A stretch of DNA of 64,000 nucleotides from Nodularia sp. NIES-3585. GTDB lineage: Bacteria; Cyanobacteriota; Cyanobacteriia; Cyanobacteriales; Nostocaceae. Positions within the stretch are counted from its first letter, which is position 1. The number at the start of each line of letters is the position of its first letter. Below the pieces are notes generated by a model. It saw only the letters and a program-made list of their open reading frames with translations. It did no database searches and was not told the DNA's origin. A program made the position numbers and the translations under genes. Where the stretch lies: the NCBI RefSeq assembly GCF_002218065.1, contig NZ_BDUB01000001.1:3319270-3383269 (forward strand), in the 5' to 3' direction. Positions 1-64,000 of the stretch are shown one piece after another.

Positions 1-216
1 GTTTGGGACGTGACAGTTTTAATGTGGTTACGAGAAGACAGCAACTTAGCACTAATTCTGTTAGAAGATTTGGGCTTACAGTTGCCGATGTTCTTTAAAC
101 GTTCTGTAGGATTAGGAGAACAGGTATTAGTCAAAGTTAGTCACGCTGACCCGCAAAAAGATATGATTCAGTTTCAGGAAATCATTTATCAAGAAAGCCA
201 TCAAGCAACAAATTAG
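1..216 (+). CDS. Ribonuclease II/R (VacB)-family protein, C-terminal end only
   Basis: The reading frame is open from the first base, so this is the last 71 codons of a gene that begins outside the window. The tail contains VSHADPQKDMIQFQE, which matches the C-terminal, S1-like end of RNB-domain exoribonucleases found in cyanobacteria. Such enzymes degrade RNA 3' to 5' in the cytoplasm. The catalytic RNB domain is not in the window, so activity cannot be judged. The gene ends about 130 bp before a toxin-antitoxin pair on the same strand. The family assignment rests on the tail alone. Confidence 0.6.
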   Translation, partial: VWDVTVLMWLREDSNLALILLEDLGLQLPMFFKRSVGLGEQVLVKVSHADPQKDMIQFQEIIYQESHQATN

Positions 217-348
217 CTGTTGGGAATAATGGGGAGATTGATACTTCGTTAATAACTAAAGCATCAGAGTTAGTTTTACAGATAACAGGCTAATAAGGCT
301 GGTTATTTGTAACATAATCTAAAATTCTTTAGCATGAGGAATTGTCAG

Positions 349-573
349 ATGAACGCTCATAAAATCGAAGTTATTTTAACTGAAGATGGAACTTTGACAT
401 TGCAAGGTTTACCCTTTCATGCTGGCGAAGCTGTGGAAGTGATAATTTTGTCAGCTAAAATGCTACAAAATCAAGCAGATAAAAATCTTTATCCTTTGCA
501 TGACACACAGCCATATCAGTATGATGACCCCACAGAACCTGTTGCTTTAGAAGATTGGGAAGTTTTGCAATGA
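349..573 (+). CDS. VapB-type antitoxin of a PIN-toxin pair
   Basis: This 74-residue protein opens with a short beta-rich segment (HKIEVILTEDGTLTLQGLPF) like the swapped-hairpin DNA-binding part of VapB-type antitoxins. It ends in an acidic tail, DDPTEPVALEDWEVLQ, of the kind that inserts into the toxin groove. The next gene begins inside its stop codon (ATGA, 570-573), the usual coupling of antitoxin and PIN toxin. An upstream in-frame ATG at 334 would add five residues; 349 gives the family-like start. The family call comes from general appearance and context; no exact family was recognised. Confidence 0.7.
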   Translation: MNAHKIEVILTEDGTLTLQGLPFHAGEAVEVIILSAKMLQNQADKNLYPLHDTQPYQYDDPTEPVALEDWEVLQ

Positions 574-959
574 TTGTACTTGACACTCACATCTGGGTTT
601 GGTGGGTACAAAACGATTTACGACTGACCGCAAAACATAGACAATGGTTACAAGATTATGAGAAATCCGGACTAGGAATCAGCATTCTTTCTTGTTGGGA
701 AGTAGCAAAATTAGTTGAAAAAAATAGACTAATTCTGCCCTTATCTATTAATGAATGGTTAGAAGTTGCTTTGGCTTATCCTGGAGTACAGCTATTAGAT
801 TTGACTCTACCAATAGTTGTTGATTCCACTCAATTAAAAGGTTTTCATAGTGACCCATTTGACCAACTTATCGTAGCAACAGCCAGGTTTTATGATTGTC
901 ATTTATTAACTGTTGATGCAAAGATTCTTAATTATCCTGATGTCAAGACACTCAAATAA
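570..959 (+). CDS. PIN-domain toxin ribonuclease (VapC-type)
   Basis: This 129-residue PIN-domain protein has the acidic residues of the family: Asp5 in MIVLDTHIWVWW, Glu in SCWEVAKL, and the DPFDQLIVATA block, followed by LLTVDAKI near the end. VapC-type toxins cleave RNA, typically tRNA or rRNA, with a metal ion, and are held inactive by the partner antitoxin. Translation is coupled to the antitoxin by a 4-bp overlap. Length and motifs are complete, so this pair is probably functional. The target RNA cannot be inferred. The gene is followed by a bidirectional-looking hairpin and a convergent radical SAM gene. Confidence 0.85.
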   Translation: MIVLDTHIWVWWVQNDLRLTAKHRQWLQDYEKSGLGISILSCWEVAKLVEKNRLILPLSINEWLEVALAYPGVQLLDLTLPIVVDSTQLKGFHSDPFDQLIVATARFYDCHLLTVDAKILNYPDVKTLK

Positions 960-1071
960 GTAATAATTGCGCTTTTAAAGTGTCAACAATCAAAATAATT
1001 ATTCCTCACCTCACCGTTAAGGCAAAATATAGGCTCTAATGATATTGACAAGCTTCTGGACAACAAAAAAT

Positions 1072-1099
1072 GTAGAGACGTTGCATACAACGTCTCTAC
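1072..1099. terminator. Perfect hairpin (GTAGAGACGTTG repeat) between convergent genes
   Basis: GTAGAGACGTTG (1072-1083) and CAACGTCTCTAC (1088-1099) form a perfect 12-bp stem with a CATA loop. It lies between the convergent PIN toxin and radical SAM genes and could end transcription both ways. The same motif family recurs at 7838-7857, so it is also a dispersed repeat typical of Nostocales genomes. Termination is inferred from position and structure. Confidence 0.55.
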
Positions 1100-1108
1100 A
1101 AAGATTAA

Positions 1109-2710
1109 CTAACTAGCGATCGCCTCAGTTTTTTCTTCAACTTTTTTAGCTGGTACGGGTACATAAGGTTCTTCTTTCCCTTGTGCCAAATACGCAACTA
1201 CCTGACTTTCAATTTGCTCGCGGACAATTTGGCGATACTCTAGAAAATGCTCGTTGTGAGCGCAGACAGAGATATAATGCTCTATAACTCCTGGGTTACG
1301 CTTGAGAATGCTAAACAAGTGATGCCAGAATTTCCAACGAGTTTCTCGTACAATACCTTGTCGCCAAATTACAATCAGTAACGCCTTCACAACTATCCAT
1401 TCCGGCATTTTGGAAGGTGCTTTCCATTTTGGCAAACCCATCATTAAGAAACAGCGATAAGTACGATCCAAATAGTTGACTGGATCATATAAAGTGCAGA
1501 ACGCTTCAATATATTCTCTGCCAATATCTTCTAAAGGACGGGTAGGAAGGAAATTCATCAACGTGGTTTGGTTGATGTTACCATCTTGATTTTCCCGCAG
1601 TCTGCCTTCTCTTTTCAGACGATGCCACAATGCTGTATTGGGTAAAGCTTGCAACATCGCGAAGGTAGTAGAGGGAATTCCCGCTTCTTCTGCAAATTTG
1701 ACAATGCGATCGCCTGCGCCTGCTTTTTCGCCATCAAACCCGATAATAAACCCAGCCATTGGCCGCAATCCAGCCTTAATAATGGTTTGCACTGCGTCGG
1801 CTAGAGAACTGCGAGTATTTTGAAACTTCTTCGTTAATTGCAGACTATCTTCATCTGGTGTTTCAATACCCAAGAACACCGCAGAGAAGCCAGACTCAAC
1901 CATCAATTCCAGCATTTCTGGATCTTGTGCTAAATCTACGGAAGCTTCGGTATCAAAGCGGAAAGGATACTGATGTTCTTCCATCCAGACTTTCAACTCT
2001 TTCAGCAACAATTTCACATTGCGCTTGTTACCGATAAAGTTGTCATCCACCATAAACACACCCCGCCGCCAACCCAACTCATACAGACAATCCAACTCTG
2101 CTAATAGTTGTGCAGGGGTTTTGGTGCGTGGCTTGCGTCCGTAGAGAACAATAATGTCACAAAATTCGCACTGGAAAGGACAACCGCGCGAAAACTGTAC
2201 CGACATCATGTCATAAGCATTCAATTCTAATAAATCAAAGCGGGGAATTGGCGTACTTGTGACATCTGGTTTCTCTGTGGCGCGGAAAACACCAGATGTT
2301 TCACCCCGTTGCAACGCCTCAATAAACATGGGTAGGGTGAGTTCCCCTTCATCCAGAATCAGGAAGTCTGCACCGACATTTTCCACTTCATGAGGAACAG
2401 AAGTAGGATAAGGACCACCCACAGCAACTAACTTACCACGTCGTTTTGCTTCTTGAATTTGCCCTAATAAATCTTCCTTCTGGACAATCATCGCAGAAAG
2501 AATTACCACATCTGCCCAAGCCCATTCTTCTTCTGTCGCTGAACGAATGTTGCGGTCAACCAGCTTAAACTCCCATTCTTGGGGCAGAATTGCTGCTACT
2601 GTCACTAAACCCAAGGGTGGTAACAGAACTTTGCGATCAACTAACTCTAGAATTTTTTCATAAGACCAAAAGGTTTTGGGAAATATTGGATATACCAGTA
2701 AGATTCGCAT
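1109..2710 (-). CDS. B12-binding radical SAM protein (DUF4070-type)
   Basis: The 533-residue protein has an N-terminal cobalamin-binding-like domain (about residues 1-140, with VAVGGPYPT and LDEGELT). Next comes a radical SAM core with the iron-sulfur motif CPFQCEFC (Cys177, Cys181, Cys184), then a long C-terminal region of the DUF4070 type. Such enzymes cleave S-adenosylmethionine to a radical and often use cobalamin to methylate unactivated carbon. The substrate is unknown. I considered HpnP (hopanoid C-2 methylase), a relative, but the N-terminus does not match what I remember of it. The gene is monocistronic, lies between toxin-antitoxin genes and is read against them. The ATG at 2710 is the natural start. 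Confidence 0.8.
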   Translation of the reverse strand: MRILLVYPIFPKTFWSYEKILELVDRKVLLPPLGLVTVAAILPQEWEFKLVDRNIRSATEEEWAWADVVILSAMIVQKEDLLGQIQEAKRRGKLVAVGGPYPTSVPHEVENVGADFLILDEGELTLPMFIEALQRGETSGVFRATEKPDVTSTPIPRFDLLELNAYDMMSVQFSRGCPFQCEFCDIIVLYGRKPRTKTPAQLLAELDCLYELGWRRGVFMVDDNFIGNKRNVKLLLKELKVWMEEHQYPFRFDTEASVDLAQDPEMLELMVESGFSAVFLGIETPDEDSLQLTKKFQNTRSSLADAVQTIIKAGLRPMAGFIIGFDGEKAGAGDRIVKFAEEAGIPSTTFAMLQALPNTALWHRLKREGRLRENQDGNINQTTLMNFLPTRPLEDIGREYIEAFCTLYDPVNYLDRTYRCFLMMGLPKWKAPSKMPEWIVVKALLIVIWRQGIVRETRWKFWHHLFSILKRNPGVIEHYISVCAHNEHFLEYRQIVREQIESQVVAYLAQGKEEPYVPVPAKKVEEKTEAIAS

Positions 2711-2901
2711 ATAGTATTAATCCTCACACTGTGATTGTTATCCCAACTTTAACGAAAATTAAGACTTATTGACTTTTTCTTAAATTTGCTTCAGTTTACC
2801 GTGATTTTTTTGACTTGGCAATTATACTACAGTGACCTGATAGCCAAGTTTTCTGTTCCAATTAAGAATTTAATTATTGCAGAGGTTGTTTGGAATTGTA
2901 G

Positions 2902-3056
2902 GCGATCGCATTCAGCATGACCTCGTAACCACTCACTCCTAGCACATTATTTGACATTTTCGTTTAGAAAAATTAAATAGTTACTATAAGTAATAGCATT
3001 ATTTGGTTACAAAGAGCGTTATGGAACGCGAAGCTTTAACAATCCGTTTTCTTTCT
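2902..3056 (+). repeat. Copy A of a segment duplicated at 5775-5924
   Basis: Starting at GCGATCGCATTCAGCATGA, this copy follows the 5775-5924 segment almost base for base through ATTATTTGACATTTTCG, AAAAATTAAATAGTTAC and ATGGAACGCGAAGCTTTAAC. It then diverges abruptly after the twelfth codon of the antitoxin reading frame. It appears to be a partial copy of the functional RHH antitoxin locus with its promoter region. Confidence 0.8.
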
Positions 3057-3086
3057 GAATCTAACTGTAACCAAAATTCAGACTAA
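3021..3086 (+). pseudogene. RHH antitoxin stub (truncated copy of the gene at 5889)
   Basis: The frame reads MEREALTIRFLSESNCNQNSD and then stops. The first ten residues are identical to the intact antitoxin at 5889-6143, and the rest is unrelated sequence. The 5' non-coding part is also conserved between the copies, so promoter and start codon may still work. Only the N-terminal strand of the ribbon-helix-helix fold would be made. Confidence 0.75.
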
Positions 3087-3160
3087 TTGACTTTTTTCTC
3101 AATTTGCGTGTTGTATGTAAAAATAGAAAAAGAATTTTATAGTTCAGGAGTCCCACAGTG

Positions 3161-3391
3161 ATGGCTCAATTAGATCGCATTACTGTTAATCCTAACGTTT
3201 GCCTTGGACAACCAACAATTCGGGGAATGCGTATCACTGTGGGCTTTATTCTGAAATTGCTGGCCAGCAACCTTTCGGTTCAGGAAGTTTTAGCAGCTTA
3301 TCCCGAATTAGAGGATGAAGATATCCGACAGGTGCTTAACTACGCTGCTTGGACTGTTTCAGATAAAATTGTCGGTATTCCTTCGGCATGA
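3161..3391 (+). CDS. DUF433 antitoxin
   Basis: The 76-residue protein matches the DUF433 family: ITVNPNVCLGQPTIRGMRI is the family's characteristic opening, followed by a helix-turn-helix-like part (SVQEVLAAYPELEDEDIRQVL). DUF433 proteins are antitoxins paired with PIN-like DUF5615 toxins, and such a toxin frame starts in the stop codon here (ATGA, 3388-3391). The ATG at 3161 is preferred to the GTG at 3158 because CAGGAG at 3145-3150 is well placed. The partner toxin is interrupted, so this antitoxin is probably an orphan. Confidence 0.85.
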   Translation: MAQLDRITVNPNVCLGQPTIRGMRITVGFILKLLASNLSVQEVLAAYPELEDEDIRQVLNYAAWTVSDKIVGIPSA

Positions 3392-3762
3392 ATAACCTTC
3401 GCTTTCTTGCTGATGTGCATATTTCCCCTCTAACAGTTGCAGCTTTAAAATTGAAGGGCTATGACATTTTACGTTGTACAGATTTGCTCCCTAACACTGC
3501 CGCTGATGTCGATATTTTAGAACTTGCAAGAGTTGAAAGTCGAATTATTATCACCCAAGACTGAGATTTTTCGATGTTGATAGCTGTTGGTAAGTATAAC
3601 CAACCAAGTTTGGTTACATTGCGGTTATCTTCTGCAAAACCTGATGTGATCACACAAAGATTGTTGGAAGTTTTACCTCAGTTAGCGGAAGAACTTACTC
3701 AAGGTTCAGCCCTGACAATTGATGATAATTCTGTACGTATTCGTAAGCTACCAATTCGTTGA
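3388..3762 (+). pseudogene. DUF5615 PIN-like toxin with an in-frame TGA
   Basis: Translation from the ATG at 3388 gives MNNLRFLADVHISPLTVAAL and on to RIIITQD, then a TGA at 3562-3564. It continues in the same frame as DFSMLIAVGKYNQPSLVTLR to the stop at 3760-3762. Both halves fit the PIN-like fold of DUF5615 toxins, whose usual text at the break is TxDxDF. A single base change in one codon therefore splits a normal gene of about 124 codons. The product as read is only 58 residues and lacks the second half of the fold. A sequencing error would look the same. Confidence 0.85.
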
Positions 3763-3937
3763 CAATTTGAATATAATGCCTGTAATTCGGTACAGATTTA
3801 TAGATATATCCCGACTATCCCGACAAATTATGTATAAAATTTGAATATTGATGATATCCAGAAATTTTCTCGGTATTGTCCGGGTATTATGCAAAAATTA
3901 AGAATTTTATAATAGTTTCACTACTTAAATAGGTTGT
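3763..3937. other. AT-rich gap upstream of the 3938 gene
   Basis: The gap between the broken toxin gene and the next frame contains the similar phrases TATCCCGACTATCCCGACAA and TCTCGGTATTGTCCGGGTAT. No promoter or hairpin was clear enough to call. Confidence 0.3.
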
Positions 3938-4486
3938 ATGGATAGTTCAAGTTCAATAATCGAGTTTTGTCAACTTGTGAGAGACCGTTCGACAGAGCAT
4001 CAAGAAGCTGTGAATTTACTTCTAGAAAATGGTATTATTGGTGTTGCAGTTGGTTTACTTAGGCAAGAAATTGATTCTTTTATTAGAGTTTCTCATGTGT
4101 TCAGTACGATTCATGCAATTTCTGAAAAAGCACAGGATCTTATTGCTGATTTCATGTCAGGAAAAAAATGGCCTGTTAATGATGGGGAAATGCTTAGGAA
4201 CGAAGGCGGCTGGGTAAAATTGATTTACCAATTAAGTTGTAACCTGATCCATCTTTCCAACTATCACTCTTACAATCGCAATGATCCTTTTGTGAATTTA
4301 GTAGATAGTAATACGAAAACTGAAATTATCAATTACTTAAATCATAAACATGGGTATCCTGACAATACTATTTCAAAGGAGCAGTTTATTCCGTATATTT
4401 CAAAAATTTTAGCAAAAATTGTGAGTAACACCGATTACCATCTCAAAGAGATTGAAAAGTATGCTAGCCAGCAAGTAAGTAACTAA
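3938..4486 (+). CDS. Hypothetical protein, 182 aa, mostly helical
   Basis: I do not recognise this protein. It is predicted by eye to be soluble and mostly alpha-helical, with no signal peptide or membrane segment. A notable block is LSCNLIHLSNYHSYNRNDPF (about residues 100-119), which could hold conserved His, Asn and Arg residues. Placement between toxin-antitoxin modules suggests an accessory cargo gene. A divergent HEPN-like fold is possible but I see no clear Rx4-6H motif. The start is the ATG at 3938 with a weak AGG eight bases before it. Base composition is AT-rich like neighbouring accessory DNA. Confidence 0.55.
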   Translation: MDSSSSIIEFCQLVRDRSTEHQEAVNLLLENGIIGVAVGLLRQEIDSFIRVSHVFSTIHAISEKAQDLIADFMSGKKWPVNDGEMLRNEGGWVKLIYQLSCNLIHLSNYHSYNRNDPFVNLVDSNTKTEIINYLNHKHGYPDNTISKEQFIPYISKILAKIVSNTDYHLKEIEKYASQQVSN

Positions 4487-4529
4487 TACAGTGCGATCGC
4501 ATCTCTTATAGAATTACATTTGATTAACC

Positions 4530-4604
4530 CACCTTTTTTATTTGTATGGGAGCGATGGTTGTGGCGAAGGAAGCGATCGCGCAAGTGCTGACTTGTAAGT
4601 TCAC
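4530..4604 (+). repeat. Left flanking repeat of the MNT/HEPN module
   Basis: The segment begins CACCTTTTTTATTTGTATGG and ends with GCGATCGCGCAAGTGCTGAC and TTGTAAGTTC. The same beginning and end recur in direct orientation at 5375-5483, on the other side of the MNT/HEPN pair. The right copy has about 34 extra bases in the middle. Confidence 0.65.
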
Positions 4605-4646
4605 CCCGCTACAATGAAAGCAAAAGTTGCAATCGCCCTCATTATC

Positions 4647-4973
4647 ATGAACGTTACCCTAAGCCTCATCCTCACTCGCCTTAAACAAGAACTCACTGAT
4701 ATGTATGGCGATCGCCTGCATCAACTCACCCTCTTTGGCTCCCAAGCCCGTGGTGATGCAGAACCGGGATCAGATTCAGATATAGATGTGCTGGTGGTGC
4801 TGAAGCCTCCCGTTAACCCCGGTGAAGAAATCAAACGCACCGGTAAGGCGATCGCCGACCTGTCTCTGGAGTACGATGTTGTGATTAGCTGTCTCTTCAT
4901 GGACGAAACCCACTACCAAACCCGCAACGGCTCCTTGCTTCGTAATATCCGTAAAGAAGGCGTTCTTCTATGA
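4647..4973 (+). CDS. MNT nucleotidyltransferase antitoxin (MntA-like)
   Basis: The 108-residue protein is a minimal nucleotidyltransferase. LFGSQARGD (residues 29-37) and SDSDIDVLVVL (Asp45 and Asp47) form the GSx10DxD active site. In MNT/HEPN systems this enzyme neutralises its toxin by adding AMP residues to a tyrosine of the HEPN protein. The next gene overlaps by 4 bp (ATGA, 4970-4973). An ATG at 4614 would add eleven residues, but the family normally starts close to the helix that begins here, so 4647 is preferred; neither start has a strong ribosome binding site. Confidence 0.88.
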   Translation: MNVTLSLILTRLKQELTDMYGDRLHQLTLFGSQARGDAEPGSDSDIDVLVVLKPPVNPGEEIKRTGKAIADLSLEYDVVISCLFMDETHYQTRNGSLLRNIRKEGVLL

Positions 4974-5350
4974 CGGAAGAACAACGGGAACTCCTCCTCA
5001 AAGCCCAACAGAGTTTAGAAGCCGCAAAACTCCTACTTACCAACAACTACCCAGACTACGCCACCTCCCGCGCCTACTACGCCATGTTCTACATTGCAGA
5101 AGCGTTTCTCGAAGGTAAGGGACTTGCATTTTCCAAACATTCAGCCGTTATTGCTGCTTTTGGGCGAGAATTTGCCAAACCTCAAAGAGTTCCAACTCAT
5201 TTTCATCGTTTCCTAATTGAAGCGCAGGAACTGCGAACCACTGGCGACTACGGACAATTGAACGCCGTCACAACAGACCAAGCCGCAGAACAGATTGAGC
5301 GCGCGGAGGAATTTTTGTCCCTAGCAATTCAGGAAATCGGTGCAATATAA
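4970..5350 (+). CDS. HEPN-domain toxin (partner of the MNT protein)
   Basis: The 126-residue protein is an all-helical HEPN domain of the larger (PF05168-like) type. It carries SRAYYAMFYIAEAFL (Arg34 onward) and a C-terminal helix EQIERAEEFLSLAIQEI. HEPN toxins are RNases or tRNA-damaging enzymes. The pair is encoded antitoxin first with a 4-bp overlap, as usual. Whether this subtype has RNase activity is uncertain, because the classic Rx4-6H motif is not obvious. The module is bounded by direct repeats, which suggests it moved or was duplicated as a unit. Confidence 0.82.
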   Translation: MTEEQRELLLKAQQSLEAAKLLLTNNYPDYATSRAYYAMFYIAEAFLEGKGLAFSKHSAVIAAFGREFAKPQRVPTHFHRFLIEAQELRTTGDYGQLNAVTTDQAAEQIERAEEFLSLAIQEIGAI

Positions 5351-5374
5351 GATTGGTGGGCTTATTCAAATAGC

Positions 5375-5483
5375 TCACCTTTTTTGTTTGCATGGGAGCG
5401 ATTCGCATGGGCTAAACTAGAAGAATGCGATGGGCAAAGCCCCGCCTCCGGCGATCGCGCCAGCGCTGACTTGTCAGTTCGCC
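5375..5483 (+). repeat. Right flanking repeat of the MNT/HEPN module
   Basis: It starts CACCTTTTTTTGTTTGCATG and ends GCGATCGCGCCAGCGCTGAC plus TTGTCAGTTC, matching the left copy at 4530-4604. The extra central part contains TGGGCAAAGCCCCGCCTCCG, a short palindromic cyanobacterial repeat apparently inserted later. Confidence 0.65.
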
Positions 5484-5511
5484 ATTTATCTTACTTTGGG
5501 GGCTGGGATGT

Positions 5512-5721
5512 ATGACAAACCGTGAGCAATTGCTCCAAGAACTTGAAGAATCTCCTGATGATATTGTAGAAATTTTGCTAGATTTTTTGCATCGTGTTAA
5601 GGCAACACGTCAAGATCATCCCCTGGCAAAGTTTGCAGGAATTTTAAGCGACGCAGAAGCCGCAGAGTTAAAATACTCAATTACCGCAGAGTGTAGGCAG
5701 GTAGATGCAAATGAGTGGTGA
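5512..5721 (+). CDS. VapB-like antitoxin (orphaned)
   Basis: This 69-residue protein has a helical N-terminus (REQLLQELEESPDDIVEILL) and the tail HPLAKFAGILSDAEAAELK. That layout is common in cyanobacterial antitoxins placed before PIN toxins. A toxin frame begins at 5711, overlapping its end by 11 bp, but is cut off after 31 codons, so the antitoxin has no intact partner here. The ATG is preceded by GGGGGCTGGG, a plausible binding site. Confidence 0.65.
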   Translation: MTNREQLLQELEESPDDIVEILLDFLHRVKATRQDHPLAKFAGILSDAEAAELKYSITAECRQVDANEW

Positions 5722-5806
5722 AATTGCGCTGGATACTTCTGTTGCAGTTCGTTTCTTAAATGAAGAAAATGAGAGCGATCGCATTCAGCATGAATTAGCT
5801 CACTGA
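5711..5806 (+). pseudogene. PIN toxin stub (first 31 codons)
   Basis: The frame reads MSGEIALDTSVAVRFLNEEN and then ESDRIQHELAH before a stop. LDTSVAVRFLNEE is the first strand of a PIN domain with its catalytic Asp8. A full toxin would need about 100 further residues, and no continuation in any frame was recognised downstream. It is too short for ordinary gene callers. Its last 32 bp belong to the segment duplicated at 2902, so the truncation pre-dates that duplication. Confidence 0.8.
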
Positions 5807-5924
5807 TAACATATTATTTGACATTTTCGTTCAGAAAAATTAAATAGTTACAATAAGTGATATCATTACTTGGTTGCAAAGAAAAGTTATGGAACGCGAA
5901 GCTTTAACAATCCGTTTTCCTTCT
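5775..5924 (+). repeat. Copy B of the segment duplicated at 2902-3056
   Basis: This is the probable donor copy, because here the antitoxin reading frame continues intact beyond the duplicated part. The copy spans the tail of the toxin stub, the intergenic promoter region and the first twelve codons of the RHH antitoxin. Confidence 0.75.
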
Positions 5925-6143
5925 CAACTGCTTGCCAAAGCCAGAAAACTCAAAGACAGTAGTGAATCATTTAATGATTTAGTGGTTGAAGCTTTAGAAC
6001 ATGAAGTGCGACGTAGAAGGGGATGGGCTGCACATCAGCGAATTATTGCCCGCAGCGAAGCTGTCAAAGTCAAAACCGGCATACAACTAGCGTCTACAGA
6101 CTTAATTCACAGCTTGAGAGAAGGTGAGGGGAGACTTGACTAG
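5889..6143 (+). CDS. Ribbon-helix-helix antitoxin (CopG/VapB-like)
   Basis: The 84-residue protein begins MEREALTIRFPSQLLAKARK, a beta strand followed by two helices typical of ribbon-helix-helix DNA-binding antitoxins. A toxin-binding tail rich in charged residues follows. The protein should dimerise, bind its own promoter and neutralise the PIN toxin encoded next. The ATG at 5889 is preferred to the TTG at 5874 because the truncated copy at 3021 keeps the same ATG and spacing. The antitoxin end and toxin start overlap. Confidence 0.8.
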   Translation: MEREALTIRFPSQLLAKARKLKDSSESFNDLVVEALEHEVRRRRGWAAHQRIIARSEAVKVKTGIQLASTDLIHSLREGEGRLD

Positions 6144-6561
6144 AATTTTGTGTATAGATACTAGCGTTTGGATTCCCTACCTTGTCCCAGAGGTTTATCA
6201 ACTCCAAGCCAGAACCTTAGTAACGGAGGCATTAAGCTTAAATTTAGGCTTAGTATCTCCTGCATTTGCTTGGGCAGAAGTAGGGTCTGTATTACGGAAG
6301 AAAACCCGACTAGGAGTCATTACAACCGAGGAAGCACAAGGGTTTTTTGAAGATTTCTGCGAACTTCCGATTGATTACATAGAAGAAGAAGTAATTAGGA
6401 CAAGAACTTGGGAAATTGCCGAGCAATACGGATTATCAACTCTCTACGATGCAGCTTTTCTTGCTTGTGCTGACATTACATCTGCTGAGTTTTGGACTGC
6501 TGACGCTGCACTGGTTAGACAACTCACACCCAGACCTGCTTACCTCCGGGAAATAGGGTAA
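6136..6561 (+). CDS. PIN-domain toxin ribonuclease (VapC-type)
   Basis: The protein carries the PIN signature: Asp8 in LCIDTSVWIPYLV, Glu in FAWAEVGSVL, Asp in STLYDAAFLACAD and a final EFWTADAALV block. It is full length (141 residues) and should be an RNase controlled by the antitoxin immediately upstream. The start is uncertain: the TTG at 6136 gives MTRILCIDTS and an 8-bp overlap, while the GTG at 6124 gives a 20-bp overlap and four more residues. Together with 5889-6143 it forms the last intact pair of the island. Confidence 0.82.
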   Translation: MTRILCIDTSVWIPYLVPEVYQLQARTLVTEALSLNLGLVSPAFAWAEVGSVLRKKTRLGVITTEEAQGFFEDFCELPIDYIEEEVIRTRTWEIAEQYGLSTLYDAAFLACADITSAEFWTADAALVRQLTPRPAYLREIG

Positions 6562-6575
6562 ATGAACGTCGTGAT

Positions 6576-7535
6576 CTAATTTTTTGCTCCCTTCACGCCA
6601 CTAATTTTTAAAACATCGCTCATCGTTGCACAGTAATTGGGCAAACCCAAACTGGCGGGATTTACCACATGTTCATAACTAAAATGACGATTGCTCATGC
6701 AGAATCTATCCCAAGCAGCCATTTGAATCCGAAATACAGCAATAATCAAATTAGCTAATGCTAACGATAGCGGAATGCGAAAATAAATCTTTTTACCCAA
6801 ATAATTGCAGACTTCTTCCACTGCTTGATTAGCTGTTAACGCTTGTTGTCCCAAAACAAACTTGCGTGGTTCGTTTTCCTGGGGAGGAGAATCAATTAAA
6901 TACTGCACCGCAGTCGCAATGTCTCGCCCGTGGATAAAATGAAAACTGCCATCTACCTGCAAACAGCGAATTAAATTAATATATTTGGTGACTTCTGGTA
7001 TTCCCGATGTCAAATGAGAATAAGGTTTTTTATCATCACCACCTAAAACCAAAGTTGGGAAAACCTTAGTAATTTTCGGGGCTATTTCTAGCTGCGACAT
7101 TTTTTGTAAACAATCATATTTGGAACGAATATAATCTGTCCCAAGTTCCCCAGCTTCTTTCAGGGGTTGATTGTAACGATCCAAAACACTAGCTGTAGAA
7201 AAATAAATTACTTGTTCACAGCGCTGCGGATCTAGCATTTGCATCAATTCTAGAGTCTTGGAGACATTAATATCAAATGTCTCATCACCACCCCAAGCCG
7301 TAGCCGTGAGGACTGCTGTATCAATTGTGGGGAGTAAATCAGCCAACAGGCTAATTTTTTGCATATCACCCTGCAAAACGGTGATACCTGGACGCGCTTG
7401 AGTATCAACTTGTAATTTCTGCGGATTTCTGACCAGTAAATATAACTCGTGATTAGTATTTTGAATTAAGGCTTCTGAAATGTAGTGACCTACACAACCG
7501 CTTGCACCTGTCACTAAAATCCGTTTCTGATTCAT
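6576..7535 (-). CDS. NAD(P)-dependent epimerase/dehydratase (extended SDR)
   Basis: The 319-residue protein has the Rossmann nucleotide-binding motif VTGASGCVGHYI (residues 8-19) and a YIRSK motif matching the catalytic YxxxK of extended short-chain dehydrogenases. A C-terminal substrate domain follows. Relatives act on nucleotide sugars or other small metabolites; the substrate is not evident. The gene stands alone, converging with the toxin gene at 6561 (14 bp apart). The ATG at 7535 fits the family start directly before the first beta strand. Confidence 0.82.
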   Translation of the reverse strand: MNQKRILVTGASGCVGHYISEALIQNTNHELYLLVRNPQKLQVDTQARPGITVLQGDMQKISLLADLLPTIDTAVLTATAWGGDETFDINVSKTLELMQMLDPQRCEQVIYFSTASVLDRYNQPLKEAGELGTDYIRSKYDCLQKMSQLEIAPKITKVFPTLVLGGDDKKPYSHLTSGIPEVTKYINLIRCLQVDGSFHFIHGRDIATAVQYLIDSPPQENEPRKFVLGQQALTANQAVEEVCNYLGKKIYFRIPLSLALANLIIAVFRIQMAAWDRFCMSNRHFSYEHVVNPASLGLPNYCATMSDVLKISGVKGAKN

Positions 7536-7666
7536 AGTTAAGATTTAAAATAAATTAGTCATTAAAACTCAAGAGTTAAAAATTAAGTCAAAAGTTCCAC
7601 TCTTAACTCTGTGTTCTCTGTGCCTCTGTGGTTAGATAATTGATTTTTTTACCACTGCTTTTAATA

Positions 7667-7803
7667 CAATACGTTTCAGTTAGCGTCAAAAACCTTAAAA
7701 TGTGTAGGTTGGGTTGAGGAACGAAACCCAACATTTCCGGGGACTTGTTGGGTTTCACTACGTTCAACCCAACCTACAATTTATCCTTAACTGAACCGTA
7801 TTG
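7667..7803. mobile_element. MITE-like element, 137 bp, with a 10-bp target duplication
   Basis: The left end CAATACGTTTCAGTTA and the reverse complement of the right end, CAATACGGTTCAGTTA, form imperfect terminal inverted repeats. Immediately outside both ends is the same decamer GCTTTTAATA (7657-7666 and 7804-7813), a target site duplication. Inside is a large hairpin built from GTAGGTTGGGTTGA and its complement. No coding capacity exists, so mobility would need a transposase supplied elsewhere. A sister element lies at 42198-42308. Confidence 0.85.
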
Positions 7804-7837
7804 GCTTTTAATAGACATTTGGTGACAAAGGATGTAG

Positions 7838-7857
7838 AGACGTTCCAGGGAACGTCT
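7838..7857. repeat. GAGACGTT hairpin repeat
   Basis: AGACGTTCC (7838-7846) and GGAACGTCT (7849-7857) form a 9-bp stem. The motif is related to the hairpin at 1072-1099 and is a dispersed repeat of this genome type. Confidence 0.5.
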
Positions 7858-7954
7858 GTAAAAGAGTTCTGTGATCACGCATATTTTATTTCCCACAGAT
7901 GTCTAATATACAAGGATGTGTTATGCAGCAGACTTAGACACTATCTAGATTTTC

Positions 7955-7985
7955 GGTGCGTTAGGACTAAAGTCCATAACGCACC
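7955..7985 (-). terminator. Probable hemE terminator hairpin
   Basis: GGTGCGTTA-GGACT-AA-AGTCC-ATAACGCACC folds as a long stem about 8 bp after the hemE stop codon on the minus strand. No clear run of T follows in that direction, so termination efficiency is uncertain. Confidence 0.5.
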
Positions 7986-7992
7986 CTACTAG

Positions 7993-9048
7993 TTAAACTT
8001 CTACCGATTTGAGTTGTTTTGCAGTTTCAAAAAAGAAAGCCACATTTTCTTCTGGAGTTTCTGGTAGTACACCATGACCGAGATTGAGAATATGACCCCA
8101 ATTACCAGCTTTACGCACTGTATCCAGGATGCGATCGCGGATAAACTCTTTAGAACCAAATAACACACCAGGGTCAAGATTTCCCTGAACTTTAACGTGT
8201 TTACCTAATCTGGCGCGTGCTTCAGCCATATCCACAGCCCAATCCACAGTAACAATATCTGCACCAGATTTAGGCATTCTTTCCAGCAAACCTGCGCTAC
8301 CGCTAACCAATAAAATCAACGGCGTATCAGGGTGAGTTTGCTTGACTTGCTGAAAAACTCTTTGCTGATAAGGCAGAGCAAAGGTGTCATAATCTTGGGG
8401 ACTCAGTTGACCAGCCCAAGAATCGAACATCTGCACAACTTGAGCGCCGCAGTCAATTTGATAGCGTGCATAAACCGCGATCGCATCAGCAAATTTGGCT
8501 AATAGCTGATGTAAGATCGTCGGATCTGAAAACGCCATGTTTTTAATCACGGAGTAGGTTTTAGAACCTTTACCTTCCACTGCATAAGCGGCTAAAGTCC
8601 ACGGCGCACCCACGAAGCCTAAAACAGTTGACTGATTGCCTACTTCCTGGCGTAACGCTTGCAATATGGTCTTAATAAACGGGAGTGATGCTTCTGGTTC
8701 TAACGGACGCAGGCGATCAATTTGTTCTTTGGTACGAAGGGGCGAGTTAATGATTGGGCCTTTACCTTCCGCAATGTCCATTTCAATGCCCAACCCAGGC
8801 AAAGGGGTAACAATGTCGGAAAATAAAATTACTCCGTCTGGCTGGAATGCTCTCCAAGGTTGCAGGGAAACTTCAATCGCCACTTCGGGAATTTCCGAGC
8901 GATCGCGGAAAGAAGGATACTTTTCCCTTAAATCTCGATATGCTTTCATATATCGTCCCGCTTGTCGCATCATCCAGACAGGGGGACGATCTACTACTTC
9001 ACCACGCGCAGCTCGGAGGAGATGAGGAGCCGTTAACGAAACACCCAT
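7993..9048 (-). CDS. hemE: Uroporphyrinogen III decarboxylase
   Basis: The 351-residue protein has the two family signatures: [13 protein letters not shown] near residue 25 and [16 protein letters not shown] near residue 145. [13 protein letters not shown] also supplies a substrate-binding Asp. The enzyme removes four acetate carboxyls from uroporphyrinogen III to give coproporphyrinogen III in the cytoplasm, on the path to haem and chlorophyll. Length is normal for bacterial HemE. The ATG at 9048 begins directly before the conserved N-terminus. The gene appears monocistronic. Confidence 0.97.
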
Positions 9049-9166
9049 TTAACACTTCATCCTAAGTCATTATTTTTATGCCACTGTTTAGCTTATCATT
9101 CTGAGATTACGCTTTTTCAGGAGGTTCGCCTCACAAAACAATAGTTAATGCTTTACTTAACTTAAT

Positions 9167-9898
9167 ATGCATACTGACTCTAATAGTCCAACTCATATTG
9201 AATCTACCCCGCACCCTGGAAAGTTCTTGATCCCGCGCTCCCACAGACAAAAGTTTTTTCTTCAGTTTACCTTGATGACTGTCTTAGGATGGGTTGTAGG
9301 TGGCACTGCCAGCATAGGTTTAGAAAAAAGCATCCTCGGCAACCTACCTCCGGCTGATTCTTTCCATTGGGTCAAAATACTTGGTAACATTGTCTTTGCC
9401 CTAGTTTTTGCCGGAGATCAAGCCCTTGTCCTGCATCGTTATATCTCCGGTTGGCTATGGATACTGGCTACCAGTATCGGTTGGTTGATGGCGAACAGTA
9501 TGGCGATCGCCTGGGTGAAATATATTTCCTCCATTGCAGGTGTATCTCCTGAATTAGCCTTTAGCTGGGGATTTTTGTCAACATTTTCCTACATTTTGAC
9601 GGGAATTTGGCTGGGGTTATGCCAGTGGTTAGTGTTACGGCGTTACGCCAAACAAGCCTGGTTGTGGATTTTTCTGCCTTCGGTGTCCTTCTTCTCGATT
9701 AGTCTTTTCGTTTGGTTCCTGTCTCTTGTGCAAGATTTGATTCCAGAAGTGAATCGCACTCCTATATTGTATTGGAGTGAACAAACATTTACGGCTATTA
9801 TTCTCGGAGTGATACCAGCAATTGGCTTGTGTACTTTAAAAAGAAACTCTCATCGCCCAAATCAAAGTTCTAGTTCATCTTCCTTTACCAACAGCTAG
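9167..9898 (+). CDS. Membrane protein with two W-(L)VL-R-Y repeats
   Basis: The 243-residue protein has about six hydrophobic segments. A motif is repeated: DQALVLHRYISGWLWILAT (about residues 85-103) and CQWLVLRRYAKQAWLWIFL (about 150-168), suggesting an internal duplication. I know this arrangement from uncharacterised cyanobacterial membrane proteins; no function is established. The N-terminal 35 residues and the serine-rich C-terminus appear disordered. The oligopeptidase gene begins 30 bp after its stop, so the two may be co-transcribed. Confidence 0.65.
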   Translation: MHTDSNSPTHIESTPHPGKFLIPRSHRQKFFLQFTLMTVLGWVVGGTASIGLEKSILGNLPPADSFHWVKILGNIVFALVFAGDQALVLHRYISGWLWILATSIGWLMANSMAIAWVKYISSIAGVSPELAFSWGFLSTFSYILTGIWLGLCQWLVLRRYAKQAWLWIFLPSVSFFSISLFVWFLSLVQDLIPEVNRTPILYWSEQTFTAIILGVIPAIGLCTLKRNSHRPNQSSSSSSFTNS

Positions 9899-9928
9899 TT
9901 GCTGGACATTTACCATAGGTTAAAAATT

Positions 9929-12010
9929 ATGAATAAAGATAATGTTGTACAAAATATAGTAACGCCACCTATTGCTGAACAACAGCCGCAGGTTTTAGAG
10001 TTGCATAGCGATCGCCGCATAGATAAATTCTTTTGGATGCGTGACCTGGAAAACCCGAAAGTTACCGCTTACCTGGAAGCAGAAAACGCCTATACAGCAG
10101 CGATGATGCAGCATACAGAAACACTGCAAACCCAGATATACAATGAAATGCTGGCGCGGATTAAAGAAACAGACTTATCAGTTCCATTCCCGAAAGATGA
10201 ATATTATTATTATTCACGCACTGAAGAAGGCAAAGCTTATGCAATTCATTGTCGGAAAAAGGGAAGTTTAGACGCTGCGGAAGAAGTGCTAATAGATGAA
10301 AACGAATTAGCCGCAGGTCACGATTTTTTTGAATTAGGTGTGTTTGAAGTTAGCCCCAATCATCAAATATTAGCTTATTCCGTTGATACTAGCGGTTCAG
10401 AGCAATATACACTCTGTTTTCTTGACTTAACTACACATCAGTTATATCCAGAAACAATTGCCGAAACTTATTTTTCCTTTGCGTGGGGTAACGACAATAA
10501 AACGGGATTTTACACCACAATTGATGATGCTAATCGTCCTGACAAACTTCTAAAACACACATTAGGAACTTCCCCTGACAAAGATGTGCTGATTTATGAA
10601 GAAACAGATGATATTTATCATTTATATGTTGGCAAAACCCGCAGTCAATCATATATAATGATGCTTTTGCAAAGTAGCATTACTACAGAAGTTCACTATT
10701 TAGATGCTAATAGTCCCCAAGGGGACTTTCAGATAATTCACCCCCGGACTACAGGGGTAGAATATGATGTGGAGCATCACAGTGATTACTTCTACATTGT
10801 CACCAACGACAAAGCCACTAATTTTAAATTAGTGAAAACACCTGTAGCTACACCATCTCAAGAAAATTGGCAAACTATCATTCCCCACAGAGAAGATGTG
10901 CTGCTATTAGGGGTAAGCCTGTTTGCCAATCACTTAGTAATTTATGAAAGAAAAGGCGGATTGCAAACTGCAAGGGTGCAAAACTTATCGACAGGTGAGG
11001 AAAATAATATTAGTTTTCCTGAACCTACCTATGAATTTGATGAAGGCAATAATCCAGAATTTAACACTATTATATTGCGCTTTCATTACACCTCTTTAAT
11101 CACGCCCCAATCTGTTTTTGATTACAACATGGAAACAAATCAGCGGGAATTGAAAAAACAGACAGAAGTATTGGGTGGCTACGATAAAACTCAATATCAA
11201 AGTGAGTGGCTGATGGCTACTGCAACCGATGGTACAAAAATTCCCATTTCGATTGTTTACAAACAGGGCATTAACAAAGATGGCAAAAATCCCTTGTTAC
11301 TGACAGGCTACGGTGCTTATGGTTCTTCTTACCCAGCATCCTTTTCATCCACCAGATTAACACTATTAGACCGGGGAGTAGTATTTGCCATTGCTCATAT
11401 TCGTGGCGGCGAAGAAATGGGGCGCAAGTGGTATGAAGAAGGCAAATTCTTGCAGAAAAAGAATACCTTCACCGATTTTATCGCCTGTGCAGAGTATTTA
11501 ATCGCTAAAAATTGGACAGCAAGCGATCGCTTGGTAATTACGGGTGGTAGTGCAGGTGGTTTATTGATGGGTGCAGTCATGAATATGCGTCCTGATTTGT
11601 TCAAAGCCGTAGTCGCTAATGTCCCCTTTGTAGATGTAGTCACAACAATTCTGGATACCTCTTTACCCCTATCAGCGATGGAATGGGAAGAATGGGGAAA
11701 TCCCAACGACAAAGTTTATTATGACTACATGAAATCTTACTCGCCTTACGATAATGTCGAAGCCAAGAATTACCCAGACTTATTGATTACTGCTGGTTTA
11801 AATGATTCTCGCGTCAAATATTGGGAACCCGCCAAATGGACAGCCAAACTGCGGGAAATTAAAACAGATAATCATCTGCTGCTGCTGAAAACCAACATGG
11901 GCGCAGGACATAGTGGTGCATCTGGACGTTATGAAAGCTTGCGAGAACTAGCGTTTGAAGACGCTTTTATTCTGGATAGATTGGGTTTGGGAAATAATTT
12001 ATCTAAATAA
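9929..12010 (+). CDS. ptrB: Oligopeptidase B (prolyl oligopeptidase family, S9A)
   Basis: The 693-residue protein has an N-terminal beta-propeller and a C-terminal alpha/beta hydrolase. The catalytic triad can be placed as Ser541 in GGSAGG, Asp626 in GLNDSRV and His661 in MGAGHSG. The block PFVDVVTTILDTSLPLSAME and the YWEPAKW text match E. coli oligopeptidase B closely. The enzyme cleaves short peptides after Arg or Lys in the cytoplasm. The ATG at 9929 is used; a TTG at 9899 would add ten residues without a family counterpart. Confidence 0.92.
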   Translation: MNKDNVVQNIVTPPIAEQQPQVLELHSDRRIDKFFWMRDLENPKVTAYLEAENAYTAAMMQHTETLQTQIYNEMLARIKETDLSVPFPKDEYYYYSRTEEGKAYAIHCRKKGSLDAAEEVLIDENELAAGHDFFELGVFEVSPNHQILAYSVDTSGSEQYTLCFLDLTTHQLYPETIAETYFSFAWGNDNKTGFYTTIDDANRPDKLLKHTLGTSPDKDVLIYEETDDIYHLYVGKTRSQSYIMMLLQSSITTEVHYLDANSPQGDFQIIHPRTTGVEYDVEHHSDYFYIVTNDKATNFKLVKTPVATPSQENWQTIIPHREDVLLLGVSLFANHLVIYERKGGLQTARVQNLSTGEENNISFPEPTYEFDEGNNPEFNTIILRFHYTSLITPQSVFDYNMETNQRELKKQTEVLGGYDKTQYQSEWLMATATDGTKIPISIVYKQGINKDGKNPLLLTGYGAYGSSYPASFSSTRLTLLDRGVVFAIAHIRGGEEMGRKWYEEGKFLQKKNTFTDFIACAEYLIAKNWTASDRLVITGGSAGGLLMGAVMNMRPDLFKAVVANVPFVDVVTTILDTSLPLSAMEWEEWGNPNDKVYYDYMKSYSPYDNVEAKNYPDLLITAGLNDSRVKYWEPAKWTAKLREIKTDNHLLLLKTNMGAGHSGASGRYESLRELAFEDAFILDRLGLGNNLSK

Positions 12011-12023
12011 TTTTTGAGCAACT

Positions 12024-12058
12024 ACAGTCCTGATATCCTGAAGATACCAGGATTGTAA
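12024..12058 (+). terminator. Imperfect hairpin after ptrB
   Basis: TCCTGATATC and GATACCAGGA pair with small bulges around a CTGAA loop, and AAAA follows. It sits about 15 bp after the ptrB stop and may terminate that transcript. Confidence 0.4.
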
Positions 12059-12172
12059 AAATCATAAATTGAGTGTTCTATCCATAGCATAGCCTGATAA
12101 AATTAGTGCGTCAAAGTAACTGCATATACTAAAAAAAACTATGACTAACAATACTGTATTGTACCCTTCAGA

Positions 12173-12910
12173 CTATTTAATGTGATTTGGAATGGGTGGT
12201 TTATTTACGCCGTTCTGTACTAGCAATTTAGCTGTTTTTTTTGTCTGTATTAGAGATGCTTTAATCAGCTGGCTGCCAAATTTCGTGAACTGCTTAACTA
12301 AAGCCTCTCCAGCATTGTCTGGAGAACCAGCATTAAAAGGTGGTGCGGGGTTATATTCCAGCAACAATTGAATTAGCTTGGCTGTTTCCTCACCACACAA
12401 ATGAGCCGCAACCACTAAGCCAAAATCAATACCAGCAGTTACACCACCACCTGTAATGCGGTTGCGGTCAACTACCACTCTGTCAGTATCAACTTCAACT
12501 CCTAACATGGCTAATTGATCACGAAACGCCCAGTGACAAGCAGCGCGGTAGCCTTGCAGTAATCCAGCCGCAGCCAAAATTAATGACCCAGTACAAACAG
12601 AGGTAATATATTTTGCTGTTTTGCTTTGTTTCTGGAGAAACTCCAAGACTTCTGTATCCTGCATCATTTCCACCTGTCCTACAGCACCCCCAGGAACGCA
12701 TAAAACATCAAGTGATGGACATTGCTCAAAAGTGGTTGTAGGCAATATTGTCATTTTCTCGTTGCTTGTGACTGGCTGCAAACTCTTCCACAATAAATGA
12801 ACATAAGTATTAGGCATCATAGCAAATACCTGATGCGGCCCAGTCATATCGAGTTGCGTCATACCAGGGTAAATAAGTAGACCAATGTGATATGCGGCTG
12901 AATTTGTCAT
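12173..12910 (-). CDS. DJ-1/PfpI-family protein (isonitrile hydratase-like)
   Basis: The 245-residue protein is a class I glutamine amidotransferase-like fold. The nucleophile elbow is SVCTGSLILAAAGLL (catalytic-type Cys near residue 106), preceded by DVLCVPGGAVGQ and followed by GGGVTAGIDFGL. This layout resembles isonitrile hydratase InhA and the sensing domains of GlxA-type regulators, but there is no DNA-binding domain. Divergent transcription from a LuxR-type regulator 85 bp away suggests regulation by it. The substrate is unknown. Confidence 0.8.
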   Translation of the reverse strand: MTNSAAYHIGLLIYPGMTQLDMTGPHQVFAMMPNTYVHLLWKSLQPVTSNEKMTILPTTTFEQCPSLDVLCVPGGAVGQVEMMQDTEVLEFLQKQSKTAKYITSVCTGSLILAAAGLLQGYRAACHWAFRDQLAMLGVEVDTDRVVVDRNRITGGGVTAGIDFGLVVAAHLCGEETAKLIQLLLEYNPAPPFNAGSPDNAGEALVKQFTKFGSQLIKASLIQTKKTAKLLVQNGVNKPPIPNHIK

Positions 12911-12995
12911 ATTTAAATGCTCGGAATAATTATGATTTATGATAAAAGTGATACCAAAACTAATCTAGTCCTCTTTCGGGTACACTTTGATATCA

Positions 12996-13709
12996 ATGGC
13001 TAATTCTCTTCACCCACTATTTCAAGCCTTAGCCTCTGCCCCCAATCAGCGCCAACTCAGACTACGTTTTATGGATGGGGTTGGTGAGCATTTCCACATC
13101 CAACGTTGGGGAATTTATCTATTTAATCAGCAGTTAAGCTGTACTTCCATAGATATTCACGGTGTACCCAATGCTGATACTTTTGTTGAACTCTATCAAA
13201 ATGTGGGTCGGGCAGTTGATCCAGTATTACGCTATGTGACTGAGCATCATGCCCCTGCACATGAAGAAATGGTGCTACCTCCAGGGGGTTGGAAACAATG
13301 TGAACTATATCAGAATTGCTGTGTTTATTATGACCACGAACACATCATGACTGGGCCAATAGTCGGTAGAGGTAATCTTAGAGGTGCGGTTTATTTTGCC
13401 CGTGTTAGTGAAACACCAGCATTTAATTATCATGATGTTACCAATTTAAGCGCTGTCTGTACTCATTTGTCAGCTTGTTTGGCTGGGTTAGAAAAGCAAC
13501 AACCGAGTTTTTTGGTTTCTAGTCCCTTGACTGTGCGTGAAATGCAAATTGCTGAATTGGTAGCAAAGGGACTAACTAACGCCGAAATTGGTGTAAATTT
13601 ATGGATTCAAGAAAATTCTGTCAAGCAAGCCTTGAAACGGATGTTTCGCAAATTGGAAGTGGCAAATCGGGCTGAGATGGTGGCAAAACTGCGAGATATT
13701 TTGAGTTAA
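12996..13709 (+). CDS. LuxR-type transcriptional regulator with GAF-like sensor
   Basis: The 237-residue protein has an N-terminal sensing region (about residues 1-165) with two Cys-rich stretches (KQCELYQNCCVYYDHEH). The C-terminal LuxR helix-turn-helix includes SPLTVREMQIAELVAKGLTN and AEIGVNLWIQENSVKQALKR. The cysteines and histidines could bind a metal or respond to redox; that is inference. It is divergent from the DJ-1 gene and probably controls it. The ATG at 12996 is preferred to a TTG three codons upstream. Its end overlaps the convergent permease gene by 4 bp. Confidence 0.8.
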   Translation: MANSLHPLFQALASAPNQRQLRLRFMDGVGEHFHIQRWGIYLFNQQLSCTSIDIHGVPNADTFVELYQNVGRAVDPVLRYVTEHHAPAHEEMVLPPGGWKQCELYQNCCVYYDHEHIMTGPIVGRGNLRGAVYFARVSETPAFNYHDVTNLSAVCTHLSACLAGLEKQQPSFLVSSPLTVREMQIAELVAKGLTNAEIGVNLWIQENSVKQALKRMFRKLEVANRAEMVAKLRDILS

Positions 13710-15013
13710 TGTCCACTGATTGCCACTATTTGTTTAATGATCAGGATTGATGCAATTCCTATCATTACAACCAATGTCACCTTACCACCAGGGACAAGCG
13801 GTTGATTCATCCTATTTAACTGTTGTTCTTGGCGTTGTTTCCAAGTCATTAATGCTGGAATTATCCCGCCTAACACGGAAATACTAAAGGTTCCTGCAAA
13901 ATCTAGGGCGCTAAAGAAAATGCTGGGATTAATTGCCCCTAAACTCATGGGAGGTAACAGAATTAGTGAATAAAGCGATAGACGACTGGAAGGTTTATCC
14001 TGTGCAACTGGGAAAATATCTTTGAAGAAATCTAGCAACCCGTAGACAAAACCAATAAACGAAGTTGCGATCGCAAACTCTGAGAAAATAGAAAGTAAAA
14101 TTCCCAACCATTCCCCAGCACCACCCGCCCGTAGTATTTGCAGTGGGTCAAGATTAGCTGTGCTGTGTACAATATCAGGACTAATACTACCCAAAATTAC
14201 CGCATTCCACAGCAAGAACATAATTAAAGGAATTAAAGAACCAATAATAATAGACTGCCGAATCTTGGGAATATCGCCTTCCAACTGAGTCACAACCACA
14301 GGGACAACATTATGGAAAAACAACGCCACTAACATCACTGATACAGCACTCCCTAAAGCTGTCCAGTTGTGAGTAAACAGTTGCACACTCTGAACCTGTC
14401 CTCCTCCGAAAAACAATAGTCCCAGAAAGGAAGTAATCACAATAGCCACAAAAACGCTATTGAGTTTCTCAATGAATTTTTGTCGTCCCAGGTACATCAT
14501 GCCACCAAATAACAAGGTGAAAATAATTGTCCCCATCCAAGCAGGCGGAATATTTTCTAGTCCCCAAACCTGAGAAACACCAGAGACTAAAATGTTTCCC
14601 CCTTGAGTCATGTAAGCCACCAGCAAAGCATAGTGTAAAAACAGATAGGCAGCGCCAGCAATTCGCGCCCCCACAAACCCCAGATTTCGCTCAACCATTG
14701 CCAACAGACCAACACTCAAACGCCCTTCTAGACGCATAGCATTTACACATACTTCTGCCAGCAACAGACCAGAAATGACAGTATAGAGCCACACAGCAAT
14801 TAACAATACTGTAGATGGCACAACACCAGAAGGTAGAGTTACCGCAGGTAATGCCAAAATACCAGCCCCGACCGTTGTTCCTGCAATCAGCGCCGTATTT
14901 CCCCACACACTCCCCGGTTGATGACTTAACTTATTTTCATTGAGTTCAACGTGAGAACATAATCGAGTAACTTCTTCTGGATGCAACTTGAAAACAGTGT
15001 TTGTAGGAGTCAT
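13706..15013 (-). CDS. Aromatic amino acid permease (TyrP/Mtr-type, HAAAP family)
   Basis: The 435-residue integral membrane protein has about eleven hydrophobic helices. The signature VWGNTALIAGTTVGAGILAL (about residues 36-55) is typical of the tyrosine/tryptophan permease family of proton symporters. The first 35 residues are soluble. It would import aromatic amino acids across the plasma membrane. The gene converges with and overlaps the LuxR-type regulator by 4 bp. The exact substrate cannot be read from sequence. Confidence 0.88.
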   Translation of the reverse strand: MTPTNTVFKLHPEEVTRLCSHVELNENKLSHQPGSVWGNTALIAGTTVGAGILALPAVTLPSGVVPSTVLLIAVWLYTVISGLLLAEVCVNAMRLEGRLSVGLLAMVERNLGFVGARIAGAAYLFLHYALLVAYMTQGGNILVSGVSQVWGLENIPPAWMGTIIFTLLFGGMMYLGRQKFIEKLNSVFVAIVITSFLGLLFFGGGQVQSVQLFTHNWTALGSAVSVMLVALFFHNVVPVVVTQLEGDIPKIRQSIIIGSLIPLIMFLLWNAVILGSISPDIVHSTANLDPLQILRAGGAGEWLGILLSIFSEFAIATSFIGFVYGLLDFFKDIFPVAQDKPSSRLSLYSLILLPPMSLGAINPSIFFSALDFAGTFSISVLGGIIPALMTWKQRQEQQLNRMNQPLVPGGKVTLVVMIGIASILIIKQIVAISGH

Positions 15014-15973
15014 ACCGAGATAAGTGTCTGAATTAAATGCAGACTGTTAAGTTATGTAACTAATTTTAGCAAAAACCTCAATATACTGCTTTCACGCTTA
15101 TAGGACTTACGCAATGACTCTGGTGAAACCTTCTTTCCTTCTCCCAAGGGGAGACGCTACGCGAATGTGTTCTTTGTGTCCTAAAGCCCTGGGGGCATAC
15201 GCTGCGCGGTAAGCGTTCTCGGTAGCGTGCCGGAGGCTCTAGCTATGCCGTTGGCGAAGCCTCTCGAAGAGAAGGCTTTATGCGGTTTGTTTTTTCATGA
15301 TTTTGCGTAAGTCCTGGTAGATAATAGACTAGACAAATCGCTCACTAAACTCATATATCAAATTCCATATTTTTAAAATTATCCAGCAGTAGTCGAGTTA
15401 TTTCGTTATGAACTTAGGAAATTTGCATGAAATTCTTGACAATACAGAAATAATACAAAAAAGTCAAGGTTTTTACCAGATCAAGAAAACCGAGTTGTTA
15501 ATTTTGGCTAAAGTCTCAGGTTGGGTAAAACAGAATATAACTATTTTATGGTCATTTTTTAGGGAATTATAGTGTTAGTCTCAGAATAAAGTGGGACGAG
15601 AGATAATGGTGAAGATGAGTTCAACTTTAACAAAACTTTAGTAATGGCAGGCATTTGAAGAAAGGGTTACTAATAGCTTACTGTTGATTTTGTATCTTTG
15701 ATTCTACGGAAATAAGTAGCACTGGAGATATTACGGTGAATTGGAATTGTGATATCGCGTTATTATAAAGTCAGAGAAAAATATTCTGTGATTTTGCGTA
15801 TAATCGAGAAGTGCTTGCTAAACCTATAGCTTTGAAGTTTTTTTTCCAGATGTTTTTAGCTGGGGTAAGAATCATCAAATAGGCACAAGCAAAACCTGAG
15901 CTAATCCTGGGGGATGTCTCGGTTATTATCTCAAGCAAGACGATAAATCACAACTCAATCTTCTGGAGAAGAG
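15014..15973. other. 960-bp intergenic region with one repeat element
   Basis: The left part is filled by the composite repeat at 15103-15314. From 15315 to 15973 the sequence is AT-rich with no reading frame, hairpin or known RNA that I could recognise. It probably includes the promoter of the response regulator gene at 15974. Confidence 0.5.
15103..15314. repeat. Composite repeat bounded by GGACTTACGCAA inverted ends
   Basis: GGACTTACGCAA (15103-15114) and TTGCGTAAGTCC (15303-15314) are perfect inverted ends. The right end in reverse complement matches the left end of the element at 39570-39656, including the text ATGAAAAA and AACC. The interior is enlarged by cyanobacterial short repeats such as TAGCGTGCCGGAGGCTCTAG and GGCGAAGCCTCTCGAAGAG. 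No target duplication is visible. Confidence 0.75.
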
Positions 15974-16426
15974 ATGTATCTGGCACATTCATTCATGAGT
16001 GATGAAAAGAAGCAAAATCCTCAGCAGCCCTTAATCTTGGTGGTGGAAGACCATGATGATAGTCTACTGCTGATTGGTTATGCCCTAGAGTCACTTGGCT
16101 GTAGATTCATTTGTCAAAATGAAAGTTCCACTACATTATTAGTGGCAAAAGACTATCAGCCAGACCTGATCATGTTAGATATTCTATTACCAGGTCTCAG
16201 CGGGACTGATGTTATACATTACCTCAAACAAGAACCGCTAACTGCCGAAATTCCAGTGATCGCAGTTACGGCTTTAGCTAGTAGAGAGGATCGAGAACGC
16301 CTGATCTCGGCGGGTTTTGATGACTACATCAGTAAACCTTACATGATCGAGGATTTAGAGGCGATAATTCGCAGCCTCCTACGCGGTAAGCTCAATTCTC
16401 CGACTCTTAAGAGTGCTGAGTGCTAA
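15974..16426 (+). CDS. CheY-like single-domain response regulator
   Basis: The 150-residue protein is one receiver domain: acidic pocket VVEDHDD (residues 23-29), phospho-acceptor Asp69 in LIMLDILLPG, Thr in AVTA and Lys in SKPY. There is no output domain, so it probably works by protein contact. The ATG at 15974 follows TTCTGGAGAAGAG; a second ATG at 15995 (MSDEKKQ) is possible. The gene converges directly, without a gap, on the receiver/kinase gene at 16427, and these proteins plausibly share a phosphorelay. Confidence 0.87.
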   Translation: MYLAHSFMSDEKKQNPQQPLILVVEDHDDSLLLIGYALESLGCRFICQNESSTTLLVAKDYQPDLIMLDILLPGLSGTDVIHYLKQEPLTAEIPVIAVTALASREDRERLISAGFDDYISKPYMIEDLEAIIRSLLRGKLNSPTLKSAEC

Positions 16427-17563
16427 CTAATGACTACTATCTTTTGGTAGCGTGACTGTGAATACACTACCTCGCCCTTGTTCAGAGGTGAGTGTAATTG
16501 TACCACCGTGTGCTTCGATAATTCGGCTCGATAGATGCAGACCTAAACCACTACCAGACCGTTTATTTCTACCTTGGCGAAACCGCTCAAAAACAGTTGC
16601 TTGGTCTTCGGGCGCAATGCCATAACCAGTATCTGTAAATTCGATGATTACGCCATCTTTACCCTGAGAATTAGCTGATTTTTCCCAAATAGCAACTTCT
16701 ATCCCGCCTGTATCTGTAAACTTGATGGCATTGCCAATTAAGTTATTAAATACGCGTCGCAGTTCTAGGGGATCGCCCATTACTACACCAGCGGTTTCTT
16801 CCTGTGAATTTAACTTACTTGTATCTATTTTGAGAGCCAAGTTTTTCTCGCTGGCCAGAGGAGTGAGTTCACCACAGACTTCTTGAAGAATTTCCGGGAG
16901 ATTGCACTCTACATCGTTTAAAGTCTTTTTACCAGCCTCGAAGCGATAAACTTCTAATAGAGTGTTGACCATTTGCATTAAATTTTGATTGCTGCGAATC
17001 ATTACCGCGATCGCTTGTTTCATTTCTGGAGAAATTTCGCAGAAGGTTTCCTGTTGAAACAAGTCCAGCATCCGGTCAGCAGCCACTAGCGGGGTACGCA
17101 AATCATGAGTTAAACGCGAAACAAAATCTTCGCGCTGACGGGCCATTTTTTTTTGTTCGTCCAGACTGTGTTTGAGGCGTAAGAGCGATCGCACTCTGGC
17201 TAAAAGTTCGTCTGTATCAAATGGTTTACGAATAAAATCATCTGCACCAGCATCCAACCCTTCAACTACACTGGATTGGTGAAATGCCGTAATCAGCAGG
17301 ATCGGAATATAGCTCACATTCAAGTCAGGATTATTACGGATGCGCCGAGTCACTTCATAACCATCAATTCCTGGCATCATCACATCTAGCAAAATCAAAT
17401 CCGGTGGAGATTCTTCAATTTGCTGCAAAGCTGTTAAACCATCTGCAACTAAGTCAATCTCATAACCCTCACTTTCGAGAATTGTCTGAACCAAAATGAG
17501 ATTATCTCTAGTGTCATCAACGGCGAGAATACGGTCAATTTTAGGATTTTCCACAACAGACAT
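16427..17563 (-). CDS. Receiver/histidine kinase hybrid (response regulator first)
   Basis: The 378-residue protein has a receiver domain (residues 10-128, Asp60 in LILLDVMMPG), a HisKA dimerisation helix with His153 in RLTHDLRTPL, and an HATPase domain with NLIGNAIKFTDTG, FTDTGYGIAP and GSGLGLHLS. The order receiver then kinase is common in cyanobacteria; the receiver likely gates the attached kinase. There is no membrane segment, so it is cytoplasmic. It lies 27 bp after the similar gene at 17591, so the two form an operon. Confidence 0.92.
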   Translation of the reverse strand: MSVVENPKIDRILAVDDTRDNLILVQTILESEGYEIDLVADGLTALQQIEESPPDLILLDVMMPGIDGYEVTRRIRNNPDLNVSYIPILLITAFHQSSVVEGLDAGADDFIRKPFDTDELLARVRSLLRLKHSLDEQKKMARQREDFVSRLTHDLRTPLVAADRMLDLFQQETFCEISPEMKQAIAVMIRSNQNLMQMVNTLLEVYRFEAGKKTLNDVECNLPEILQEVCGELTPLASEKNLALKIDTSKLNSQEETAGVVMGDPLELRRVFNNLIGNAIKFTDTGGIEVAIWEKSANSQGKDGVIIEFTDTGYGIAPEDQATVFERFRQGRNKRSGSGLGLHLSSRIIEAHGGTITLTSEQGRGSVFTVTLPKDSSH

Positions 17564-17590
17564 GGTTTATCAACGGTTTATAAAAATAAT

Positions 17591-18925
17591 TTAGAGCTGG
17601 AAATTGGGAAAACCCATCGATGCTTTCGTGGATTTGGAGGGGGACTGGTGAGGGTTCTGAACCGAGCAAAAAATATCGTGACTATCTAAATTGTAAGCAG
17701 CCAGACTATCGGCTGTGGTTGGTAACGATAATTGCCGTGGTACTTCAATTCTAAACATAGAACCAACCCCCACTTGACTTTCCAAAATAATTTTGCCCCC
17801 CATCATTTGCACCAAGGAATCTATAATCGCTAAACCTAGCCCTGTTCCAGGATATTTGCGCGTGATACTTTGATCCACTTGCCGGAAAGCTTCAAAAATA
17901 TGTTTAAAATCTCTGGGCGCGATCCCAATACCTGTATCCCGAACCGCGATCGCTAATTGGTTTTTAGGAAGTTCTTTCACTTCCACCCAAATACAACCAG
18001 ATTCGGTGAATTTAATAGCATTGGATAATAAATTGATTAAAATCTGCCGCACACGCACTGAATCATTAAATATCAGCGGTTGTTGCATATCAATATCGAC
18101 TCGCAAAGACAGCTTTTTTGCTTCAGCCAGAGAACGCATTTCGGCGACGACAATATTGATAATTTTTGTTAAATCAAATAATTCCAGCTTTAACTCTAGT
18201 CGTCCTCCTTCTAGTTTAGAAAAATCCAGAACTTCATTTAATAACATCAGTAAATTCTTGCCATTGTTTAATATTCGCTCCACCATGTCTGTTTGCTGAT
18301 GGGTAAGCTTACCGAACTTAGGGCGCAACAATATTTGGGAAAAACCAATAATGGCATTCATCGGAGTCCGCAGTTCATGAGACATAGTTGCCAAAAACTG
18401 CGATTTCAGCCGTGATGCTTCCAACAGCTTGAAATTTTGTAACTGAATTTGTTGTCGTTGTTGTTCTAGTTCTTGATTCTGACGCAGCAGTTGCTCATTA
18501 CTTTCTCTAAGTCGCTGGTTTGCCAAAGCTGTCTGCATTTCAGCTTGGTGTATACGCATGGCATGGCGTAAAACCTGTGCTAATGTTTCTGAACATACCC
18601 TAGATTTAGAAAGATAGTCTGTAGCTCCAGCTTTCATCAACTCGACAGCGATTTGTTCATCTTTCTGGGCGGTAAGAACTACTAAAGGAACTTTGATTTC
18701 CGCAGCACGTAATCTTTGAATCAGCGCCAAACCGTCTTGATCTGGTAGGCGATAATCAAGGAAAACACAATCATAAGTAGTAGTTTTTAAAGTAGCCAGT
18801 GCGTCACGTCCGTCAGTTACCTCAGACAGTTCCAGACAAACACCTGCTTGAGTCAAAGCCCGACGCACCGCCATCCGGTCTACTTCATTCTCATCTACAA
18901 CCAAAATTCTCAGCGTTTCTTTCAT
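17591..18925 (-). CDS. Receiver/histidine kinase hybrid with coiled coil
   Basis: The 444-residue protein starts with a receiver domain (Asp57 in CVFLDYRLPD). A glutamine-rich coiled coil follows (about residues 125-170, ending in QQRQQIQLQNFKLLEASRLK). A HisKA helix comes next with His183 in ATMSHELRTPMNA, and then an HATPase domain (NLLSNAIKFTESG, GTGLGLAI). A 45-residue low-complexity tail closes it. It is the first gene of a two-gene minus-strand operon with 16427-17563. No sensor or membrane domain is present, so input must come through the receiver or the coiled coil. Confidence 0.92.
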   Translation of the reverse strand: MKETLRILVVDENEVDRMAVRRALTQAGVCLELSEVTDGRDALATLKTTTYDCVFLDYRLPDQDGLALIQRLRAAEIKVPLVVLTAQKDEQIAVELMKAGATDYLSKSRVCSETLAQVLRHAMRIHQAEMQTALANQRLRESNEQLLRQNQELEQQRQQIQLQNFKLLEASRLKSQFLATMSHELRTPMNAIIGFSQILLRPKFGKLTHQQTDMVERILNNGKNLLMLLNEVLDFSKLEGGRLELKLELFDLTKIINIVVAEMRSLAEAKKLSLRVDIDMQQPLIFNDSVRVRQILINLLSNAIKFTESGCIWVEVKELPKNQLAIAVRDTGIGIAPRDFKHIFEAFRQVDQSITRKYPGTGLGLAIIDSLVQMMGGKIILESQVGVGSMFRIEVPRQLSLPTTADSLAAYNLDSHDIFCSVQNPHQSPSKSTKASMGFPNFQL

Positions 18926-19935
18926 TGGTTTTTATTTTCGCTGTCAAATACAGGTTGATGTCTAGCATCTCTAATTTCAAACTATCCAACTAAATAATTT
19001 TGTTTTGATTTGAGAAATGATGTTCATCAAGTTTTACTCTCTACTCTATTGCGTTGATTTTTATACCCAAATTTTCAAAAATCAAAATATTTCCAATTAG
19101 GGATGTGATTGACTCATGAATTTGGCGTAATATCCCGGTTTTATAGAGTAATGCCCTAGTTTTACGACATTTAATCGAAATACTAGGCTGACAAATATAG
19201 CCAGCAACTTTTAATTTTTCGGACTTCACTCTGTGTTGATACCGATTTAATTAGTACAGCTACCGAAGTTGCTCTCAATTTACTATGGCTGGTTTGTCAA
19301 GTAGAGGAAATTGACATAAAGTCAGATAAAACACTTTATTAACCCTCAAAACGATTGTAAATGAGTGGGCTAACGCCTGTCCTCAGTCATTAGTGAGAGT
19401 TAAGTACCAAAATCCTGTACCATAAGCCTGAACAGTGGTTCTGAGCAGTGGTTGCTGATTCCAAGTTAAGCTAAAAGTATTGCCAATGCCAGTAATAAAG
19501 TTGAAAGTAATCGTGTTTTTCCTCTGTGGTGAGATTTTTTAGTCTGGCGATCGCGAACTTACAGAGTTAAAAAATTCACCAAAATTGCCTGCTTATACTC
19601 AGGAGAATACTGAATTTATGATCTGCTATAATCTTGCTGGCTATAGTTATGGTTGGTTTTGATTTATGCATCTTTTGGCATTTTTATTAAAGCTTTAGAA
19701 TATTATTAAATAAGTTTCTACTCCTGAAGACATGACATAAATTATAACTCCTCTCCATCTTCTATATTTTTGGGGAAAATAATGATATATCTTTAGCTAG
19801 ATTTTTCACAAAAGCTAGGGTGAAAAAAGCGCACATTTCCTATTTCTATTGATGGATGCCGATTTATGAAAATATCATCTACCTTTGGGTTGGGAAAATA
19901 AGATAAACTGCTTAAAAAAGGTGATCAGCTGCAAT
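18926..19935. other. 1-kb intergenic region, nothing recognised
   Basis: This stretch separates the divergent hybrid kinase operon and the NarL-type regulator. It is AT-rich, has no credible gene on either strand and no strong hairpin. Promoters for both directions must lie here but no consensus could be called. Its length is unusual enough that an unrecognised small RNA is possible. Confidence 0.4.
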
Positions 19936-20685
19936 ATGCAATTATCAACAGCGAGTATAGCAATGACTGAAATCAGTATTATTTTAATAGAAGATCATGA
20001 TCTGACCAGAATGGGACTAAGAGCTGCGTTGCAATCTAATAGTTCTCTGAAAGTAATTGGTGAAGCAGCAAATGCTACTCAAGGACTAAAACTTCTGGAA
20101 ACGGCTAAACCAGATGTGGCGGTGATCGATATTGGTTTACCTGACATGGATGGTATTGAACTCACCCGCAAGTTTAGACGTTATCAAGCGGAAACGGGGC
20201 AGAATGCCACCAAAATTCTGATTTTGACAATGGATCATACAGAGGATGCAGTACTGGCAGCTTTTGCGGCTGGTGCAGACTCTTATTACATGAAAGAAAC
20301 AAGCATTAATAAATTAACTGAAGCCATACAAGCAACTCATGGCGGTAACTCTTGGATTGATCCAGCGATCGCCAATGTGGTATTACGGAAAATGCGCCAA
20401 GGTATTCCCGGAGAAGCCCAAACTGCGGATAAGCACAAAACTGTAAAAATTGAAGCCCTAGCCACGGAATACGAACAAGTTTTAGAAACCTATCCTCTGA
20501 CTCAACGGGAACTAGAAATTTTAGAGTTAATTGTCGCTGGATGCAGCAATGGCCAAATTGCTGAACAACTATATATCACCGTGGGTACAGTGAAAACTCA
20601 TGTGCGGAATATATTGAATAAACTCTGTGCTGATGACCGGACTCAAGCGGCTGTAAGGGCTTTGCGTTCTGGTTTAGTTGGGTGA
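19936..20685 (+). CDS. NarL/FixJ-type response regulator
   Basis: The 249-residue protein has an N-terminal receiver (LIEDHDLTRMG, phospho-acceptor Asp65 in AVIDIGLPD, Lys in YMKE). Its C-terminal LuxR-type helix-turn-helix is LTQRELEILELIVAGCSNGQ followed by IAEQLYITVGTVKTHVRN. It should bind DNA as a phosphorylated dimer. The cognate kinase may be among the orphan hybrids upstream. The ATG at 19936 is used because GGTGATC lies upstream; the ATG at 19963 (MTEISIILIEDHD) is equally compatible with the fold. Confidence 0.88.
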   Translation: MQLSTASIAMTEISIILIEDHDLTRMGLRAALQSNSSLKVIGEAANATQGLKLLETAKPDVAVIDIGLPDMDGIELTRKFRRYQAETGQNATKILILTMDHTEDAVLAAFAAGADSYYMKETSINKLTEAIQATHGGNSWIDPAIANVVLRKMRQGIPGEAQTADKHKTVKIEALATEYEQVLETYPLTQRELEILELIVAGCSNGQIAEQLYITVGTVKTHVRNILNKLCADDRTQAAVRALRSGLVG

Positions 20686-20699
20686 AAATCAAGTTGTCT

Positions 20700-22052
20700 C
20701 TAACAGCACCACTTTTTATGTAAACAATCCGCAATTCTGCGGGCTGCTCCTGGTTTACCCATGCGCCGGATTCCGTTCTCGGAAATCATTTGCAAACGAT
20801 CAGGATTTTGAAACAGCGATCGCACCACCTGGGGAACTTGTCCAGGATGATCTACCAGAAGTAGAGACGATCCTAAAAGTCGGCTTTGAGCTTCGGCAAA
20901 GGCTGGGTTATATTGGGGACCATGACCGGGAATAGCGATCGCGGGTTTTCCTAAACCTACGAATTGTTCTGTGGCTGTACCAGCCATGGCGATCGCGAAA
21001 TCTCCCCAATATAAACAATCGTTATAAGCTTGTTGTGTGAGCAGTAAATAACCATTTTTTTGCTGAAATATCAACGCTTCAGAATCAGGAATGGGAAGAG
21101 GAGATTCTGTATGGGGTTTCCAGCCTTGGGATTGAACAGTTGGGGATAAAATACTTTGATCTAAACCAGGAGCGATCGCCCCCAAAAATACCACACTGCC
21201 AAAACTTTGTAAAATCCCATCTCGTTCAGAGAAACTAGCCATCAATGCAGATACAGCATTCATGATGATTTCCCAGTTAGCGTAAGCTTCTGGAGGACGG
21301 GAACCAGGTAATAGAGTGATGACTAAAGGTCTAGCTACTTCTTGTTGCTGGGCTGCGGAACTATAAAATTTTGGGGCTGAAAAGGTTGATTCGAGATCAT
21401 CCATCATGGGATTACCCAAATCAAAAGCCGGAATTGACCATCTTTGTAATATTTCCGTAGTCAAAGCATCTCTAGGGAATACAGCCTGACAACGACGACG
21501 ACTCATCAACCAGCGTTCCCAAGGATGATAAATTGAACCAGAAAAGTTTTCCCAACGCGCACCTTTTGATTTTCTGGGTAATAGTGCGACTTCATCCCGC
21601 ACGTAATATTCTGATTTCGCCGTCCCCACAAAAGCATAATTAGCACCACTGAAACAAGCAAATAACAGAGGGACAATATCACCGACAGCTAAAATAGCGC
21701 TTTTGTTACCTAATTCTGTTTGGGAACGCACCCAACGCCGAACAGCTTGAATTTGATTCAGAGTAAGTTGCAGCAAACCGCCACGGACATCCCTGACTAA
21801 TTGTCGGCTATCCATATAAATAAAGCCCCCAGAAGGCATAGTGCGAACTGAACCAATACAGGGGATGCCTAATTTTTGATAAGCACGTCCTTCACCCACC
21901 AAAGGTAATGCAAAGATATCTGGGGGGTGTTCTTGTTGCTGGAATTTCTGCACAATGCTGGCAGCAATTATATCTTCTCCATGACCGTTGCTTAAAACTA
22001 GTAACTGTAAACAAGAAGTTGCATTTAACGATAATGGGGAAATATTACGCAT
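20700..22052 (-). CDS. Lipid-A-disaccharide synthase-related protein (TIGR03492-type)
   Basis: The 450-residue protein opens with LLVLSNGHGEDIIAASIVQK and has a GT-B-like layout with GDIVPLLFA and TLLPGSRPPEAY. It ends with the region AMAGTATEQFVGLGKPAIAI. This matches the cyanobacterial and plastid family related to LpxB. Most cyanobacteria have unusual lipopolysaccharide, so the real acceptor is unknown and lipid A synthesis should not be assumed. It converges with the NarL-type gene 15 bp away. The next gene upstream, divergent, is an outer membrane assembly protein, which fits an envelope role. Confidence 0.85.
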   Translation of the reverse strand: MRNISPLSLNATSCLQLLVLSNGHGEDIIAASIVQKFQQQEHPPDIFALPLVGEGRAYQKLGIPCIGSVRTMPSGGFIYMDSRQLVRDVRGGLLQLTLNQIQAVRRWVRSQTELGNKSAILAVGDIVPLLFACFSGANYAFVGTAKSEYYVRDEVALLPRKSKGARWENFSGSIYHPWERWLMSRRRCQAVFPRDALTTEILQRWSIPAFDLGNPMMDDLESTFSAPKFYSSAAQQQEVARPLVITLLPGSRPPEAYANWEIIMNAVSALMASFSERDGILQSFGSVVFLGAIAPGLDQSILSPTVQSQGWKPHTESPLPIPDSEALIFQQKNGYLLLTQQAYNDCLYWGDFAIAMAGTATEQFVGLGKPAIAIPGHGPQYNPAFAEAQSRLLGSSLLLVDHPGQVPQVVRSLFQNPDRLQMISENGIRRMGKPGAARRIADCLHKKWCC

Positions 22053-22223
22053 AGAAATACTGGGAATGGAAAATAGACATAAGAAACAAAATCTGACAAT
22101 TAACTGTCTGTTTGAGTAAGAGGTATCAATGAGGATATCAATCGTCCCAGATGCTGGAAGTTAGTATTATCCTCACTACCTAAACTCACTACAACTAACT
22201 ACCAGTGAATTAGGCTAAATATT

Positions 22224-24287
22224 ATGCGAGTTTCTTCTGCGGCAATTCTTACTTTAGCTACTTTAGCAGCTAGTAATCTTACTCAACAAGCAAAAGCTAC
22301 AACTATCACAATCGCTGCTCAGAATGAACCGACTGATAATTCAATAGTGCCAGTCATTGCAGAAACACATACACGAATTGAGAGTATTGCATCCCCAGAA
22401 ACTTTAGCTGTTCAACAATTTTCTCAGAATAATGTAGTTGTGCAAACAGGTGGACAAAAAAACCCTACAGTAGCCCTAACGCCAACAAATCCAGAAAATC
22501 TTCCTTCCTTTTCTCCATCGGTCGTCATCTTATCTTCTACCACTGACAACAACTTAGTAGTTAATGCCACAGATGTACAGGTAGTGGGAGCTACAGAGGA
22601 ATTGCAGCAGATTGTCCGCCAAGTGATTAAAACTCAATTCGGGGGAGAAACTAGTCAAAATCAGCTACAAAGCGATGTAGCAGCAATTTTAGAAACTGGT
22701 TTATTTGCTAGTGCTAACGTCAATAGCAGCACCACCCCAAATGGGTTAGATGTAGTGTATCAAGTGGAACCAGTGATAGTGCGATCGCTGCAACTTTCAG
22801 GTGCAAAAGCACTCACCTATCGGGTAGCCCAAGAACGTTTCCAATCCCAAATTGGTAAACCTATCAGTCCCGAAGGACTCAAACAAGCTGTACAACAAAT
22901 TGATCAATGGTATGCCGACAATGGTTATCAGCTAGCAAACGTCTTATCCATTCAACCCAACCGTGAAGGTATCCTGACAGTGAATGTCGCTGAAGGCTTA
23001 GTGGGTGAGATTAAGTTTCGCTTTATAGATGAAGATGGAAAAACCATTGATAGCAAAGGTGAACCAGTCACAGGACGCACCCAGCCCGATTTTCTGCGAC
23101 AGCAATTAACACTCAAGTCTGGGCAAATTTTTCAAGAAGATACTGTTCGCGAAGATGTGCAGAAGTTATATCGAACTGGCTTATTTGAAACTGTAAATGT
23201 CGCCTTTGAAGGTGATGCTAACAAAATTGATTTAATTTACGAAGTCAAAGAGTTGGGCGCGCGGTCGATTAACTTAGGTGGTAGCTATAACGCTGACATT
23301 GGAGCGTTAGGTACATTAAACTATCAAGACCGAAATATTGGTGGGATTAATGATAATTTGAATGTAAATGTAGGTCTAAGTCGTAATGATTTGCAGTTTA
23401 ATACTACATTTACCAGTCCTTATCGTACCACTGAACCTGACCGCTTAGGCTACACAGTTAATGCTTTCCGTCGCCGGGAACTTTCCGCAACCTTAGATGA
23501 CAAGATTACACTACCTAATGGCGACAAAGTGCGAGAAGGTCAAGTTGGCACTGGTATCAGCTTCCAGCAACCCCTTGATGATTGGGATACAGCTTTGGGA
23601 TTTAACTATACTCGCACCAGTATTCGCGATCGCCAAGGTAATATTACCCCAACAGACGAACAAGGCAATGCCCTCTCAGCCAGTGGTACTGGCGTAGATG
23701 ACCTAGCGACAGTATCTTTTACCGCCGCTCAAGATAAACGAAATAATATCTTAAATCCTACTCAAGGTTCCTTACTAACTTTGAGTACAGAACAATCTGT
23801 ACCAATTGGTCAAGGAAATATTGCCTTGAATCGCCTTAAAGCCAACTACACTCAGTATGTGCCAATGAACTTATTTAACAGTAATAATACACAGCCACAA
23901 GTATTCGCTGTGAATTTTCAAGCTGGTACAGTCATTGGCGATTTACCACCTTACGAAAGTTTTAACTTGGGTGGTTCTAATTCAGTCCGCGGTTACGATG
24001 GCGGAGAGGTTGGTAGTGGTCGCAGTTATGTATTAGCTACCGCAGAGTACCGCTTCCCCATTGTGCCAGTGTTAGGGGGTGTAGTCTTTGCCGATTTTGC
24101 GTCAGACTTAGGCTCTGGTGATACTGTATTAGGAAATCCGGCAGGTGTGCGGGATAAACCCGGTTATGGTTTTGGTTATGGCGCTGGAGTCCGGATTGAC
24201 TCACCCCTGGGCTTAATCCGGGCTGATTATGGCATTAATGACCAGGGAGAAACCAAAGTCCATTTAGGTATAGGGCAGCGATTTTAA
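22224..24287 (+). CDS. Omp85/BamA-family outer membrane assembly protein
   Basis: The 687-residue protein begins with a signal-peptide-like segment (SSAAILTLATLAASNLTQQA). A low-complexity linker and POTRA domains follow (from about residue 110 to 345), then a C-terminal beta-barrel with NLGGSNSVRGYDGGEVGSGR and the closing strand KVHLGIGQRF ending in Phe. Cyanobacterial Omp85 proteins insert beta-barrel proteins into the outer membrane and are the ancestors of chloroplast Toc75. Several Omp85 paralogues usually exist, so BamA identity is not certain. The ATG at 22224 is a clear start. Confidence 0.92.
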   Translation: MRVSSAAILTLATLAASNLTQQAKATTITIAAQNEPTDNSIVPVIAETHTRIESIASPETLAVQQFSQNNVVVQTGGQKNPTVALTPTNPENLPSFSPSVVILSSTTDNNLVVNATDVQVVGATEELQQIVRQVIKTQFGGETSQNQLQSDVAAILETGLFASANVNSSTTPNGLDVVYQVEPVIVRSLQLSGAKALTYRVAQERFQSQIGKPISPEGLKQAVQQIDQWYADNGYQLANVLSIQPNREGILTVNVAEGLVGEIKFRFIDEDGKTIDSKGEPVTGRTQPDFLRQQLTLKSGQIFQEDTVREDVQKLYRTGLFETVNVAFEGDANKIDLIYEVKELGARSINLGGSYNADIGALGTLNYQDRNIGGINDNLNVNVGLSRNDLQFNTTFTSPYRTTEPDRLGYTVNAFRRRELSATLDDKITLPNGDKVREGQVGTGISFQQPLDDWDTALGFNYTRTSIRDRQGNITPTDEQGNALSASGTGVDDLATVSFTAAQDKRNNILNPTQGSLLTLSTEQSVPIGQGNIALNRLKANYTQYVPMNLFNSNNTQPQVFAVNFQAGTVIGDLPPYESFNLGGSNSVRGYDGGEVGSGRSYVLATAEYRFPIVPVLGGVVFADFASDLGSGDTVLGNPAGVRDKPGYGFGYGAGVRIDSPLGLIRADYGINDQGETKVHLGIGQRF

Positions 24288-24422
24288 CTACATTTTATTC
24301 CAAAACTATACTTTCTTTTTGTGTAATATTATATCGGCTTGATTCCGTACTGGAGATTGTGTTTATTGACTACGTACCGATGTGGTAATGTAGGTATATT
24401 TGGTGAGCAAAAGGAAAAAGCA

Positions 24423-24959
24423 TTGTTAAGCGAATATCATAGAAAAAAGTTACTGCATCACTTTTACTGTCTCGATGCCGATAATTCAGGCTTCATTGGC
24501 AAAGAAGATGCTGAGATTTTGGCTGAAAGGTTTGCCAAGCTCCGTAACGCAGAGCTTGGTTCAGATATTCACAAAGATTTGTTGTTTAAGTGGCTTCATG
24601 TTTGGGAGAATTTTTGGTCTAAAGCGGATTTGGATGGAGATGGTAAGGTAAGTTCAGAAGAATTTTGTCAGGGCATAGAGAAAACGGTTTCAAATCCAGA
24701 TTACAACGACCCTTTAATAGAGACTGTGTTTGACATTGTTGATTTAGACGGTGATGGTCAGATATCGCAACAAGAGCATCGTCTCTTCTTTAGTGTATTT
24801 GACCTAGATGCGGAAAAATCAGCTTTTGTCTTCTCCAAGCTTGATACCGATCAGGACGGCATTCTCTCTAAAAAAGAGTTTGTTTCTGCTAAGAGAGAAT
24901 TTCTCACTGAAAAGGAACCCGGTGCTGTAGGCAACTGGTTTTGGGGTTCTGTGGAGTAA
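24423..24959 (+). CDS. Four-EF-hand calcium-binding protein (calerythrin-like)
   Basis: Four EF-hand loops are visible: DADNSGFIGKED (18-29), DLDGDGKVSSEE (69-80), DLDGDGQISQQE (107-118) and DTDQDGILSKKE (141-152). All have acidic residues at positions 1, 3 and 12 or close equivalents, as in calerythrin and sarcoplasmic calcium-binding proteins. There is no signal peptide, so it is probably a cytoplasmic calcium buffer or sensor. No ATG exists in frame before the first EF-hand. The TTG at 24423 with AGGA about eight bases upstream gives 178 residues, the family length. A TTG at 24339 would extend it by 28 residues. Confidence 0.85.
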   Translation: MLSEYHRKKLLHHFYCLDADNSGFIGKEDAEILAERFAKLRNAELGSDIHKDLLFKWLHVWENFWSKADLDGDGKVSSEEFCQGIEKTVSNPDYNDPLIETVFDIVDLDGDGQISQQEHRLFFSVFDLDAEKSAFVFSKLDTDQDGILSKKEFVSAKREFLTEKEPGAVGNWFWGSVE

Positions 24960-25015
24960 TGCACGCCATAATTTTAGGGCATTATCTTGATTTTTGCGTG
25001 CATTAGTCTGCTAGA

Positions 25016-25234
25016 TATAGCAATGGACAAGGGAGTTAGGACATAAAATTGATCATAAAACTGAGACATCAAGAGGCTTTGAGCATAGGTAGGGGCGGGT
25101 ATGGCTACGCCACGCAAGCTATCATAGATATCATTCAACACCAACGAGGATATTACTAAACCCGCCCCTACATTTATTTGTGTGAATTGGTTTGGTAATT
25201 CTGTCATGTCCTAAGCGCCTTGGCAGTTGCTATA
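25016..25234. repeat. MITE-like repeat with TATAGCAA inverted ends
   Basis: The left end begins TATAGCAATGGACAAGG and the right end in reverse complement begins TATAGCAACTGCCAAGG, both followed by TTAGGACAT. Inside is a second inverted repeat, TAGGGGCGGGT and its complement. No target duplication is evident. A partial copy of the same terminus lies at 35523-35551. Confidence 0.75.
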
Positions 25235-25260
25235 AAAACTAAACAAGTCTCGACATTTAC

Positions 25261-25508
25261 CTAAATTATCAAACTATCCCTGATCAAACCGCTGCGCTTA
25301 AAATAGTCAAAGTATACATCAATTAATTGAGTATTTACTGGCGGACAAAGAATCAATCCCTTTTTCTTGATGTATGCGTTTTTGGATGCGTTGCCGAAGT
25401 TGTGCTGTGGATAATGACTGTAGCACGCGATCGCTCTATCTCCTCAATTAACTTGGTGCCATCAGCAGCAACTTCCCGACTGACTATCACTAAACGCGCA
25501 CCTACATT
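25261..25508 (-). pseudogene. Coding relics: NRPS adenylation-domain fragment and an unidentified C-terminus
   Basis: On the minus strand 25508-25413 translates to 32 residues containing GARLVIVSREVAADGTKLI and ERSRATVI. This is the stretch of an NRPS adenylation domain just before the usual MQATPATWR text, which is degraded here. A second minus-strand frame (25422-25261) ends in GLILCPPVNTQLIDVYFDYF and a stop. It looks like the C-terminus of some protein I cannot name. No flanking NRPS modules exist in the window, so these are remnants of lost genes. Confidence 0.55.
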
Positions 25509-25590
25509 TAGGGATAAGTAAATTATTCAATACAGAATCTGCAATAATTTTTTTGAGGAAATTCTTCATTCCAGTACCACTCTATACATC

Positions 25591-26424
25591 ATGCAAATAA
25601 ACTGGCAAATTGTCAAAAACTACGAAGACATCACATATCACAAAACCGATGGCATTGCTAAAATAACTATCAATCGACCTCATAAACGCAATGCTTTCCG
25701 TCCTAAAACTGTCTTTGAACTATACGATGCTTTCTGTGATGCTCGTGAAGATACGAGCATTGGTGTAGTTCTGTTTACTGGTGCTGGTCCACACACTGAT
25801 GGCAAATACGCTTTCTGTTCTGGTGGAGACCAAAGTGTACGCGGACAAGCGGGTTATGTTGACGATGCTGGAATCCCCCGCTTAAATGTCTTGGACTTAC
25901 AACGCTTGATTCGTTCGATGCCCAAAGTGGTAATTGCGTTAGTAGCTGGATATGCTATTGGTGGTGGACACGTCCTGCACCTAATTTGTGACCTCACCAT
26001 TGCTGCCGATAATGCGATTTTCGGGCAGACTGGCCCCAAAGTGGGGAGTTTCGATGGTGGTTTTGGCGCAAGTTATCTCGCCCGTGTCGTTGGACAAAAA
26101 AAAGCCCGAGAAATTTGGTTTCTTTGCCGCCAATATAATGCCGAACAAGCTCTAGATATGGGTTTAATAAATTCTATTGTGCCAGTAGAACAGTTAGAAG
26201 CTGAAGGTATTCAATGGGCGCAAGAAATCTTAGAAAAAAGTCCGATTGCAATTCGGTGTTTAAAAGCAGCATTCAACGCTGATTGTGATGGACAAGCTGG
26301 TTTACAAGAACTTGCCGGGAACGCTACGCTACTGTATTACATGACAGAAGAGGGTTCTGAGGGCAAACAAGCCTTTCTAGAAAAACGTCCTCCGAATTTT
26401 CGTACCTTTCCTTGGCTACCTTAA
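25591..26424 (+). CDS. menB: 1,4-Dihydroxy-2-naphthoyl-CoA synthase
   Basis: The 277-residue crotonase-fold enzyme has the family text [10 protein letters not shown] (about residues 76-85), [20 protein letters not shown] and [20 protein letters not shown]. It ends FRTFPWLP, typical of MenB. It closes the second ring of the naphthoquinone in phylloquinone synthesis, the secondary electron carrier of photosystem I. The gene stands alone, as often in cyanobacteria, and is followed by a strong terminator. The ATG at 25591 gives the usual length. Confidence 0.96.
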
Positions 26425-26431
26425 AATGGCA

Positions 26432-26463
26432 AAAATCGCACCGTATGAACAGGTGCGATTTTT
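26432..26463 (+). terminator. Rho-independent-type terminator after menB
   Basis: AAATCGCACC (26433-26442) and GGTGCGATTT (26452-26461) form a 10-bp stem with a 9-base loop, ending in a T run. It starts 8 bp after the menB stop. Confidence 0.8.
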
Positions 26464-26538
26464 CAAGGGGTGGAAATCTACAAGAAATATTAAAGTTTTA
26501 TCTTATTTTCAGTTATCGACAGATTGAGTTTAGTTCTG

Positions 26539-26853
26539 CTAAATTTGTACTACCTTAGTCTTAGCTCCTTGTGAAGTGTAGTGAGCTACTTCCTCAACCG
26601 GGGCAATAATAGCATTGACTGCATCTGTAGCCAAAGTTTCTGAAGAACCTAAACCTCTTGTTGCATCTGGTAAATCCCAAGCGTCTTCCAAAGTTTCCCA
26701 AGAAGGTGCAAAAGGTGGGATCGCCAAAGAGCAAGCTTTCCAACCTGCTTGGACTAATGTTCCTAACTGCTGGCACATTCCACCTCGGCGACCCTCTGGT
26801 TGGTAATGACGGCAATATCTACAGGCAGATGTGAAGGATTTAATAGGTTTCAT
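26539..26853 (-). CDS. Conserved cyanobacterial Cys-motif protein, 104 aa
   Basis: The small protein begins MKPIKSFTSACRYCRHYQPE with CxxC, followed by a third Cys in GGMCQQLG and a fourth in WKACSLAI. This is probably a zinc-binding or iron-sulfur-type site. Then comes PPFAPSWETLEDAW, which I associate with a cyanobacterial family of unknown function. The second half is polar without a clear fold. It is alone between the menB terminator and a repeat-poor gap. No function is established. Confidence 0.7.
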   Translation of the reverse strand: MKPIKSFTSACRYCRHYQPEGRRGGMCQQLGTLVQAGWKACSLAIPPFAPSWETLEDAWDLPDATRGLGSSETLATDAVNAIIAPVEEVAHYTSQGAKTKVVQI

Positions 26854-27305
26854 TTGGGTACATCTTTAATGCAGTTTGTGGCTGATTTGCATATTTATAT
26901 TTTGCTCCTATATATAAAGGGGTAATATAGCCAAGAAGTCATTATTTTACATGGGTTTCAGCGATCCCCACTACAAAATAAACTTTAGAATGTTTTTATA
27001 TTCCTGTTATATATGTAAATGATCACGGTAGTGGATACACACTAATTTTTAACTAAAACTGAATGGGGATCAATGCTAAAGTTATAACTTTAGATTTACA
27101 GAAAATAAAAAAGCTATCCCTGAGACATAGCTTTTGCCATGAATTCCCATAGATTGTTCAAGATAGCTGGCATGAAGTGAGATAAAATTATCTGCCTCTC
27201 AATAATTAAAACTAGCCCATCTCCATGTAAAAACCTGCCCAAAACAATTCCAAGTTCACACTGGAAGTTTGTGGTTAATTAATTGCTGATCACGTCTGTA
27301 TAAGG
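26854..27305. other. Intergenic region with one terminator
   Basis: The region lies between two minus-strand genes and carries the hairpin at 27109-27135. No gene is supported. The short tract around 27000-27050 has no identifiable motif. Confidence 0.5.
27109..27135 (-). terminator. Terminator hairpin downstream of the DciA-like gene
   Basis: On the minus strand AAAAGCTAT and ATAGCTTTT pair around a nine-base loop, and the sequence continues TTATTTTC. It lies about 170 bp after the stop of the gene at 27306, so it is distant but correctly oriented. Confidence 0.55.
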
Positions 27306-27848
27306 CTAAAACTGCTTGGCAGCACAAACGCAACAGACTTGCCAACGCTGGAGTTCACCGGGTGGGGTGGGAGATTGGCACTGGGGACAAAGGGGTAAGC
27401 CATGCGATCGCGCTTGCATTGTTTTAGCCCAAGATTCAAAAGCAGTATTCGCGCTCTTCTGAGTGGGTGTAACCTGAGTGCGGGAAATATTGACATTACC
27501 CAAATAACTGGGATGCTCTTGTGGGATAACAGTTTTTTCCTGTAAGTAATCTGGACGAGGTTGCCAATCTTTAGTAGAAAACCGAATATCCACTAAAGGC
27601 TCAGACAACTTTTGATTTAATTTTAAAAGCAGGGCTGTCCGTCCAAATGTCATGTTTTGCGCCCAAGCAGCGCTAGAAGTTGCTACTCGCAAAACATCAC
27701 GCTGAATTGATAATGGTCGCGTATGGGTAGCAGCTACTGTTCCGACAATATCTGGCCATAACTGAAGCAAGCGCTCAAATGGGTGTTCTTGCCATTTAGC
27801 CTGTTGTTTGAGAACGCCTAAAATATCATTAACTGATTTCAACGACAT
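27306..27848 (-). CDS. DciA-like (DUF721) protein with C-terminal zinc ribbon
   Basis: Residues 1-95 match the DUF721/DciA fold: VNDILGVLKQQ, LLQLWPDIVGTVAATHTRPL and DVLRVATSSAAWAQNM. DciA is the ancestral bacterial loader or partner of the DnaB helicase. After a linker, residues 154-175 form CPQC...CCVC, a likely zinc ribbon that typical DciA proteins lack. The dnaB gene lies 15 kb away in the same window but is not linked. The ATG at 27848 precedes the conserved start directly. Confidence 0.8.
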   Translation of the reverse strand: MSLKSVNDILGVLKQQAKWQEHPFERLLQLWPDIVGTVAATHTRPLSIQRDVLRVATSSAAWAQNMTFGRTALLLKLNQKLSEPLVDIRFSTKDWQPRPDYLQEKTVIPQEHPSYLGNVNISRTQVTPTQKSANTAFESWAKTMQARSHGLPLCPQCQSPTPPGELQRWQVCCVCAAKQF

Positions 27849-27927
27849 TTGTGAGATTGCTGAATGTGAACAATTTTCGCTTAATGTATCTAAAGTAAAT
27901 CCAGTAGTCTAGGTTTGAGGCAGAGAG

Positions 27928-29133
27928 ATGGATCAAAATTCCCTGATAGCTTCCGAAACGAAATTATCTCAAACATCTGGCTTAAAGCCACCATTGGCGG
28001 CGGCGCTGGCGAGTTTAGAAGTACCTATAGATAAAGAGTTAGCCCGATACAGACGCAGACGAATTGGAGTCAGGATTCAGAATCAATCCCGGATGGGACG
28101 TTACATTCACACTCAATCTCCAGATTTGCTTGATCATCCCGTAACGGAGGGCAAAGTTACACCAACTTCAGAAGACAATCAGACGCTAACCACGCCTGGA
28201 TTTATTCTGCATGAGACTCCTCAAGAGAACCTAGTCTCAACTAACGTTCAACTGGATGATTTCAACTTACTCTCTGATTCCGAGTCTATCAAACCACAAA
28301 TTCCACAGTCCTCAAGAAATTCTGCCAGCAGCATTGTACCTGCGGGAGTTGAGGCTAACCAAAATCAAACCCCAGAAACTGATTATTCCTCACCACCAGA
28401 TGACTATTTGGAATCAAGTGAAGCACTGCTGCGAGGTTTAACAGAGGCACAATCTGACCCGGAGGAGTTAAATAAGTCCAATGATAGTTTGCTATCACCT
28501 GTGGGTATTGGCTCGATGTTACTGCTATTAGTGGCTAGTCTCACCCTGGGTTATGTAGTATTCAATCCTAATTCTCAAGGCTGGACTGGATTTAATCTCA
28601 GTAGATTATTCAAAACCGATTCGTCCTTGAACAGTGAGGAAAATCCTGAGAAAGTGGCAAGTAATACCCAATCTGAACCAGAACTTACGTCTATACCTAA
28701 GTATCCTAATTTAGCAGCTAAAGAATTTCCCCAGGTGAGAAACCCGACGGATGTAGTTGGTTTACAACCCAAAGTTCAACCAAAACCCAGTCCAATTATT
28801 ACCCCGGATGTGCAGTCATTACCAAAGTTACAGCCTGTACCGCCTGTGGATTTACCCTCAAATTCTAGAGCAGAAACTTTGTCTGAGGAAAGGACAACTG
28901 CACTTAATGCCAATGCCGAACTCAAACCAGCAGCAGATGGGTTTTATCATATAGTGACGGATAATCAAGGCGATCGCGCCCTCTCTACTGCCCAAAAAGT
29001 GGTTCCCGATGCTTATTTATCACCTAAACAAACTTTGATTTATCTGGCCGCAGTCAAGACCCAAGATGCAGCACAAGAAAAGTTGCAAATGCTACAGTCC
29101 CAAGGTATCAAAGCCAGGATTCAGCAGGATTGA
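27928..29133 (+). CDS. Single-pass membrane protein with SPOR-like C-terminus
   Basis: The 401-residue protein has a basic patch RYRRRRIGVRI (about residues 40-50), a long disordered acidic region, and one hydrophobic helix (GIGSMLLLLVASLTLGYVVF, about residues 193-212). A Pro-rich linker follows, and then a C-terminal domain of about 65 residues with GFYHIVTDNQGDRALSTAQK and repeated Ala/Gln helices. The last part resembles SPOR-type peptidoglycan-binding folds. It probably spans the plasma membrane with the C-terminus in the periplasm. RBS GAGGCAGAGAG precedes the ATG. The divergent neighbour is the DciA-like gene. Confidence 0.65.
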   Translation: MDQNSLIASETKLSQTSGLKPPLAAALASLEVPIDKELARYRRRRIGVRIQNQSRMGRYIHTQSPDLLDHPVTEGKVTPTSEDNQTLTTPGFILHETPQENLVSTNVQLDDFNLLSDSESIKPQIPQSSRNSASSIVPAGVEANQNQTPETDYSSPPDDYLESSEALLRGLTEAQSDPEELNKSNDSLLSPVGIGSMLLLLVASLTLGYVVFNPNSQGWTGFNLSRLFKTDSSLNSEENPEKVASNTQSEPELTSIPKYPNLAAKEFPQVRNPTDVVGLQPKVQPKPSPIITPDVQSLPKLQPVPPVDLPSNSRAETLSEERTTALNANAELKPAADGFYHIVTDNQGDRALSTAQKVVPDAYLSPKQTLIYLAAVKTQDAAQEKLQMLQSQGIKARIQQD

Positions 29134-29227
29134 GTTCAAAAAAACTAAGCTAGGATGAGGAAAACATCATAAAACACCCAGCCTGTTGACTGGCAAAGGG
29201 CGAAAAATGCAGTCTTGAGAAGCCAGT

Positions 29228-29313
29228 CCAGTTTTCTTTTCAAGTATGAGGCGATCTGCTGACAGCAGCGCTGAACGCTATCGCCTAGGGGCTTCCCCAA
29301 TGGGAGGAACTGG
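29228..29313 (+). promoter_or_regulatory. Candidate structured leader upstream of pspA
   Basis: An outer stem CCAGTT (29228-29233)/AACTGG (29308-29313) encloses three elements. One is a perfect 7-bp stem AGGCGAT/ATCGCCT (29249-29255 with 29280-29286). Inside that is CTGC/GCAG, and after it comes a GGGG-CTT-CCCC hairpin (29288-29298). The set ends about 50 bp before the pspA start codon. Nested, non-overlapping stems of this kind suggest a folded 5' leader or a small RNA. This was found by eye, with no covariation data. Confidence 0.35.
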
Positions 29314-29363
29314 CGTGTTTTCCCAAGAACAGCAATTTTTCCCGAAATCAATGGAGAGCCGAT

Positions 29364-30071
29364 ATGGAATTTATCAAGCGTATCCTGCGGATAATTCGCG
29401 CTAACATCAATAGTCTGATCGGTAGTGCCGAAGACCCCGAAAAAATTCTGCAACAAGCTGTAATCGAGATGCAGGAAAACGTGGTGCGATTGCGACAAGG
29501 TGTAGCACAAGCGATCGCAACTCAAAAACGCACTGAACGTCAGGCCGCTGCGGCGCAATCCACATCAGAAGAATGGTATCGTCGCGCTCAATTGGCACTA
29601 CAACAAGGAAACGAAGTTTTAGCACGAGAAGCTTTAACTAAACGCAAAGCTTACCAAGAAACTGCTACAGCGCTCTCTAGTCAAACAGACCAGCAAAATG
29701 ATGTGGTGGCTAGACTCAAAAAGGATATGCGATCGCTAGAGTTAAAAATGAGCGAGGCTAAAACCAAAAAGGATATGTACATAGCTCGCGCTCGTTCGGC
29801 TGAGGCTTCTGTGCGACTCCAGGATCTGCTCGATACTAGTTCCTCCACAAGTAGTCTGAATGCCTTTGAGCGCATGGAAGATAAAGTTTTGCAAATCGAA
29901 GCACAATCCGAAGCGATCGCTCAACTGGGTACTGACGACTTGCAAAAACAATTTGACTCTCTAGAATCAGCTAGTGACATTGATACAGAACTAGCCGCGA
30001 TCAAAGGACAGGTCTTAGATGCAGGTCAAAATGCTCTGCCACAAAAGTTACCTAAAAATGAAGACTCTTAA
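29364..30071 (+). CDS. pspA: PspA/IM30-family membrane remodelling protein (PspA-like)
   Basis: The 235-residue all-helical coiled-coil protein has the PspA core: RANINSLIGSAEDPEKILQQ, helical repeats through residue 150, and the conserved NAFERMEDKV. It ends shortly after the core (DIDTELAAIKGQV), without the extra C-terminal helix that marks Vipp1. ESCRT-III-like PspA proteins bind anionic membranes and protect them under stress. A second family member follows 162 bp downstream. The ATG at 29364 follows GGAGAGCCGAT. Confidence 0.88.
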   Translation: MEFIKRILRIIRANINSLIGSAEDPEKILQQAVIEMQENVVRLRQGVAQAIATQKRTERQAAAAQSTSEEWYRRAQLALQQGNEVLAREALTKRKAYQETATALSSQTDQQNDVVARLKKDMRSLELKMSEAKTKKDMYIARARSAEASVRLQDLLDTSSSTSSLNAFERMEDKVLQIEAQSEAIAQLGTDDLQKQFDSLESASDIDTELAAIKGQVLDAGQNALPQKLPKNEDS

Positions 30072-30233
30072 CGATTGGGCAATCATCAAAGTTAGGATAT
30101 ATCTTAAAAAATAATAGGTGTCGGGAGGTACCGAACCAAACCGGAAAGATTACATTGAAATAGGAAGCTATTAAATAGTAAAAAAGCGAACTGGACAACA
30201 AAGCGCGTAAACTCTACAAGGAAATACACAATT

Positions 30234-31016
30234 ATGGGATTATTTGATCGGATTAGACGAGTAGTCAGTTCTAACCTCAACGATTTGGTGAATAAAGCTG
30301 AAGATCCTGAAAAAATGCTAGAGCAAGCCATCCTGGAAATGCAGGAAGACTTGATACAGTTACGTCAGGGTGTAGCTCAGGCGATCGCTGCCCAAAAACG
30401 GACTGAGAAACAGTATAATGATGCCCAAAATGAAATCAACAAGTGGCAACGTAATGCTCAGTTAGCACTCCAGAAGGGCGATGAGAACTTAGCACGACAA
30501 GCTCTAGAACGCAAAAAAACTTTTACTGATACCGGACTGGCGCTCAAAACTAGCCTCGATCAGCAAACCACTCAATGTGAAACCCTCAAGCGCAACTTAA
30601 TCCAGCTAGAAAGCAAGATTTCTGAAGCCAAGACCAAAAAAGAAATGCTCAAAGCGCGGATTACCTCTGCTAAAGCCCAAGAGCAACTCGAAGGTATGGT
30701 GCGCGGAATGAATAGCAGCAGCGCTATGTCCGCATTTGAGCGCATGGAAGAAAAAGTCATGATGCAAGAAGCACGCGCTCAAGCAGGTGCAGAATTGACA
30801 GGTAATGATTTAGAAAGCCAATTTGCTCAGTTGGAAGGTAGCGATGTTGATGATGAATTGGCAGCCATGAAGGCACAAATGTTACCACCTGCGGCTGCAC
30901 CTAACCAAGCCCAACTACCACCGGAAAAAGAAATCACCGCCCCTAAATCGAATCCAGCCAGTGAAGTTGTGGATTCGGATTTGGAAGCCTTAAAAAGACA
31001 ATTGGATCAAATGTAA
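30234..31016 (+). CDS. vipp1: Vipp1/IM30 thylakoid membrane protein
   Basis: The 260-residue protein starts MGLFDRIRRVVSSNLNDLVN, a classic amphipathic Vipp1 N-terminus, and shares the PspA core with its neighbour (AEDPEKMLEQAILEMQEDL, SAFERMEEKVM). It has the additional C-terminal segment after residue 220, ending SDLEALKRQLDQM, which distinguishes Vipp1 from PspA. Vipp1 forms rings and rods that maintain and build thylakoid membranes and is close to essential in cyanobacteria. The tandem order pspA-vipp1 shows duplication within the family. Confidence 0.92.
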   Translation: MGLFDRIRRVVSSNLNDLVNKAEDPEKMLEQAILEMQEDLIQLRQGVAQAIAAQKRTEKQYNDAQNEINKWQRNAQLALQKGDENLARQALERKKTFTDTGLALKTSLDQQTTQCETLKRNLIQLESKISEAKTKKEMLKARITSAKAQEQLEGMVRGMNSSSAMSAFERMEEKVMMQEARAQAGAELTGNDLESQFAQLEGSDVDDELAAMKAQMLPPAAAPNQAQLPPEKEITAPKSNPASEVVDSDLEALKRQLDQM

Positions 31017-31065
31017 CTTCAACTGACTACGCCATAGGCGCAAAACCCTATTTTTTCTGAGCCAG

Positions 31066-31092
31066 TCCCACACCTATTGGTTGTGGGATTTT
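31066..31092 (+). terminator. Terminator after vipp1
   Basis: TCCCACA (31066-31072) pairs with TGTGGGA (31082-31088) around CCTATTGGT, followed by TTTTA. It lies 50 bp after the vipp1 stop. Confidence 0.75.
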
Positions 31093-31194
31093 ACGTTCCA
31101 GGCTATGCGCCGCTACGCTAACAGCATCTATCACTTTTAAGATAAAGTATTATGTGTGCAAACTTTGATCGATGCCACCTAATGGAGATATCTA

Positions 31195-31533
31195 ATGAGT
31201 AAGGGTGTAATCACCATAACGGATAGTGAGTTTGAATCAGAAGTATTGCAGGCTGACCAGCCTGTATTGCTTTACTTTTGGGCTTCCTGGTGTGGTCCTT
31301 GTCAATTGATGTCGCCACTAATTAATCTAGCGGCTACCAAATACAGCGATCGCCTGAAAATTGTTAAAATCGAAGTCGATCCCAATCCGATGACTGTTAA
31401 ACAGTACCAAGTAGAAGGTGTGCCAGCCTTAAGACTAGTTCAGGGAGAAAAAGTATTAGCATCCACTGAAGGAGCTATTGGCAAAGAAAAATTACTCAAC
31501 TTCTTGGATACTCACTTAAGTAGTAATTATTGA
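31195..31533 (+). CDS. Thioredoxin-family protein
   Basis: The 112-residue protein has the thioredoxin fold with active site ASWCGPCQ (Cys33, Cys36) and the cis-proline loop GVPALRL. It is cytoplasmic and should reduce disulphides. It differs from TrxA in several places (QLMSPLINL after the active site), so it is one of the divergent cyanobacterial thioredoxins. The ATG at 31195 follows TGGAGATATCTA. It stands alone, with the transposon-like element only a few bases after its stop codon. Confidence 0.9.
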   Translation: MSKGVITITDSEFESEVLQADQPVLLYFWASWCGPCQLMSPLINLAATKYSDRLKIVKIEVDPNPMTVKQYQVEGVPALRLVQGEKVLASTEGAIGKEKLLNFLDTHLSSNY

Positions 31534-31585
31534 CATACTCACTGCCCTTAAAGTGCGGTGATTCTTGACGACTCACTGCAACTTG

Positions 31586-32749
31586 CTACCGGAGTAGTCT
31601 GATAGTCGCTCCTCGTCCATTTAAGGTCGTGCCGTTCGCGAAGCGTGCCGTAGGCATTAGCCCCATGCCGACCATTTCTATATTTTTAGAAGCATTTTCG
31701 TCCCTGTCGTGTTCAGCATTGCAATTTAAACACAGCACTGAACGAATAGAAAGATCCACTTTACCCCACCTATACCCACAACAAGAACAAGTCTGACTAG
31801 TGGGTTCCCATCGGCTAATCACCCTGAAATCACGATGAAGTTTTTCAGCTTTAGCCTCGCAAAATACCCGGAATTGTCGCCATCCCTGTAAACTAATTGC
31901 TCTTGCCAGTTTACGATTTCTGACCATTCCTGACACATTCAAATCTTCCAAAACAATTGCTTGGTTGTCGCTAACTACTTTAGTTGATAGTTTGTGTAGG
32001 AAATCTTGACGAGTATCCGCAATTTGATTATGCAGTTTAGCAATTTGAATTCGGGTTTTATTTCTACGCTTTGAGTCCTTTTGCTGTCGGGCTAATTGGC
32101 GCTGCTTGCGCCGAATTTGTTGATCCAACCTTGAGTAATCAGGGCTAATAGCTTTATCCCCGTTACTCATTACAGCAAAAGTTTTTATCCCTAAATCAAT
32201 ACCGATGCTTTGGTTCTTGGCATCAATTTGAATAGGTTCAATTTCTACTACAAAGCTCACAAAATAGCGGTTAGCACAGTCTTTTACGACAGTACAAGAA
32301 GTAGGTGCAGAAGGTAGTTGCCTAGACCAGATGGGCTTAACATTGCCGATTTTTGCCAGATACACCTGATTACCTTTGACTGAGAATCCGCCGATTCTAA
32401 AACGTGCAGATTGTTGGTTTGTCTTTTTCTTGAATTTTGGGCTACCAACTTTTTTGCCTTTTCGCTTACCCTTAAGGGAATCGAAAAAGTTTTTGTAAGC
32501 CACCCCTAAATCAGCTACCGATTGTTGCAACGGGATGTTGGAAACATCAGATAACCACGAACGTTCATCAGTCTTTTTAGCCTGGGTAATCACCAACTTT
32601 TGCAAGTCGTTGTTGCTTGGCAGTTTCTCGGATTTTTTACAGATAGCCAAAGCATCATTCCAAACTACGCGCACACAACCAAACAACTGAGCTAGAAGCC
32701 GTTGCTGTTGATTTGTTGGGTAGAATCGGAACTTATATCTGGCTTTCAC
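31586..32749 (-). CDS. tnpB: TnpB RNA-guided nuclease (transposon-encoded)
   Basis: The 387-residue protein begins MKARYKFRFYPTNQQQRLLA from a GTG with AAGGA upstream. The RuvC-like active site is intact: Asp in IGIDLGIKTFAV, Glu in AIVLEDLNVSGM and Asp in CNAEHDRDENASKNI. A four-Cys zinc ribbon is present (CSCCGYRWG and CLNCNAEHD). TnpB cuts DNA next to a target-adjacent motif, guided by an RNA made from the right end of its element. The C-terminal residues PTARFANGTT are encoded by a dispersed cyanobacterial repeat, so the tail is not ancestral. No TnpA is present. Confidence 0.92.
   Translation of the reverse strand: MKARYKFRFYPTNQQQRLLAQLFGCVRVVWNDALAICKKSEKLPSNNDLQKLVITQAKKTDERSWLSDVSNIPLQQSVADLGVAYKNFFDSLKGKRKGKKVGSPKFKKKTNQQSARFRIGGFSVKGNQVYLAKIGNVKPIWSRQLPSAPTSCTVVKDCANRYFVSFVVEIEPIQIDAKNQSIGIDLGIKTFAVMSNGDKAISPDYSRLDQQIRRKQRQLARQQKDSKRRNKTRIQIAKLHNQIADTRQDFLHKLSTKVVSDNQAIVLEDLNVSGMVRNRKLARAISLQGWRQFRVFCEAKAEKLHRDFRVISRWEPTSQTCSCCGYRWGKVDLSIRSVLCLNCNAEHDRDENASKNIEMVGMGLMPTARFANGTTLNGRGATIRLLR
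31629..31656. repeat. Short dispersed repeat inside the 3' end of tnpB
   Basis: GTTCGCGAAGCGTGCCGTAG followed by GCATTAG matches the repeat at 55580-55605 (GTTCGCGTAGCGTGCCGGAG, then GC). It remains in frame within tnpB and would also lie in the region expected to supply the guide-RNA scaffold. Confidence 0.65.
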
Positions 32750-32773
32750 TATTTTTCCTTCAAAACTGCTAGT

Positions 32774-32798
32774 ATTGTATATCATATGAAAATACAAT
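32774..32798. promoter_or_regulatory. Inverted repeat between tnpB and the RHH gene (possible operator)
   Basis: ATTGTAT (32774-32780) and ATACAAT (32792-32798) face each other across 11 bases. They fill most of the 52-bp gap between the divergent tnpB and RHH start codons. A binding site for the RHH protein is an attractive inference. Confidence 0.4.
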
Positions 32799-32801
32799 GC
32801 T

Positions 32802-32945
32802 ATGAACAAAAGTGTATTTTTTCGATTAACCGAGGAAGAATTGGCGCATCTCGAAAGTTACTGCCAGGTGACTCAGAGAACGAAATCTGATGTACTTAGA
32901 GATTTGATTAGAAAACTGAAAACAAATAAAAAGCCGTCGTTCTAG
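32802..32945 (+). CDS. Small RHH (CopG-like) protein carried by the IS element
   Basis: This 47-residue frame reads MNKSVFFRLTEEELAHLESY, then CQVTQRTKSDVLRDLIRKLK, then TNKKPSF. It has the strand-helix-helix layout of ribbon-helix-helix DNA-binding proteins, with TKSDVLRDLIRKL as the second helix. It is divergent from tnpB and lies inside the element's left end, so its stop codon falls in the terminal hairpin. It may repress tnpB or help position the element. Its size makes it easy to miss. Confidence 0.7.
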   Translation: MNKSVFFRLTEEELAHLESYCQVTQRTKSDVLRDLIRKLKTNKKPSF

Positions 32946-33007
32946 GACGGGGCTTGTATCCCCTTATTTTCGGTCATAGGACTAATGACTCACGACTAAT
33001 GACTAAT

Positions 33008-34183
33008 ATGCAGTTTGCAAAACGTTTACAACCCCTGCAATCCAATGTATTTGCTGATATGGACAAAGCTAAGGCTGTGGCTTTATCAGCCGGAAGGCAG
33101 TTAATTGATCTGTCTCTGGGCTCTTCTGATTTACCAGCCCAGCCCCATGTGATTGAAGCGATCGCCAATTCTCTCTATGATCCTAGTACCCATGGCTACT
33201 TGCTGTTTCATGGTACACAGGCATTTCGCCAAGCCGCAGCTGACTGGTACGAACAAAAATTCGGGATCAAGGTTGATCCCGAAACTGAAGTCCTGCCTCT
33301 GATTGGTTCCCAGGAAGGTACAGCCCATCTACCTTTAGCACTGCTTAACCCCGGAGATTTTGCTCTGTTGCAAGATCCGGGCTACCCATCCCACGCTGGG
33401 GGAGTTTATTTGGCTAGTGGTCAAATATACCCAATGCCACTACGGGAAGAAAACAATTTTTTACCAGTATTTGCTGAGATTCCAGCGGAGGTTTTGGCTC
33501 AATCGCGGATGATGGTATTGAGCTATCCTCATAATCCCACAGCGGCGATCGCGCCTTTGGATTTTTTCCAGGAAGCTGTGGCTTTTTGTCAGCAGCATGA
33601 TATCGTCTTAGTTCACGATTTCCCTTATGTGGATTTGGTATTTGCCGAAGCTGGGGATGTATCCTTAGTTCCTTCTGTGCTGCAAGCTGACCCAGAGAAA
33701 AGCGTCTCTATTGAATTTTTTACCCTGTCAAAGTCCTACAATATGGGCGGCTTCCGCATCGGTTACGCCATCGGTAATGCCGAGTTAATTCAGGCTTTAC
33801 GCCAAGTCAAAGCAGCCGTTGATTTTAATCAGTATCGGGGAATTTTGAATGGTGCGATCGCCGCTTTAACAGGCCCTCAAGCCGGAGTCGCAGATGCCGT
33901 TACTACCTTCCGCAAACGTCGTGATGCTTTCATTGCAGCTTTACACCGGATCGGTTGGCAAGTTCCCACTCCCAAAGGCACAATGTACATTTGGGCAAAG
34001 TTACCCTCACCTTGGCATCAAAATTCGGTGGAATTCTGTACTCAGTTAGTTAAACAAACTGGTGTCGCCGCGTCCCCTGGTGCTGGCTTTGGCAAATCTG
34101 GAGAAGGATATGTCCGTTTTGCTTTGGTGCATGAACCACCTTTGTTAGAAACTGCTGTAGAAAGAATTGCCGAATTCTTGTAG
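33008..34183 (+). CDS. PLP-dependent aminotransferase, class I/II
   Basis: The 391-residue protein follows the fold type I layout: LSLGSSDLPAQP near residue 37, YLLFHGTQAFRQA, SYPHNPTA (the Asn binding PLP), VHDFPYVDLVF, and the lysine in FFTLSKSYNMGGFRIGYAIG. Its sequence type resembles the LL-diaminopimelate/aspartate aminotransferase group, but the substrate is not certain. An upstream in-frame ATG exists at 32999 and a GTAT-rich tract before it; 33008 gives MQFAKRLQPL, the natural family start. No ribosome binding site is clear. Confidence 0.85.
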   Translation: MQFAKRLQPLQSNVFADMDKAKAVALSAGRQLIDLSLGSSDLPAQPHVIEAIANSLYDPSTHGYLLFHGTQAFRQAAADWYEQKFGIKVDPETEVLPLIGSQEGTAHLPLALLNPGDFALLQDPGYPSHAGGVYLASGQIYPMPLREENNFLPVFAEIPAEVLAQSRMMVLSYPHNPTAAIAPLDFFQEAVAFCQQHDIVLVHDFPYVDLVFAEAGDVSLVPSVLQADPEKSVSIEFFTLSKSYNMGGFRIGYAIGNAELIQALRQVKAAVDFNQYRGILNGAIAALTGPQAGVADAVTTFRKRRDAFIAALHRIGWQVPTPKGTMYIWAKLPSPWHQNSVEFCTQLVKQTGVAASPGAGFGKSGEGYVRFALVHEPPLLETAVERIAEFL

Positions 34184-34479
34184 TTAGTATATTTTCCAAT
34201 GGTATAAGTTTTAAATTAACCCTTAACGAAAATATCCACCCCGACTCATAAGTAATATTACGCAAAAAATTTTCAGAAAAAACGTAATAAATTTACAGAG
34301 AATCTACAGGCAGTTTACCCAATTAAGTCACCCGATTTTGTAGACTGGTTTTGTACGTTCAGCTACCAGATATGGCTACTGATCACCAGGATTGTTAAAC
34401 AGTTCCAGCCTGTAGTCAAGCCAAACTCATCAGCGCTAGCAGTACAAAGCCAGATTTAAAAACCGATGGAGACTTGTTG

Positions 34480-35418
34480 ATGAAAAGGACTTTTCAGACT
34501 TTGATGATTGGTGCTGCAATGGCTGTGGGTGTCAGCGCGATCGCTGCTAGCCCAGCCCAAGCCGGAAGCCTGACAAATGCTACAATTGGCGGCACCAAAC
34601 CAAGTGATTATTACGTTTATGATTCAAATGGCAAAAATACCTTTCAAGTGCCAAATACCCCAGCCAATGTGCAGAAAGTCCTGGATGGAAATGCCAGCAA
34701 CCCTACTGGTAACATAGAGTTAGCTGCTAGTAGTGAAACACTAGCTTTTGATTTCAGTAAAAATACCACATTGACAGGGCAAATTGGTGGTAAAGATATC
34801 ACTCTGAGCAGTCTTACATTCACCGACTGGTTCAGTACTGGCTCAGGAGCTATTACCTCCTATGGAGCAAATAATTTCGCAAATACTTGGTTTAACAAGT
34901 TTTATGATGCGGGTGGTCTAGCAGGTAGGGAGTCTGCAATTAAAATACAACTAGGCATACCAAATATTATTCCTACTCCTAGCTCATTTTTCCGTGAACA
35001 AGCATTTAATGCATTTTTTAATATTGGTGGTTTTCAACGGACGAGTGACCCCAATATTTCTTACGTTAACCAAGATAACATTAGTGGCGAAATCAAGATT
35101 GGGTTAGCAGGTCACTATGATTTAAAAGCTTACTATCTTTCTTTGTTGACACCCTTTGGTCAATTTCTCAATGATGGATTCCAAGCCAGTGAAGTTGTTA
35201 AGTACTCTTATGAGGGAAATACTGGTTTTCTTTACAGCTTCCAAGCTACAAAAAGTGGTTTGACATCACTGCATCTGCTCAATGATCACAGTGGCAATTA
35301 TGAGGTTACCATTGCAGGTGTACCGCCAACATCAGTCCCAGAACCTTCAGTAGTTTTGGGTATACTAAGTGTTGCTGGTATGTTCGTCACACAACGCAAG
35401 AACCAAAAAAGCAACTAG
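34480..35418 (+). CDS. PEP-CTERM protein (NF038130-like)
   Basis: The 312-residue protein has a signal peptide (MKRTFQTLMIGAAMAVGVSA to ASPAQA). The mature part has repeated polar strands including SLTNATIGGTKPSDYYVYDS, VLDGNASNP and GIPNIIP. The C-terminal sorting signal is VPEPSVVLGILSVAGMF followed by a basic RKNQKSN. PEP-CTERM proteins are exported and processed by exosortase. The text matches a cyanobacterial PEP-CTERM family of unknown function. GGAG before the ATG at 34480 supports that start over the TTG codons just upstream. It is monocistronic. Confidence 0.85.
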   Translation: MKRTFQTLMIGAAMAVGVSAIAASPAQAGSLTNATIGGTKPSDYYVYDSNGKNTFQVPNTPANVQKVLDGNASNPTGNIELAASSETLAFDFSKNTTLTGQIGGKDITLSSLTFTDWFSTGSGAITSYGANNFANTWFNKFYDAGGLAGRESAIKIQLGIPNIIPTPSSFFREQAFNAFFNIGGFQRTSDPNISYVNQDNISGEIKIGLAGHYDLKAYYLSLLTPFGQFLNDGFQASEVVKYSYEGNTGFLYSFQATKSGLTSLHLLNDHSGNYEVTIAGVPPTSVPEPSVVLGILSVAGMFVTQRKNQKSN

Positions 35419-35522
35419 TTAAATTTGCTGTTTATAGGTAACTTTTCACACTCCCCCCACCTCTCAACGATAAATCAGGGGTTCCGAGCCATTTTGTAGG
35501 GGGGGAGTGAATAACTACGTTT

Positions 35523-35551
35523 ATAGCAACCGCCAAGGAGGTTAAGAAATA
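35523..35551. repeat. Solo terminus of the TATAGCAA repeat
   Basis: TATAGCAACCGCCAAGGAGG followed by TTAAGAAAT matches the end of the element at 25016-25234 (TATAGCAACTGCCAAGG, then TTAGGACAT) with a few changes. No opposite end was found nearby, so it looks like a remnant. Confidence 0.6.
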
Positions 35552-35591
35552 AACGGATAATCAAACTTAGACACCAAAAGGGTTTTAACCC

Positions 35592-35647
35592 ACTCCCCAC
35601 TCCCCACTCCCCACTCCCCACTCCCCACTCCCCACTCCCCACTCCCC
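35592..35647. repeat. Tandem repeat of ACTCCCC, eight copies
   Basis: Eight perfect heptamers lie in a row. The minus strand is GGGGAGT repeated, with eight G4 runs, enough for G-quadruplex formation. Two related units occur at about 63381-63396. Copy number is likely to vary between strains. Confidence 0.9.
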
Positions 35648-35803
35648 AGCCATATCTCAAAAAAAAAAAAAATAACCGAGCTAAATGCTCCTTTTTTTTG
35701 ACAAATTTTTCATCTTCATAATTCCCAGCATTTTTAAAGCTAATCAACACAAAAAACTTATTTTTCTTAAAATAAGAATAGATAAACTTACCTAAATTAG
35801 GTT

Positions 35804-37702
35804 GTGGCAATATCTGCTGAAATAGTACCACTGATTAAAGATCCAGAAAGACTGGAAAACCGTCTGGCTGAAATTCCCCCAGAACCGGGAGTTTATTTTA
35901 TGCGGGATGGTGGCGATGGGCGAAGCGATCGCATTATATATATAGGTAAATCTCGAAAATTGCGATCGCGTGTTCGTTCCTATTTCCAGGATAGCAATCA
36001 CAAAAGCCATCGGATCGCCACAATGGTTCAGCAGGTGACAGAAATTGAGTTTATTGTCACCGATACAGAAGCTGAAGCTTTGGCGCTGGAAGCCAACTTA
36101 ATTAAGCAGCATCAGCCCTATTTTAACGTTTTACTCAAAGATGATAAAAAATATCCCTACGTCTGTATTACTTGGTCAGAAGACTATCCGCGAATTTTCA
36201 TCACCCGTAAACGCCAAATAGGTAAACTCAAGGATAAGTTTTACGGTCCTTATACAGATACTGGTTTATTACGAGAGATATTACGCATATCTAAACGTAT
36301 TTTTGCATTACGACAACGACCTCAACCACTTTTCAAAGACCGTCCTTGTTTAAATTATGACCTAGGGCGATGTCCGGGTGTGTGTCAACAGCTAATTTCA
36401 CCCGAAGAATACCGCAAAACTGTGCTGAAAGTCGCGATGGTATTCCAAGGAAGAACTCAAGAATTAATTGATATTCTCACCGCACAAATGCAAACCGCAG
36501 CCGAGGCGTTAAACTTTGAATTGGCGGCGCGGGTTCGTGATCAAATTACCGGCTTAAAATCGCTGAATGCTGACCAGAAAGTTTCTCTTCCAGATGATAC
36601 CGTTTCACGGGATGCTTTAGCACTGGCAACCGACGAACAACGCGCCTGTATTCAATTATTTCAGATTCGGGCGGGACAATTGGTAGGACGTTTAGCATTT
36701 ATTGCAGATAGTCACGCTGAACCTGGAGCTATTTTACAACGAGTTTTAGAATCACATTATCAAACTGCGGATGCGGTAGAAATTCCCATAGAGATTTTAG
36801 TCCAGCATGAGTTACCAGATGCAGAAATCTTGGCGGATGTTTTAACCCAACGCAAGGGCAGAAAAGTCACGATTTTAGCTCCCCAGCGCCAAACTAAGGC
36901 AGAATTAATTGAGATGGTAGAGCGAAATGCTGAGTATGAATTGCAAAGAATGCAAAAACTAAGCGATCGCAACCATGAAGCCATGCAAGATTTAACAAAT
37001 ATTCTCGATTTACCAGACTTACCGCACTGCATCGAAGGTTATGATATTTCTCACATTCAGGGGTCAAATGCTGTAGCTTCCCAAGTTGTGTTTATTGATG
37101 GCTTACCGGGTAAACAGCACTATCGCCACTATAAAATTAAAAATCCCACAGTCACAGCCGGACATTCAGATGATTTTGCCAGTTTAGCCGAAGTTATCCA
37201 GAGGCGGTTTCGCAAGTATAGCGAAGATCCAAAATTAACCAGGGTGGGAAATCCTGACTGGCCTGATTTAATTATGATTGATGGTGGTAAAGGTCAGCTA
37301 TCCTCGGTTGTCGCCGTTTTGCAAGAAATGAATTTATTAGAAGACTTGCGCGTTGTCAGTTTGGCGAAGCAGCGAGAAGAGATTTTTTTACCGGGAGAAT
37401 CGCAACCTTTGGAAACGGACGCAGAACAGCCAGGAGTACAGTTATTGCGGCGGTTAAGAGATGAAGCACACCGATTTGCTGTAAGTTTCCATCGTCAGCA
37501 GCGTAGTGATAAATTCAAGCGATCGCGTTTAGATGAAATTCCCGGTTTAGGACACCATCGCCAAAAGCAACTTTTAGGGTATTTTCGCTCAGTCGATTAT
37601 ATCCGACAAGCCACACCCGCACAACTAGCTGAAGTTCCGGGAATTGGCACAAGGTTAGCCCAAGAAATTTACGATTATTTTCATCCCGCTTCCGGAATCT
37701 GA
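35804..37702 (+). CDS. uvrC: Excinuclease ABC subunit C
   Basis: The 632-residue protein has an N-terminal GIY-YIG nuclease ([28 protein letters not shown]), a Cys motif GRCPGVC, and a UvrB-binding helix region. The C-terminal RNase H-like endonuclease has [15 protein letters not shown] and [10 protein letters not shown], and a helix-hairpin-helix tail ends it ([19 protein letters not shown]). It makes both incisions in nucleotide excision repair with UvrA and UvrB. The start is a GTG at 35804 in the text [20 protein letters not shown]; no in-frame ATG precedes it. Confidence 0.97.
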
Positions 37703-38164
37703 ATTTAATTATTAAATACGTAAGTCTTGTGTAAATTATACCATATTTAAACAGTAACACTTGATGTTTTAATGCATCAAATATTAACTAAATCTTAAAA
37801 CAAATAATTTTGTTACCAAAGATACAGTATTTCCTAGCTGTTAATTTTTCAATACAATAACAGCTTTTAAAAATTGTCTAACATAACCATAAAATCAGGC
37901 TCTCTCAAGGGAATAGTCATGGGGATCACTAAAATCGTCAGGAACTACGTAATTATAAAATGAATTTATATATCTAAAGTGGGATGGTAAATTCAACTAA
38001 AAATGAAGATAATGTATAAAACTTAAAAAAATGCAAATCTAAAATTTTCTTTAAGAAATTCAGCCAGATCCGGGCTGTTTATACACTTGAACCGAATGAA
38101 AATATCTACCAATTTAAATTGCAGTTTTGTCAACTAATAAATAATTACAACCAGGGGTTTGAAA
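37703..38164. other. AT-rich intergenic region, nothing recognised
   Basis: This 460-bp stretch between uvrC and the small zinc-ribbon gene has no gene, strong hairpin or repeat that I can recognise. It must include the promoter of the downstream gene. Confidence 0.4.
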
Positions 38165-38362
38165 ATGAATACAGTCCAAAAAGTTCACTGTCCAAACTGT
38201 GGCAGTGATGCGGAACGTCACTATATTTCTGATAGTCAATTAACTCGGACACAATGCCCAAGTTGCGATTACTTGATGATCACTTGTAGTGTTACTGGTA
38301 AGGTTATTGAAGCTTACGCGCCAGGAATTAGTGCCAAAAAACAATTGAGTTCTAAGGTTTAA
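38165..38362 (+). CDS. Small zinc-ribbon protein, 65 aa
   Basis: Two CxxC pairs are visible, HCPNCGS (about residue 9) and QCPSCDY (about residue 31), forming a compact zinc ribbon. A short tail with ITCSVTGKVIEAYAPGISAK follows. It resembles small replication- or transcription-related zinc ribbons common in cyanobacteria; the function is unknown. The ATG at 38165 is chosen over the TTG at 38159. It is followed by a hairpin and the convergent rlmN gene. Confidence 0.75.
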   Translation: MNTVQKVHCPNCGSDAERHYISDSQLTRTQCPSCDYLMITCSVTGKVIEAYAPGISAKKQLSSKV

Positions 38363-38374
38363 TTAATACAATAA

Positions 38375-38394
38375 AGACGCGATAAATCGCGTCT
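38375..38394. terminator. Bidirectional hairpin between convergent genes
   Basis: AGACGCGAT and ATCGCGTCT form a perfect 9-bp stem with an AA loop between the zinc-ribbon gene and rlmN. It is a repeat also seen at 43847-43868 and may terminate both transcripts. Confidence 0.55.
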
Positions 38395-38409
38395 CTACAA
38401 AGCCGAATT

Positions 38410-39468
38410 TTATTTACTTGCACGAAGTTGTCCACAAGCGGCATCAGCTTCTAAACCACGAGAATAACGGACACTCACAGCCGTGTTTTGTTGTTTGAGA
38501 ACGTTAACAAAAGCTTGAATGCGATCGCTACTAGGGCGCTTATAATCAACTTCGCTGATGGGATTGTAGGGAATCAAATTGACGTGGCTTTGGAATCCTC
38601 TCAGACATTTTGCCAGTTGCATGGCGTGTTCTGGTAAGTCGTTGAACCCAGCCAGCAGAACATATTCAAAAGATATGCGTCTTCTGGTGATTTCCACATA
38701 TTCCCGACATTCATGTAGTAAATCTTCTAGAGGATAGGGGCGGGCGCTGGGAATGAGTTCTTCTCTGAGTGCTTGGTTAGGTGCGTGCAGACTCACAGCC
38801 AGAGTAACTTGTAAATTATGTTGGGCAAATTGACGAATGCGATCGCGAATACCAACTGTAGAAACAGTCAGCGATCGCTGTCCAATACCAACATCTTGAT
38901 TCAAAGATTTCAAAGATGCTAACACATTTTCAGTATTCAATAACGGTTCACCCATGCCCATAAACACTACATGGCTAACGCGTTGCTGAAAATCTTCTTG
39001 CACAGTCAATACTTGATCGACAATTTCATGTGTTTCTAAATTGCGCGTAAAGCCACCCTTACCAGTAGCACAAAAATCACACGCCATCGGACAACCGACC
39101 TGAGTAGAAACACAAACCGTCAGGCGTTTTGCCGTAGGAATGCCAACAGTTTCAATGATTTGACCATCTGCAAGTCGTAAGAGATATTTTATAGTGCCAT
39201 CGGGGGCAACAGCACGATGATGTATAGTTGAACGTCCAATGGGGACTTCTGCAACTGCTGCACGCCATTGTTTAGGAAAGACAGAAATATCAGCTAGCGA
39301 TCGCACACCTTTATGATAAATCCAATCGTGCAGTTGCTTACCTCTATAAGCGGGTTGTCCCTGTTGCTGTACCCAAAGGCTTAACTCGGCAACTGAAGCA
39401 CCTAATAGGGGCGGAATTATTTCTGATTTTACTGAATCAACCTGAGAAACAAGGGGCGTAGCAGACAT
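38410..39468 (-). CDS. rlmN: 23S rRNA (adenine2503-C2)-methyltransferase (radical SAM)
   Basis: The 352-residue protein carries the radical SAM cluster [14 protein letters not shown], the family text [19 protein letters not shown] and the C-terminal catalytic Cys in EADAACGQL. It methylates A2503 in 23S rRNA and A37 in some tRNAs, using a methyl-cysteine intermediate. The N-terminal helical domain with [18 protein letters not shown] binds RNA. The ATG at 39468 gives normal length. It is monocistronic. Confidence 0.96.
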
Positions 39469-39569
39469 AAATATTTTATTTAAAAATTGATGCTAGATTT
39501 CTATGCTACAACTTTCATATCCATTTGGGCGTGATGATCATGATCACGAAGAATGTAGGAATTGTATCA

Positions 39570-39656
39570 GGACTTACGCAAAATTATGAAAAACGAACCG
39601 CAAAGGACACAAAGGACACGAAGTCAAGAGGGTTTCAGAGAGTTCTTGCGTAAGTC
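39570..39656. repeat. MITE-like repeat with GGACTTACGCAA ends
   Basis: The left end GGACTTACGCAA and right end TTGCGTAAGTC are inverted. Inside lies CCGCAAAGGACACAAAGGAC. It is the simple form of the larger composite element at 15103-15314, in opposite orientation. It sits just upstream of rlmN and may contribute to its promoter region. Confidence 0.75.
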
Positions 39657-39681
39657 TTATGTATAAAATGTATAGCCTTGT

Positions 39682-39990
39682 CTACGAATAGGGAAATTTT
39701 CGTACCTGATATTCGGCTAACTCGACAATGGGATAGGATTTTCCCATTGCTTGGGTGAATTTCTCTTCAATCATTTCTAAATCTTCTGAGGGTATAGCTT
39801 CCCACTGTTCTTTTGTCGCCCAACGAATGATGAAAATCAGTTCTGTGGAGTCATTGGGGTTAATCCAAACTTCTTTTCCTAAAAATCCCGGATACTTAGC
39901 CAGCCCGGTTGTCCAAATTTCCGCATCCTTCTGGATATAATTTTCTCGCACTTCCGGCGGAACCTGAAACTTGAGTAGTTCTATAACCAC
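39682..39990 (-). CDS. TIGR03792-type cyanobacterial protein (ABM-like fold)
   Basis: The 102-residue protein starts MVIELLKFQVPPEVRENYIQ and contains AEIWTTGLAKYPGFLGKEVW and IIRWATKEQWEAIP. The layout is that of a dimeric alpha-beta (antibiotic-biosynthesis-monooxygenase-like) barrel protein. It matches a small family described in cyanobacteria without known function. It is soluble and stands alone between repeats and a divergent phasin-like gene. Confidence 0.75.
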   Translation of the reverse strand: MVIELLKFQVPPEVRENYIQKDAEIWTTGLAKYPGFLGKEVWINPNDSTELIFIIRWATKEQWEAIPSEDLEMIEEKFTQAMGKSYPIVELAEYQVRKFPYS

Positions 39991-40131
39991 ACCCTTTAAT
40001 TCCCTCTGTTGTGTTTACGAATTTGCCAAAATAGAGATGTAGGCTAAAATAACCACTTTTCCAGCATAGCTTGATTGCATACACTCAAGAACAAGAGTCA
40101 GCTAGTGGGAAATAATGAAGAGGAAGGGAGT

Positions 40132-40455
40132 ATGGATAATAACAACTGGTTACAACAGTTAATGATGCTCGGTATTGGTACAACGTCTTTGGTAGCCGAA
40201 AAAATGCGGCAAGTCAGCGATGAATTGGTTAAGGATGGTAAACTCGATCCTGAGCAGGCTAAAGCGGTCATGGAAGACGTTGTAGAGCAATTGAAGTCAG
40301 AGCAGGGAAACTGGGAAGAGCAAATGCAACGACAAATGCGGAATATGATGCAGGATTTAGGCGTTGCTCGTCAGTCTGAGGTGGATGAATTACGGGGTCG
40401 AATTGACCGTTTAGAGCGTCAACTGCGTGATTTAGAAAATAAGCTTTGGCGATAA
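40132..40455 (+). CDS. Phasin-like helical protein
   Basis: The 107-residue protein is almost entirely helical. It has a hydrophobic first segment (WLQQLMMLGIGTTSLVAEKM) and a C-terminal leucine-zipper-like coiled coil (VDELRGRIDRLERQLRDLEN). This layout is that of poly(3-hydroxyalkanoate) granule-associated (PhaF/PhaI-like) proteins in cyanobacteria. A granule or membrane role is therefore possible but unproven. AAGGGAG directly upstream fixes the ATG at 40132, 57 bp inside a longer frame. Confidence 0.7.
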   Translation: MDNNNWLQQLMMLGIGTTSLVAEKMRQVSDELVKDGKLDPEQAKAVMEDVVEQLKSEQGNWEEQMQRQMRNMMQDLGVARQSEVDELRGRIDRLERQLRDLENKLWR

Positions 40456-40538
40456 AATGCCCTTTCTGATTTACACTTAATTGTGTCCTGTTGGTAATCT
40501 TAAAAGATGCCAGATTGCCTAATTAGGGAGGACTTATT

Positions 40539-41057
40539 TTGAAATCAATTTTACTCAGCGTGGGTTTCATGCTGGTCTGTGTTGTAGTTTTAGTATTTGC
40601 ACAAGTTGGGAATAAAGTCAACTCTGCTACTGCTGCTAATTTAACCACAACTACACCAGCACCCACTAGTGTCACACCAAACCAAACCTTGATTGCGAGC
40701 AATACTATGTCTGATAATGTCGTAACCACCCCATCTGGACTGAAATATATTGAATTAGAAGAGGGAACTGGCGCGACTCCTGAATCTGGACAAACGGTTG
40801 TAGTTCACTACACCGGCACTTTAGAAAATGGGACTAAGTTTGATAGTTCACGCGATCGCAATAGTCCCTTTGAATTTAAAATCGGTATCGGTCAGGTAAT
40901 AAAAGGTTGGGACGAAGGACTCAGCACTATGAAAGTAGGCGGTCGTCGTCAGCTAATCATTCCCTCAGATTTAGGTTATGGCTCCCGTGGTGCTGGTGGC
41001 GTGATTCCACCCAATGCCACTTTGCTATTTGACGTAGAATTGCTGGGCATTAAGTAG
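40539..41057 (+). CDS. FKBP-type peptidyl-prolyl isomerase, membrane-anchored or exported
   Basis: The 172-residue protein has a hydrophobic N-terminal helix ([18 protein letters not shown]), then a Thr/Ser-rich linker. An FKBP domain runs from about residue 65 to 172 with [34 protein letters not shown] and [19 protein letters not shown]. It should catalyse proline isomerisation outside the cytoplasm, probably in the periplasm or thylakoid lumen. The start is a TTG at 40539 with GGGAGGA seven bases upstream. No ATG is available in this position. Confidence 0.93.
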
Positions 41058-41441
41058 AGTGCTGAGTGCTGAGTATAAACTCAGTTGCTTCCAAGGACTC
41101 ACACTATCAATACGTCTGATATCAAGTCCGGTTAATTAGTTGCCATTACCACAATCATTCAACCCCACCCCCAACCCCTCCGGTGCAAGCGAGGAGGGGA
41201 GATAAAGCACGGGTTTGGCGGGTTTCCTTCCGGTTTTAGTCAGTATTCAACCGGACTTGATTTAATCATCTTGGCGATCGCTATTTTTTCTTTCCCAATT
41301 ACAAATTACGTAAAGCCTTCGGCATAGCTGCGCTTAGAGCGAAGCTCCTCTGTTAGCGAAGCTCTCCCAAAGGGAGCAAGAGGCATTACGAACTACGAAC
41401 TACGCGAACCTGAGTTATCAACATTTTGATCCAAATTGAGA
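41058..41441. other. Intergenic repeats upstream of the GNAT gene
   Basis: The region holds the inverted-repeat element at 41122-41260 and, from about 41312 to 41400, short repeats such as AGCGAAGCTCCTCTGTTAGC and GAAGCTCTCCCAAAGGGAGC. No gene is supported. Confidence 0.6.
41122..41260. repeat. MITE-like repeat with TCAAGTCCGGTT ends, 139 bp
   Basis: TCAAGTCCGGTT (41122-41133) and AACCGGACTTGA (41249-41260) are perfect 12-bp inverted ends. The interior includes CCACCCCCAACCCCTCCGG and GGGGAGATAAAG, commonly seen in Nostocales intergenic repeats. No target duplication is apparent. Confidence 0.75.
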
Positions 41442-41939
41442 ATGATGAACTACATTATTCGACCACTTGCGTCAACGGATGAGCCATTTCTTTGGGAAAT
41501 GTTGTATCAGGCATTGTATGTCCCTGAAGGTCAAACTGCTCTGCCACACGAGGTAATTCACCTTCCTGAACTTGCGCGCTATGTTCAGGGTTGGGGGCGT
41601 GAGGGTGATTGCGCTTTTCTCGCTAGCGACGCAGTAAGAGATCAGCCTATTGGTGCAGTTTGGGTAAGGTTACTTTTGGGCGAGGACAAAGGTTATGGCT
41701 ATGTGGATGATGACACCCCTGAACTAGGCATTGCAGTTTTTCCTGAATACCGTGGTCAAGGTATAGGCACACAGTTACTCACACATTTTTTTGCGTCAGT
41801 TTGTGGACAATCATCCATCTCATTAAGCGTCTCGGCAAAAAATCCAGCGGTAAAGCTTTACAGTCGCTTCGGGTTTGAGGTCGTAAGTAGAACCGATGAG
41901 TCGCTCTTAATGAAACGAGATTACAACCACCCAGCATAA
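41442..41939 (+). CDS. GNAT-family N-acetyltransferase
   Basis: The protein of about 165 residues shows the GNAT fold: ELGIAVFPEYRGQGIGTQLL is the acetyl-CoA binding motif (Q/R-x-x-G-x-G), followed by SVSAKNPAVKLYSRFGFEVV. It starts with a short strand, NYIIRPLASTDEP. Substrate unknown. Two adjacent ATG codons (41442 and 41445) are possible starts. It lies between repeat-rich gaps and may be accessory. Confidence 0.88.
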   Translation: MMNYIIRPLASTDEPFLWEMLYQALYVPEGQTALPHEVIHLPELARYVQGWGREGDCAFLASDAVRDQPIGAVWVRLLLGEDKGYGYVDDDTPELGIAVFPEYRGQGIGTQLLTHFFASVCGQSSISLSVSAKNPAVKLYSRFGFEVVSRTDESLLMKRDYNHPA

Positions 41940-41953
41940 GGCTAAAAATTGGT

Positions 41954-42181
41954 CTAAGAGGTTGTTTGAAAAGTCTAATTTATTACTAGCCCAGGCGACT
42001 AGAAGTCGCGGCTATACAAACCAAACCCACCTGCGCGGGTTAAAAACCTTAATTTTTCATTAGTCCACCTCCGTGGACTTGGCCTGTGTAGTAGCGTATC
42101 GCTAACGCGAAGCGTAGCCATATTATATTCGCCCTTAGCGTAGCGTGGCGTTAGCCATAAACTTTTCAAACACCCTCTAAG
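41954..42181. repeat. MITE-like repeat with GTTTGAAAAGT ends
   Basis: CTAAGAGGTTGTTTGAAAAG (41954 on) and the complement of the right end (CTTAGAGGGTGTTTGAAAAG from 42181 backwards) are imperfect inverted ends. Inside are GACTAGAAGTCGCGGCTATA and GTCCACCTCCGTGGAC, plus short repeats such as GCTAACGCGAAGCGTAGCC. Confidence 0.7.
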
Positions 42182-42197
42182 GGGGCAGTGATACAAT

Positions 42198-42308
42198 CAA
42201 TACGGTTCGGTTAACCAAAAATCCCGATTTTTAGAATGCCAAAAGGTTGATTATTACATTCCACTTTTGAGAATAATGTCAATTATTAACCTTATCCGAA
42301 CCGTATTG
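42198..42308. mobile_element. MITE-like element, 111 bp, with a 10-bp target duplication
   Basis: The ends are CAATACGGTTCGGTTAA and, in reverse complement, CAATACGGTTCGGATAA. Directly outside both lies the decamer GTGATACAAT (42188-42197 and 42309-42318). The termini match the element at 7667-7803 but the interior is different and shorter. It has no coding capacity. Confidence 0.87.
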
Positions 42309-42446
42309 GTGATACAATAACTTTATAAATAGCCTCTTACAAATTACGAACTACGTATCGCTAAAGCGAAAGCTCCGCTTTAAGCGAAGCTATGCCGTAG
42401 GCTTTACGCGTAGCGTGCCGGAGGCTCTATTACGAATTACGAACTC

Positions 42447-43802
42447 TTAATAATTGCCTTGTTTAGCTAAATTTTTAAACTTTGTAAACTGTGGATCGAA
42501 TAAAAGTTTAACAGTGCCTGTGGGTCCGTTGCGGTGTTTAGCTATGTTGACTTCTGCAATCCCCCGATCAGGACTGTCAGGATTATAATAATCATCGCGG
42601 TATAACATCATAACTAAATCCGCGTCTTGCTCAATACTGCCACTTTCCCTCAAATCTGATAACATGGGGCGCTTATTAGTACGTGCTTCCACTCCACGAC
42701 TCAACTGAGATAGAGCAATCACTGGTACAGATAATTCACGGGCTAAACCTTTGAGTGAACGGGTAATTTTTGATAATTCTTGGACGCGGTTATCACCACC
42801 ACCTTCCATTAATTGCAAATAATCTATAACAACTAATCCTAATTCAGTTCCTTGTTCTGCTTGCAGTCGCCTAGCCTGACTACGCATTTGGGTGATGGTA
42901 ATATTGGATGTGTCATCAATAAAAATGGGCATCTCTGAAAGCATACCAATAGCACGGCTTAAAGGTTCCCATTGTGTTTGACTAATGCGCCCACTCCGCA
43001 GATAACCAGTTTCAATTCGCGCTTCACTAGCCAATAGTCTCTGCACTAGCTGTTCTTTAGACATTTCCAAGCTGAAAAAGGCTATCGGTAATTTATAACC
43101 AGCCGCAATATTGTGAGCGAGATTCAAGCAAAATGCTGTTTTCCCCATTGATGGCCTACCGGCGATAATAATCAAATCAGAACGCTGGAAGCCACTGGTT
43201 AAGGAATCTAAATCATAGAAACCGCAAGGAATACCGGGTAAAGCAATGCCTTGGTGACGAGTTTCAATATCTTGAAAGGTATTAATCAGGGTATCAGAAA
43301 TGTGAGTTAGACCTGATTGGGGACGTTCTTGAGTAACACCAAAAACCTTCTGTTCTGCTTGATCTAAAACTGTGGGTAATTCTTTCTCTGTCTCGTAACC
43401 AAGATGAACAATTTCGTTACCAGCTTTAATTAACTGCCGCCGCAGGTATTTTTCCATTACCAACCTGGCTAAGGCATCAATGTTAACGGCTGACACTGTG
43501 CGGTCTACGAGAGTAGCTAATTTATTTCTGCCACCAATACGGGTGAGAAAATCGTTATCAGCTAGCCAACTTGTAACTGAGAGTAAATCTGTGGGTTTAC
43601 CTTGAGCGTGGAGGCGCAGCGCTGCTTGATAGATATCTTTGTGAGCGCTGATGTAGAAGGCTATTGGTAAGAGGCGATCGCTGACTCTCCCAATGGCTTC
43701 TGGATCTAGTAAAATTCCGCCCAAAATCGCTTCTTCTGCTTCAATATTTTGGGGTGGTAGGCGATCGCTACCATCGCCTTGAAAACTCAGTTCTTCCGAC
43801 AT
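42447..43802 (-). CDS. dnaB: Replicative DNA helicase
   Basis: The 451-residue protein has the N-terminal DnaB domain (PPQNIEAEEAILGGILLDPE) and a RecA-like ATPase with Walker A GRPSMGKTAF (about residues 215-224), Walker B VVIDYLQLM and the LSQLSRGVE sensor. DnaB unwinds the fork and recruits primase. No intein is present, although cyanobacterial DnaB proteins often carry one near Walker A. The ATG at 43802 is preferred over the TTG at 43814. It follows rplI, the conserved order rplI-dnaB. Confidence 0.97.
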   Translation of the reverse strand: MSEELSFQGDGSDRLPPQNIEAEEAILGGILLDPEAIGRVSDRLLPIAFYISAHKDIYQAALRLHAQGKPTDLLSVTSWLADNDFLTRIGGRNKLATLVDRTVSAVNIDALARLVMEKYLRRQLIKAGNEIVHLGYETEKELPTVLDQAEQKVFGVTQERPQSGLTHISDTLINTFQDIETRHQGIALPGIPCGFYDLDSLTSGFQRSDLIIIAGRPSMGKTAFCLNLAHNIAAGYKLPIAFFSLEMSKEQLVQRLLASEARIETGYLRSGRISQTQWEPLSRAIGMLSEMPIFIDDTSNITITQMRSQARRLQAEQGTELGLVVIDYLQLMEGGGDNRVQELSKITRSLKGLARELSVPVIALSQLSRGVEARTNKRPMLSDLRESGSIEQDADLVMMLYRDDYYNPDSPDRGIAEVNIAKHRNGPTGTVKLLFDPQFTKFKNLAKQGNY

Positions 43803-43846
43803 AAGCGATTGCAACTTGGATGGGATTCACTCAGCAATTCCTTGTA

Positions 43847-43868
43847 CAGACGCGATTGATCGCGTCTG
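43847..43868. terminator. Hairpin repeat between rplI and dnaB
   Basis: CAGACGCGAT and ATCGCGTCTG form a 10-bp stem with a TG loop in the 74-bp gap between the two genes. It is the same repeat as at 38375. It could attenuate read-through from rplI into dnaB or be an RNA processing site. Confidence 0.5.
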
Positions 43869-43876
43869 GTACTGAT

Positions 43877-44335
43877 TTAGCTGGCTACAACTTCAATATT
43901 AACTTGAGCCGTTACGTCAGAATGTAGCTTGACTTCGGCTTGGTAAGTTCCCAGATGGTTAATATCGGGGATAGTAATACCACGCCGATCAATTTCTTGA
44001 CTGGTAGCGGCCTGAATTGCTTCTGCGACATCTTGAGTCGTGACTGTACCGAAAATTGCTTCGTTTTCACCCAGGGGTTTAGCAATTTGCAAGCTGCCAA
44101 TTTTTTCTAAAGCTGCTTTTTGCTCTAAAGCTTGTTCACGGAGTTCTAATTGGCGTTGACGCTCTTTCTCCCGACGGCGTTCTACTTGTTTGAGAATACC
44201 GGGAGTAGCATGAGTTGCCAAATTCTGGGGAATGAGATAATTACGAGCATAGCCGGGAGCTACATCTACCAAATCGCCTAATTTTCCCAGCTTGCTAATA
44301 TCTTGATTTAAAACTAACTGTACACGTTTCGCCAT
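43877..44335 (-). CDS. rplI: Ribosomal protein bL9
   Basis: The 152-residue protein starts [20 protein letters not shown] and has the L9 signature [20 protein letters not shown], a long connecting helix, and a C-terminal domain ([30 protein letters not shown]). bL9 spans neighbouring ribosomes and helps reading-frame maintenance. A longer frame begins at 44398 but the L9 start is at 44335. It precedes dnaB, as in many bacteria. Confidence 0.97.
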
Positions 44336-44602
44336 CGGTTTCGTTTTTTCCTGTAAAATCTGATTAACTTGGGTTTTAGCAGCATAGCTCACAATCACCA
44401 GCAGCTTTGCTTATAACCTAAAGCTTACAGATCCTAGCGAATCCTAGGGTGCGATCGCAACTACTTGGTGATCAAAAAATTCAGGTGCGATCGCTTATAG
44501 GCGGGATTCAGGTTATGAGATGCTGATCAAACCCTGTCTTTAACAGACTAATCCCAGATCATAAAAATTAAATCTTGACTGATAAGTTAGACTAGACTGA
44601 CT
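44336..44602. other. Gap between the glycan cluster and rplI
   Basis: The 267-bp gap has two HIP1-bearing phrases (GGTGCGATCGCAACTACTTG and GGTGCGATCGCTTATAGG). It should hold the rplI promoter and the end of the glycosyltransferase transcript. No strong terminator was seen. Confidence 0.4.
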
Positions 44603-45631
44603 TTAATGCACAAGTCTATCCTTCAAATTACGATATTTAAGCTGAATATTTTTAACTTTTTGGGTCAGAAAACTACTAGTAGTCTTTTGCAAACGCACTA
44701 ACTGACTCTGACGCTTAAAACTTTTGGGTCTTTCCTCCGGTGACTTTAAATAGCGATAATGCAAAAACACGTCCCGGTATGGAATCTCTACATCTTCTCC
44801 ACTACAAAGGGTTTTGAATTTTGACGAGCTGATACTCATATAGTGCAGGTATGTCAGAGCTTGCCCGTGGTCATAGAGGATGTTATCTACGACATCAAAT
44901 TTAGAAGACCAGTGGTTACCAGTTGCTTGATCATGACAGGCATAATTATAGTAAGAAATGCCACTCCTTAATACTAAATAGTTTATGAGTGTTTGATCAG
45001 ATGCCACCCAGTGCAGTACATCGACTTCACCTGATTCCAATTTATCTCGTAAATTTGCTAACATAGCATCATCAATAATATTCTTTTTAGAAGCAAACCA
45101 ACCAGAGCAAAAAATATTATTTCTAAAGTTTTCTATTTGAAAAACCTCTTTAATTTTCTCTTCCGTCCAGTTGAAAACATAGTTTAAATCAGATTGATAT
45201 TGAAAATCATTGGTCACCCAATCATATTCATCTAACTTCTGATAAACATAATCCACTGGTTTCATCAAAAGTGTATCAGCATCAAAAAAGATGAACTTGT
45301 CAAAAAGTCCATCTAGACAACAAAATTTACGGAATCTTTCATTGCGATACTTATTTTTCAACCCACGTTGTTGTATTATCTGTTGTGATCTGGTGTGTGA
45401 TTTATAGATCCTACTGCCAAATTCTCCCCAACGAGCCAGAGAAGCAGAGTCATCAAATAAACTGACATTAGCTCTAGATGCAATCTCAGCCTTGACCTTA
45501 TCTATATTTTCATTATAGGGAATTACACAAACAGGAATTTGCCTACCAGCATTAGCTTCTATACTATTGAGCAATGCAACTAATTGGTCATAGACAACAT
45601 CATTGGCCAGGGTATAAATACCATCAATCAT
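44603..45631 (-). CDS. GT-A-fold glycosyltransferase-like protein (Npun_R2821/R2823-type), copy 3
   Basis: The 342-residue protein begins MIDGIYTLANDVVYDQLVAL and has the metal-binding motif FIFFDADTLLM (Asp117, Asp119). A later block is IFCSGWFASKKNIIDD, then WVASDQTLINYL and LTYLHYMSIS. The order matches family 8-like nucleotide-sugar transferases. It is homologous to the two genes upstream, especially the one at 46542. AGGAG lies twelve bases before the ATG. It is the last gene of a minus-strand glycan cluster and probably acts in the cytoplasm on the growing glycan. The sugar is unknown. Confidence 0.8.
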   Translation of the reverse strand: MIDGIYTLANDVVYDQLVALLNSIEANAGRQIPVCVIPYNENIDKVKAEIASRANVSLFDDSASLARWGEFGSRIYKSHTRSQQIIQQRGLKNKYRNERFRKFCCLDGLFDKFIFFDADTLLMKPVDYVYQKLDEYDWVTNDFQYQSDLNYVFNWTEEKIKEVFQIENFRNNIFCSGWFASKKNIIDDAMLANLRDKLESGEVDVLHWVASDQTLINYLVLRSGISYYNYACHDQATGNHWSSKFDVVDNILYDHGQALTYLHYMSISSSKFKTLCSGEDVEIPYRDVFLHYRYLKSPEERPKSFKRQSQLVRLQKTTSSFLTQKVKNIQLKYRNLKDRLVH

Positions 45632-45647
45632 GGGAATACTCCTAATA

Positions 45648-46538
45648 TTAAGTACGAAAATTCATCAAACTAAATAAACGACGATTCAACTTTGAAATCA
45701 GAGCAAATTTACCTTCATGAAGGTAACGATAGTGTTCCCACAATTTCCAATATGGGCTACCAATTTTCATTTTTGTCCCTGCCCAATGGAGATATTGCAG
45801 TCTTTTTCCTTTATCATAGAGGACGTATTCTTCCTGTTGGAAATTGCGCGAATTAGCCCAACTACCAGGGCCTCCCCCAGGAATTTTCACGAGATTTCCA
45901 CGTTTAGCAATTAACTTCAGAATGAGATAATTAAGAATTGGCTGATCTGTGACTCCTTCTGAAAAATCAAAATATTCACGATGATTAGCACATTCGCGCA
46001 AGGCTTCATCCATTTGTTGTTCGGTAATAGTTCCTTTTTTGGAAGCCCAAAAGCCGCTATTGAAAACATCTTCTAGTTGTGCATCTGTAAAAATATTCTG
46101 CTCTTTGACAAAGGGGGAAAAGATATTTCTTAGCTTGTCATTGGCATGATGATAATCACAACAGAAGAAATCAACTTCTGCAAGTTTATTTAAATTATCG
46201 GCAATTTTTTCAAAAACGACAATATCAGTATCAATATAAATAAACTCATCTAAAGGCCCAAACCATGCCACCAGTTTACGCATTTTGTTGGGTAAAGCGA
46301 GGAAATCTCGATCAAAAATTTCACCTATGCGGTTAGTGAATTTCTCAATCAGTTCTAAATCTGGGAAAATTTTTACGTTGTGTAAGGTTGCAAGTTTATC
46401 TGCTACTTGGTGATAATTATCATTAAAAGGGATGAGATAAACTTGAACATCTTTGTCATAGAGCCGAATACTATTGAGTAAGGCGATCGCATTCTCGATC
46501 ACACGATCATTAGCAACAATATAAATTCCCCTAATCAT
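45648..46538 (-). CDS. GT-A-fold glycosyltransferase-like protein (Npun_R2821/R2823-type), copy 2
   Basis: The 296-residue protein starts MIRGIYIVANDRVIENAIAL and has the DxD motif EFIYIDTDIVVFE (Asp103, Asp105). VFNSGFWASKKGTITEQQM and VTDQPILNYLIL follow, with LQYLHWAGTKM near the end. It is the most diverged of the three paralogues and lacks the C-terminal extension of the others. AAGGATAATTT precedes the ATG. The gap to the next gene is 16 bp, and to the previous 3 bp, so translation is probably coupled. Confidence 0.8.
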   Translation of the reverse strand: MIRGIYIVANDRVIENAIALLNSIRLYDKDVQVYLIPFNDNYHQVADKLATLHNVKIFPDLELIEKFTNRIGEIFDRDFLALPNKMRKLVAWFGPLDEFIYIDTDIVVFEKIADNLNKLAEVDFFCCDYHHANDKLRNIFSPFVKEQNIFTDAQLEDVFNSGFWASKKGTITEQQMDEALRECANHREYFDFSEGVTDQPILNYLILKLIAKRGNLVKIPGGGPGSWANSRNFQQEEYVLYDKGKRLQYLHWAGTKMKIGSPYWKLWEHYRYLHEGKFALISKLNRRLFSLMNFRT

Positions 46539-46541
46539 AAA

Positions 46542-47519
46542 TTATCCTTGTTTAATTAGCTTAAATTTTCGCAAAGCTCGGACGAGTAAACTTGGTGATG
46601 GTGCGCGGTAACTCTGGGGAGGATTTTTAAACACTGGACGCTGTTCTGGTTCATTCAGGTAGCGATAGTAGAGAAATAAATCTCGATAAGGAAAATCAAT
46701 ATTTTCTCCAGCACACACTGCTTGATTAATATTAGGAGGAACACCAATATAATGGAGGTAAGTTAGTCGATTACCTCTGTCATAAAGAATATGCTCTCTT
46801 TCTTCAAAGTGCTTTGAGGTGACAGTACAGCCTGTGATTGTATCGTTAGGTAAGTTATATACTAAGTTATAAACTGGGATACCAGACCTCATAAACATAT
46901 AGTTGACAACTGACTGATCACCTTTGGGATATAGTATTTCTTTTTCGCCTCCTCTGAGATAAGATAGTAATTGTTCTTGTTTTTCTTGAGGAAATAATCC
47001 TTTTTTGGAAGCGTAAAATCCAGAACAAAATATTTCTTTTTTGATCCGCTCTTCAGCAAAAACCTTGAATAGCTTAGGTGATTTTACGTTATATACTTTA
47101 TCTGGATATTTAAACTGAAAATCGTAAACAACACAATCATTTTCTGCTAATTTATCAAATACTAATGACAGTGAATTCATCAATATAGTGTCTGCATCTA
47201 GATAAACGAACTTGTCAAATGGTCCATCAAAGGCGCAAAATCGCCGATGTCCACCATAAATTCGATATTTATTGCGGTTCATGCTAGCAGGACTAGCCTC
47301 TAACATAAATTTATCCCAGCGATTGATTGACTCTTGATCATCGTAAATAAATACATTCGGGCGCTTGGCTATTTCTTCAGCAATTCGCTGTGTCTGATCA
47401 TCAAAGGGATAGATACAAACAGGAATTTCTTTTCCTAAAAAAACATCAATACTATTGAGCAAAGCCACCAGTTGATCGAAAACATAATCATTGCCAAGGG
47501 TACAAATACCATTCATCAT
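46542..47519 (-). CDS. GT-A-fold glycosyltransferase-like protein (Npun_R2821/R2823-type), copy 1
   Basis: The 325-residue protein shares layout with its two neighbours: MMNGICTLGNDYVFDQLVAL at the start, FVYLDADTILM (Asp108, Asp110), and EIFCSGFYASKKGLFPQ in the middle. GDQSVVNYMFM and LTYLHYIGVP follow. Two ATG codons (47519, 47516) are possible starts. It begins 3 bp from the end of the GT10-like gene. Three tandem paralogues imply duplication, each perhaps adding a different sugar. Confidence 0.8.
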   Translation of the reverse strand: MMNGICTLGNDYVFDQLVALLNSIDVFLGKEIPVCIYPFDDQTQRIAEEIAKRPNVFIYDDQESINRWDKFMLEASPASMNRNKYRIYGGHRRFCAFDGPFDKFVYLDADTILMNSLSLVFDKLAENDCVVYDFQFKYPDKVYNVKSPKLFKVFAEERIKKEIFCSGFYASKKGLFPQEKQEQLLSYLRGGEKEILYPKGDQSVVNYMFMRSGIPVYNLVYNLPNDTITGCTVTSKHFEEREHILYDRGNRLTYLHYIGVPPNINQAVCAGENIDFPYRDLFLYYRYLNEPEQRPVFKNPPQSYRAPSPSLLVRALRKFKLIKQG

Positions 47520-47521
47520 TA

Positions 47522-48481
47522 TTATGATTGTTGATTAACAAATTCTGATAACCAGTTAAGCAAATTCAGTTTGTGTAAGATGATTTGCCGAGCTTCCGCG
47601 ATCGCATCTTTAGCAGTATACCAAGCATCAGGTGTAGCAGTCACTTCTCGAATGTAAGCGATGCCTTTTTCGTCTAAACTTGGCAACCGTAAAAAACTAC
47701 CAGGGGGTAATAATTTATCCGCAGCCGACCCACCATAATAAATTGGCAGACACCAAGCCAGTAAAGAGTCCCATAATTTTTCACTCACATACCAACTATT
47801 ATCGGCATAATTTTCAATGGCGAGATTGTAATAATAAGGAGCCATACCATGCCATTTGCTACCTAATTCACCAGAAGTTTTGCACCCTGAAGGCAAATTG
47901 CGCCCATACAAATCAAATTTAATTTCATGAGATTGTAGCGACTGTAAAAAATCTAATCTCTGGCGATGGTTAGCTGTACGATTAATTCCAGAGGTAATCC
48001 AACTACAAGGGTGAACTTTTTCAGGTGGTGGCATTTCATTTAATTCCCGAAACGAGTTGCTATGATACCAAATGGCAGGCATATAATTAGGAGTGGGCGC
48101 AAAGTCATCAGGTCCAGAAATATAACCGCAATAGTTTTGCGCTTCCTGATAATTGTATTTATTTGTGGCGACAATCTCAGTTAATGGTGGTTCCCGCAAA
48201 AGATATATCACCCGTTCTTGAGGAACACTACGCAGAATAGAGTTGATGTTTATTTCTGGTTTTTGCGTTTTTTGACGTAACTTTTCCCACCAGGGTTTCG
48301 GCTGGGCAGGTTTAGGAAAGTCGTACTGATACATCAGCAGAAAATCTGGTTTTGCCTGAAGCGCCTGCATTTGTACATTATCCCAAATGCCAAAGTGATT
48401 TGGAGTTTGTTGCCACAGCCAATCTCCTCTTGTGTCAAGATTTCGATAGCTGCTAATCATACCAATAGTTTTTATATTCAT
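47522..48481 (-). CDS. Family 10-like glycosyltransferase (alpha-1,3-fucosyltransferase type)
   Basis: The 319-residue protein ends its catalytic part with YYYNLAIENYADNSWYVSEK and LWDSLLAWCLPIYYGG, the diagnostic C-terminal block of GT10 (fucosyltransferase) enzymes. Earlier is VIYLLREPPLTEI. It would transfer fucose or a related sugar from a GDP-donor in the cytoplasm. The ATG at 48481 is preferred to the TTG at 48490. It lies 2 bp before the first GT-A paralogue and 117 bp after the pyruvyltransferase-like gene. Confidence 0.85.
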   Translation of the reverse strand: MNIKTIGMISSYRNLDTRGDWLWQQTPNHFGIWDNVQMQALQAKPDFLLMYQYDFPKPAQPKPWWEKLRQKTQKPEININSILRSVPQERVIYLLREPPLTEIVATNKYNYQEAQNYCGYISGPDDFAPTPNYMPAIWYHSNSFRELNEMPPPEKVHPCSWITSGINRTANHRQRLDFLQSLQSHEIKFDLYGRNLPSGCKTSGELGSKWHGMAPYYYNLAIENYADNSWYVSEKLWDSLLAWCLPIYYGGSAADKLLPPGSFLRLPSLDEKGIAYIREVTATPDAWYTAKDAIAEARQIILHKLNLLNWLSEFVNQQS

Positions 48482-48598
48482 TTGAGTCAATATGAGTTGT
48501 GAGACGGCACTAGGTAAGCTTTTGGTTGTGGTTACTTCACTGGAATAGAAAATATATTTTTTTTGACATTAGCAGTTAACATATAATTAATTTTAAGT

Positions 48599-49471
48599 TC
48601 ATGTTTCAGCTAAAATATCCAATATTTGAGAGTAGTATTCATGATTACTTGCGCGATTTTCGTGAAGGCTCTCACGGTAAGCCTTGCAATCTTTTAGATA
48701 ATTTTGCCAATTATCAATATTACAGAAAAACTTGTTTTGATCACCGATTTCAAACAATATTTTATTGAATAAAGATAACTTCTTTTTCTGTTGTACCCAC
48801 TTTTGAATAGGAAAAATTCCGGGAGTATGTTTTAGTGTATGGAATTTGCTGCTAAATGGAAAAGATAAAACTTTTCTACCAAGTAGTATTCCCCAATATG
48901 CTCCATGATAAGAACTTGTTAATATAGTTTCACCAGAACCAAGAAAATCTAAAATTTCCTCAATATTTTGATTATTATTAGTCATTTGGGGAATATTACC
49001 AATTTTTATTTGAAATTTTTTATGTGAAAACACTACAAACTCATGTTTTATATCCCGCTTTTTATCAAATGCTGGGTGCATACAACTAGCGCAAGGTACC
49101 CAATTATCTTTATAGTTAAAATCCCGAATACCCACTAAATCAAAATCCGTTAAATATTGAGAGTAGTCAAAGTTATGCAATTCCTCGTGCGTAAAACTAC
49201 TACCATAACTCTGCTGACCAATTCCCCAAGCAATTAATTTTGTATTTGCTTTAGACTCAATCAGTTTTGCAAAGGAATCTAAAAATGGTTTATATAGCAG
49301 TCCCCCTCCACCTACAATAATATGTTTGTCTCTGATGTCATTAACATTTATGTTTCGGATATCAGCTTGTTCAACGGTATAACCAGGAAAAGTAAAATAT
49401 TTCGTAGGGGCTGAAAATAAATCTCCGATATTTGTAGAATCAATAACATGATAATTAATAATTGATTTCAT
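48599..49471 (-). CDS. Polysaccharide pyruvyltransferase-family protein
   Basis: The 290-residue protein has the family layout: NIGDLFSAPTKYF near the N-terminus, HIIVGGGGLLYKP, KLIAWGIGQQSYG, and ILTSSYHGAYWGILLGRKVL. These proteins add pyruvate ketal groups to polysaccharide sugars, giving negative charge, or are catalytically distinct relatives. It sits in an AT-rich part of the glycan cluster. The ATG at 49471 has a weak upstream signal. A target sugar cannot be inferred. Confidence 0.85.
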   Translation of the reverse strand: MKSIINYHVIDSTNIGDLFSAPTKYFTFPGYTVEQADIRNINVNDIRDKHIIVGGGGLLYKPFLDSFAKLIESKANTKLIAWGIGQQSYGSSFTHEELHNFDYSQYLTDFDLVGIRDFNYKDNWVPCASCMHPAFDKKRDIKHEFVVFSHKKFQIKIGNIPQMTNNNQNIEEILDFLGSGETILTSSYHGAYWGILLGRKVLSFPFSSKFHTLKHTPGIFPIQKWVQQKKKLSLFNKILFEIGDQNKFFCNIDNWQNYLKDCKAYRESLHENRASNHEYYSQILDILAET

Positions 49472-49530
49472 AATTTTTATTCATTTTCTAGCATAAATAG
49501 CAATCAATCCTAATCTATACTTGAGTGTTC

Positions 49531-50664
49531 TTAGTTGGTAGTGTTTATTGTCACTTTTGGATCAAAGAAAGAAGTAACAATATCATTTATTTCTGACATA
49601 AACCTTTGGGTAGAAAATAAATTTCTTTGCGTAGTTAATGATTGAAGTAGTTTGTTTTGTTTTGCAGAACTACTTAAAACAGCAATAATTTTTTCTACAG
49701 CTTCTTCTTCTGTGTTGAAAAATAATTCCTCATTATTCTCACCTACAATTTCAACTTGTCCGCCCTCATTTCTCACAAAAGGAATAGCACCAGCTTTCAC
49801 CATTTCGGCAATAGAAATACCAAAAGGTTCTTTTTTAAAGTGAATACCGTATTTACAATTAGCTAGAACTTTAATATATTCTTCATAGGGAAGATTTTCG
49901 TGTAAGGTGATCCAAGATGAGTTTTCTCGCACCATTTTTTTGACTAAATTAGTATATTTCCATTCATAAAAACCACCGCCTCCACCTGTGATATGTAGCT
50001 TAATATCAAAGCCTCGCTCACGAACTAGCTTGAGAATCTTAATTACTTTATGAGGCTGTTTAGGTTCTACTATTCTGCCACTACAAATGAATGCATATTC
50101 TTTATCAATCCAGGGTATATCAGGGGTGTCTATAACAACAGGAGGATAGACAACATTAGCATTAATTCCATAGTGCTTATTGACATTATCGGCAACACAG
50201 TAAGAATTGGCAATGGAGATATTGTTGAGTAGCTGTTCGTGAGAAAAAGTGGATATTTTTCTATGAAAAGGTTTACCCTCAAGAACTTTGATCCAATGTA
50301 TATACTGAATTCCTTTTTGACCCATATCCATTGCATTATAAGCAGATATAACTAGGTCATATTCGTGGCTATTTTGCTTAAAAATACGAATTAAAAGATG
50401 AAAAAACAGCATTTTGACATTATTGTTTTTTACCATCATAAGATAGCAAAGAATGTCCACAAATTTGGGGAGAATAGTCTTAATCTTTATGTCTTCATTT
50501 GATATACTTGTTCCGTACATGGAATTGAGCTTTTCGATATGAATCTCTCCCAGAGTAAATAATGTTAATTCATACTTATTTTTCAATGCTTGGATAATCC
50601 ATAATCCTACTGCTTCTGCACCACCACCCATAAAATATGGATAAAAAATAGCTATTTTTTGCAT
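49531..50664 (-). CDS. Glycosyltransferase family 4 (GT-B fold)
   Basis: The 377-residue protein begins MQKIAIFYPYFMGGGAEAVG, typical of GT4, and contains YAFICSGRIVEPKQPHKVIK, KLHITGGGGGF and EPFGISIAEMVKAGAIPFV. The last is the C-terminal donor-binding EX7E-like motif. It should add one sugar from a nucleotide donor on the cytoplasmic face of the membrane. It is 71 bp from the ABC exporter and 59 bp from the pyruvyltransferase-like gene. Its text is distinctly AT-rich compared with genes outside the cluster. Confidence 0.88.
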   Translation of the reverse strand: MQKIAIFYPYFMGGGAEAVGLWIIQALKNKYELTLFTLGEIHIEKLNSMYGTSISNEDIKIKTILPKFVDILCYLMMVKNNNVKMLFFHLLIRIFKQNSHEYDLVISAYNAMDMGQKGIQYIHWIKVLEGKPFHRKISTFSHEQLLNNISIANSYCVADNVNKHYGINANVVYPPVVIDTPDIPWIDKEYAFICSGRIVEPKQPHKVIKILKLVRERGFDIKLHITGGGGGFYEWKYTNLVKKMVRENSSWITLHENLPYEEYIKVLANCKYGIHFKKEPFGISIAEMVKAGAIPFVRNEGGQVEIVGENNEELFFNTEEEAVEKIIAVLSSSAKQNKLLQSLTTQRNLFSTQRFMSEINDIVTSFFDPKVTINTTN

Positions 50665-50735
50665 AATTAATTACTCGATGATTTGCCTGATATTTTATAT
50701 TAGCCACTCTCACCTATAATCGTCAATGAAACTTT

Positions 50736-52997
50736 TTATTTCACAAATTTTTTGTCGAGTTTAATTTTTTCTAATGTTTCTACTTTATCAAGTAAGTAAA
50801 TAGCTAAATTATATGATTCAGAGATTAATTGATTTTCTTCTTGGGCATTATCTATCAAATCATCTCCAAGTAAAACTAGGGAGTTTATCATATTGTTGAG
50901 TTTTCTCTGAAGTTCATCAAAGATTTGCCTGATGTTTTCATCATGATCATTAATTTTCTGGTTTTGACTAACAAATGGTGATGATTGCCAGCTATTTTGT
51001 AATTGAATACTCTCCTGAAAGATTTCAATATTTGTAATAATTCTCAATGTTGATTTGTAAGATTCGTTCAGTAATTCTTGCCGTTCTTTGGCATCATCTA
51101 CCATGCCATCAGCTAATAATTTCAAGCAACCAATAATAGAATTTAATCGTGTGCGAACTTCGTAAGAAATACGCATGAAACCTTGATGAGATGTGCTAAA
51201 ACTTTCTACTTGTTCGCCAAATTGCATTGTATAGAGACGCGAATAGTAATCACCTTTTTCTAAAAGTTCTTTATGGGTTCCCAGTTCCACTACACGTCCT
51301 TGATCGAAGACGGCAATTTGGTCAGCTTTTTGGACGGTAGAAAGGCGATGGGCAATTACTAAGGTTGTGCGATCGCGGCTCAAATTATCTATTGCTGCTT
51401 GCACCAAACGCTCAGAAACAGTATCTAATGCTGAGGTAGCTTCATCTAAAATCAAAATTTCTGGATCTTGCAGCAAAGCACGCGCTATGGCTAGGCGCTG
51501 GCGCTGTCCACCGGATAACATGACACCGCGATCGCCAACAATAGTATCAAAACCCTGCGGCAATTGGCAAATGAATTCATAGGCATTTGCCCGTTTGCTT
51601 GCTGTAATAATTTCATCTTCGCTAGCACCTGGTTTTCCATAGGCGATGTTATATTTGATCGAGTCATTGAAAAGAAAAGTATCTTGACTGACGATACCCA
51701 TTGCCTTACGCAGAGTTTTGATATCAAATTTGCGTATATCAACCCCATCAATAGCAATATAGCCAGATACGGGGTCATAAAATCTGGGCAAAATATCAGC
51801 TAGGGTTGATTTACCAGCACCAGAACTGCCTACCAAAGCTAGAGTAGTACCTCGTCGTAAGTATAAATCCACATCCTTCAGCACCAATTTATCATAATTA
51901 GGATATGCGAAAGATATGTTATTGAAATGTACTCCCTCCTGCAAACTTGCATAAGGTAAATTACCGTTGAACATTAATGGCTTATTATGCCGCTGTAAAA
52001 ATTCCGCTACCATATCCACACTAGCTGAGTTATTGGCAAAGCTACTGCGAAGAGTATTTAACTGTGAAACAAGAGGTAGCAGCCGCAATAGTACTAATAA
52101 ATATGTCAGCAGAACGGCTGAAAGCGAAGCAACTTGATCCGCAAATAATATTCGTCCTACAAAGACAATCAAAATTAAAGATATGAGTCCAGCAACTTCA
52201 CTAATTGGTGCGATGATATTGGAATTAACCTGGGACTGAAATTCGGCTGTTTCACGGGAATTAATTAATTCATTAATCTTTTTATATGTTAATTCTTCAT
52301 TAGCAGTTGCTTTAACTAAGCGAATTCCACTCAAAGTTTCTATCAGATTATTAGTGAGCGTTTTAGACATTTCGGTCAACAACTTACCAAAGTATTTAGA
52401 ACGCCTAATCGCAAACTGATTTGTTAAAGTGACACAACCTAGTAAAACCGTAGAAACAATAGTCAATTGCCAAGAAATTGACAATAATATAAACAGAAAA
52501 ACTAAAATTGTGATTATAAGTATTATTAATTTAATTATATTATTTACAGAACTAGCAGCACGGGGAATTTCTCCATTAAGGCGATTCATTAAATCACCAA
52601 GTTTCATTTTTGTATAATAATTAATATCAATATCTAGTAATAACTGTATACCTGCCTTACGCATATCAGATGTAAGTGTTCGAGATACAGAACTAGATGC
52701 TAAACTACTGGCGTAGCTAGCTGCATTTTTCAAAAAAATTATCAATATAATTGCTGCTGCCATCATTCCCAAGCGATAACTTTCGGGAAAATTATCAAAT
52801 GGCGACATAATAGCTCTAATAATGGGCGGAGCATTAGTTAAATCTATTTCTTGTCCTACTATTTTTAAAATAATTGGCACAATCATTGCTGTACTGATGC
52901 CATTAAATAAAGCTCCAGAAAATCCCAAGGCTATTGTTAAAATGATTCTACCTGGGTAAGGTTTAGCGAATTTTACCAGCTGATTAAGAGTAGACAT
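50736..52997 (-). CDS. ABC exporter with a duplicated histidine-kinase-dimerisation-like C-terminus
   Basis: The 753-residue protein is a half-transporter. A six-helix exporter membrane domain (residues 15-320) precedes an ATPase with Walker A GSSGAGKST (390-398), signature LSGGQ (494-498), Walker B ILILDEA (Glu519) and His550. An unusual extension follows: two tandem repeats of about 53 residues at 609-661 (ISYEVRTRLNSIIGCLKLLA...) and 691-743 (IFDELQRKLNNMINSLVLLG...). They resemble kinase DHp hairpins but have Tyr or Asp where the phospho-accepting His belongs. Glycosyltransferase neighbours suggest lipid-linked glycan export. Similarity to heterocyst polysaccharide exporters such as HepA is possible, but those lack this tail as far as I know. 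Confidence 0.88.
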   Translation of the reverse strand: MSTLNQLVKFAKPYPGRIILTIALGFSGALFNGISTAMIVPIILKIVGQEIDLTNAPPIIRAIMSPFDNFPESYRLGMMAAAIILIIFLKNAASYASSLASSSVSRTLTSDMRKAGIQLLLDIDINYYTKMKLGDLMNRLNGEIPRAASSVNNIIKLIILIITILVFLFILLSISWQLTIVSTVLLGCVTLTNQFAIRRSKYFGKLLTEMSKTLTNNLIETLSGIRLVKATANEELTYKKINELINSRETAEFQSQVNSNIIAPISEVAGLISLILIVFVGRILFADQVASLSAVLLTYLLVLLRLLPLVSQLNTLRSSFANNSASVDMVAEFLQRHNKPLMFNGNLPYASLQEGVHFNNISFAYPNYDKLVLKDVDLYLRRGTTLALVGSSGAGKSTLADILPRFYDPVSGYIAIDGVDIRKFDIKTLRKAMGIVSQDTFLFNDSIKYNIAYGKPGASEDEIITASKRANAYEFICQLPQGFDTIVGDRGVMLSGGQRQRLAIARALLQDPEILILDEATSALDTVSERLVQAAIDNLSRDRTTLVIAHRLSTVQKADQIAVFDQGRVVELGTHKELLEKGDYYSRLYTMQFGEQVESFSTSHQGFMRISYEVRTRLNSIIGCLKLLADGMVDDAKERQELLNESYKSTLRIITNIEIFQESIQLQNSWQSSPFVSQNQKINDHDENIRQIFDELQRKLNNMINSLVLLGDDLIDNAQEENQLISESYNLAIYLLDKVETLEKIKLDKKFVK

Positions 52998-53099
52998 AAA
53001 TATCTTATAAAGAATCTTGGCAAATTAGAGGGTATTTAAGATTTAAATAGTTATTTTTCAGGCATCTAAAAATAACATGATTTTTTTTAACAGTTATTT

Positions 53100-54299
53100 C
53101 TACAGTAGAGAGAAAACCTGAGATAGTGTCAATGCCATAGTATCAACACTATAATATTTAACACACCTTTCTCTAGCCAACTGGCCTTTTGCTTTTGCTT
53201 CATCTAAATTGTGGAATATCCATTGAATTTGTTCAGCTATTTGTTCTGGAGAACTAGAATCAACTAAATAACCCGTATCGCCGAGGATTTCAGGAATATC
53301 TCCTACCGTTGTTGCCAAAACAGGTTTCGCCATAGCCATACCATCGGTTAATTTCAGAGGAAATTGAGCCAATGCGGCTGGGGTATTTCGCTGAGGAACC
53401 ACAATAACGTGTGCTGCTGCTACAATTTGAGGCATTTCTGTAGATGGATATTTCGGTAACTTAATTATCCAACGCCCCCACTTTTCCATAAGTTGAGCAT
53501 CATAATCATCATAAGGACTACCACCTACAATCACTAACCTTAAATCAGGCTCATTGAGCTGTTCCAAAGCCATTAAGACATCTTCAACTCCTTTGTATGG
53601 CCTTGGCGCACCAGGAAACATTAAAATCCGATATCCAGAAAGCCCATAACGCGCTCTACTTTCTTCAGCATTATACTGGTCTGGATTAAACAGATCAGTA
53701 TCTTTTCCGTTGGGCAAATAAACACCGCCAAATCGCTCTTTTAAAAATTGGGTATGAATTGTAATAGCATCAGCATTTTCTGTCAGACCTTCAACCCATT
53801 TTAAATATAGTGGATGATCTGGATGTCTCAAAGCACCATTTGTTTTAAAAATATCTCGTAAAACTTGTTTTGGGGAAGGACGATACTGCCATTTTTCGCC
53901 CCCATGCCAACTCATTTCCCAGTCATCTATATCTAAGATAATTGGTCGATGAGTTTTTAACTTTTTGAGCATAGATATACCGAAGGTTGTGGGCTTAGGT
54001 CTCATCGCATAAATAATATCACCATCAAGTTTTTTGAGGACTTGAGAAGCTGATTTTATAAATTGCGGATAGTTATAGCCCATCACATGACTAACTGGGA
54101 TTTCCGATTGAGGAATTACTGCTGGTTGGTCACCAAAAACAAATCCGATAATTTCTACTTGATACTTAAGTTTTTGGAGTGCTTGAGCTAGCAAAAATGA
54201 ACGTACCCCTCCACCACCCCATCTCCCAGCTCCAGCACTCGATAGATCGCTGACTAGTATTGAAACTTTTAATTGAGTTTTGCTTTGCTGTAAACTCAC
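53100..54299 (-). CDS. Glycosyltransferase family 4 (GT-B fold)
   Basis: The 399-residue protein has SSAGAGRWGGGGVRSFLLAQ near the N-terminus, the donor-site region MFPGAPRPYKGVEDVLMALE, LRLVIVGGSPYDDY, and the C-terminal VVPQRNTPAALAQFPLKLTD followed by GMAMAKPVLAT. This is a GT4-type transferase. It starts with GTG at 54299, with no ATG close by; the binding site is weak. It is the first gene of the eight-gene minus-strand cluster, 102 bp ahead of the ABC exporter. Confidence 0.88.
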   Translation of the reverse strand: MSLQQSKTQLKVSILVSDLSSAGAGRWGGGGVRSFLLAQALQKLKYQVEIIGFVFGDQPAVIPQSEIPVSHVMGYNYPQFIKSASQVLKKLDGDIIYAMRPKPTTFGISMLKKLKTHRPIILDIDDWEMSWHGGEKWQYRPSPKQVLRDIFKTNGALRHPDHPLYLKWVEGLTENADAITIHTQFLKERFGGVYLPNGKDTDLFNPDQYNAEESRARYGLSGYRILMFPGAPRPYKGVEDVLMALEQLNEPDLRLVIVGGSPYDDYDAQLMEKWGRWIIKLPKYPSTEMPQIVAAAHVIVVPQRNTPAALAQFPLKLTDGMAMAKPVLATTVGDIPEILGDTGYLVDSSSPEQIAEQIQWIFHNLDEAKAKGQLARERCVKYYSVDTMALTLSQVFSLL

Positions 54300-54662
54300 A
54301 ATGATTTTGATTTTGTTGTTATTGACTAGAAAATAGCAGTGGTTTGACTGTAAGCTAAGATTATAAGCGAAAAAATTAAGCGTTCTACATAGCGGTTATT
54401 TTAATTTTTTAGCAAAAAATTACACAATAAATTTGACTTTGAAGTTACAGTTTCGCCTAGTGAAATATTACTGAGTAGTAATTGCGATTTTGATACGTTC
54501 TAATACTATTTAAGTGTTAGTACGGTTGTATAATACCATTATTTGTTAAATATGACAGCTATAATAAACAAAATATAGACAGTTTAGTAAATTTGTGCAA
54601 GTAGTTCAGCGACTGACTGGCTACGAGGATAGCGAAAACACATGATGAGAGAGAAAGAGGAA
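54300..54662. other. AT-rich promoter region between the glycan cluster and gloB
   Basis: This gap separates divergent transcripts and must contain both promoters. It is AT-rich with no clear hairpin. No motif was distinct enough to call as a regulator site. Confidence 0.4.
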
Positions 54663-55436
54663 ATGCAGGTAATCCGTCTTGAGGCACTTTCAGACAACTA
54701 CATATTTTTGCTGCACGATGAACAACAAAATATTGCTGCTGTTGTAGACCCCGCAGAGGCTAAACCAGTATTAAAAAAACTTATAGAACTTCAGGCAGAG
54801 TTGGTAGCCATTTTTAACACTCACCATCATCAAGATCATGTAGGTGGAAACAAGGAGTTAATCAAACATTTCCCCAATTTGATAGTGTATGGCGGAGTAG
54901 AGGATCGAGGGAGAATTCCCGGACAACAGGTATTTCTGCAAGAAGGCGATCTCGTCCACTTTGGCCATCGCACTGCCGAAGTATTCTTCATTCCTGGACA
55001 CACCCGCGCTCATATTGCTTACTACTTCCCCCCAGCAACATCTAGTGAAGCCGGAGAGTTATTCTGTGGCGATACCCTGTTTGCTGGCGGTTGTGGACGC
55101 TTGTTTGAAGGCACACCAAAGCAAATGGTGGAATCTTTGAGTAAACTCCGCTCTCTCCAAGATCATACCCGTGTTTGGTGCGCCCACGAATACACTTTAA
55201 AGAATCTGCAATTTGCGCTGACTGTGGATAGCAATAATCCGGAATTACAAAGGCGTTACGAGGAAGTGAAGAATTACCGTAGTCGCCAACAAGCAACTGT
55301 TCCCTCATTATTGGGAGTGGAGAAGCTCACCAATCCCTTTTTACGTTGGGAACAACCATCATTACAATTAGTTGCTAAGACTAGTGATTCGGTACAAACC
55401 TTTGCTTGTTTAAGGGGAATGAAAGATAAATTTTAG
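54663..55436 (+). CDS. gloB: Hydroxyacylglutathione hydrolase (glyoxalase II)
   Basis: The 257-residue metallo-beta-lactamase-fold protein has the metal site THHHQDHVGG (about residue 51), PGHTRAHIAYY and GDTLFAGGCGRLFEG. These are the classic glyoxalase II signatures. It hydrolyses S-lactoylglutathione to lactate and glutathione. GAGAAAGAGGAA before the ATG at 54663 marks the start; an ATG at 54642 would add seven residues. A run of short repeats follows in the gap to the convergent pyk. Confidence 0.94.
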   Translation: MQVIRLEALSDNYIFLLHDEQQNIAAVVDPAEAKPVLKKLIELQAELVAIFNTHHHQDHVGGNKELIKHFPNLIVYGGVEDRGRIPGQQVFLQEGDLVHFGHRTAEVFFIPGHTRAHIAYYFPPATSSEAGELFCGDTLFAGGCGRLFEGTPKQMVESLSKLRSLQDHTRVWCAHEYTLKNLQFALTVDSNNPELQRRYEEVKNYRSRQQATVPSLLGVEKLTNPFLRWEQPSLQLVAKTSDSVQTFACLRGMKDKF

Positions 55437-55568
55437 TTAAAACAGCGAAAACTAACTGGCTGTTCAGAGAATCTGACAATAAAGGCGAAATTTTAACTTT
55501 AGCTTCCGCAAATTGCCAAATTCCCCATCGCCAGATTCACCCAGAGTAGATTTTTCCAGCAATTCTTA

Positions 55569-55655
55569 ATTACGAATTACGTTCGCGTAGCGTGCCGGAG
55601 GCTCTATTACGAATTACGTTCGCGTAGCGTACCGGAGGCTCTATTACGAATTACG
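55569..55655. repeat. Tandem 37-bp repeat overlapping the pyk stop codon
   Basis: Two nearly identical 37-bp units (55569-55605 and 55606-55642) contain ATTACGAATTACGTTCGCG and TAGCGTGCCGGAGGCTCT. A partial third unit runs to 55655. The second unit has one difference (GTACC for GTGCC). The pyk stop codon at 55651-55653 lies in the partial unit, so the repeat has invaded or defines the 3' end of pyk. Confidence 0.85.
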
Positions 55656-57420
55656 GAGTTCCTACCGCCCCAGAGTAAACCAATCCCCGTTGCAGATCCA
55701 AAGTCAAAATTGCTCCATCCTGAATCACTGATGTTGCTGCCTTCACACCCACAATTACAGGTACACCCAGACGTAAAGCAATTACGGCGGCGTGGCTGGT
55801 CAGACTATCATCTTCTGTAATAATCCCGGCTGCTTTACGAATCGCCTCCACAAAATCGGCATCAGTGCGGGGTGCAACCAAAATATCTCCAGGATTAAAA
55901 TTACTCACGTCCATGGCAGTGTGAGCCACCCTAGCACGACCACTGACAGAACCTTGTCCTAAACCAATTCCCTGACCAAGTACGGCTGTTACCACCTCAA
56001 CCTTCACCAAATCCGTTGACCCGGAAACTCCTTGCAATGTACCAGCAGTCATCACTACCAAATCACCCTCAGACAGATAGTGATGCTCTTGGGCTACATT
56101 GATAGCCGCTTGAAATGTCTGCCCTGTGGACGGTAGTCCTAACACCAACAATGGTTTAACTCCCCACACCATCTGTAGCTGCCGTGCCACATTTACATGG
56201 GGTGTCACCGCCAAAATAGGTGTATGGGGACGGAATTTGGAGACATTCCGGGCTGTCGCCCCTGTTTGTGTCAGGGTCATAATTGCCGCCGCTCCCAACT
56301 GTTCAGCAATTTGTCCCACGGCTTGACTAATGGCATTGGGAATAGAACGTCGATCATCGCGCTTTGGGCGGACTACTGGATGCAGTACCTCTTCCTGCTC
56401 CATGCGTTCGGCAATACGTGCCATTGTTGCGACTGCTTCCACGGGAAAGTCACCTACAGCTGTTTCATTGGATAACATCACGGCATCTGTGCCATCTAAA
56501 ATCGCATTAGCTACGTCTGACACTTCCGCACGAGTGGGGCGGGGGTTGCTCACCATGCTGTCTAACATTTGGGTAGCTGTGATGATGGGAATCCCTAAAC
56601 GATTGGCGGCGGCAATTAGCCGCTTTTGCAGTACAGGGACATCCTCAGCCGGGAGTTCTACACCTAAGTCACCTCTAGCAACCATCACGCCATCACATAA
56701 AGCCAGAACTGCTTCCATTTGTTCAATGGCTTCATGTTTTTCAATTTTGGCAATTACTGGTACTTGCTTGCCGGTGCTAGAAATTAGCTCTTTAATTTCG
56801 ATCATGTCCTGGGGGTTGCGGACAAAGGAAAGTGCTACCCAGTCTACACCTTGATCTAGACCAAACATCAGATCCTCGCGATCCTTGTCGGTCATGGCCT
56901 TGATGGACAGGTAAACACCGGGAAAGTTGACACCTTTGTTGTTAGACAACTTACCAGGGACAGTGACACGACAATGTAAATCACCTTTGTCACGATTAAT
57001 TTCTTCTACGAGCATTTCTACTCGTCCATCATCAAGGAGGATTTTTGCACCTACAGGTACTTCTGCTGCCAAATGATCGTAAGTAACACAGCTAATTTCT
57101 TGTGAACCGATAACTGGGCGATTTGTCAAGGTGAAGCGATCGCCTTTTGCTAAAATTATCGACCCATTTTCAAACTTACCTAAGCGAATTTTTGGCCCTT
57201 GCAAGTCTTGAAGAATTGCCACTGGCTGATTTAATTCAAAGGCAGTTTGCCGAATTAAACGAATACTACGCTGATGGTCGGCATGAGTACCGTGGGAGAA
57301 GTTGAGCCGCAGTGTCGTTGCACCCGCTTCAATAATCGCCTTCAGCATTTCTGGGCTACTAGTGGCAGGCCCAATTGTAGCGACAATTTTTGTCCGGCGT
57401 AGAGAGTCTCTTAATTGCAT
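55651..57420 (-). CDS. pyk: Pyruvate kinase with C-terminal PEP-utiliser domain
   Basis: The 589-residue protein has the usual pyruvate kinase core: KIVATIGPATSS, LNFSHGTH, VIAKIEKHEAIE (catalytic Lys) and MVARGDLGVELP. The core extends to about residue 475. The last 110 residues are an additional swivelling phosphohistidine-type domain with GIITEDDSLTSHAAVIALRL, present in many cyanobacterial and Bacillus enzymes. It makes pyruvate and ATP from PEP and ADP. The ATG at 57420 directly precedes MQLRDSLRRTKIVATIGPA. Confidence 0.97.
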   Translation of the reverse strand: MQLRDSLRRTKIVATIGPATSSPEMLKAIIEAGATTLRLNFSHGTHADHQRSIRLIRQTAFELNQPVAILQDLQGPKIRLGKFENGSIILAKGDRFTLTNRPVIGSQEISCVTYDHLAAEVPVGAKILLDDGRVEMLVEEINRDKGDLHCRVTVPGKLSNNKGVNFPGVYLSIKAMTDKDREDLMFGLDQGVDWVALSFVRNPQDMIEIKELISSTGKQVPVIAKIEKHEAIEQMEAVLALCDGVMVARGDLGVELPAEDVPVLQKRLIAAANRLGIPIITATQMLDSMVSNPRPTRAEVSDVANAILDGTDAVMLSNETAVGDFPVEAVATMARIAERMEQEEVLHPVVRPKRDDRRSIPNAISQAVGQIAEQLGAAAIMTLTQTGATARNVSKFRPHTPILAVTPHVNVARQLQMVWGVKPLLVLGLPSTGQTFQAAINVAQEHHYLSEGDLVVMTAGTLQGVSGSTDLVKVEVVTAVLGQGIGLGQGSVSGRARVAHTAMDVSNFNPGDILVAPRTDADFVEAIRKAAGIITEDDSLTSHAAVIALRLGVPVIVGVKAATSVIQDGAILTLDLQRGLVYSGAVGTP

Positions 57421-57851
57421 AGGGGCTGATTCTAGGGGGCTATCTCTATCTAGAGATTTATAGTAAGTTAAGGGGCGTTTCGTTTTCAGTCACTGCTATA
57501 TCCATAAGCAACCGAGGCAGATGATGAATTGGGCTGTGAGAGTAACTTTGAGCAGCAATTATTTATTTTCCCCTGCTTAACATTTCCCAAGGGTTGTGAG
57601 ATAGAGTAGGTATCGTACACCAAACTTGGTCACATCCTCCCTAAGAGAGATTTCTTAATCAACTCTTTGGTGGTTGCCTAGCACATCCTACTGAGGAGCA
57701 AAAACTTATCTCTCGTCTGGAATCATAGCGCTATTCATCTACTCTTAAGCAAAGATAAAGTTAAATATTGCTAAATAAAAGCTTACAAAACTTTATTATC
57801 TGCTCATCTTTATCGTATATTCGTAATGTTTGATCAAAGAAGGAGTTAAGA
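57421..57851. other. Promoter region between divergent pyk and crtR
   Basis: A small palindrome ATCTCTATCTAGAGAT lies at 57442-57457, about 22 bp before the pyk start on the minus strand, and might be an operator. The remainder shows no strong structure. The crtR binding site AAGAAGGAGTTA stands at its right end. Confidence 0.45.
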
Positions 57852-58742
57852 ATGCTCACATTGGAGGCACAGAAGTCACTGAAAATCCCGCCCAAGGAAT
57901 TTTTAGCGCCTCCTGGTGATTTTAATCCGACACTGTTGCTGTTTTTATCCACGGTAACAATGTTGGTGTTGTCTAATTTCGGTTACTGGCTATGGCAATG
58001 GCCAGATTGGCTGTGTTTTAGCATCAACACCATTGCTTTACATTGTGCTGGCACAGTGATTCACGATGCTTGTCACCAATCTGCCCATCGTAACCGCGTG
58101 ATTAATGCCATGTTAGGGCATGGTAGCGCTTTGATATTAGCTTTTGCTTTTCCAGTATTTACACGGGTGCATTTACAGCATCACTCCCATGTGAATGATC
58201 CCAAAAACGACCCAGATCATTACGTCTCTACAGGGGGGCCGTTGTGGTTGATTGCGGTGCGTTTTTTGTACCATGAGGTATTTTTCTTTCAACGGCGACT
58301 GTGGCGCAAGTATGAACTATTGGAATGGTTCGTCAGCCGCTTAATTGTCGGGACAATTTTTTATATTTCTATTCAGTATCACTTTTTAGGCTATATTTTG
58401 AATTTTTGGTTTATCCCAGCGTTTTTGGTGGGGATAGCATTAGGATTATTTTTTGATTATTTACCACATCGTCCGTTTGTAGAGCGCGATCGCTGGAAAA
58501 ATGCCCGTGTCTATCCTGGTAAACTACTAAATATTCTGATTTTGGGACAGAATTACCACCTCATCCATCATTTATGGCCTTCTATTCCTTGGTATAACTA
58601 CCAACCGGCTTATTATGCGATGAAGCCGTTATTGGATGAAAAGGGTAGTCCTCAGACATCGGGGTTATTACAGAAAAAAGACTTTTTGGAATTTGTGTAT
58701 GACATCTTTGTAGGAATCAGATTTAATCGTCATCACGAATAG
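57852..58742 (+). CDS. crtR: Beta-carotene hydroxylase
   Basis: The 296-residue membrane di-iron enzyme has histidine clusters HDACHQSAH (about residue 70), HLQHHSH (about 111) and YHLIHHLWP (about 240), with PHRPF between. This is the CrtR branch of the fatty acid desaturase-like family. It hydroxylates beta-carotene rings to zeaxanthin and takes part in myxoxanthophyll synthesis in thylakoid or plasma membranes. AGGAGTTAAGA before the ATG makes the start clear. It is monocistronic. Confidence 0.93.
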   Translation: MLTLEAQKSLKIPPKEFLAPPGDFNPTLLLFLSTVTMLVLSNFGYWLWQWPDWLCFSINTIALHCAGTVIHDACHQSAHRNRVINAMLGHGSALILAFAFPVFTRVHLQHHSHVNDPKNDPDHYVSTGGPLWLIAVRFLYHEVFFFQRRLWRKYELLEWFVSRLIVGTIFYISIQYHFLGYILNFWFIPAFLVGIALGLFFDYLPHRPFVERDRWKNARVYPGKLLNILILGQNYHLIHHLWPSIPWYNYQPAYYAMKPLLDEKGSPQTSGLLQKKDFLEFVYDIFVGIRFNRHHE

Positions 58743-58793
58743 CTCCAGAGTGGCGTTAGCGTAGCTTATTCTATGTATCGTATCGCCTAAATC

Positions 58794-59150
58794 ATGGCAG
58801 ACACAGGAAAGCTACCTAACAAAAAAATGACCAATGGGAAGGTTCACAATCAACTGAGTGCGATCGCGGAAAAATTTCAAATTTTTGAATGTGTTTCCTG
58901 TGCCATCGCCCTACGGCAATTCCTCATAGATCAAAAAGTTTCCGGTAAACAGATTAGCCTATCTACAGGGACTACAGAAGATCCCTTCTGCAATATTTAT
59001 CATGAACGCCTCCAACAAAACATCTCTATCAACGGAAGACATGAAGCGATCGCTGTAGAAATTGATGGACAGGAACTCATCTTTGACAACATCCACCCCG
59101 AAGGAATTTCCAGAGTAGACTGGATAAATAACCTTTACTGCCCTGTCTAA
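58794..59150 (+). CDS. Papain-fold toxin-like protein
   Basis: The 118-residue protein has a compact Cys-His-Asp arrangement: FECVSCAIALRQFL (Cys36 followed by Ala), GRHEAIAVEI (His83) and LIFDNIHPEG (Asp98). This is the order of the small papain-fold toxin domains seen in polymorphic toxin systems. The frame is a free-standing domain with no secretion or delivery region visible. Its neighbour matches an immunity-like family. The start may also be the ATG at 58827; there is no clear binding site for either. I infer a protease or deamidase-type toxin; activity is unproven. Confidence 0.6.
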   Translation: MADTGKLPNKKMTNGKVHNQLSAIAEKFQIFECVSCAIALRQFLIDQKVSGKQISLSTGTTEDPFCNIYHERLQQNISINGRHEAIAVEIDGQELIFDNIHPEGISRVDWINNLYCPV

Positions 59151-59205
59151 GATTTAGGCGGCAATTTCCAAATCACCGAAACCGAATTTTAAGCAGGAGA
59201 GAAAA

Positions 59206-59577
59206 ATGTTTGATTTGTATGAACTAATCAGCAATATTCGGAAACGTCCTGCCATGTATTTGGGAGAACCTTCCATCTCGAACCTCCGCACTTTTTTAGC
59301 AGGTTATTGCTTTGCCCGTCGCCAGATGGGAATCCCGCAAACCTCACAAGAAAAGCATTTTTCCCAGTTTCAATCCTGGATTAAGCATAAATTTGATGTG
59401 AGTAATAATCTGACTTGGGATGTCATGATTTTATATGAAAAAGCTTGCTGTTATGAACCAGCTGCTTTAGATGTTTTTTTTCAACTATTTGATGAATTCA
59501 TCCAAACAGAAAATATCGACGAACTTAAATCAAATCAAACGAATAACCTAAAAGTAGCTTCAGGGACTCAAGAGTGA
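59206..59577 (+). CDS. Probable immunity-type partner (RPAMYLGEPSI family)
   Basis: The 123-residue protein begins MFDLYELISNIRKRPAMYLG and continues EPSISNLRTFLAGYCFARRQ. I have seen this text in small proteins next to polymorphic toxin domains in bacteria. It is soluble, helical and acidic toward the end. A strong GCAGGAGAG ribosome binding site precedes the ATG. It lies 55 bp after the papain-fold frame, a toxin-then-immunity order. The function as immunity protein is inference from position and resemblance only. Confidence 0.5.
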   Translation: MFDLYELISNIRKRPAMYLGEPSISNLRTFLAGYCFARRQMGIPQTSQEKHFSQFQSWIKHKFDVSNNLTWDVMILYEKACCYEPAALDVFFQLFDEFIQTENIDELKSNQTNNLKVASGTQE

Positions 59578-59692
59578 AAAAGATAGCGACAGCCAGATAA
59601 TGAATTGTGCCACTACCTGACTGTTGCATAGCTGGTATTTCGTACTTTATACACAGCCAAATAGACTTAAGATTGATGCACCCTGGTCTAGT

Positions 59693-59977
59693 TCAAATAT
59701 CAGTGCAGAGATTTTGAGCGTAAATCACCTCAATGTTGCTACCAAATTCCAATTTGTCTAAAGATTCGGCAAAAAACACAAAACCTTTGTATGCTGTGAC
59801 ATACTTGTAGATTTTGGTGAAATAGCCTTCACTCGTAAAAATTACCAGTGGCTGCTCCATTTTGGAGAGAATGCTCAAAAAATCTTCTAGCTTCACGCAA
59901 ACACCAGTTCCCCGCTCAGTAAACATTCTCCCGCCAATGGCAGTATGTTGATCAGCATCACCACGGTAATAGCTCAT
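59693..59977 (-). CDS. Conserved hypothetical protein, 94 aa
   Basis: The small soluble protein reads MSYYRGDADQHTAIGGRMFT, then has a mixed alpha/beta pattern (FLSILSKMEQPLVIFTSEGY). No family was recognised. It may start later at the second Met (MFTERGTGV). It is the minus-strand neighbour of the aroH-sppA pair, separated from aroH by 37 bp, and could share their transcript. Confidence 0.5.
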   Translation of the reverse strand: MSYYRGDADQHTAIGGRMFTERGTGVCVKLEDFLSILSKMEQPLVIFTSEGYFTKIYKYVTAYKGFVFFAESLDKLEFGSNIEVIYAQNLCTDI

Positions 59978-60014
59978 TTCGTGCTAATTTTTACATATAA
60001 TTTACAGCCGTATT

Positions 60015-60428
60015 TTAAACTTTTGACTTAACTACGTGCTGTGATGATTGTAACGGCTGGGATAAACTCCAGTCTGGACGTAATTTTGCAGCTTGGCGCA
60101 AATAGATATGATGAATTTGTGTAGAAGCTGGGAGGTAAGCGTGAATAAGAAACCGAATGCAACGCTGTAAGCTACCTTTGACGTGCATTTGCTGTACATC
60201 CAACATAGCCACATTATCCCATCCAGAACGCGATCGCGCGATCGCTGCCGGAAAAATCGCATCCAAATCACGCGTCACCGAGAAAGTAACACTAATCATC
60301 TCCTCTGGCTGAAGTTGATTCCGTTGTTCTAGTTCATCTATGAGTTCTGTCACTGCTTCTCCAATCGCTTCAATGGTGTTTTCAGAAACGGTTGTTGCTC
60401 CGCGAATCGCCCGCATTTGCCACTCCAC
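60015..60428 (-). CDS. aroH: Chorismate mutase (AroH class)
   Basis: The 137-residue protein matches AroH: MRAIRGATTVSENT near the start, ISVTFSVTRDLDAIFPA, and MHVKGSLQRCIRFLIHA. It converts chorismate to prephenate on the path to phenylalanine and tyrosine, working as a trimer. A GTG at 60428 follows the strong AGGAGG signal, giving MEWQMRAIRGA; the ATG at 60416 is an alternative. The C-terminal tail is longer than in Bacillus AroH. The order sppA-aroH is common in cyanobacteria. Confidence 0.93.
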   Translation of the reverse strand: MEWQMRAIRGATTVSENTIEAIGEAVTELIDELEQRNQLQPEEMISVTFSVTRDLDAIFPAAIARSRSGWDNVAMLDVQQMHVKGSLQRCIRFLIHAYLPASTQIHHIYLRQAAKLRPDWSLSQPLQSSQHVVKSKV

Positions 60429-60454
60429 GCCAAATCCTCCTTAATTAGTCATGA

Positions 60455-60660
60455 GTCCATCAATTTTGGATTTACGATTTTGGATTTTGGATTTACTCCA
60501 ACCTAAAGTGTATATCTCTGAGGATTTTAGATTGGCGTTAGCGAAGCGTACGCAGCGCAGCGAGTATTTTGGCTTAATTCCGCCCTAAAGAGGCGGAGCT
60601 TGTACCGAAAATTCCCAATCCAAAATTTAAAATCCAAAATCTAAAATTTTTCGGTCATGA
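60455..60660. repeat. Inverted-repeat spacer with GATTTTGGATTT tracts
   Basis: The left side has GGATTTACGATTTTGGATTT (about 60465) and the right side AAATCCAAAATCTAAAATTT (about 60627), which are roughly complementary. A short hairpin TCCGCC-CTAAAGA-GGCGGA lies between at about 60579-60597. The segment fills most of the gap between sppA and aroH. Confidence 0.55.
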
Positions 60661-60707
60661 GTCATTGGTCAATAGTCTTGTATTAATGACCAATGACTGT
60701 TAATTAT

Positions 60708-61529
60708 TTATGGTCGATATAACCACAGTGGCAGACCACTGGTAGACATTTCAAATTCCAGCCAATCAATTCCCGCCCCCAGCCCTGATGAAACCTGACG
60801 GCTTCCGGGTAGAACGCGACTCAATAAAGGCTTTCGTTCTTCTAGGGTATAACAGGGTGCTTTGTCAGGATCAAGACCCACCATTTCTGCTGTCCAGCAA
60901 CGTGCGTCTTCTTCAGTTCCCAGGCGGTCTACAACGCCTAGTTCTAGAGCTTGTTCTCCGGTAAAAATCCGACCATCAGCGAAACTTTTCACAGTCTCTA
61001 CTTCCAAAGAACGCGCCTCGGCGATTGTATGGACAAACTGCTGATAACTGATGTCAATCAACTCTTGCAGGATGGTTTCTTCTGGTAAAGTCAGTTGGCG
61101 GTCAAAAGACAAAATGTCTTTGTAAGGGCCAGATTTAATCACTTTGAAGGAAACACCGACTTTTTCCAGCAAACGTTCTAAGTTGTTCCCTCGCAAAATC
61201 ACGCCAATACTCCCGGTGATTGTACCAGGGTTAGCGATAATGTGTTCGGCTCCCATGCCAATGTAGACACCGCCAGAAGCCGAAATATTGCCAAAGCTGG
61301 CGACAATTTTAATTTTCTTGCGTAATCTCTTCAGGGCGCTGTAGATTTCTTGTGAATCTCCCACTGTTCCCCCAGGACTATCGATGCGTAGGAGTAAAGC
61401 CGGAAACTTTTTCTCTTCTACGGTTTTTAGGGCTTCTAACACGCGCTTGCGAGTAGAACCACCAATTGCACCAGTAATTTCAATCCGGGCAATTTGTTTA
61501 CGAAACTTGGACTTGAAAGGCCAGACCAT
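60708..61529 (-). CDS. sppA: Signal peptide peptidase SppA (short form)
   Basis: The 273-residue serine protease has the family text LLLRIDSPGGTVGDSQEIYS, the nucleophile in FGNISASGGVYIGM (Ser85) and a general-base Lys137 in SGPYKDIL. This is the short Bacillus-type SppA, which degrades cleaved signal peptides or acts on membrane proteins. No long membrane anchor is visible at the N-terminus, where MVWPFKSKFRKQIARIEI is mostly basic. The gene lies 279 bp upstream of aroH on the minus strand. Confidence 0.92.
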   Translation of the reverse strand: MVWPFKSKFRKQIARIEITGAIGGSTRKRVLEALKTVEEKKFPALLLRIDSPGGTVGDSQEIYSALKRLRKKIKIVASFGNISASGGVYIGMGAEHIIANPGTITGSIGVILRGNNLERLLEKVGVSFKVIKSGPYKDILSFDRQLTLPEETILQELIDISYQQFVHTIAEARSLEVETVKSFADGRIFTGEQALELGVVDRLGTEEDARCWTAEMVGLDPDKAPCYTLEERKPLLSRVLPGSRQVSSGLGAGIDWLEFEMSTSGLPLWLYRP

Positions 61530-61879
61530 GAGCAGTTAAAAAACCTCTGTAATACACTCAATATAAATTGCCCAGCACTTAAACGACTTACTTTGCTCTG
61601 TGCAAAAAAATAGGCAGCCATCATGCTCTTGCAAATCTTAATTAAATTTTTAGATTTTCTGGGTCTATATCTTGCAATATAAAGTTACGATTTAATTTAT
61701 TAGTATGCTACGAGCCATTAGCATAGTTTGTAAGTATTTAGTAACTATTGATTATTTAATTAATATTTGTTAAAACAAGTTAGTTATATAAACCTAGCAC
61801 GACTAATGCCTATCTAGGTTAGACATGGCAGGCTCTTAATTAGTATGTCAACACCCAAGAAAGTGTTTTCATTATTTAT
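61530..61879. other. AT-rich gap, nothing recognised
   Basis: The 350-bp stretch between sppA and a small membrane protein is AT-rich, with TTAATTAATATTTG-type tracts. No gene or strong hairpin is seen. It should contain the sppA promoter. Confidence 0.4.
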
Positions 61880-62176
61880 TTAAGAGTCGATGCGTAAAAT
61901 TTGATAACGGTAGTAAGCATAAGTATCAAACAGCGCCCCGACGAAACTACAAGTCAAACTAATGATTACGAGTCCATGAAGGGGATGACCGCTGCCAAAG
62001 ATCAAGAGAAAATGCATAATCCGAGTTGCGCTGGCCTCAGTTGCTCCTTGTAAAGCCCGAAAGTGACCGATGAGGGGCAAAAGAAACAATAAGCCACCGA
62101 CTAAAGACATAGGAGCGATAAAGCTAAAAAACATAGTCAGCAGTAGAGAGCGGAGAAAATTGGTAAAAATAGACAT
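61880..62176 (-). CDS. Small membrane protein, 98 aa
   Basis: The protein has two or three hydrophobic segments (SLLLTMFFSFIAPMSLVGGL, LLFLLPLIGHF, and GLVIISLTCSFVGALFDTYA). It ends in YYRYQILRIDS. It is conserved-looking but unassigned. It probably sits in the plasma or thylakoid membrane. It stands alone between AT-rich gaps; the adjacent MlaE-type permease gene runs divergently. Confidence 0.6.
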   Translation of the reverse strand: MSIFTNFLRSLLLTMFFSFIAPMSLVGGLLFLLPLIGHFRALQGATEASATRIMHFLLIFGSGHPLHGLVIISLTCSFVGALFDTYAYYRYQILRIDS

Positions 62177-62579
62177 TTACAGCAGGCTCCGTTGATAAAG
62201 TGAACAATCGCTGAAAACTCAGATGTCATCTTCCACAATACGTGCGATCGCTCTTCATCAGACGATATGTCAAAAATCTTAAGTTTCCATTAAAAGAAAC
62301 AACCACCTGTTAAATCAAATAATTCGAGCCTTAAAAAGGCTAAAATTATCTAAAACCCATATAAAACAAAGCTTTGACTCGATAATATTTCGTAATAATG
62401 CGATAAAAACCGGATTTACACAACTTCACTTTCTGAGATGAGCTTTAATTTAAGTTAAGGTTTCACCCTGCGGAGTAGGAAGCACAGAGCAGGGAGCAGG
62501 GGGAAAAGATTGTGACTAATGACCAAAAACCACCGACATCCGCTATTCTTAATGCAGTTACTGAGTTAGCTATAAAACA
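62177..62579. other. Gap upstream of the MlaE-type gene
   Basis: This 400-bp region between divergent genes contains GAGCAGGGAGCAGGGGGA and CGTGCGATCGCTC but no recognised operator. A small-RNA gene or promoter cannot be excluded. Confidence 0.4.
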
Positions 62580-63377
62580 TTGAGTGAAACTAAATCCAAA
62601 TCCAGTTTAGGAGCATGGAGTCAGCGACTCCTGGCGGCGATTTTCCTGGGTGGACAAGTAATAGTTCACCTCTTGAAGGGCAAAATTAATTGGCGCAACA
62701 CTTTAGAGCAAATGGCAGCTGTTGGCCCAGACTCCCTATTTATTGCCCTGTTAACGGCTGTCTTTGTGGGCGCAGTGTTTACAATTCAGGTAGCGCGGGA
62801 GTTTATTAACTTTGGCGCTGGTAATCTCGTTGGCGGAGTGCTGGCCGTAGCATTGACACGAGAACTATCACCCGTGCTAACCGCAGTGGTTTTGGCGGGG
62901 AGAGTTGGTTCTGCCTTTGCAGCCGAAATAGGTACTATGCGGGTGACCGAGCAAATCGATGCTTTATTTATCTTAAAAACTGATCCCATCGATTACCTTG
63001 TTATCCCTCGCCTGCTTGCTTGCTGTTTAATGTTGCCAATTTTAACCCTTCTGTCTTTAATTACAGGGATTTTAGGGGGATTAGTTATTGCGACGAATAT
63101 ATATGGTATTGCCGATACCGTATTTCTAGACTCCGCTCGTAACCTTGTGGGCATTTGGGACATTCTCAGCGCCTTAATTAAGGCGTGCTGCTTTGGCTTA
63201 TTAATAGCCGTCATTGGTTGCAGTTGGGGTCTGACGACTAAGGGAGGAGCTAAAGGGGTGGGACAATCAACCACAACGGCTGTTGTTACTTCTTTGCTGA
63301 TTATATTTACCAGCAACTTCTTTCTTTCATGGTTAATGTTTCAGGGAACGGGTAGTGCAATGTTGCAAGGGTTTTGA
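62580..63377 (+). CDS. MlaE/TGD1-type lipid-transport permease
   Basis: The 265-residue protein is an ABC-type permease of the MlaE family, with the family block LTRELSPVLTAVVLAGRVGSAFAAEIGTM at about residues 96-124, and five hydrophobic helices. Together with MlaD-like and MlaF-like proteins it moves lipids between the inner and outer membrane; plant TGD1 is the chloroplast relative. The start is a TTG at 62580, since an in-frame TGA lies 18 bp upstream. DUF3119 and another gene follow on the same strand. Confidence 0.9.
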   Translation: MSETKSKSSLGAWSQRLLAAIFLGGQVIVHLLKGKINWRNTLEQMAAVGPDSLFIALLTAVFVGAVFTIQVAREFINFGAGNLVGGVLAVALTRELSPVLTAVVLAGRVGSAFAAEIGTMRVTEQIDALFILKTDPIDYLVIPRLLACCLMLPILTLLSLITGILGGLVIATNIYGIADTVFLDSARNLVGIWDILSALIKACCFGLLIAVIGCSWGLTTKGGAKGVGQSTTTAVVTSLLIIFTSNFFLSWLMFQGTGSAMLQGF

Positions 63378-63434
63378 AAGTGGGGAGTGGGGAGTTAATC
63401 AAACTCAGTACCCTTAACTCCTAAAATAGGATAG

Positions 63435-63848
63435 ATGTCTACTAAAAAAACAGGATTGGAAACTGTGACCAGTTCATTTGCGCCTTCAACATCAACTGTG
63501 GAACTCCAGCCTAGTTACAATATCCCTATTGTGTTGCTGATTTCTGCTATTCCACTAGTGGTAGTACAGCTTTGGGTAGGAATAGTAATCGCATTGTTGG
63601 GCTTATTTCTTTTAATCCAAACTCTGACAATACGGTTACACTTTACTCCTACAGACTTAGATATTTATCGAGGCGAAAAATTACTTCGGAGCTTTCCCTA
63701 CCAGGAATGGCAAAATTGGCGAATCTTCTGGAATGGAATTCCTATCCTGTTTTATTTTAAGGAAGTCAACAGCATTCACTTTTTACCGATTTTGTTTGAC
63801 CCCAAAACCCTGAAATCTTGCCTAGAAGAACGTTGTCCACGGATATGA
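63435..63848 (+). CDS. DUF3119-family protein
   Basis: The 137-residue protein has two close hydrophobic segments (NIPIVLLISAIPLVVVQLWV, then GIVIALLGLFLLIQTLTI). A soluble part follows with LHFTPTDLDIYRGEKLLRSF and QEWQNWRIFWNGIPILFYFK. This is the DUF3119 family of cyanobacteria and plastids. It follows the MlaE-type gene by 57 bp and may support the same transport system. The ATG at 63435 gives a normal start. Confidence 0.8.
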   Translation: MSTKKTGLETVTSSFAPSTSTVELQPSYNIPIVLLISAIPLVVVQLWVGIVIALLGLFLLIQTLTIRLHFTPTDLDIYRGEKLLRSFPYQEWQNWRIFWNGIPILFYFKEVNSIHFLPILFDPKTLKSCLEERCPRI

Positions 63849-63953
63849 GTCTGGTTCTAAGTTCTGTGAGCGTCGCCCTTGCTGAGTTGTTTTGAATTTA
63901 GACTATATTTCTGACAGTTATTTATTTGCATCATAGGAATTGCATTATTGTTT

Positions 63954-64000
63954 ATGAACCCAGAGGAATCTCAAACTCCAGAACAGATTGATGAGTGGTT
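63954..64000 (+). CDS. Start of a gene continuing outside the window
   Basis: Only the first 15 codons are present: MNPEESQTPEQIDEW, an acidic start. In Nostocales the gene after DUF3119 is commonly a DUF3086 protein and this start would fit, but the fragment is too short to confirm. It begins about 105 bp after the DUF3119 stop. Confidence 0.4.
   Translation, partial: MNPEESQTPEQIDEW

Follow-up and report, generated by a model that had tools for sequence, protein, structure and literature searches.

A histidine kinase-like hairpin tail on a cyanobacterial ABC exporter of a glycan locus

Introduction

The closest working analogue of the protein described here is DivL, a pseudo-kinase of Caulobacter with Tyr in place of the phospho-accepting His and with neither kinase nor phosphatase activity; its binding to DivK is disrupted by the substitutions R553A (position +3 relative to the His position), T557N (+7), Y562A (+12) and H579E, according to the accessible part of the source (PMC4211667). 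DivL carries Arg at +3 and reuses the surface of its DHp domain for docking, but, unlike the exporter, it is no transporter and has retained a CA domain along with PAS domains. Involvement of the DHp domain in protein–protein control, the role proposed below for the exporter tail, is also found in RetS-type kinases (6dk7 and 6dk8 among the PDB matches of the tail), which differ from the tail in being full kinase-like proteins. RetS is said to bind GacS. Coupling of an ABC transporter to a DHp protein has been described for BceAB–BceS; in the available portion of that account (PMC10314905) the two are separate proteins, the kinase is active, and contact is made via membrane helices.

Searches of open-licence PMC full texts gave no description of a HisKA/DHp tail on an ABC exporter, and the accessible part of PMC1183210 makes no mention of one. 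For some of these exporters HisKA would come up in domain databases, and parts of the arrangement may have been seen without comment. Here we analyse such an exporter, encoded in a stretch of 64,000 nucleotides of Nodularia sp. NIES-3585 (the window), together with its relatives. A pump with a kinase-derived tail may be wired into cell signalling; if so, ABC export and two-component signalling would be physically joined in a single protein that is found across cyanobacteria.

The exporter and its genomic context

The window protein is a type IV ABC half-exporter, MsbA/HepA-like, with Walker A, LSGGQ and Walker B all present (GSSGAGKST at residue 390, LSGGQ at 494, DEATSALD at 518). The first-pass annotation of the window had placed an ABC exporter with two hairpins in this reading frame, and its coordinates proved exact, the frame lying on the minus strand (Table 1). 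Neither of the two outcomes that the annotation had named as refuting its observation came about.

Table 1. Exporter gene, its parts and the adjoining genes (positions in the window)
Feature	Position	Strand	Remarks
ABC half-exporter of 753 aa ending in two DHp-like hairpins	50736..52997	-	ORF listing, Pfam
ABC exporter core, residues 1-595	51213..52997	-	ABC_membrane 42-304, ABC_tran 373-522
Hairpin 1, residues 600-671, HK-derived and DHp-like	50985..51200	-	H-box S-Y612-E-V-R615-T-R-L-N; strong purifying selection
Hairpin 2, residues 680-752, degenerate second copy	50742..50960	-	D694 at His position; more relaxed
Glycosyltransferase, group 1/family 4-like, directly upstream	53100..54299	-	cluster there in 65/71 loci
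Glycosyltransferase group 1, directly downstream	49531..50664	-	
Polysaccharide pyruvyl transferase-like	48599..49471	-	
Glycosyltransferase family 10, fucosyltransferase-like	47522..48490	-	
Three tandem paralogs, one sequence cluster (44603-45631, 45648-46538, 46542-47519)	44603..47519	-	

The score against the HepA equivalog NF045513 was about 551 bits (549.5–551) with a curated cut-off of 725, and that against MsbA (TIGR02203, lipid A exporter) was 438.5 bits with a cut-off of 602, so that neither cut-off was reached. Identity with HepA itself was therefore ruled out, the more so as the HepA scoring over the cut-off in the same genome is a different gene (1018.6 bits), of which the window exporter is a separate paralog; its 622-aa open frame is too short for a hairpin tail. 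The window exporter shares the core of HepA/MsbA-type half-exporters, also lies in a glycan locus, and is probably a glycan-export pump. BceAB is presumably of a different ABC type.

The operon comprises genes for a group 1/4 glycosyltransferase, the ABC exporter, a group 1 glycosyltransferase, a pyruvyl transferase, a GT10 enzyme and three related GT8-like proteins, followed by rplI and dnaB (assigned by eye). Among the tandem paralogs, one passes the Pfam GT8 threshold, one has a sub-threshold mannosyltransferase match, and the middle one has no Pfam match; this glycosyltransferase-like cluster recurs in 40 of 71 loci. The link with glycosyltransferases suspected in the first-pass annotation was borne out, since 65 of the 71 loci, counting the window, have a same-strand gene of this family directly upstream, and three further loci are at contig edges. 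By sequence cluster, the upstream glycosyltransferase was present in 66 of the 71 loci, a gene judged by eye to be metallo-hydrolase-like in 51, rplI in 44 and dnaB in 35. Since the same neighbours recur, the locus looks ancient and vertically kept.

Relationship of the C-terminal hairpins to kinase DHp domains

The two repeats that follow the ATPase domain align with each other beyond chance, as had been claimed from the sequence: the Smith-Waterman score was 96, whereas 5000 shuffles gave at most 52, and 5000 shuffles preserving the hydrophobic pattern at most 78. A profile built from 36 one-hairpin orthologs only matched both window copies, at 89.6 and 54.0 bits; no stretch in 1750 shuffled sequences scored above 7.8 bits. 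When the tail profile was run on 942 neighbouring ORFs lacking LSGGQ and on their reversals, a truncated ABC tail (L147|3) scored 115.8 bits and one other ORF (L158|8) 18.2 bits, with nothing further above 10.2 bits. AlphaFold2 modelling of the tail alone, as one chain with 24 sequences, gave four helices (residues 600-629, 636-671, 680-711 and 718-752; mean pLDDT 83.8, pTM 0.79), in line with the helical hairpins anticipated earlier. Structural comparison of this model with the PDB returned mostly generic and designed helical bundles, which are uninformative on kinship. A chance repeat or a generic coiled coil was ruled out by the plain shuffles, the pattern-preserving shuffles and the specificity controls.

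The HisKA search proposed in the first-pass annotation gave a sub-threshold match for the window protein (Pfam HisKA, residues 610-655, E=0.0045, 17.4 bits, cut-off 26.9), while 41 of 52 full-length proteins, the window protein included, matched at E<=0.01, the best at 3.3e-11. The tail profile in turn matched 19 kinase segments at 56–74 bits and more distant ones at lower scores; among them was a GAF-HisKA-HATPase kinase of the same genome (L002), and the other segments had an ATPase-domain motif by pattern, with exceptions. Profile–profile comparison (hhalign) with kinase hairpins, the sets being re-aligned separately, yielded E 1.3e-27 (probability 99.8%) for hairpin 1 of the one-hairpin set and E 2e-14 (98.3%) for hairpin 2, values biased in favour of the kinase segments, which had been selected with the hairpin profile; column-shuffled controls (five each) had probabilities of at most 1.5%. 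Eleven PDB profile matches were obtained at E<=1 (best E 1.2e-4), ten of them to named kinases or sensor proteins, RetS and DivL included, and one to an 'ATP-binding protein'. On the tree of the short domain (130 of 133 rows, few columns), one starred branch parts the ABC hairpins from the kinase hairpins, which is consistent with a single capture. Rows shorter than 45 residues were left out of this tree, of the conservation analysis and of the profile–profile comparison.

Judged by these comparisons, both hairpins are homologous to the HisKA/DHp hairpin of a cyanobacterial histidine kinase family, as the first-pass annotation had supposed. The turn 'DGMxDDPEEQ' is common to the tail and to cyanobacterial HisKA kinases such as L002, but the tail differs from these in being fused to a transporter, in lacking HATPase_c and the H-box Pro, and in having mostly Tyr for His. 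HATPase_c was found neither among the 14 families listed for the window protein nor among the 23 listed for the 52 proteins. One could also suppose that the hairpins are a chance coiled-coil resemblance or an assembly artefact without biological meaning; the Pfam HisKA score of the window protein alone, being under the cut-off, would permit this, but the tail is carried by an ABC exporter in 70 of 71 named loci, is under purifying selection (see below), and scores above all repeat shuffles, profile shuffles and column-shuffled controls, which makes this explanation scarcely credible.

Distribution of the tail

A locus scan of a species-genome collection with the tail profile, which required one peptide motif at +26 to +35 and thus missed diverged tails, returned 71 named loci, all cyanobacterial by name. 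Three of the 70 loci that encode ABC exporters with a hairpin tail are partial. The remaining one (L128, Okeania) is a 73-aa tail ORF standing alone beside an assembly gap (100 Ns); the three frames read there show no ABC motif, and it was therefore not counted as ABC. Six of the 70 ABC loci were unusable as full proteins or in pairs; after L118, L139 and L147 were dropped, the full-protein set consisted of 67 proteins with 49–86% identity to the window protein. A second set was assembled by genome search and comprised 92 loci, all 92 with an ABC tail, and 51 distinct tails, 30 of them with the motif; these tails were still found by tail likeness and may share species with the 71. No relative of the tail was found in viral contigs.

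In a phylum-wide sample of 386 genomes, with two candidates scored per genome, 74 had a match at E<=1e-150, and the matching frame had the length expected with a tail in 69 of them, the exceptions being G321, G424, G331, G025 and G013; in G168, G315 and G501 the tail was seen separately. With a profile of the ATPase domain plus tail and ten candidates scored per genome, at least 74 of 386 genomes were positive, while an alternative count of 100 of 386 mixes in true kinases. The orthologs in G321, G424 and G331 (58–66% identity) stop just after the ATPase with no tail remnant, and hence the tail is dispensable in some lineages; the proteins in G025 and G013 (45–46% identity) likewise stop there without a remnant and may be paralogs. 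The tail-less orthologs L190, L191 and L192 constitute natural tail-loss strains.

A rapidly built tree of 68 ABC cores places the two-hairpin form in one clade of 33 rows (SH-aLRT 100), Nostocales by name, and the rows outside it have mostly one hairpin. The '2 hairpins' label on this tree was set by tail length and wrongly takes in L150, which, like L147, has a long tail with one hairpin; in L153 the second copy is weak (17.8 bits). The description 'histidine-less, with two hairpins' thus suits the window protein and not the group, in which His is retained in 21 of 71 sequences and one hairpin prevails outside this clade. We infer from its spread across the class that the fusion is old, and it would have arisen once.

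The linker between the ATPase and hairpin 1 measures 13–32 aa in 36 one-hairpin loci and is near-constant in long-tail loci (17 aa in 30 of 34). In two sister ABC exporters of the cyanobacterial family f36, a ComFB domain is inserted after the ATPase and ahead of a DHp-like hairpin (L186, residues 641-718 of 893; L187, residues 630-709 of 877), and ABC–ComFB–hairpin frames occurred in at least 3 of 244 sampled genomes among the matches listed, all in f36. The ComFB family is reported to bind c-di-AMP and c-di-GMP, according to the available part of PMC12313861. Another ABC exporter with two hairpins, seemingly independent of the first and from outside the order of the window organism, occurs in the same family f36 (L189, residues 722-802 and 815-878).

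The phospho-acceptor position

Replacement of the acceptor His by Tyr in the first repeat and by Asp in the second, as read in the first-pass annotation, was verified (Y612 and D694). In 71 hairpin-1 sequences (70 named loci plus the window), position 0 is occupied by Tyr in 49, His in 21 and Gln in one, and in the 51 distinct tails of the second set by Tyr in 36 and His in 15. Arg at +3 and Leu at +6 are present in 71/71 (Arg+3 also in all 51), position +1 is Glu in 63 and Asp in 6, position +4 is Thr in 54, Ser in 11, Asn in 5 and Arg in one, and position +7 is Asn in 64 and Thr in 7. The H-box Pro at +5 was found in none of the 71 sequences and in none of the 51 distinct tails, while both His and this Pro are present in 23/23 kinase segments. 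Hairpin 1 thus reads as a DHp module devoid of catalytic parts, with no kinase ATPase domain and with the H-box Pro lost.

The ABC tree requires at least eight changes of state at position 0, one of which is that to the single Gln. The 67 codons read at this position are TAC/TAT for Tyr (45), CAC/CAT for His (21) and CAG for Gln (one), and Tyr and His codons differ by one transition; an aromatic or planar side chain therefore seems to be required there, but not phosphorylation. A phosphorelay role of the window protein was rejected as the main reading in view of Y612, the missing CA domain and the His/Tyr switching.

A broader possibility is active phospho-signalling, in which the hairpin would either dephosphorylate response regulators or, in tails that retain His, accept phosphate from a kinase in trans. 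The residue T/N at +4, which acts in HisKA phosphatases, is present in 59/71 sequences, and the kinase residue E/D at +1 in 69/71; both E+1 and T+4 are kept in 21/21 His-bearing tails, compared with E+1 in 41/49 and T+4 in 32/49 Tyr-bearing ones. As far as the consulted part of PMC3510030 goes, T/N at +4 is essential for HisKA phosphatase activity, in CrdS among others, while loss of His merely reduces it in CrdS and EnvZ and abolishes it in PleC; the Pro after the T/N matters strongly, its replacement sharply cutting the CrdS phosphatase. Set against this are the absence of that Pro from 71/71 sequences, Ser or Arg at +4 in 12/71, the state changes at the His position (one of them to Gln), which are unlike an essential acceptor, and the fact that the nearest analogue, DivL, is no phosphatase (PMC4211667, same part). 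The association of His with E+1 and T+4 is, with five independent pairs, inseparable from ancestry. We consider active phospho-signalling improbable.

Selection and surface conservation

In 14 hand-picked close pairs, the median dN/dS was 0.115 for the core (14 pairs), 0.09 for hairpin 1 (13 pairs; range 0.01–0.29), 0.21 for hairpin 2 (10 pairs) and 0.265 for the linker (10 pairs, from printed values); hairpin 1 exceeded the core in 6 of 13 pairs. With the search-motif columns left out, the hairpin-1 median was still 0.09 (range 0.01–0.31), and pooled pN/pS was 0.101 for hairpin 1, compared with 0.132 in the core and 0.257 in hairpin 2. Purifying selection on hairpin 1 is about as strong as that on the transporter, and hairpin 2 is more relaxed.

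Hairpin 1 retains surface residues like those of kinases, and its face around the old His is highly conserved: besides R+3 and N+7, G+11 is found in 66/71 and L+15 in 71/71 sequences, and in the 51 distinct tails of the second set R+3, N+7, G+11 and L+15 are found in 51, 49, 51 and 50. On helix 2, E26, E29 and Y35 are present in 71/71 of the named set, an invariance that is partly built in because the locus scan searched the motif at +26 to +35, and in 49, 45 and 49 of the 51 tails of the second set, where positions +26, +29, +30 and +35 are conserved in 45–50. In hairpin 2, G+11 (7/32) and L+15 (9/32) are lost in most sequences while R+3 (22/32), N+7 (26/32) and Y35 (27/32) are retained, so that the contrast with hairpin 1 is only partial. 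The conservation moment, with outward-facing residues assigned from an ideal 100-degree helix, was not significant for helix 1 of hairpin 1 (p=0.58); in helix 2 conservation points to the hydrophobic core (21 degrees, p=0.13), and in hairpin 2 it lies within 13 and 24 degrees of the hydrophobic direction (p=0.08 and 0.003). The surface argument consequently rests on single positions.

The core-directed conservation of helix 2 and hairpin 2 suits the main rival to partner docking, in which the hairpins would just dimerise or brace the ATPase domains with no external partner. DHp hairpins are dimerisation modules by origin, AlphaFold2 packs the four helices within one chain, the linker is near-constant in long-tail loci, and BmrA provides a precedent for an exporter whose C-terminal helix can be essential for activity (PMC11774805, in the part available). 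Such a passive tether is harder to reconcile with the outward positions of helix 1 of hairpin 1, which are as invariant as the core, with the variable linker of one-hairpin loci, and with a two-hairpin chain, which could satisfy its own bundle and would have no need to tether. We regard it as a serious but rather doubtful explanation.

Possible function of the tail

The reading that we prefer, and whose chances we take to be about even, is that a dead DHp module by the ATPase domains docks a signalling partner and, working much as DivL or RetS do, controls the pump with no transfer of phosphate. In one-hairpin pumps, the two hairpins of the ABC homodimer would together make a DHp-like four-helix bundle next to the ATPase domains. 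Where each chain has two hairpins, as in the window protein, it would form a bundle by itself, with hairpin 2 as the structural partner of hairpin 1. The face formed around the old His by R+3, N+7, G+11 and L+15 would be the binding site, most probably for the receiver of a response regulator or for the DHp of a related kinase, and docking would control the pump or let its state be sensed; the exported substrate would presumably be a lipid-linked glycan. More tentatively, and with a somewhat less than even chance of being right, one could hypothesise that the pseudo-DHp binds such a receiver or kinase DHp and so either opens or closes export according to the signalling state or, following export flux, titrates the regulator.

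A rigid brace accounts less well than a regulatory cassette for the range of linker lengths and the inserted ComFB domain. At the docking positions of DivL, hairpin 1 of the exporters is invariant at +3, has a conserved Asn at +7 and varies at +12; if the spacing is ungapped, the usual Asn+7 and Glu+29 correspond to changes that disrupt DivL–DivK binding in the accessible part of PMC4211667. A partner other than that of DivL is therefore to be expected. The non-significant conservation moment, the near-constant linker of long tails and the absence of the tail from some orthologs count against docking.

The first-pass annotation had envisaged a four-helix docking platform that may couple export to a kinase or response regulator. 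Its four helices are predicted, while its coupling to a kinase or response regulator found no echo in the gene neighbourhood: a pattern search of flanks of up to 10 kb revealed no consistent two-component neighbour, with HK-like genes in 4/71 loci (L158, L149, L102 and L130) and RR-like genes in 1/71.

If the preferred docking reading is true, a catalytically dead, kinase-derived hairpin kept on an exporter through much of the evolution of cyanobacteria would be a compact tie of surface glycan export to signalling, and the second hairpin of Nostocales would turn an inter-subunit bundle into an intra-subunit one. The His/Tyr switching and the step from one to two hairpins are natural experiments on pseudo-DHp domains stripped of all else.

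The sole locus with RR-like genes nearby, L102, has an HK-like gene seven genes off and RR-like genes at distances of six, eight and nine. Elsewhere in the window, 16427-18925 encodes a pair of neighbouring proteins that contain receiver, HisKA and HATPase domains, and an ORF at 31586-32809 on the minus strand resembles, by eye, a TnpB-type transposase.
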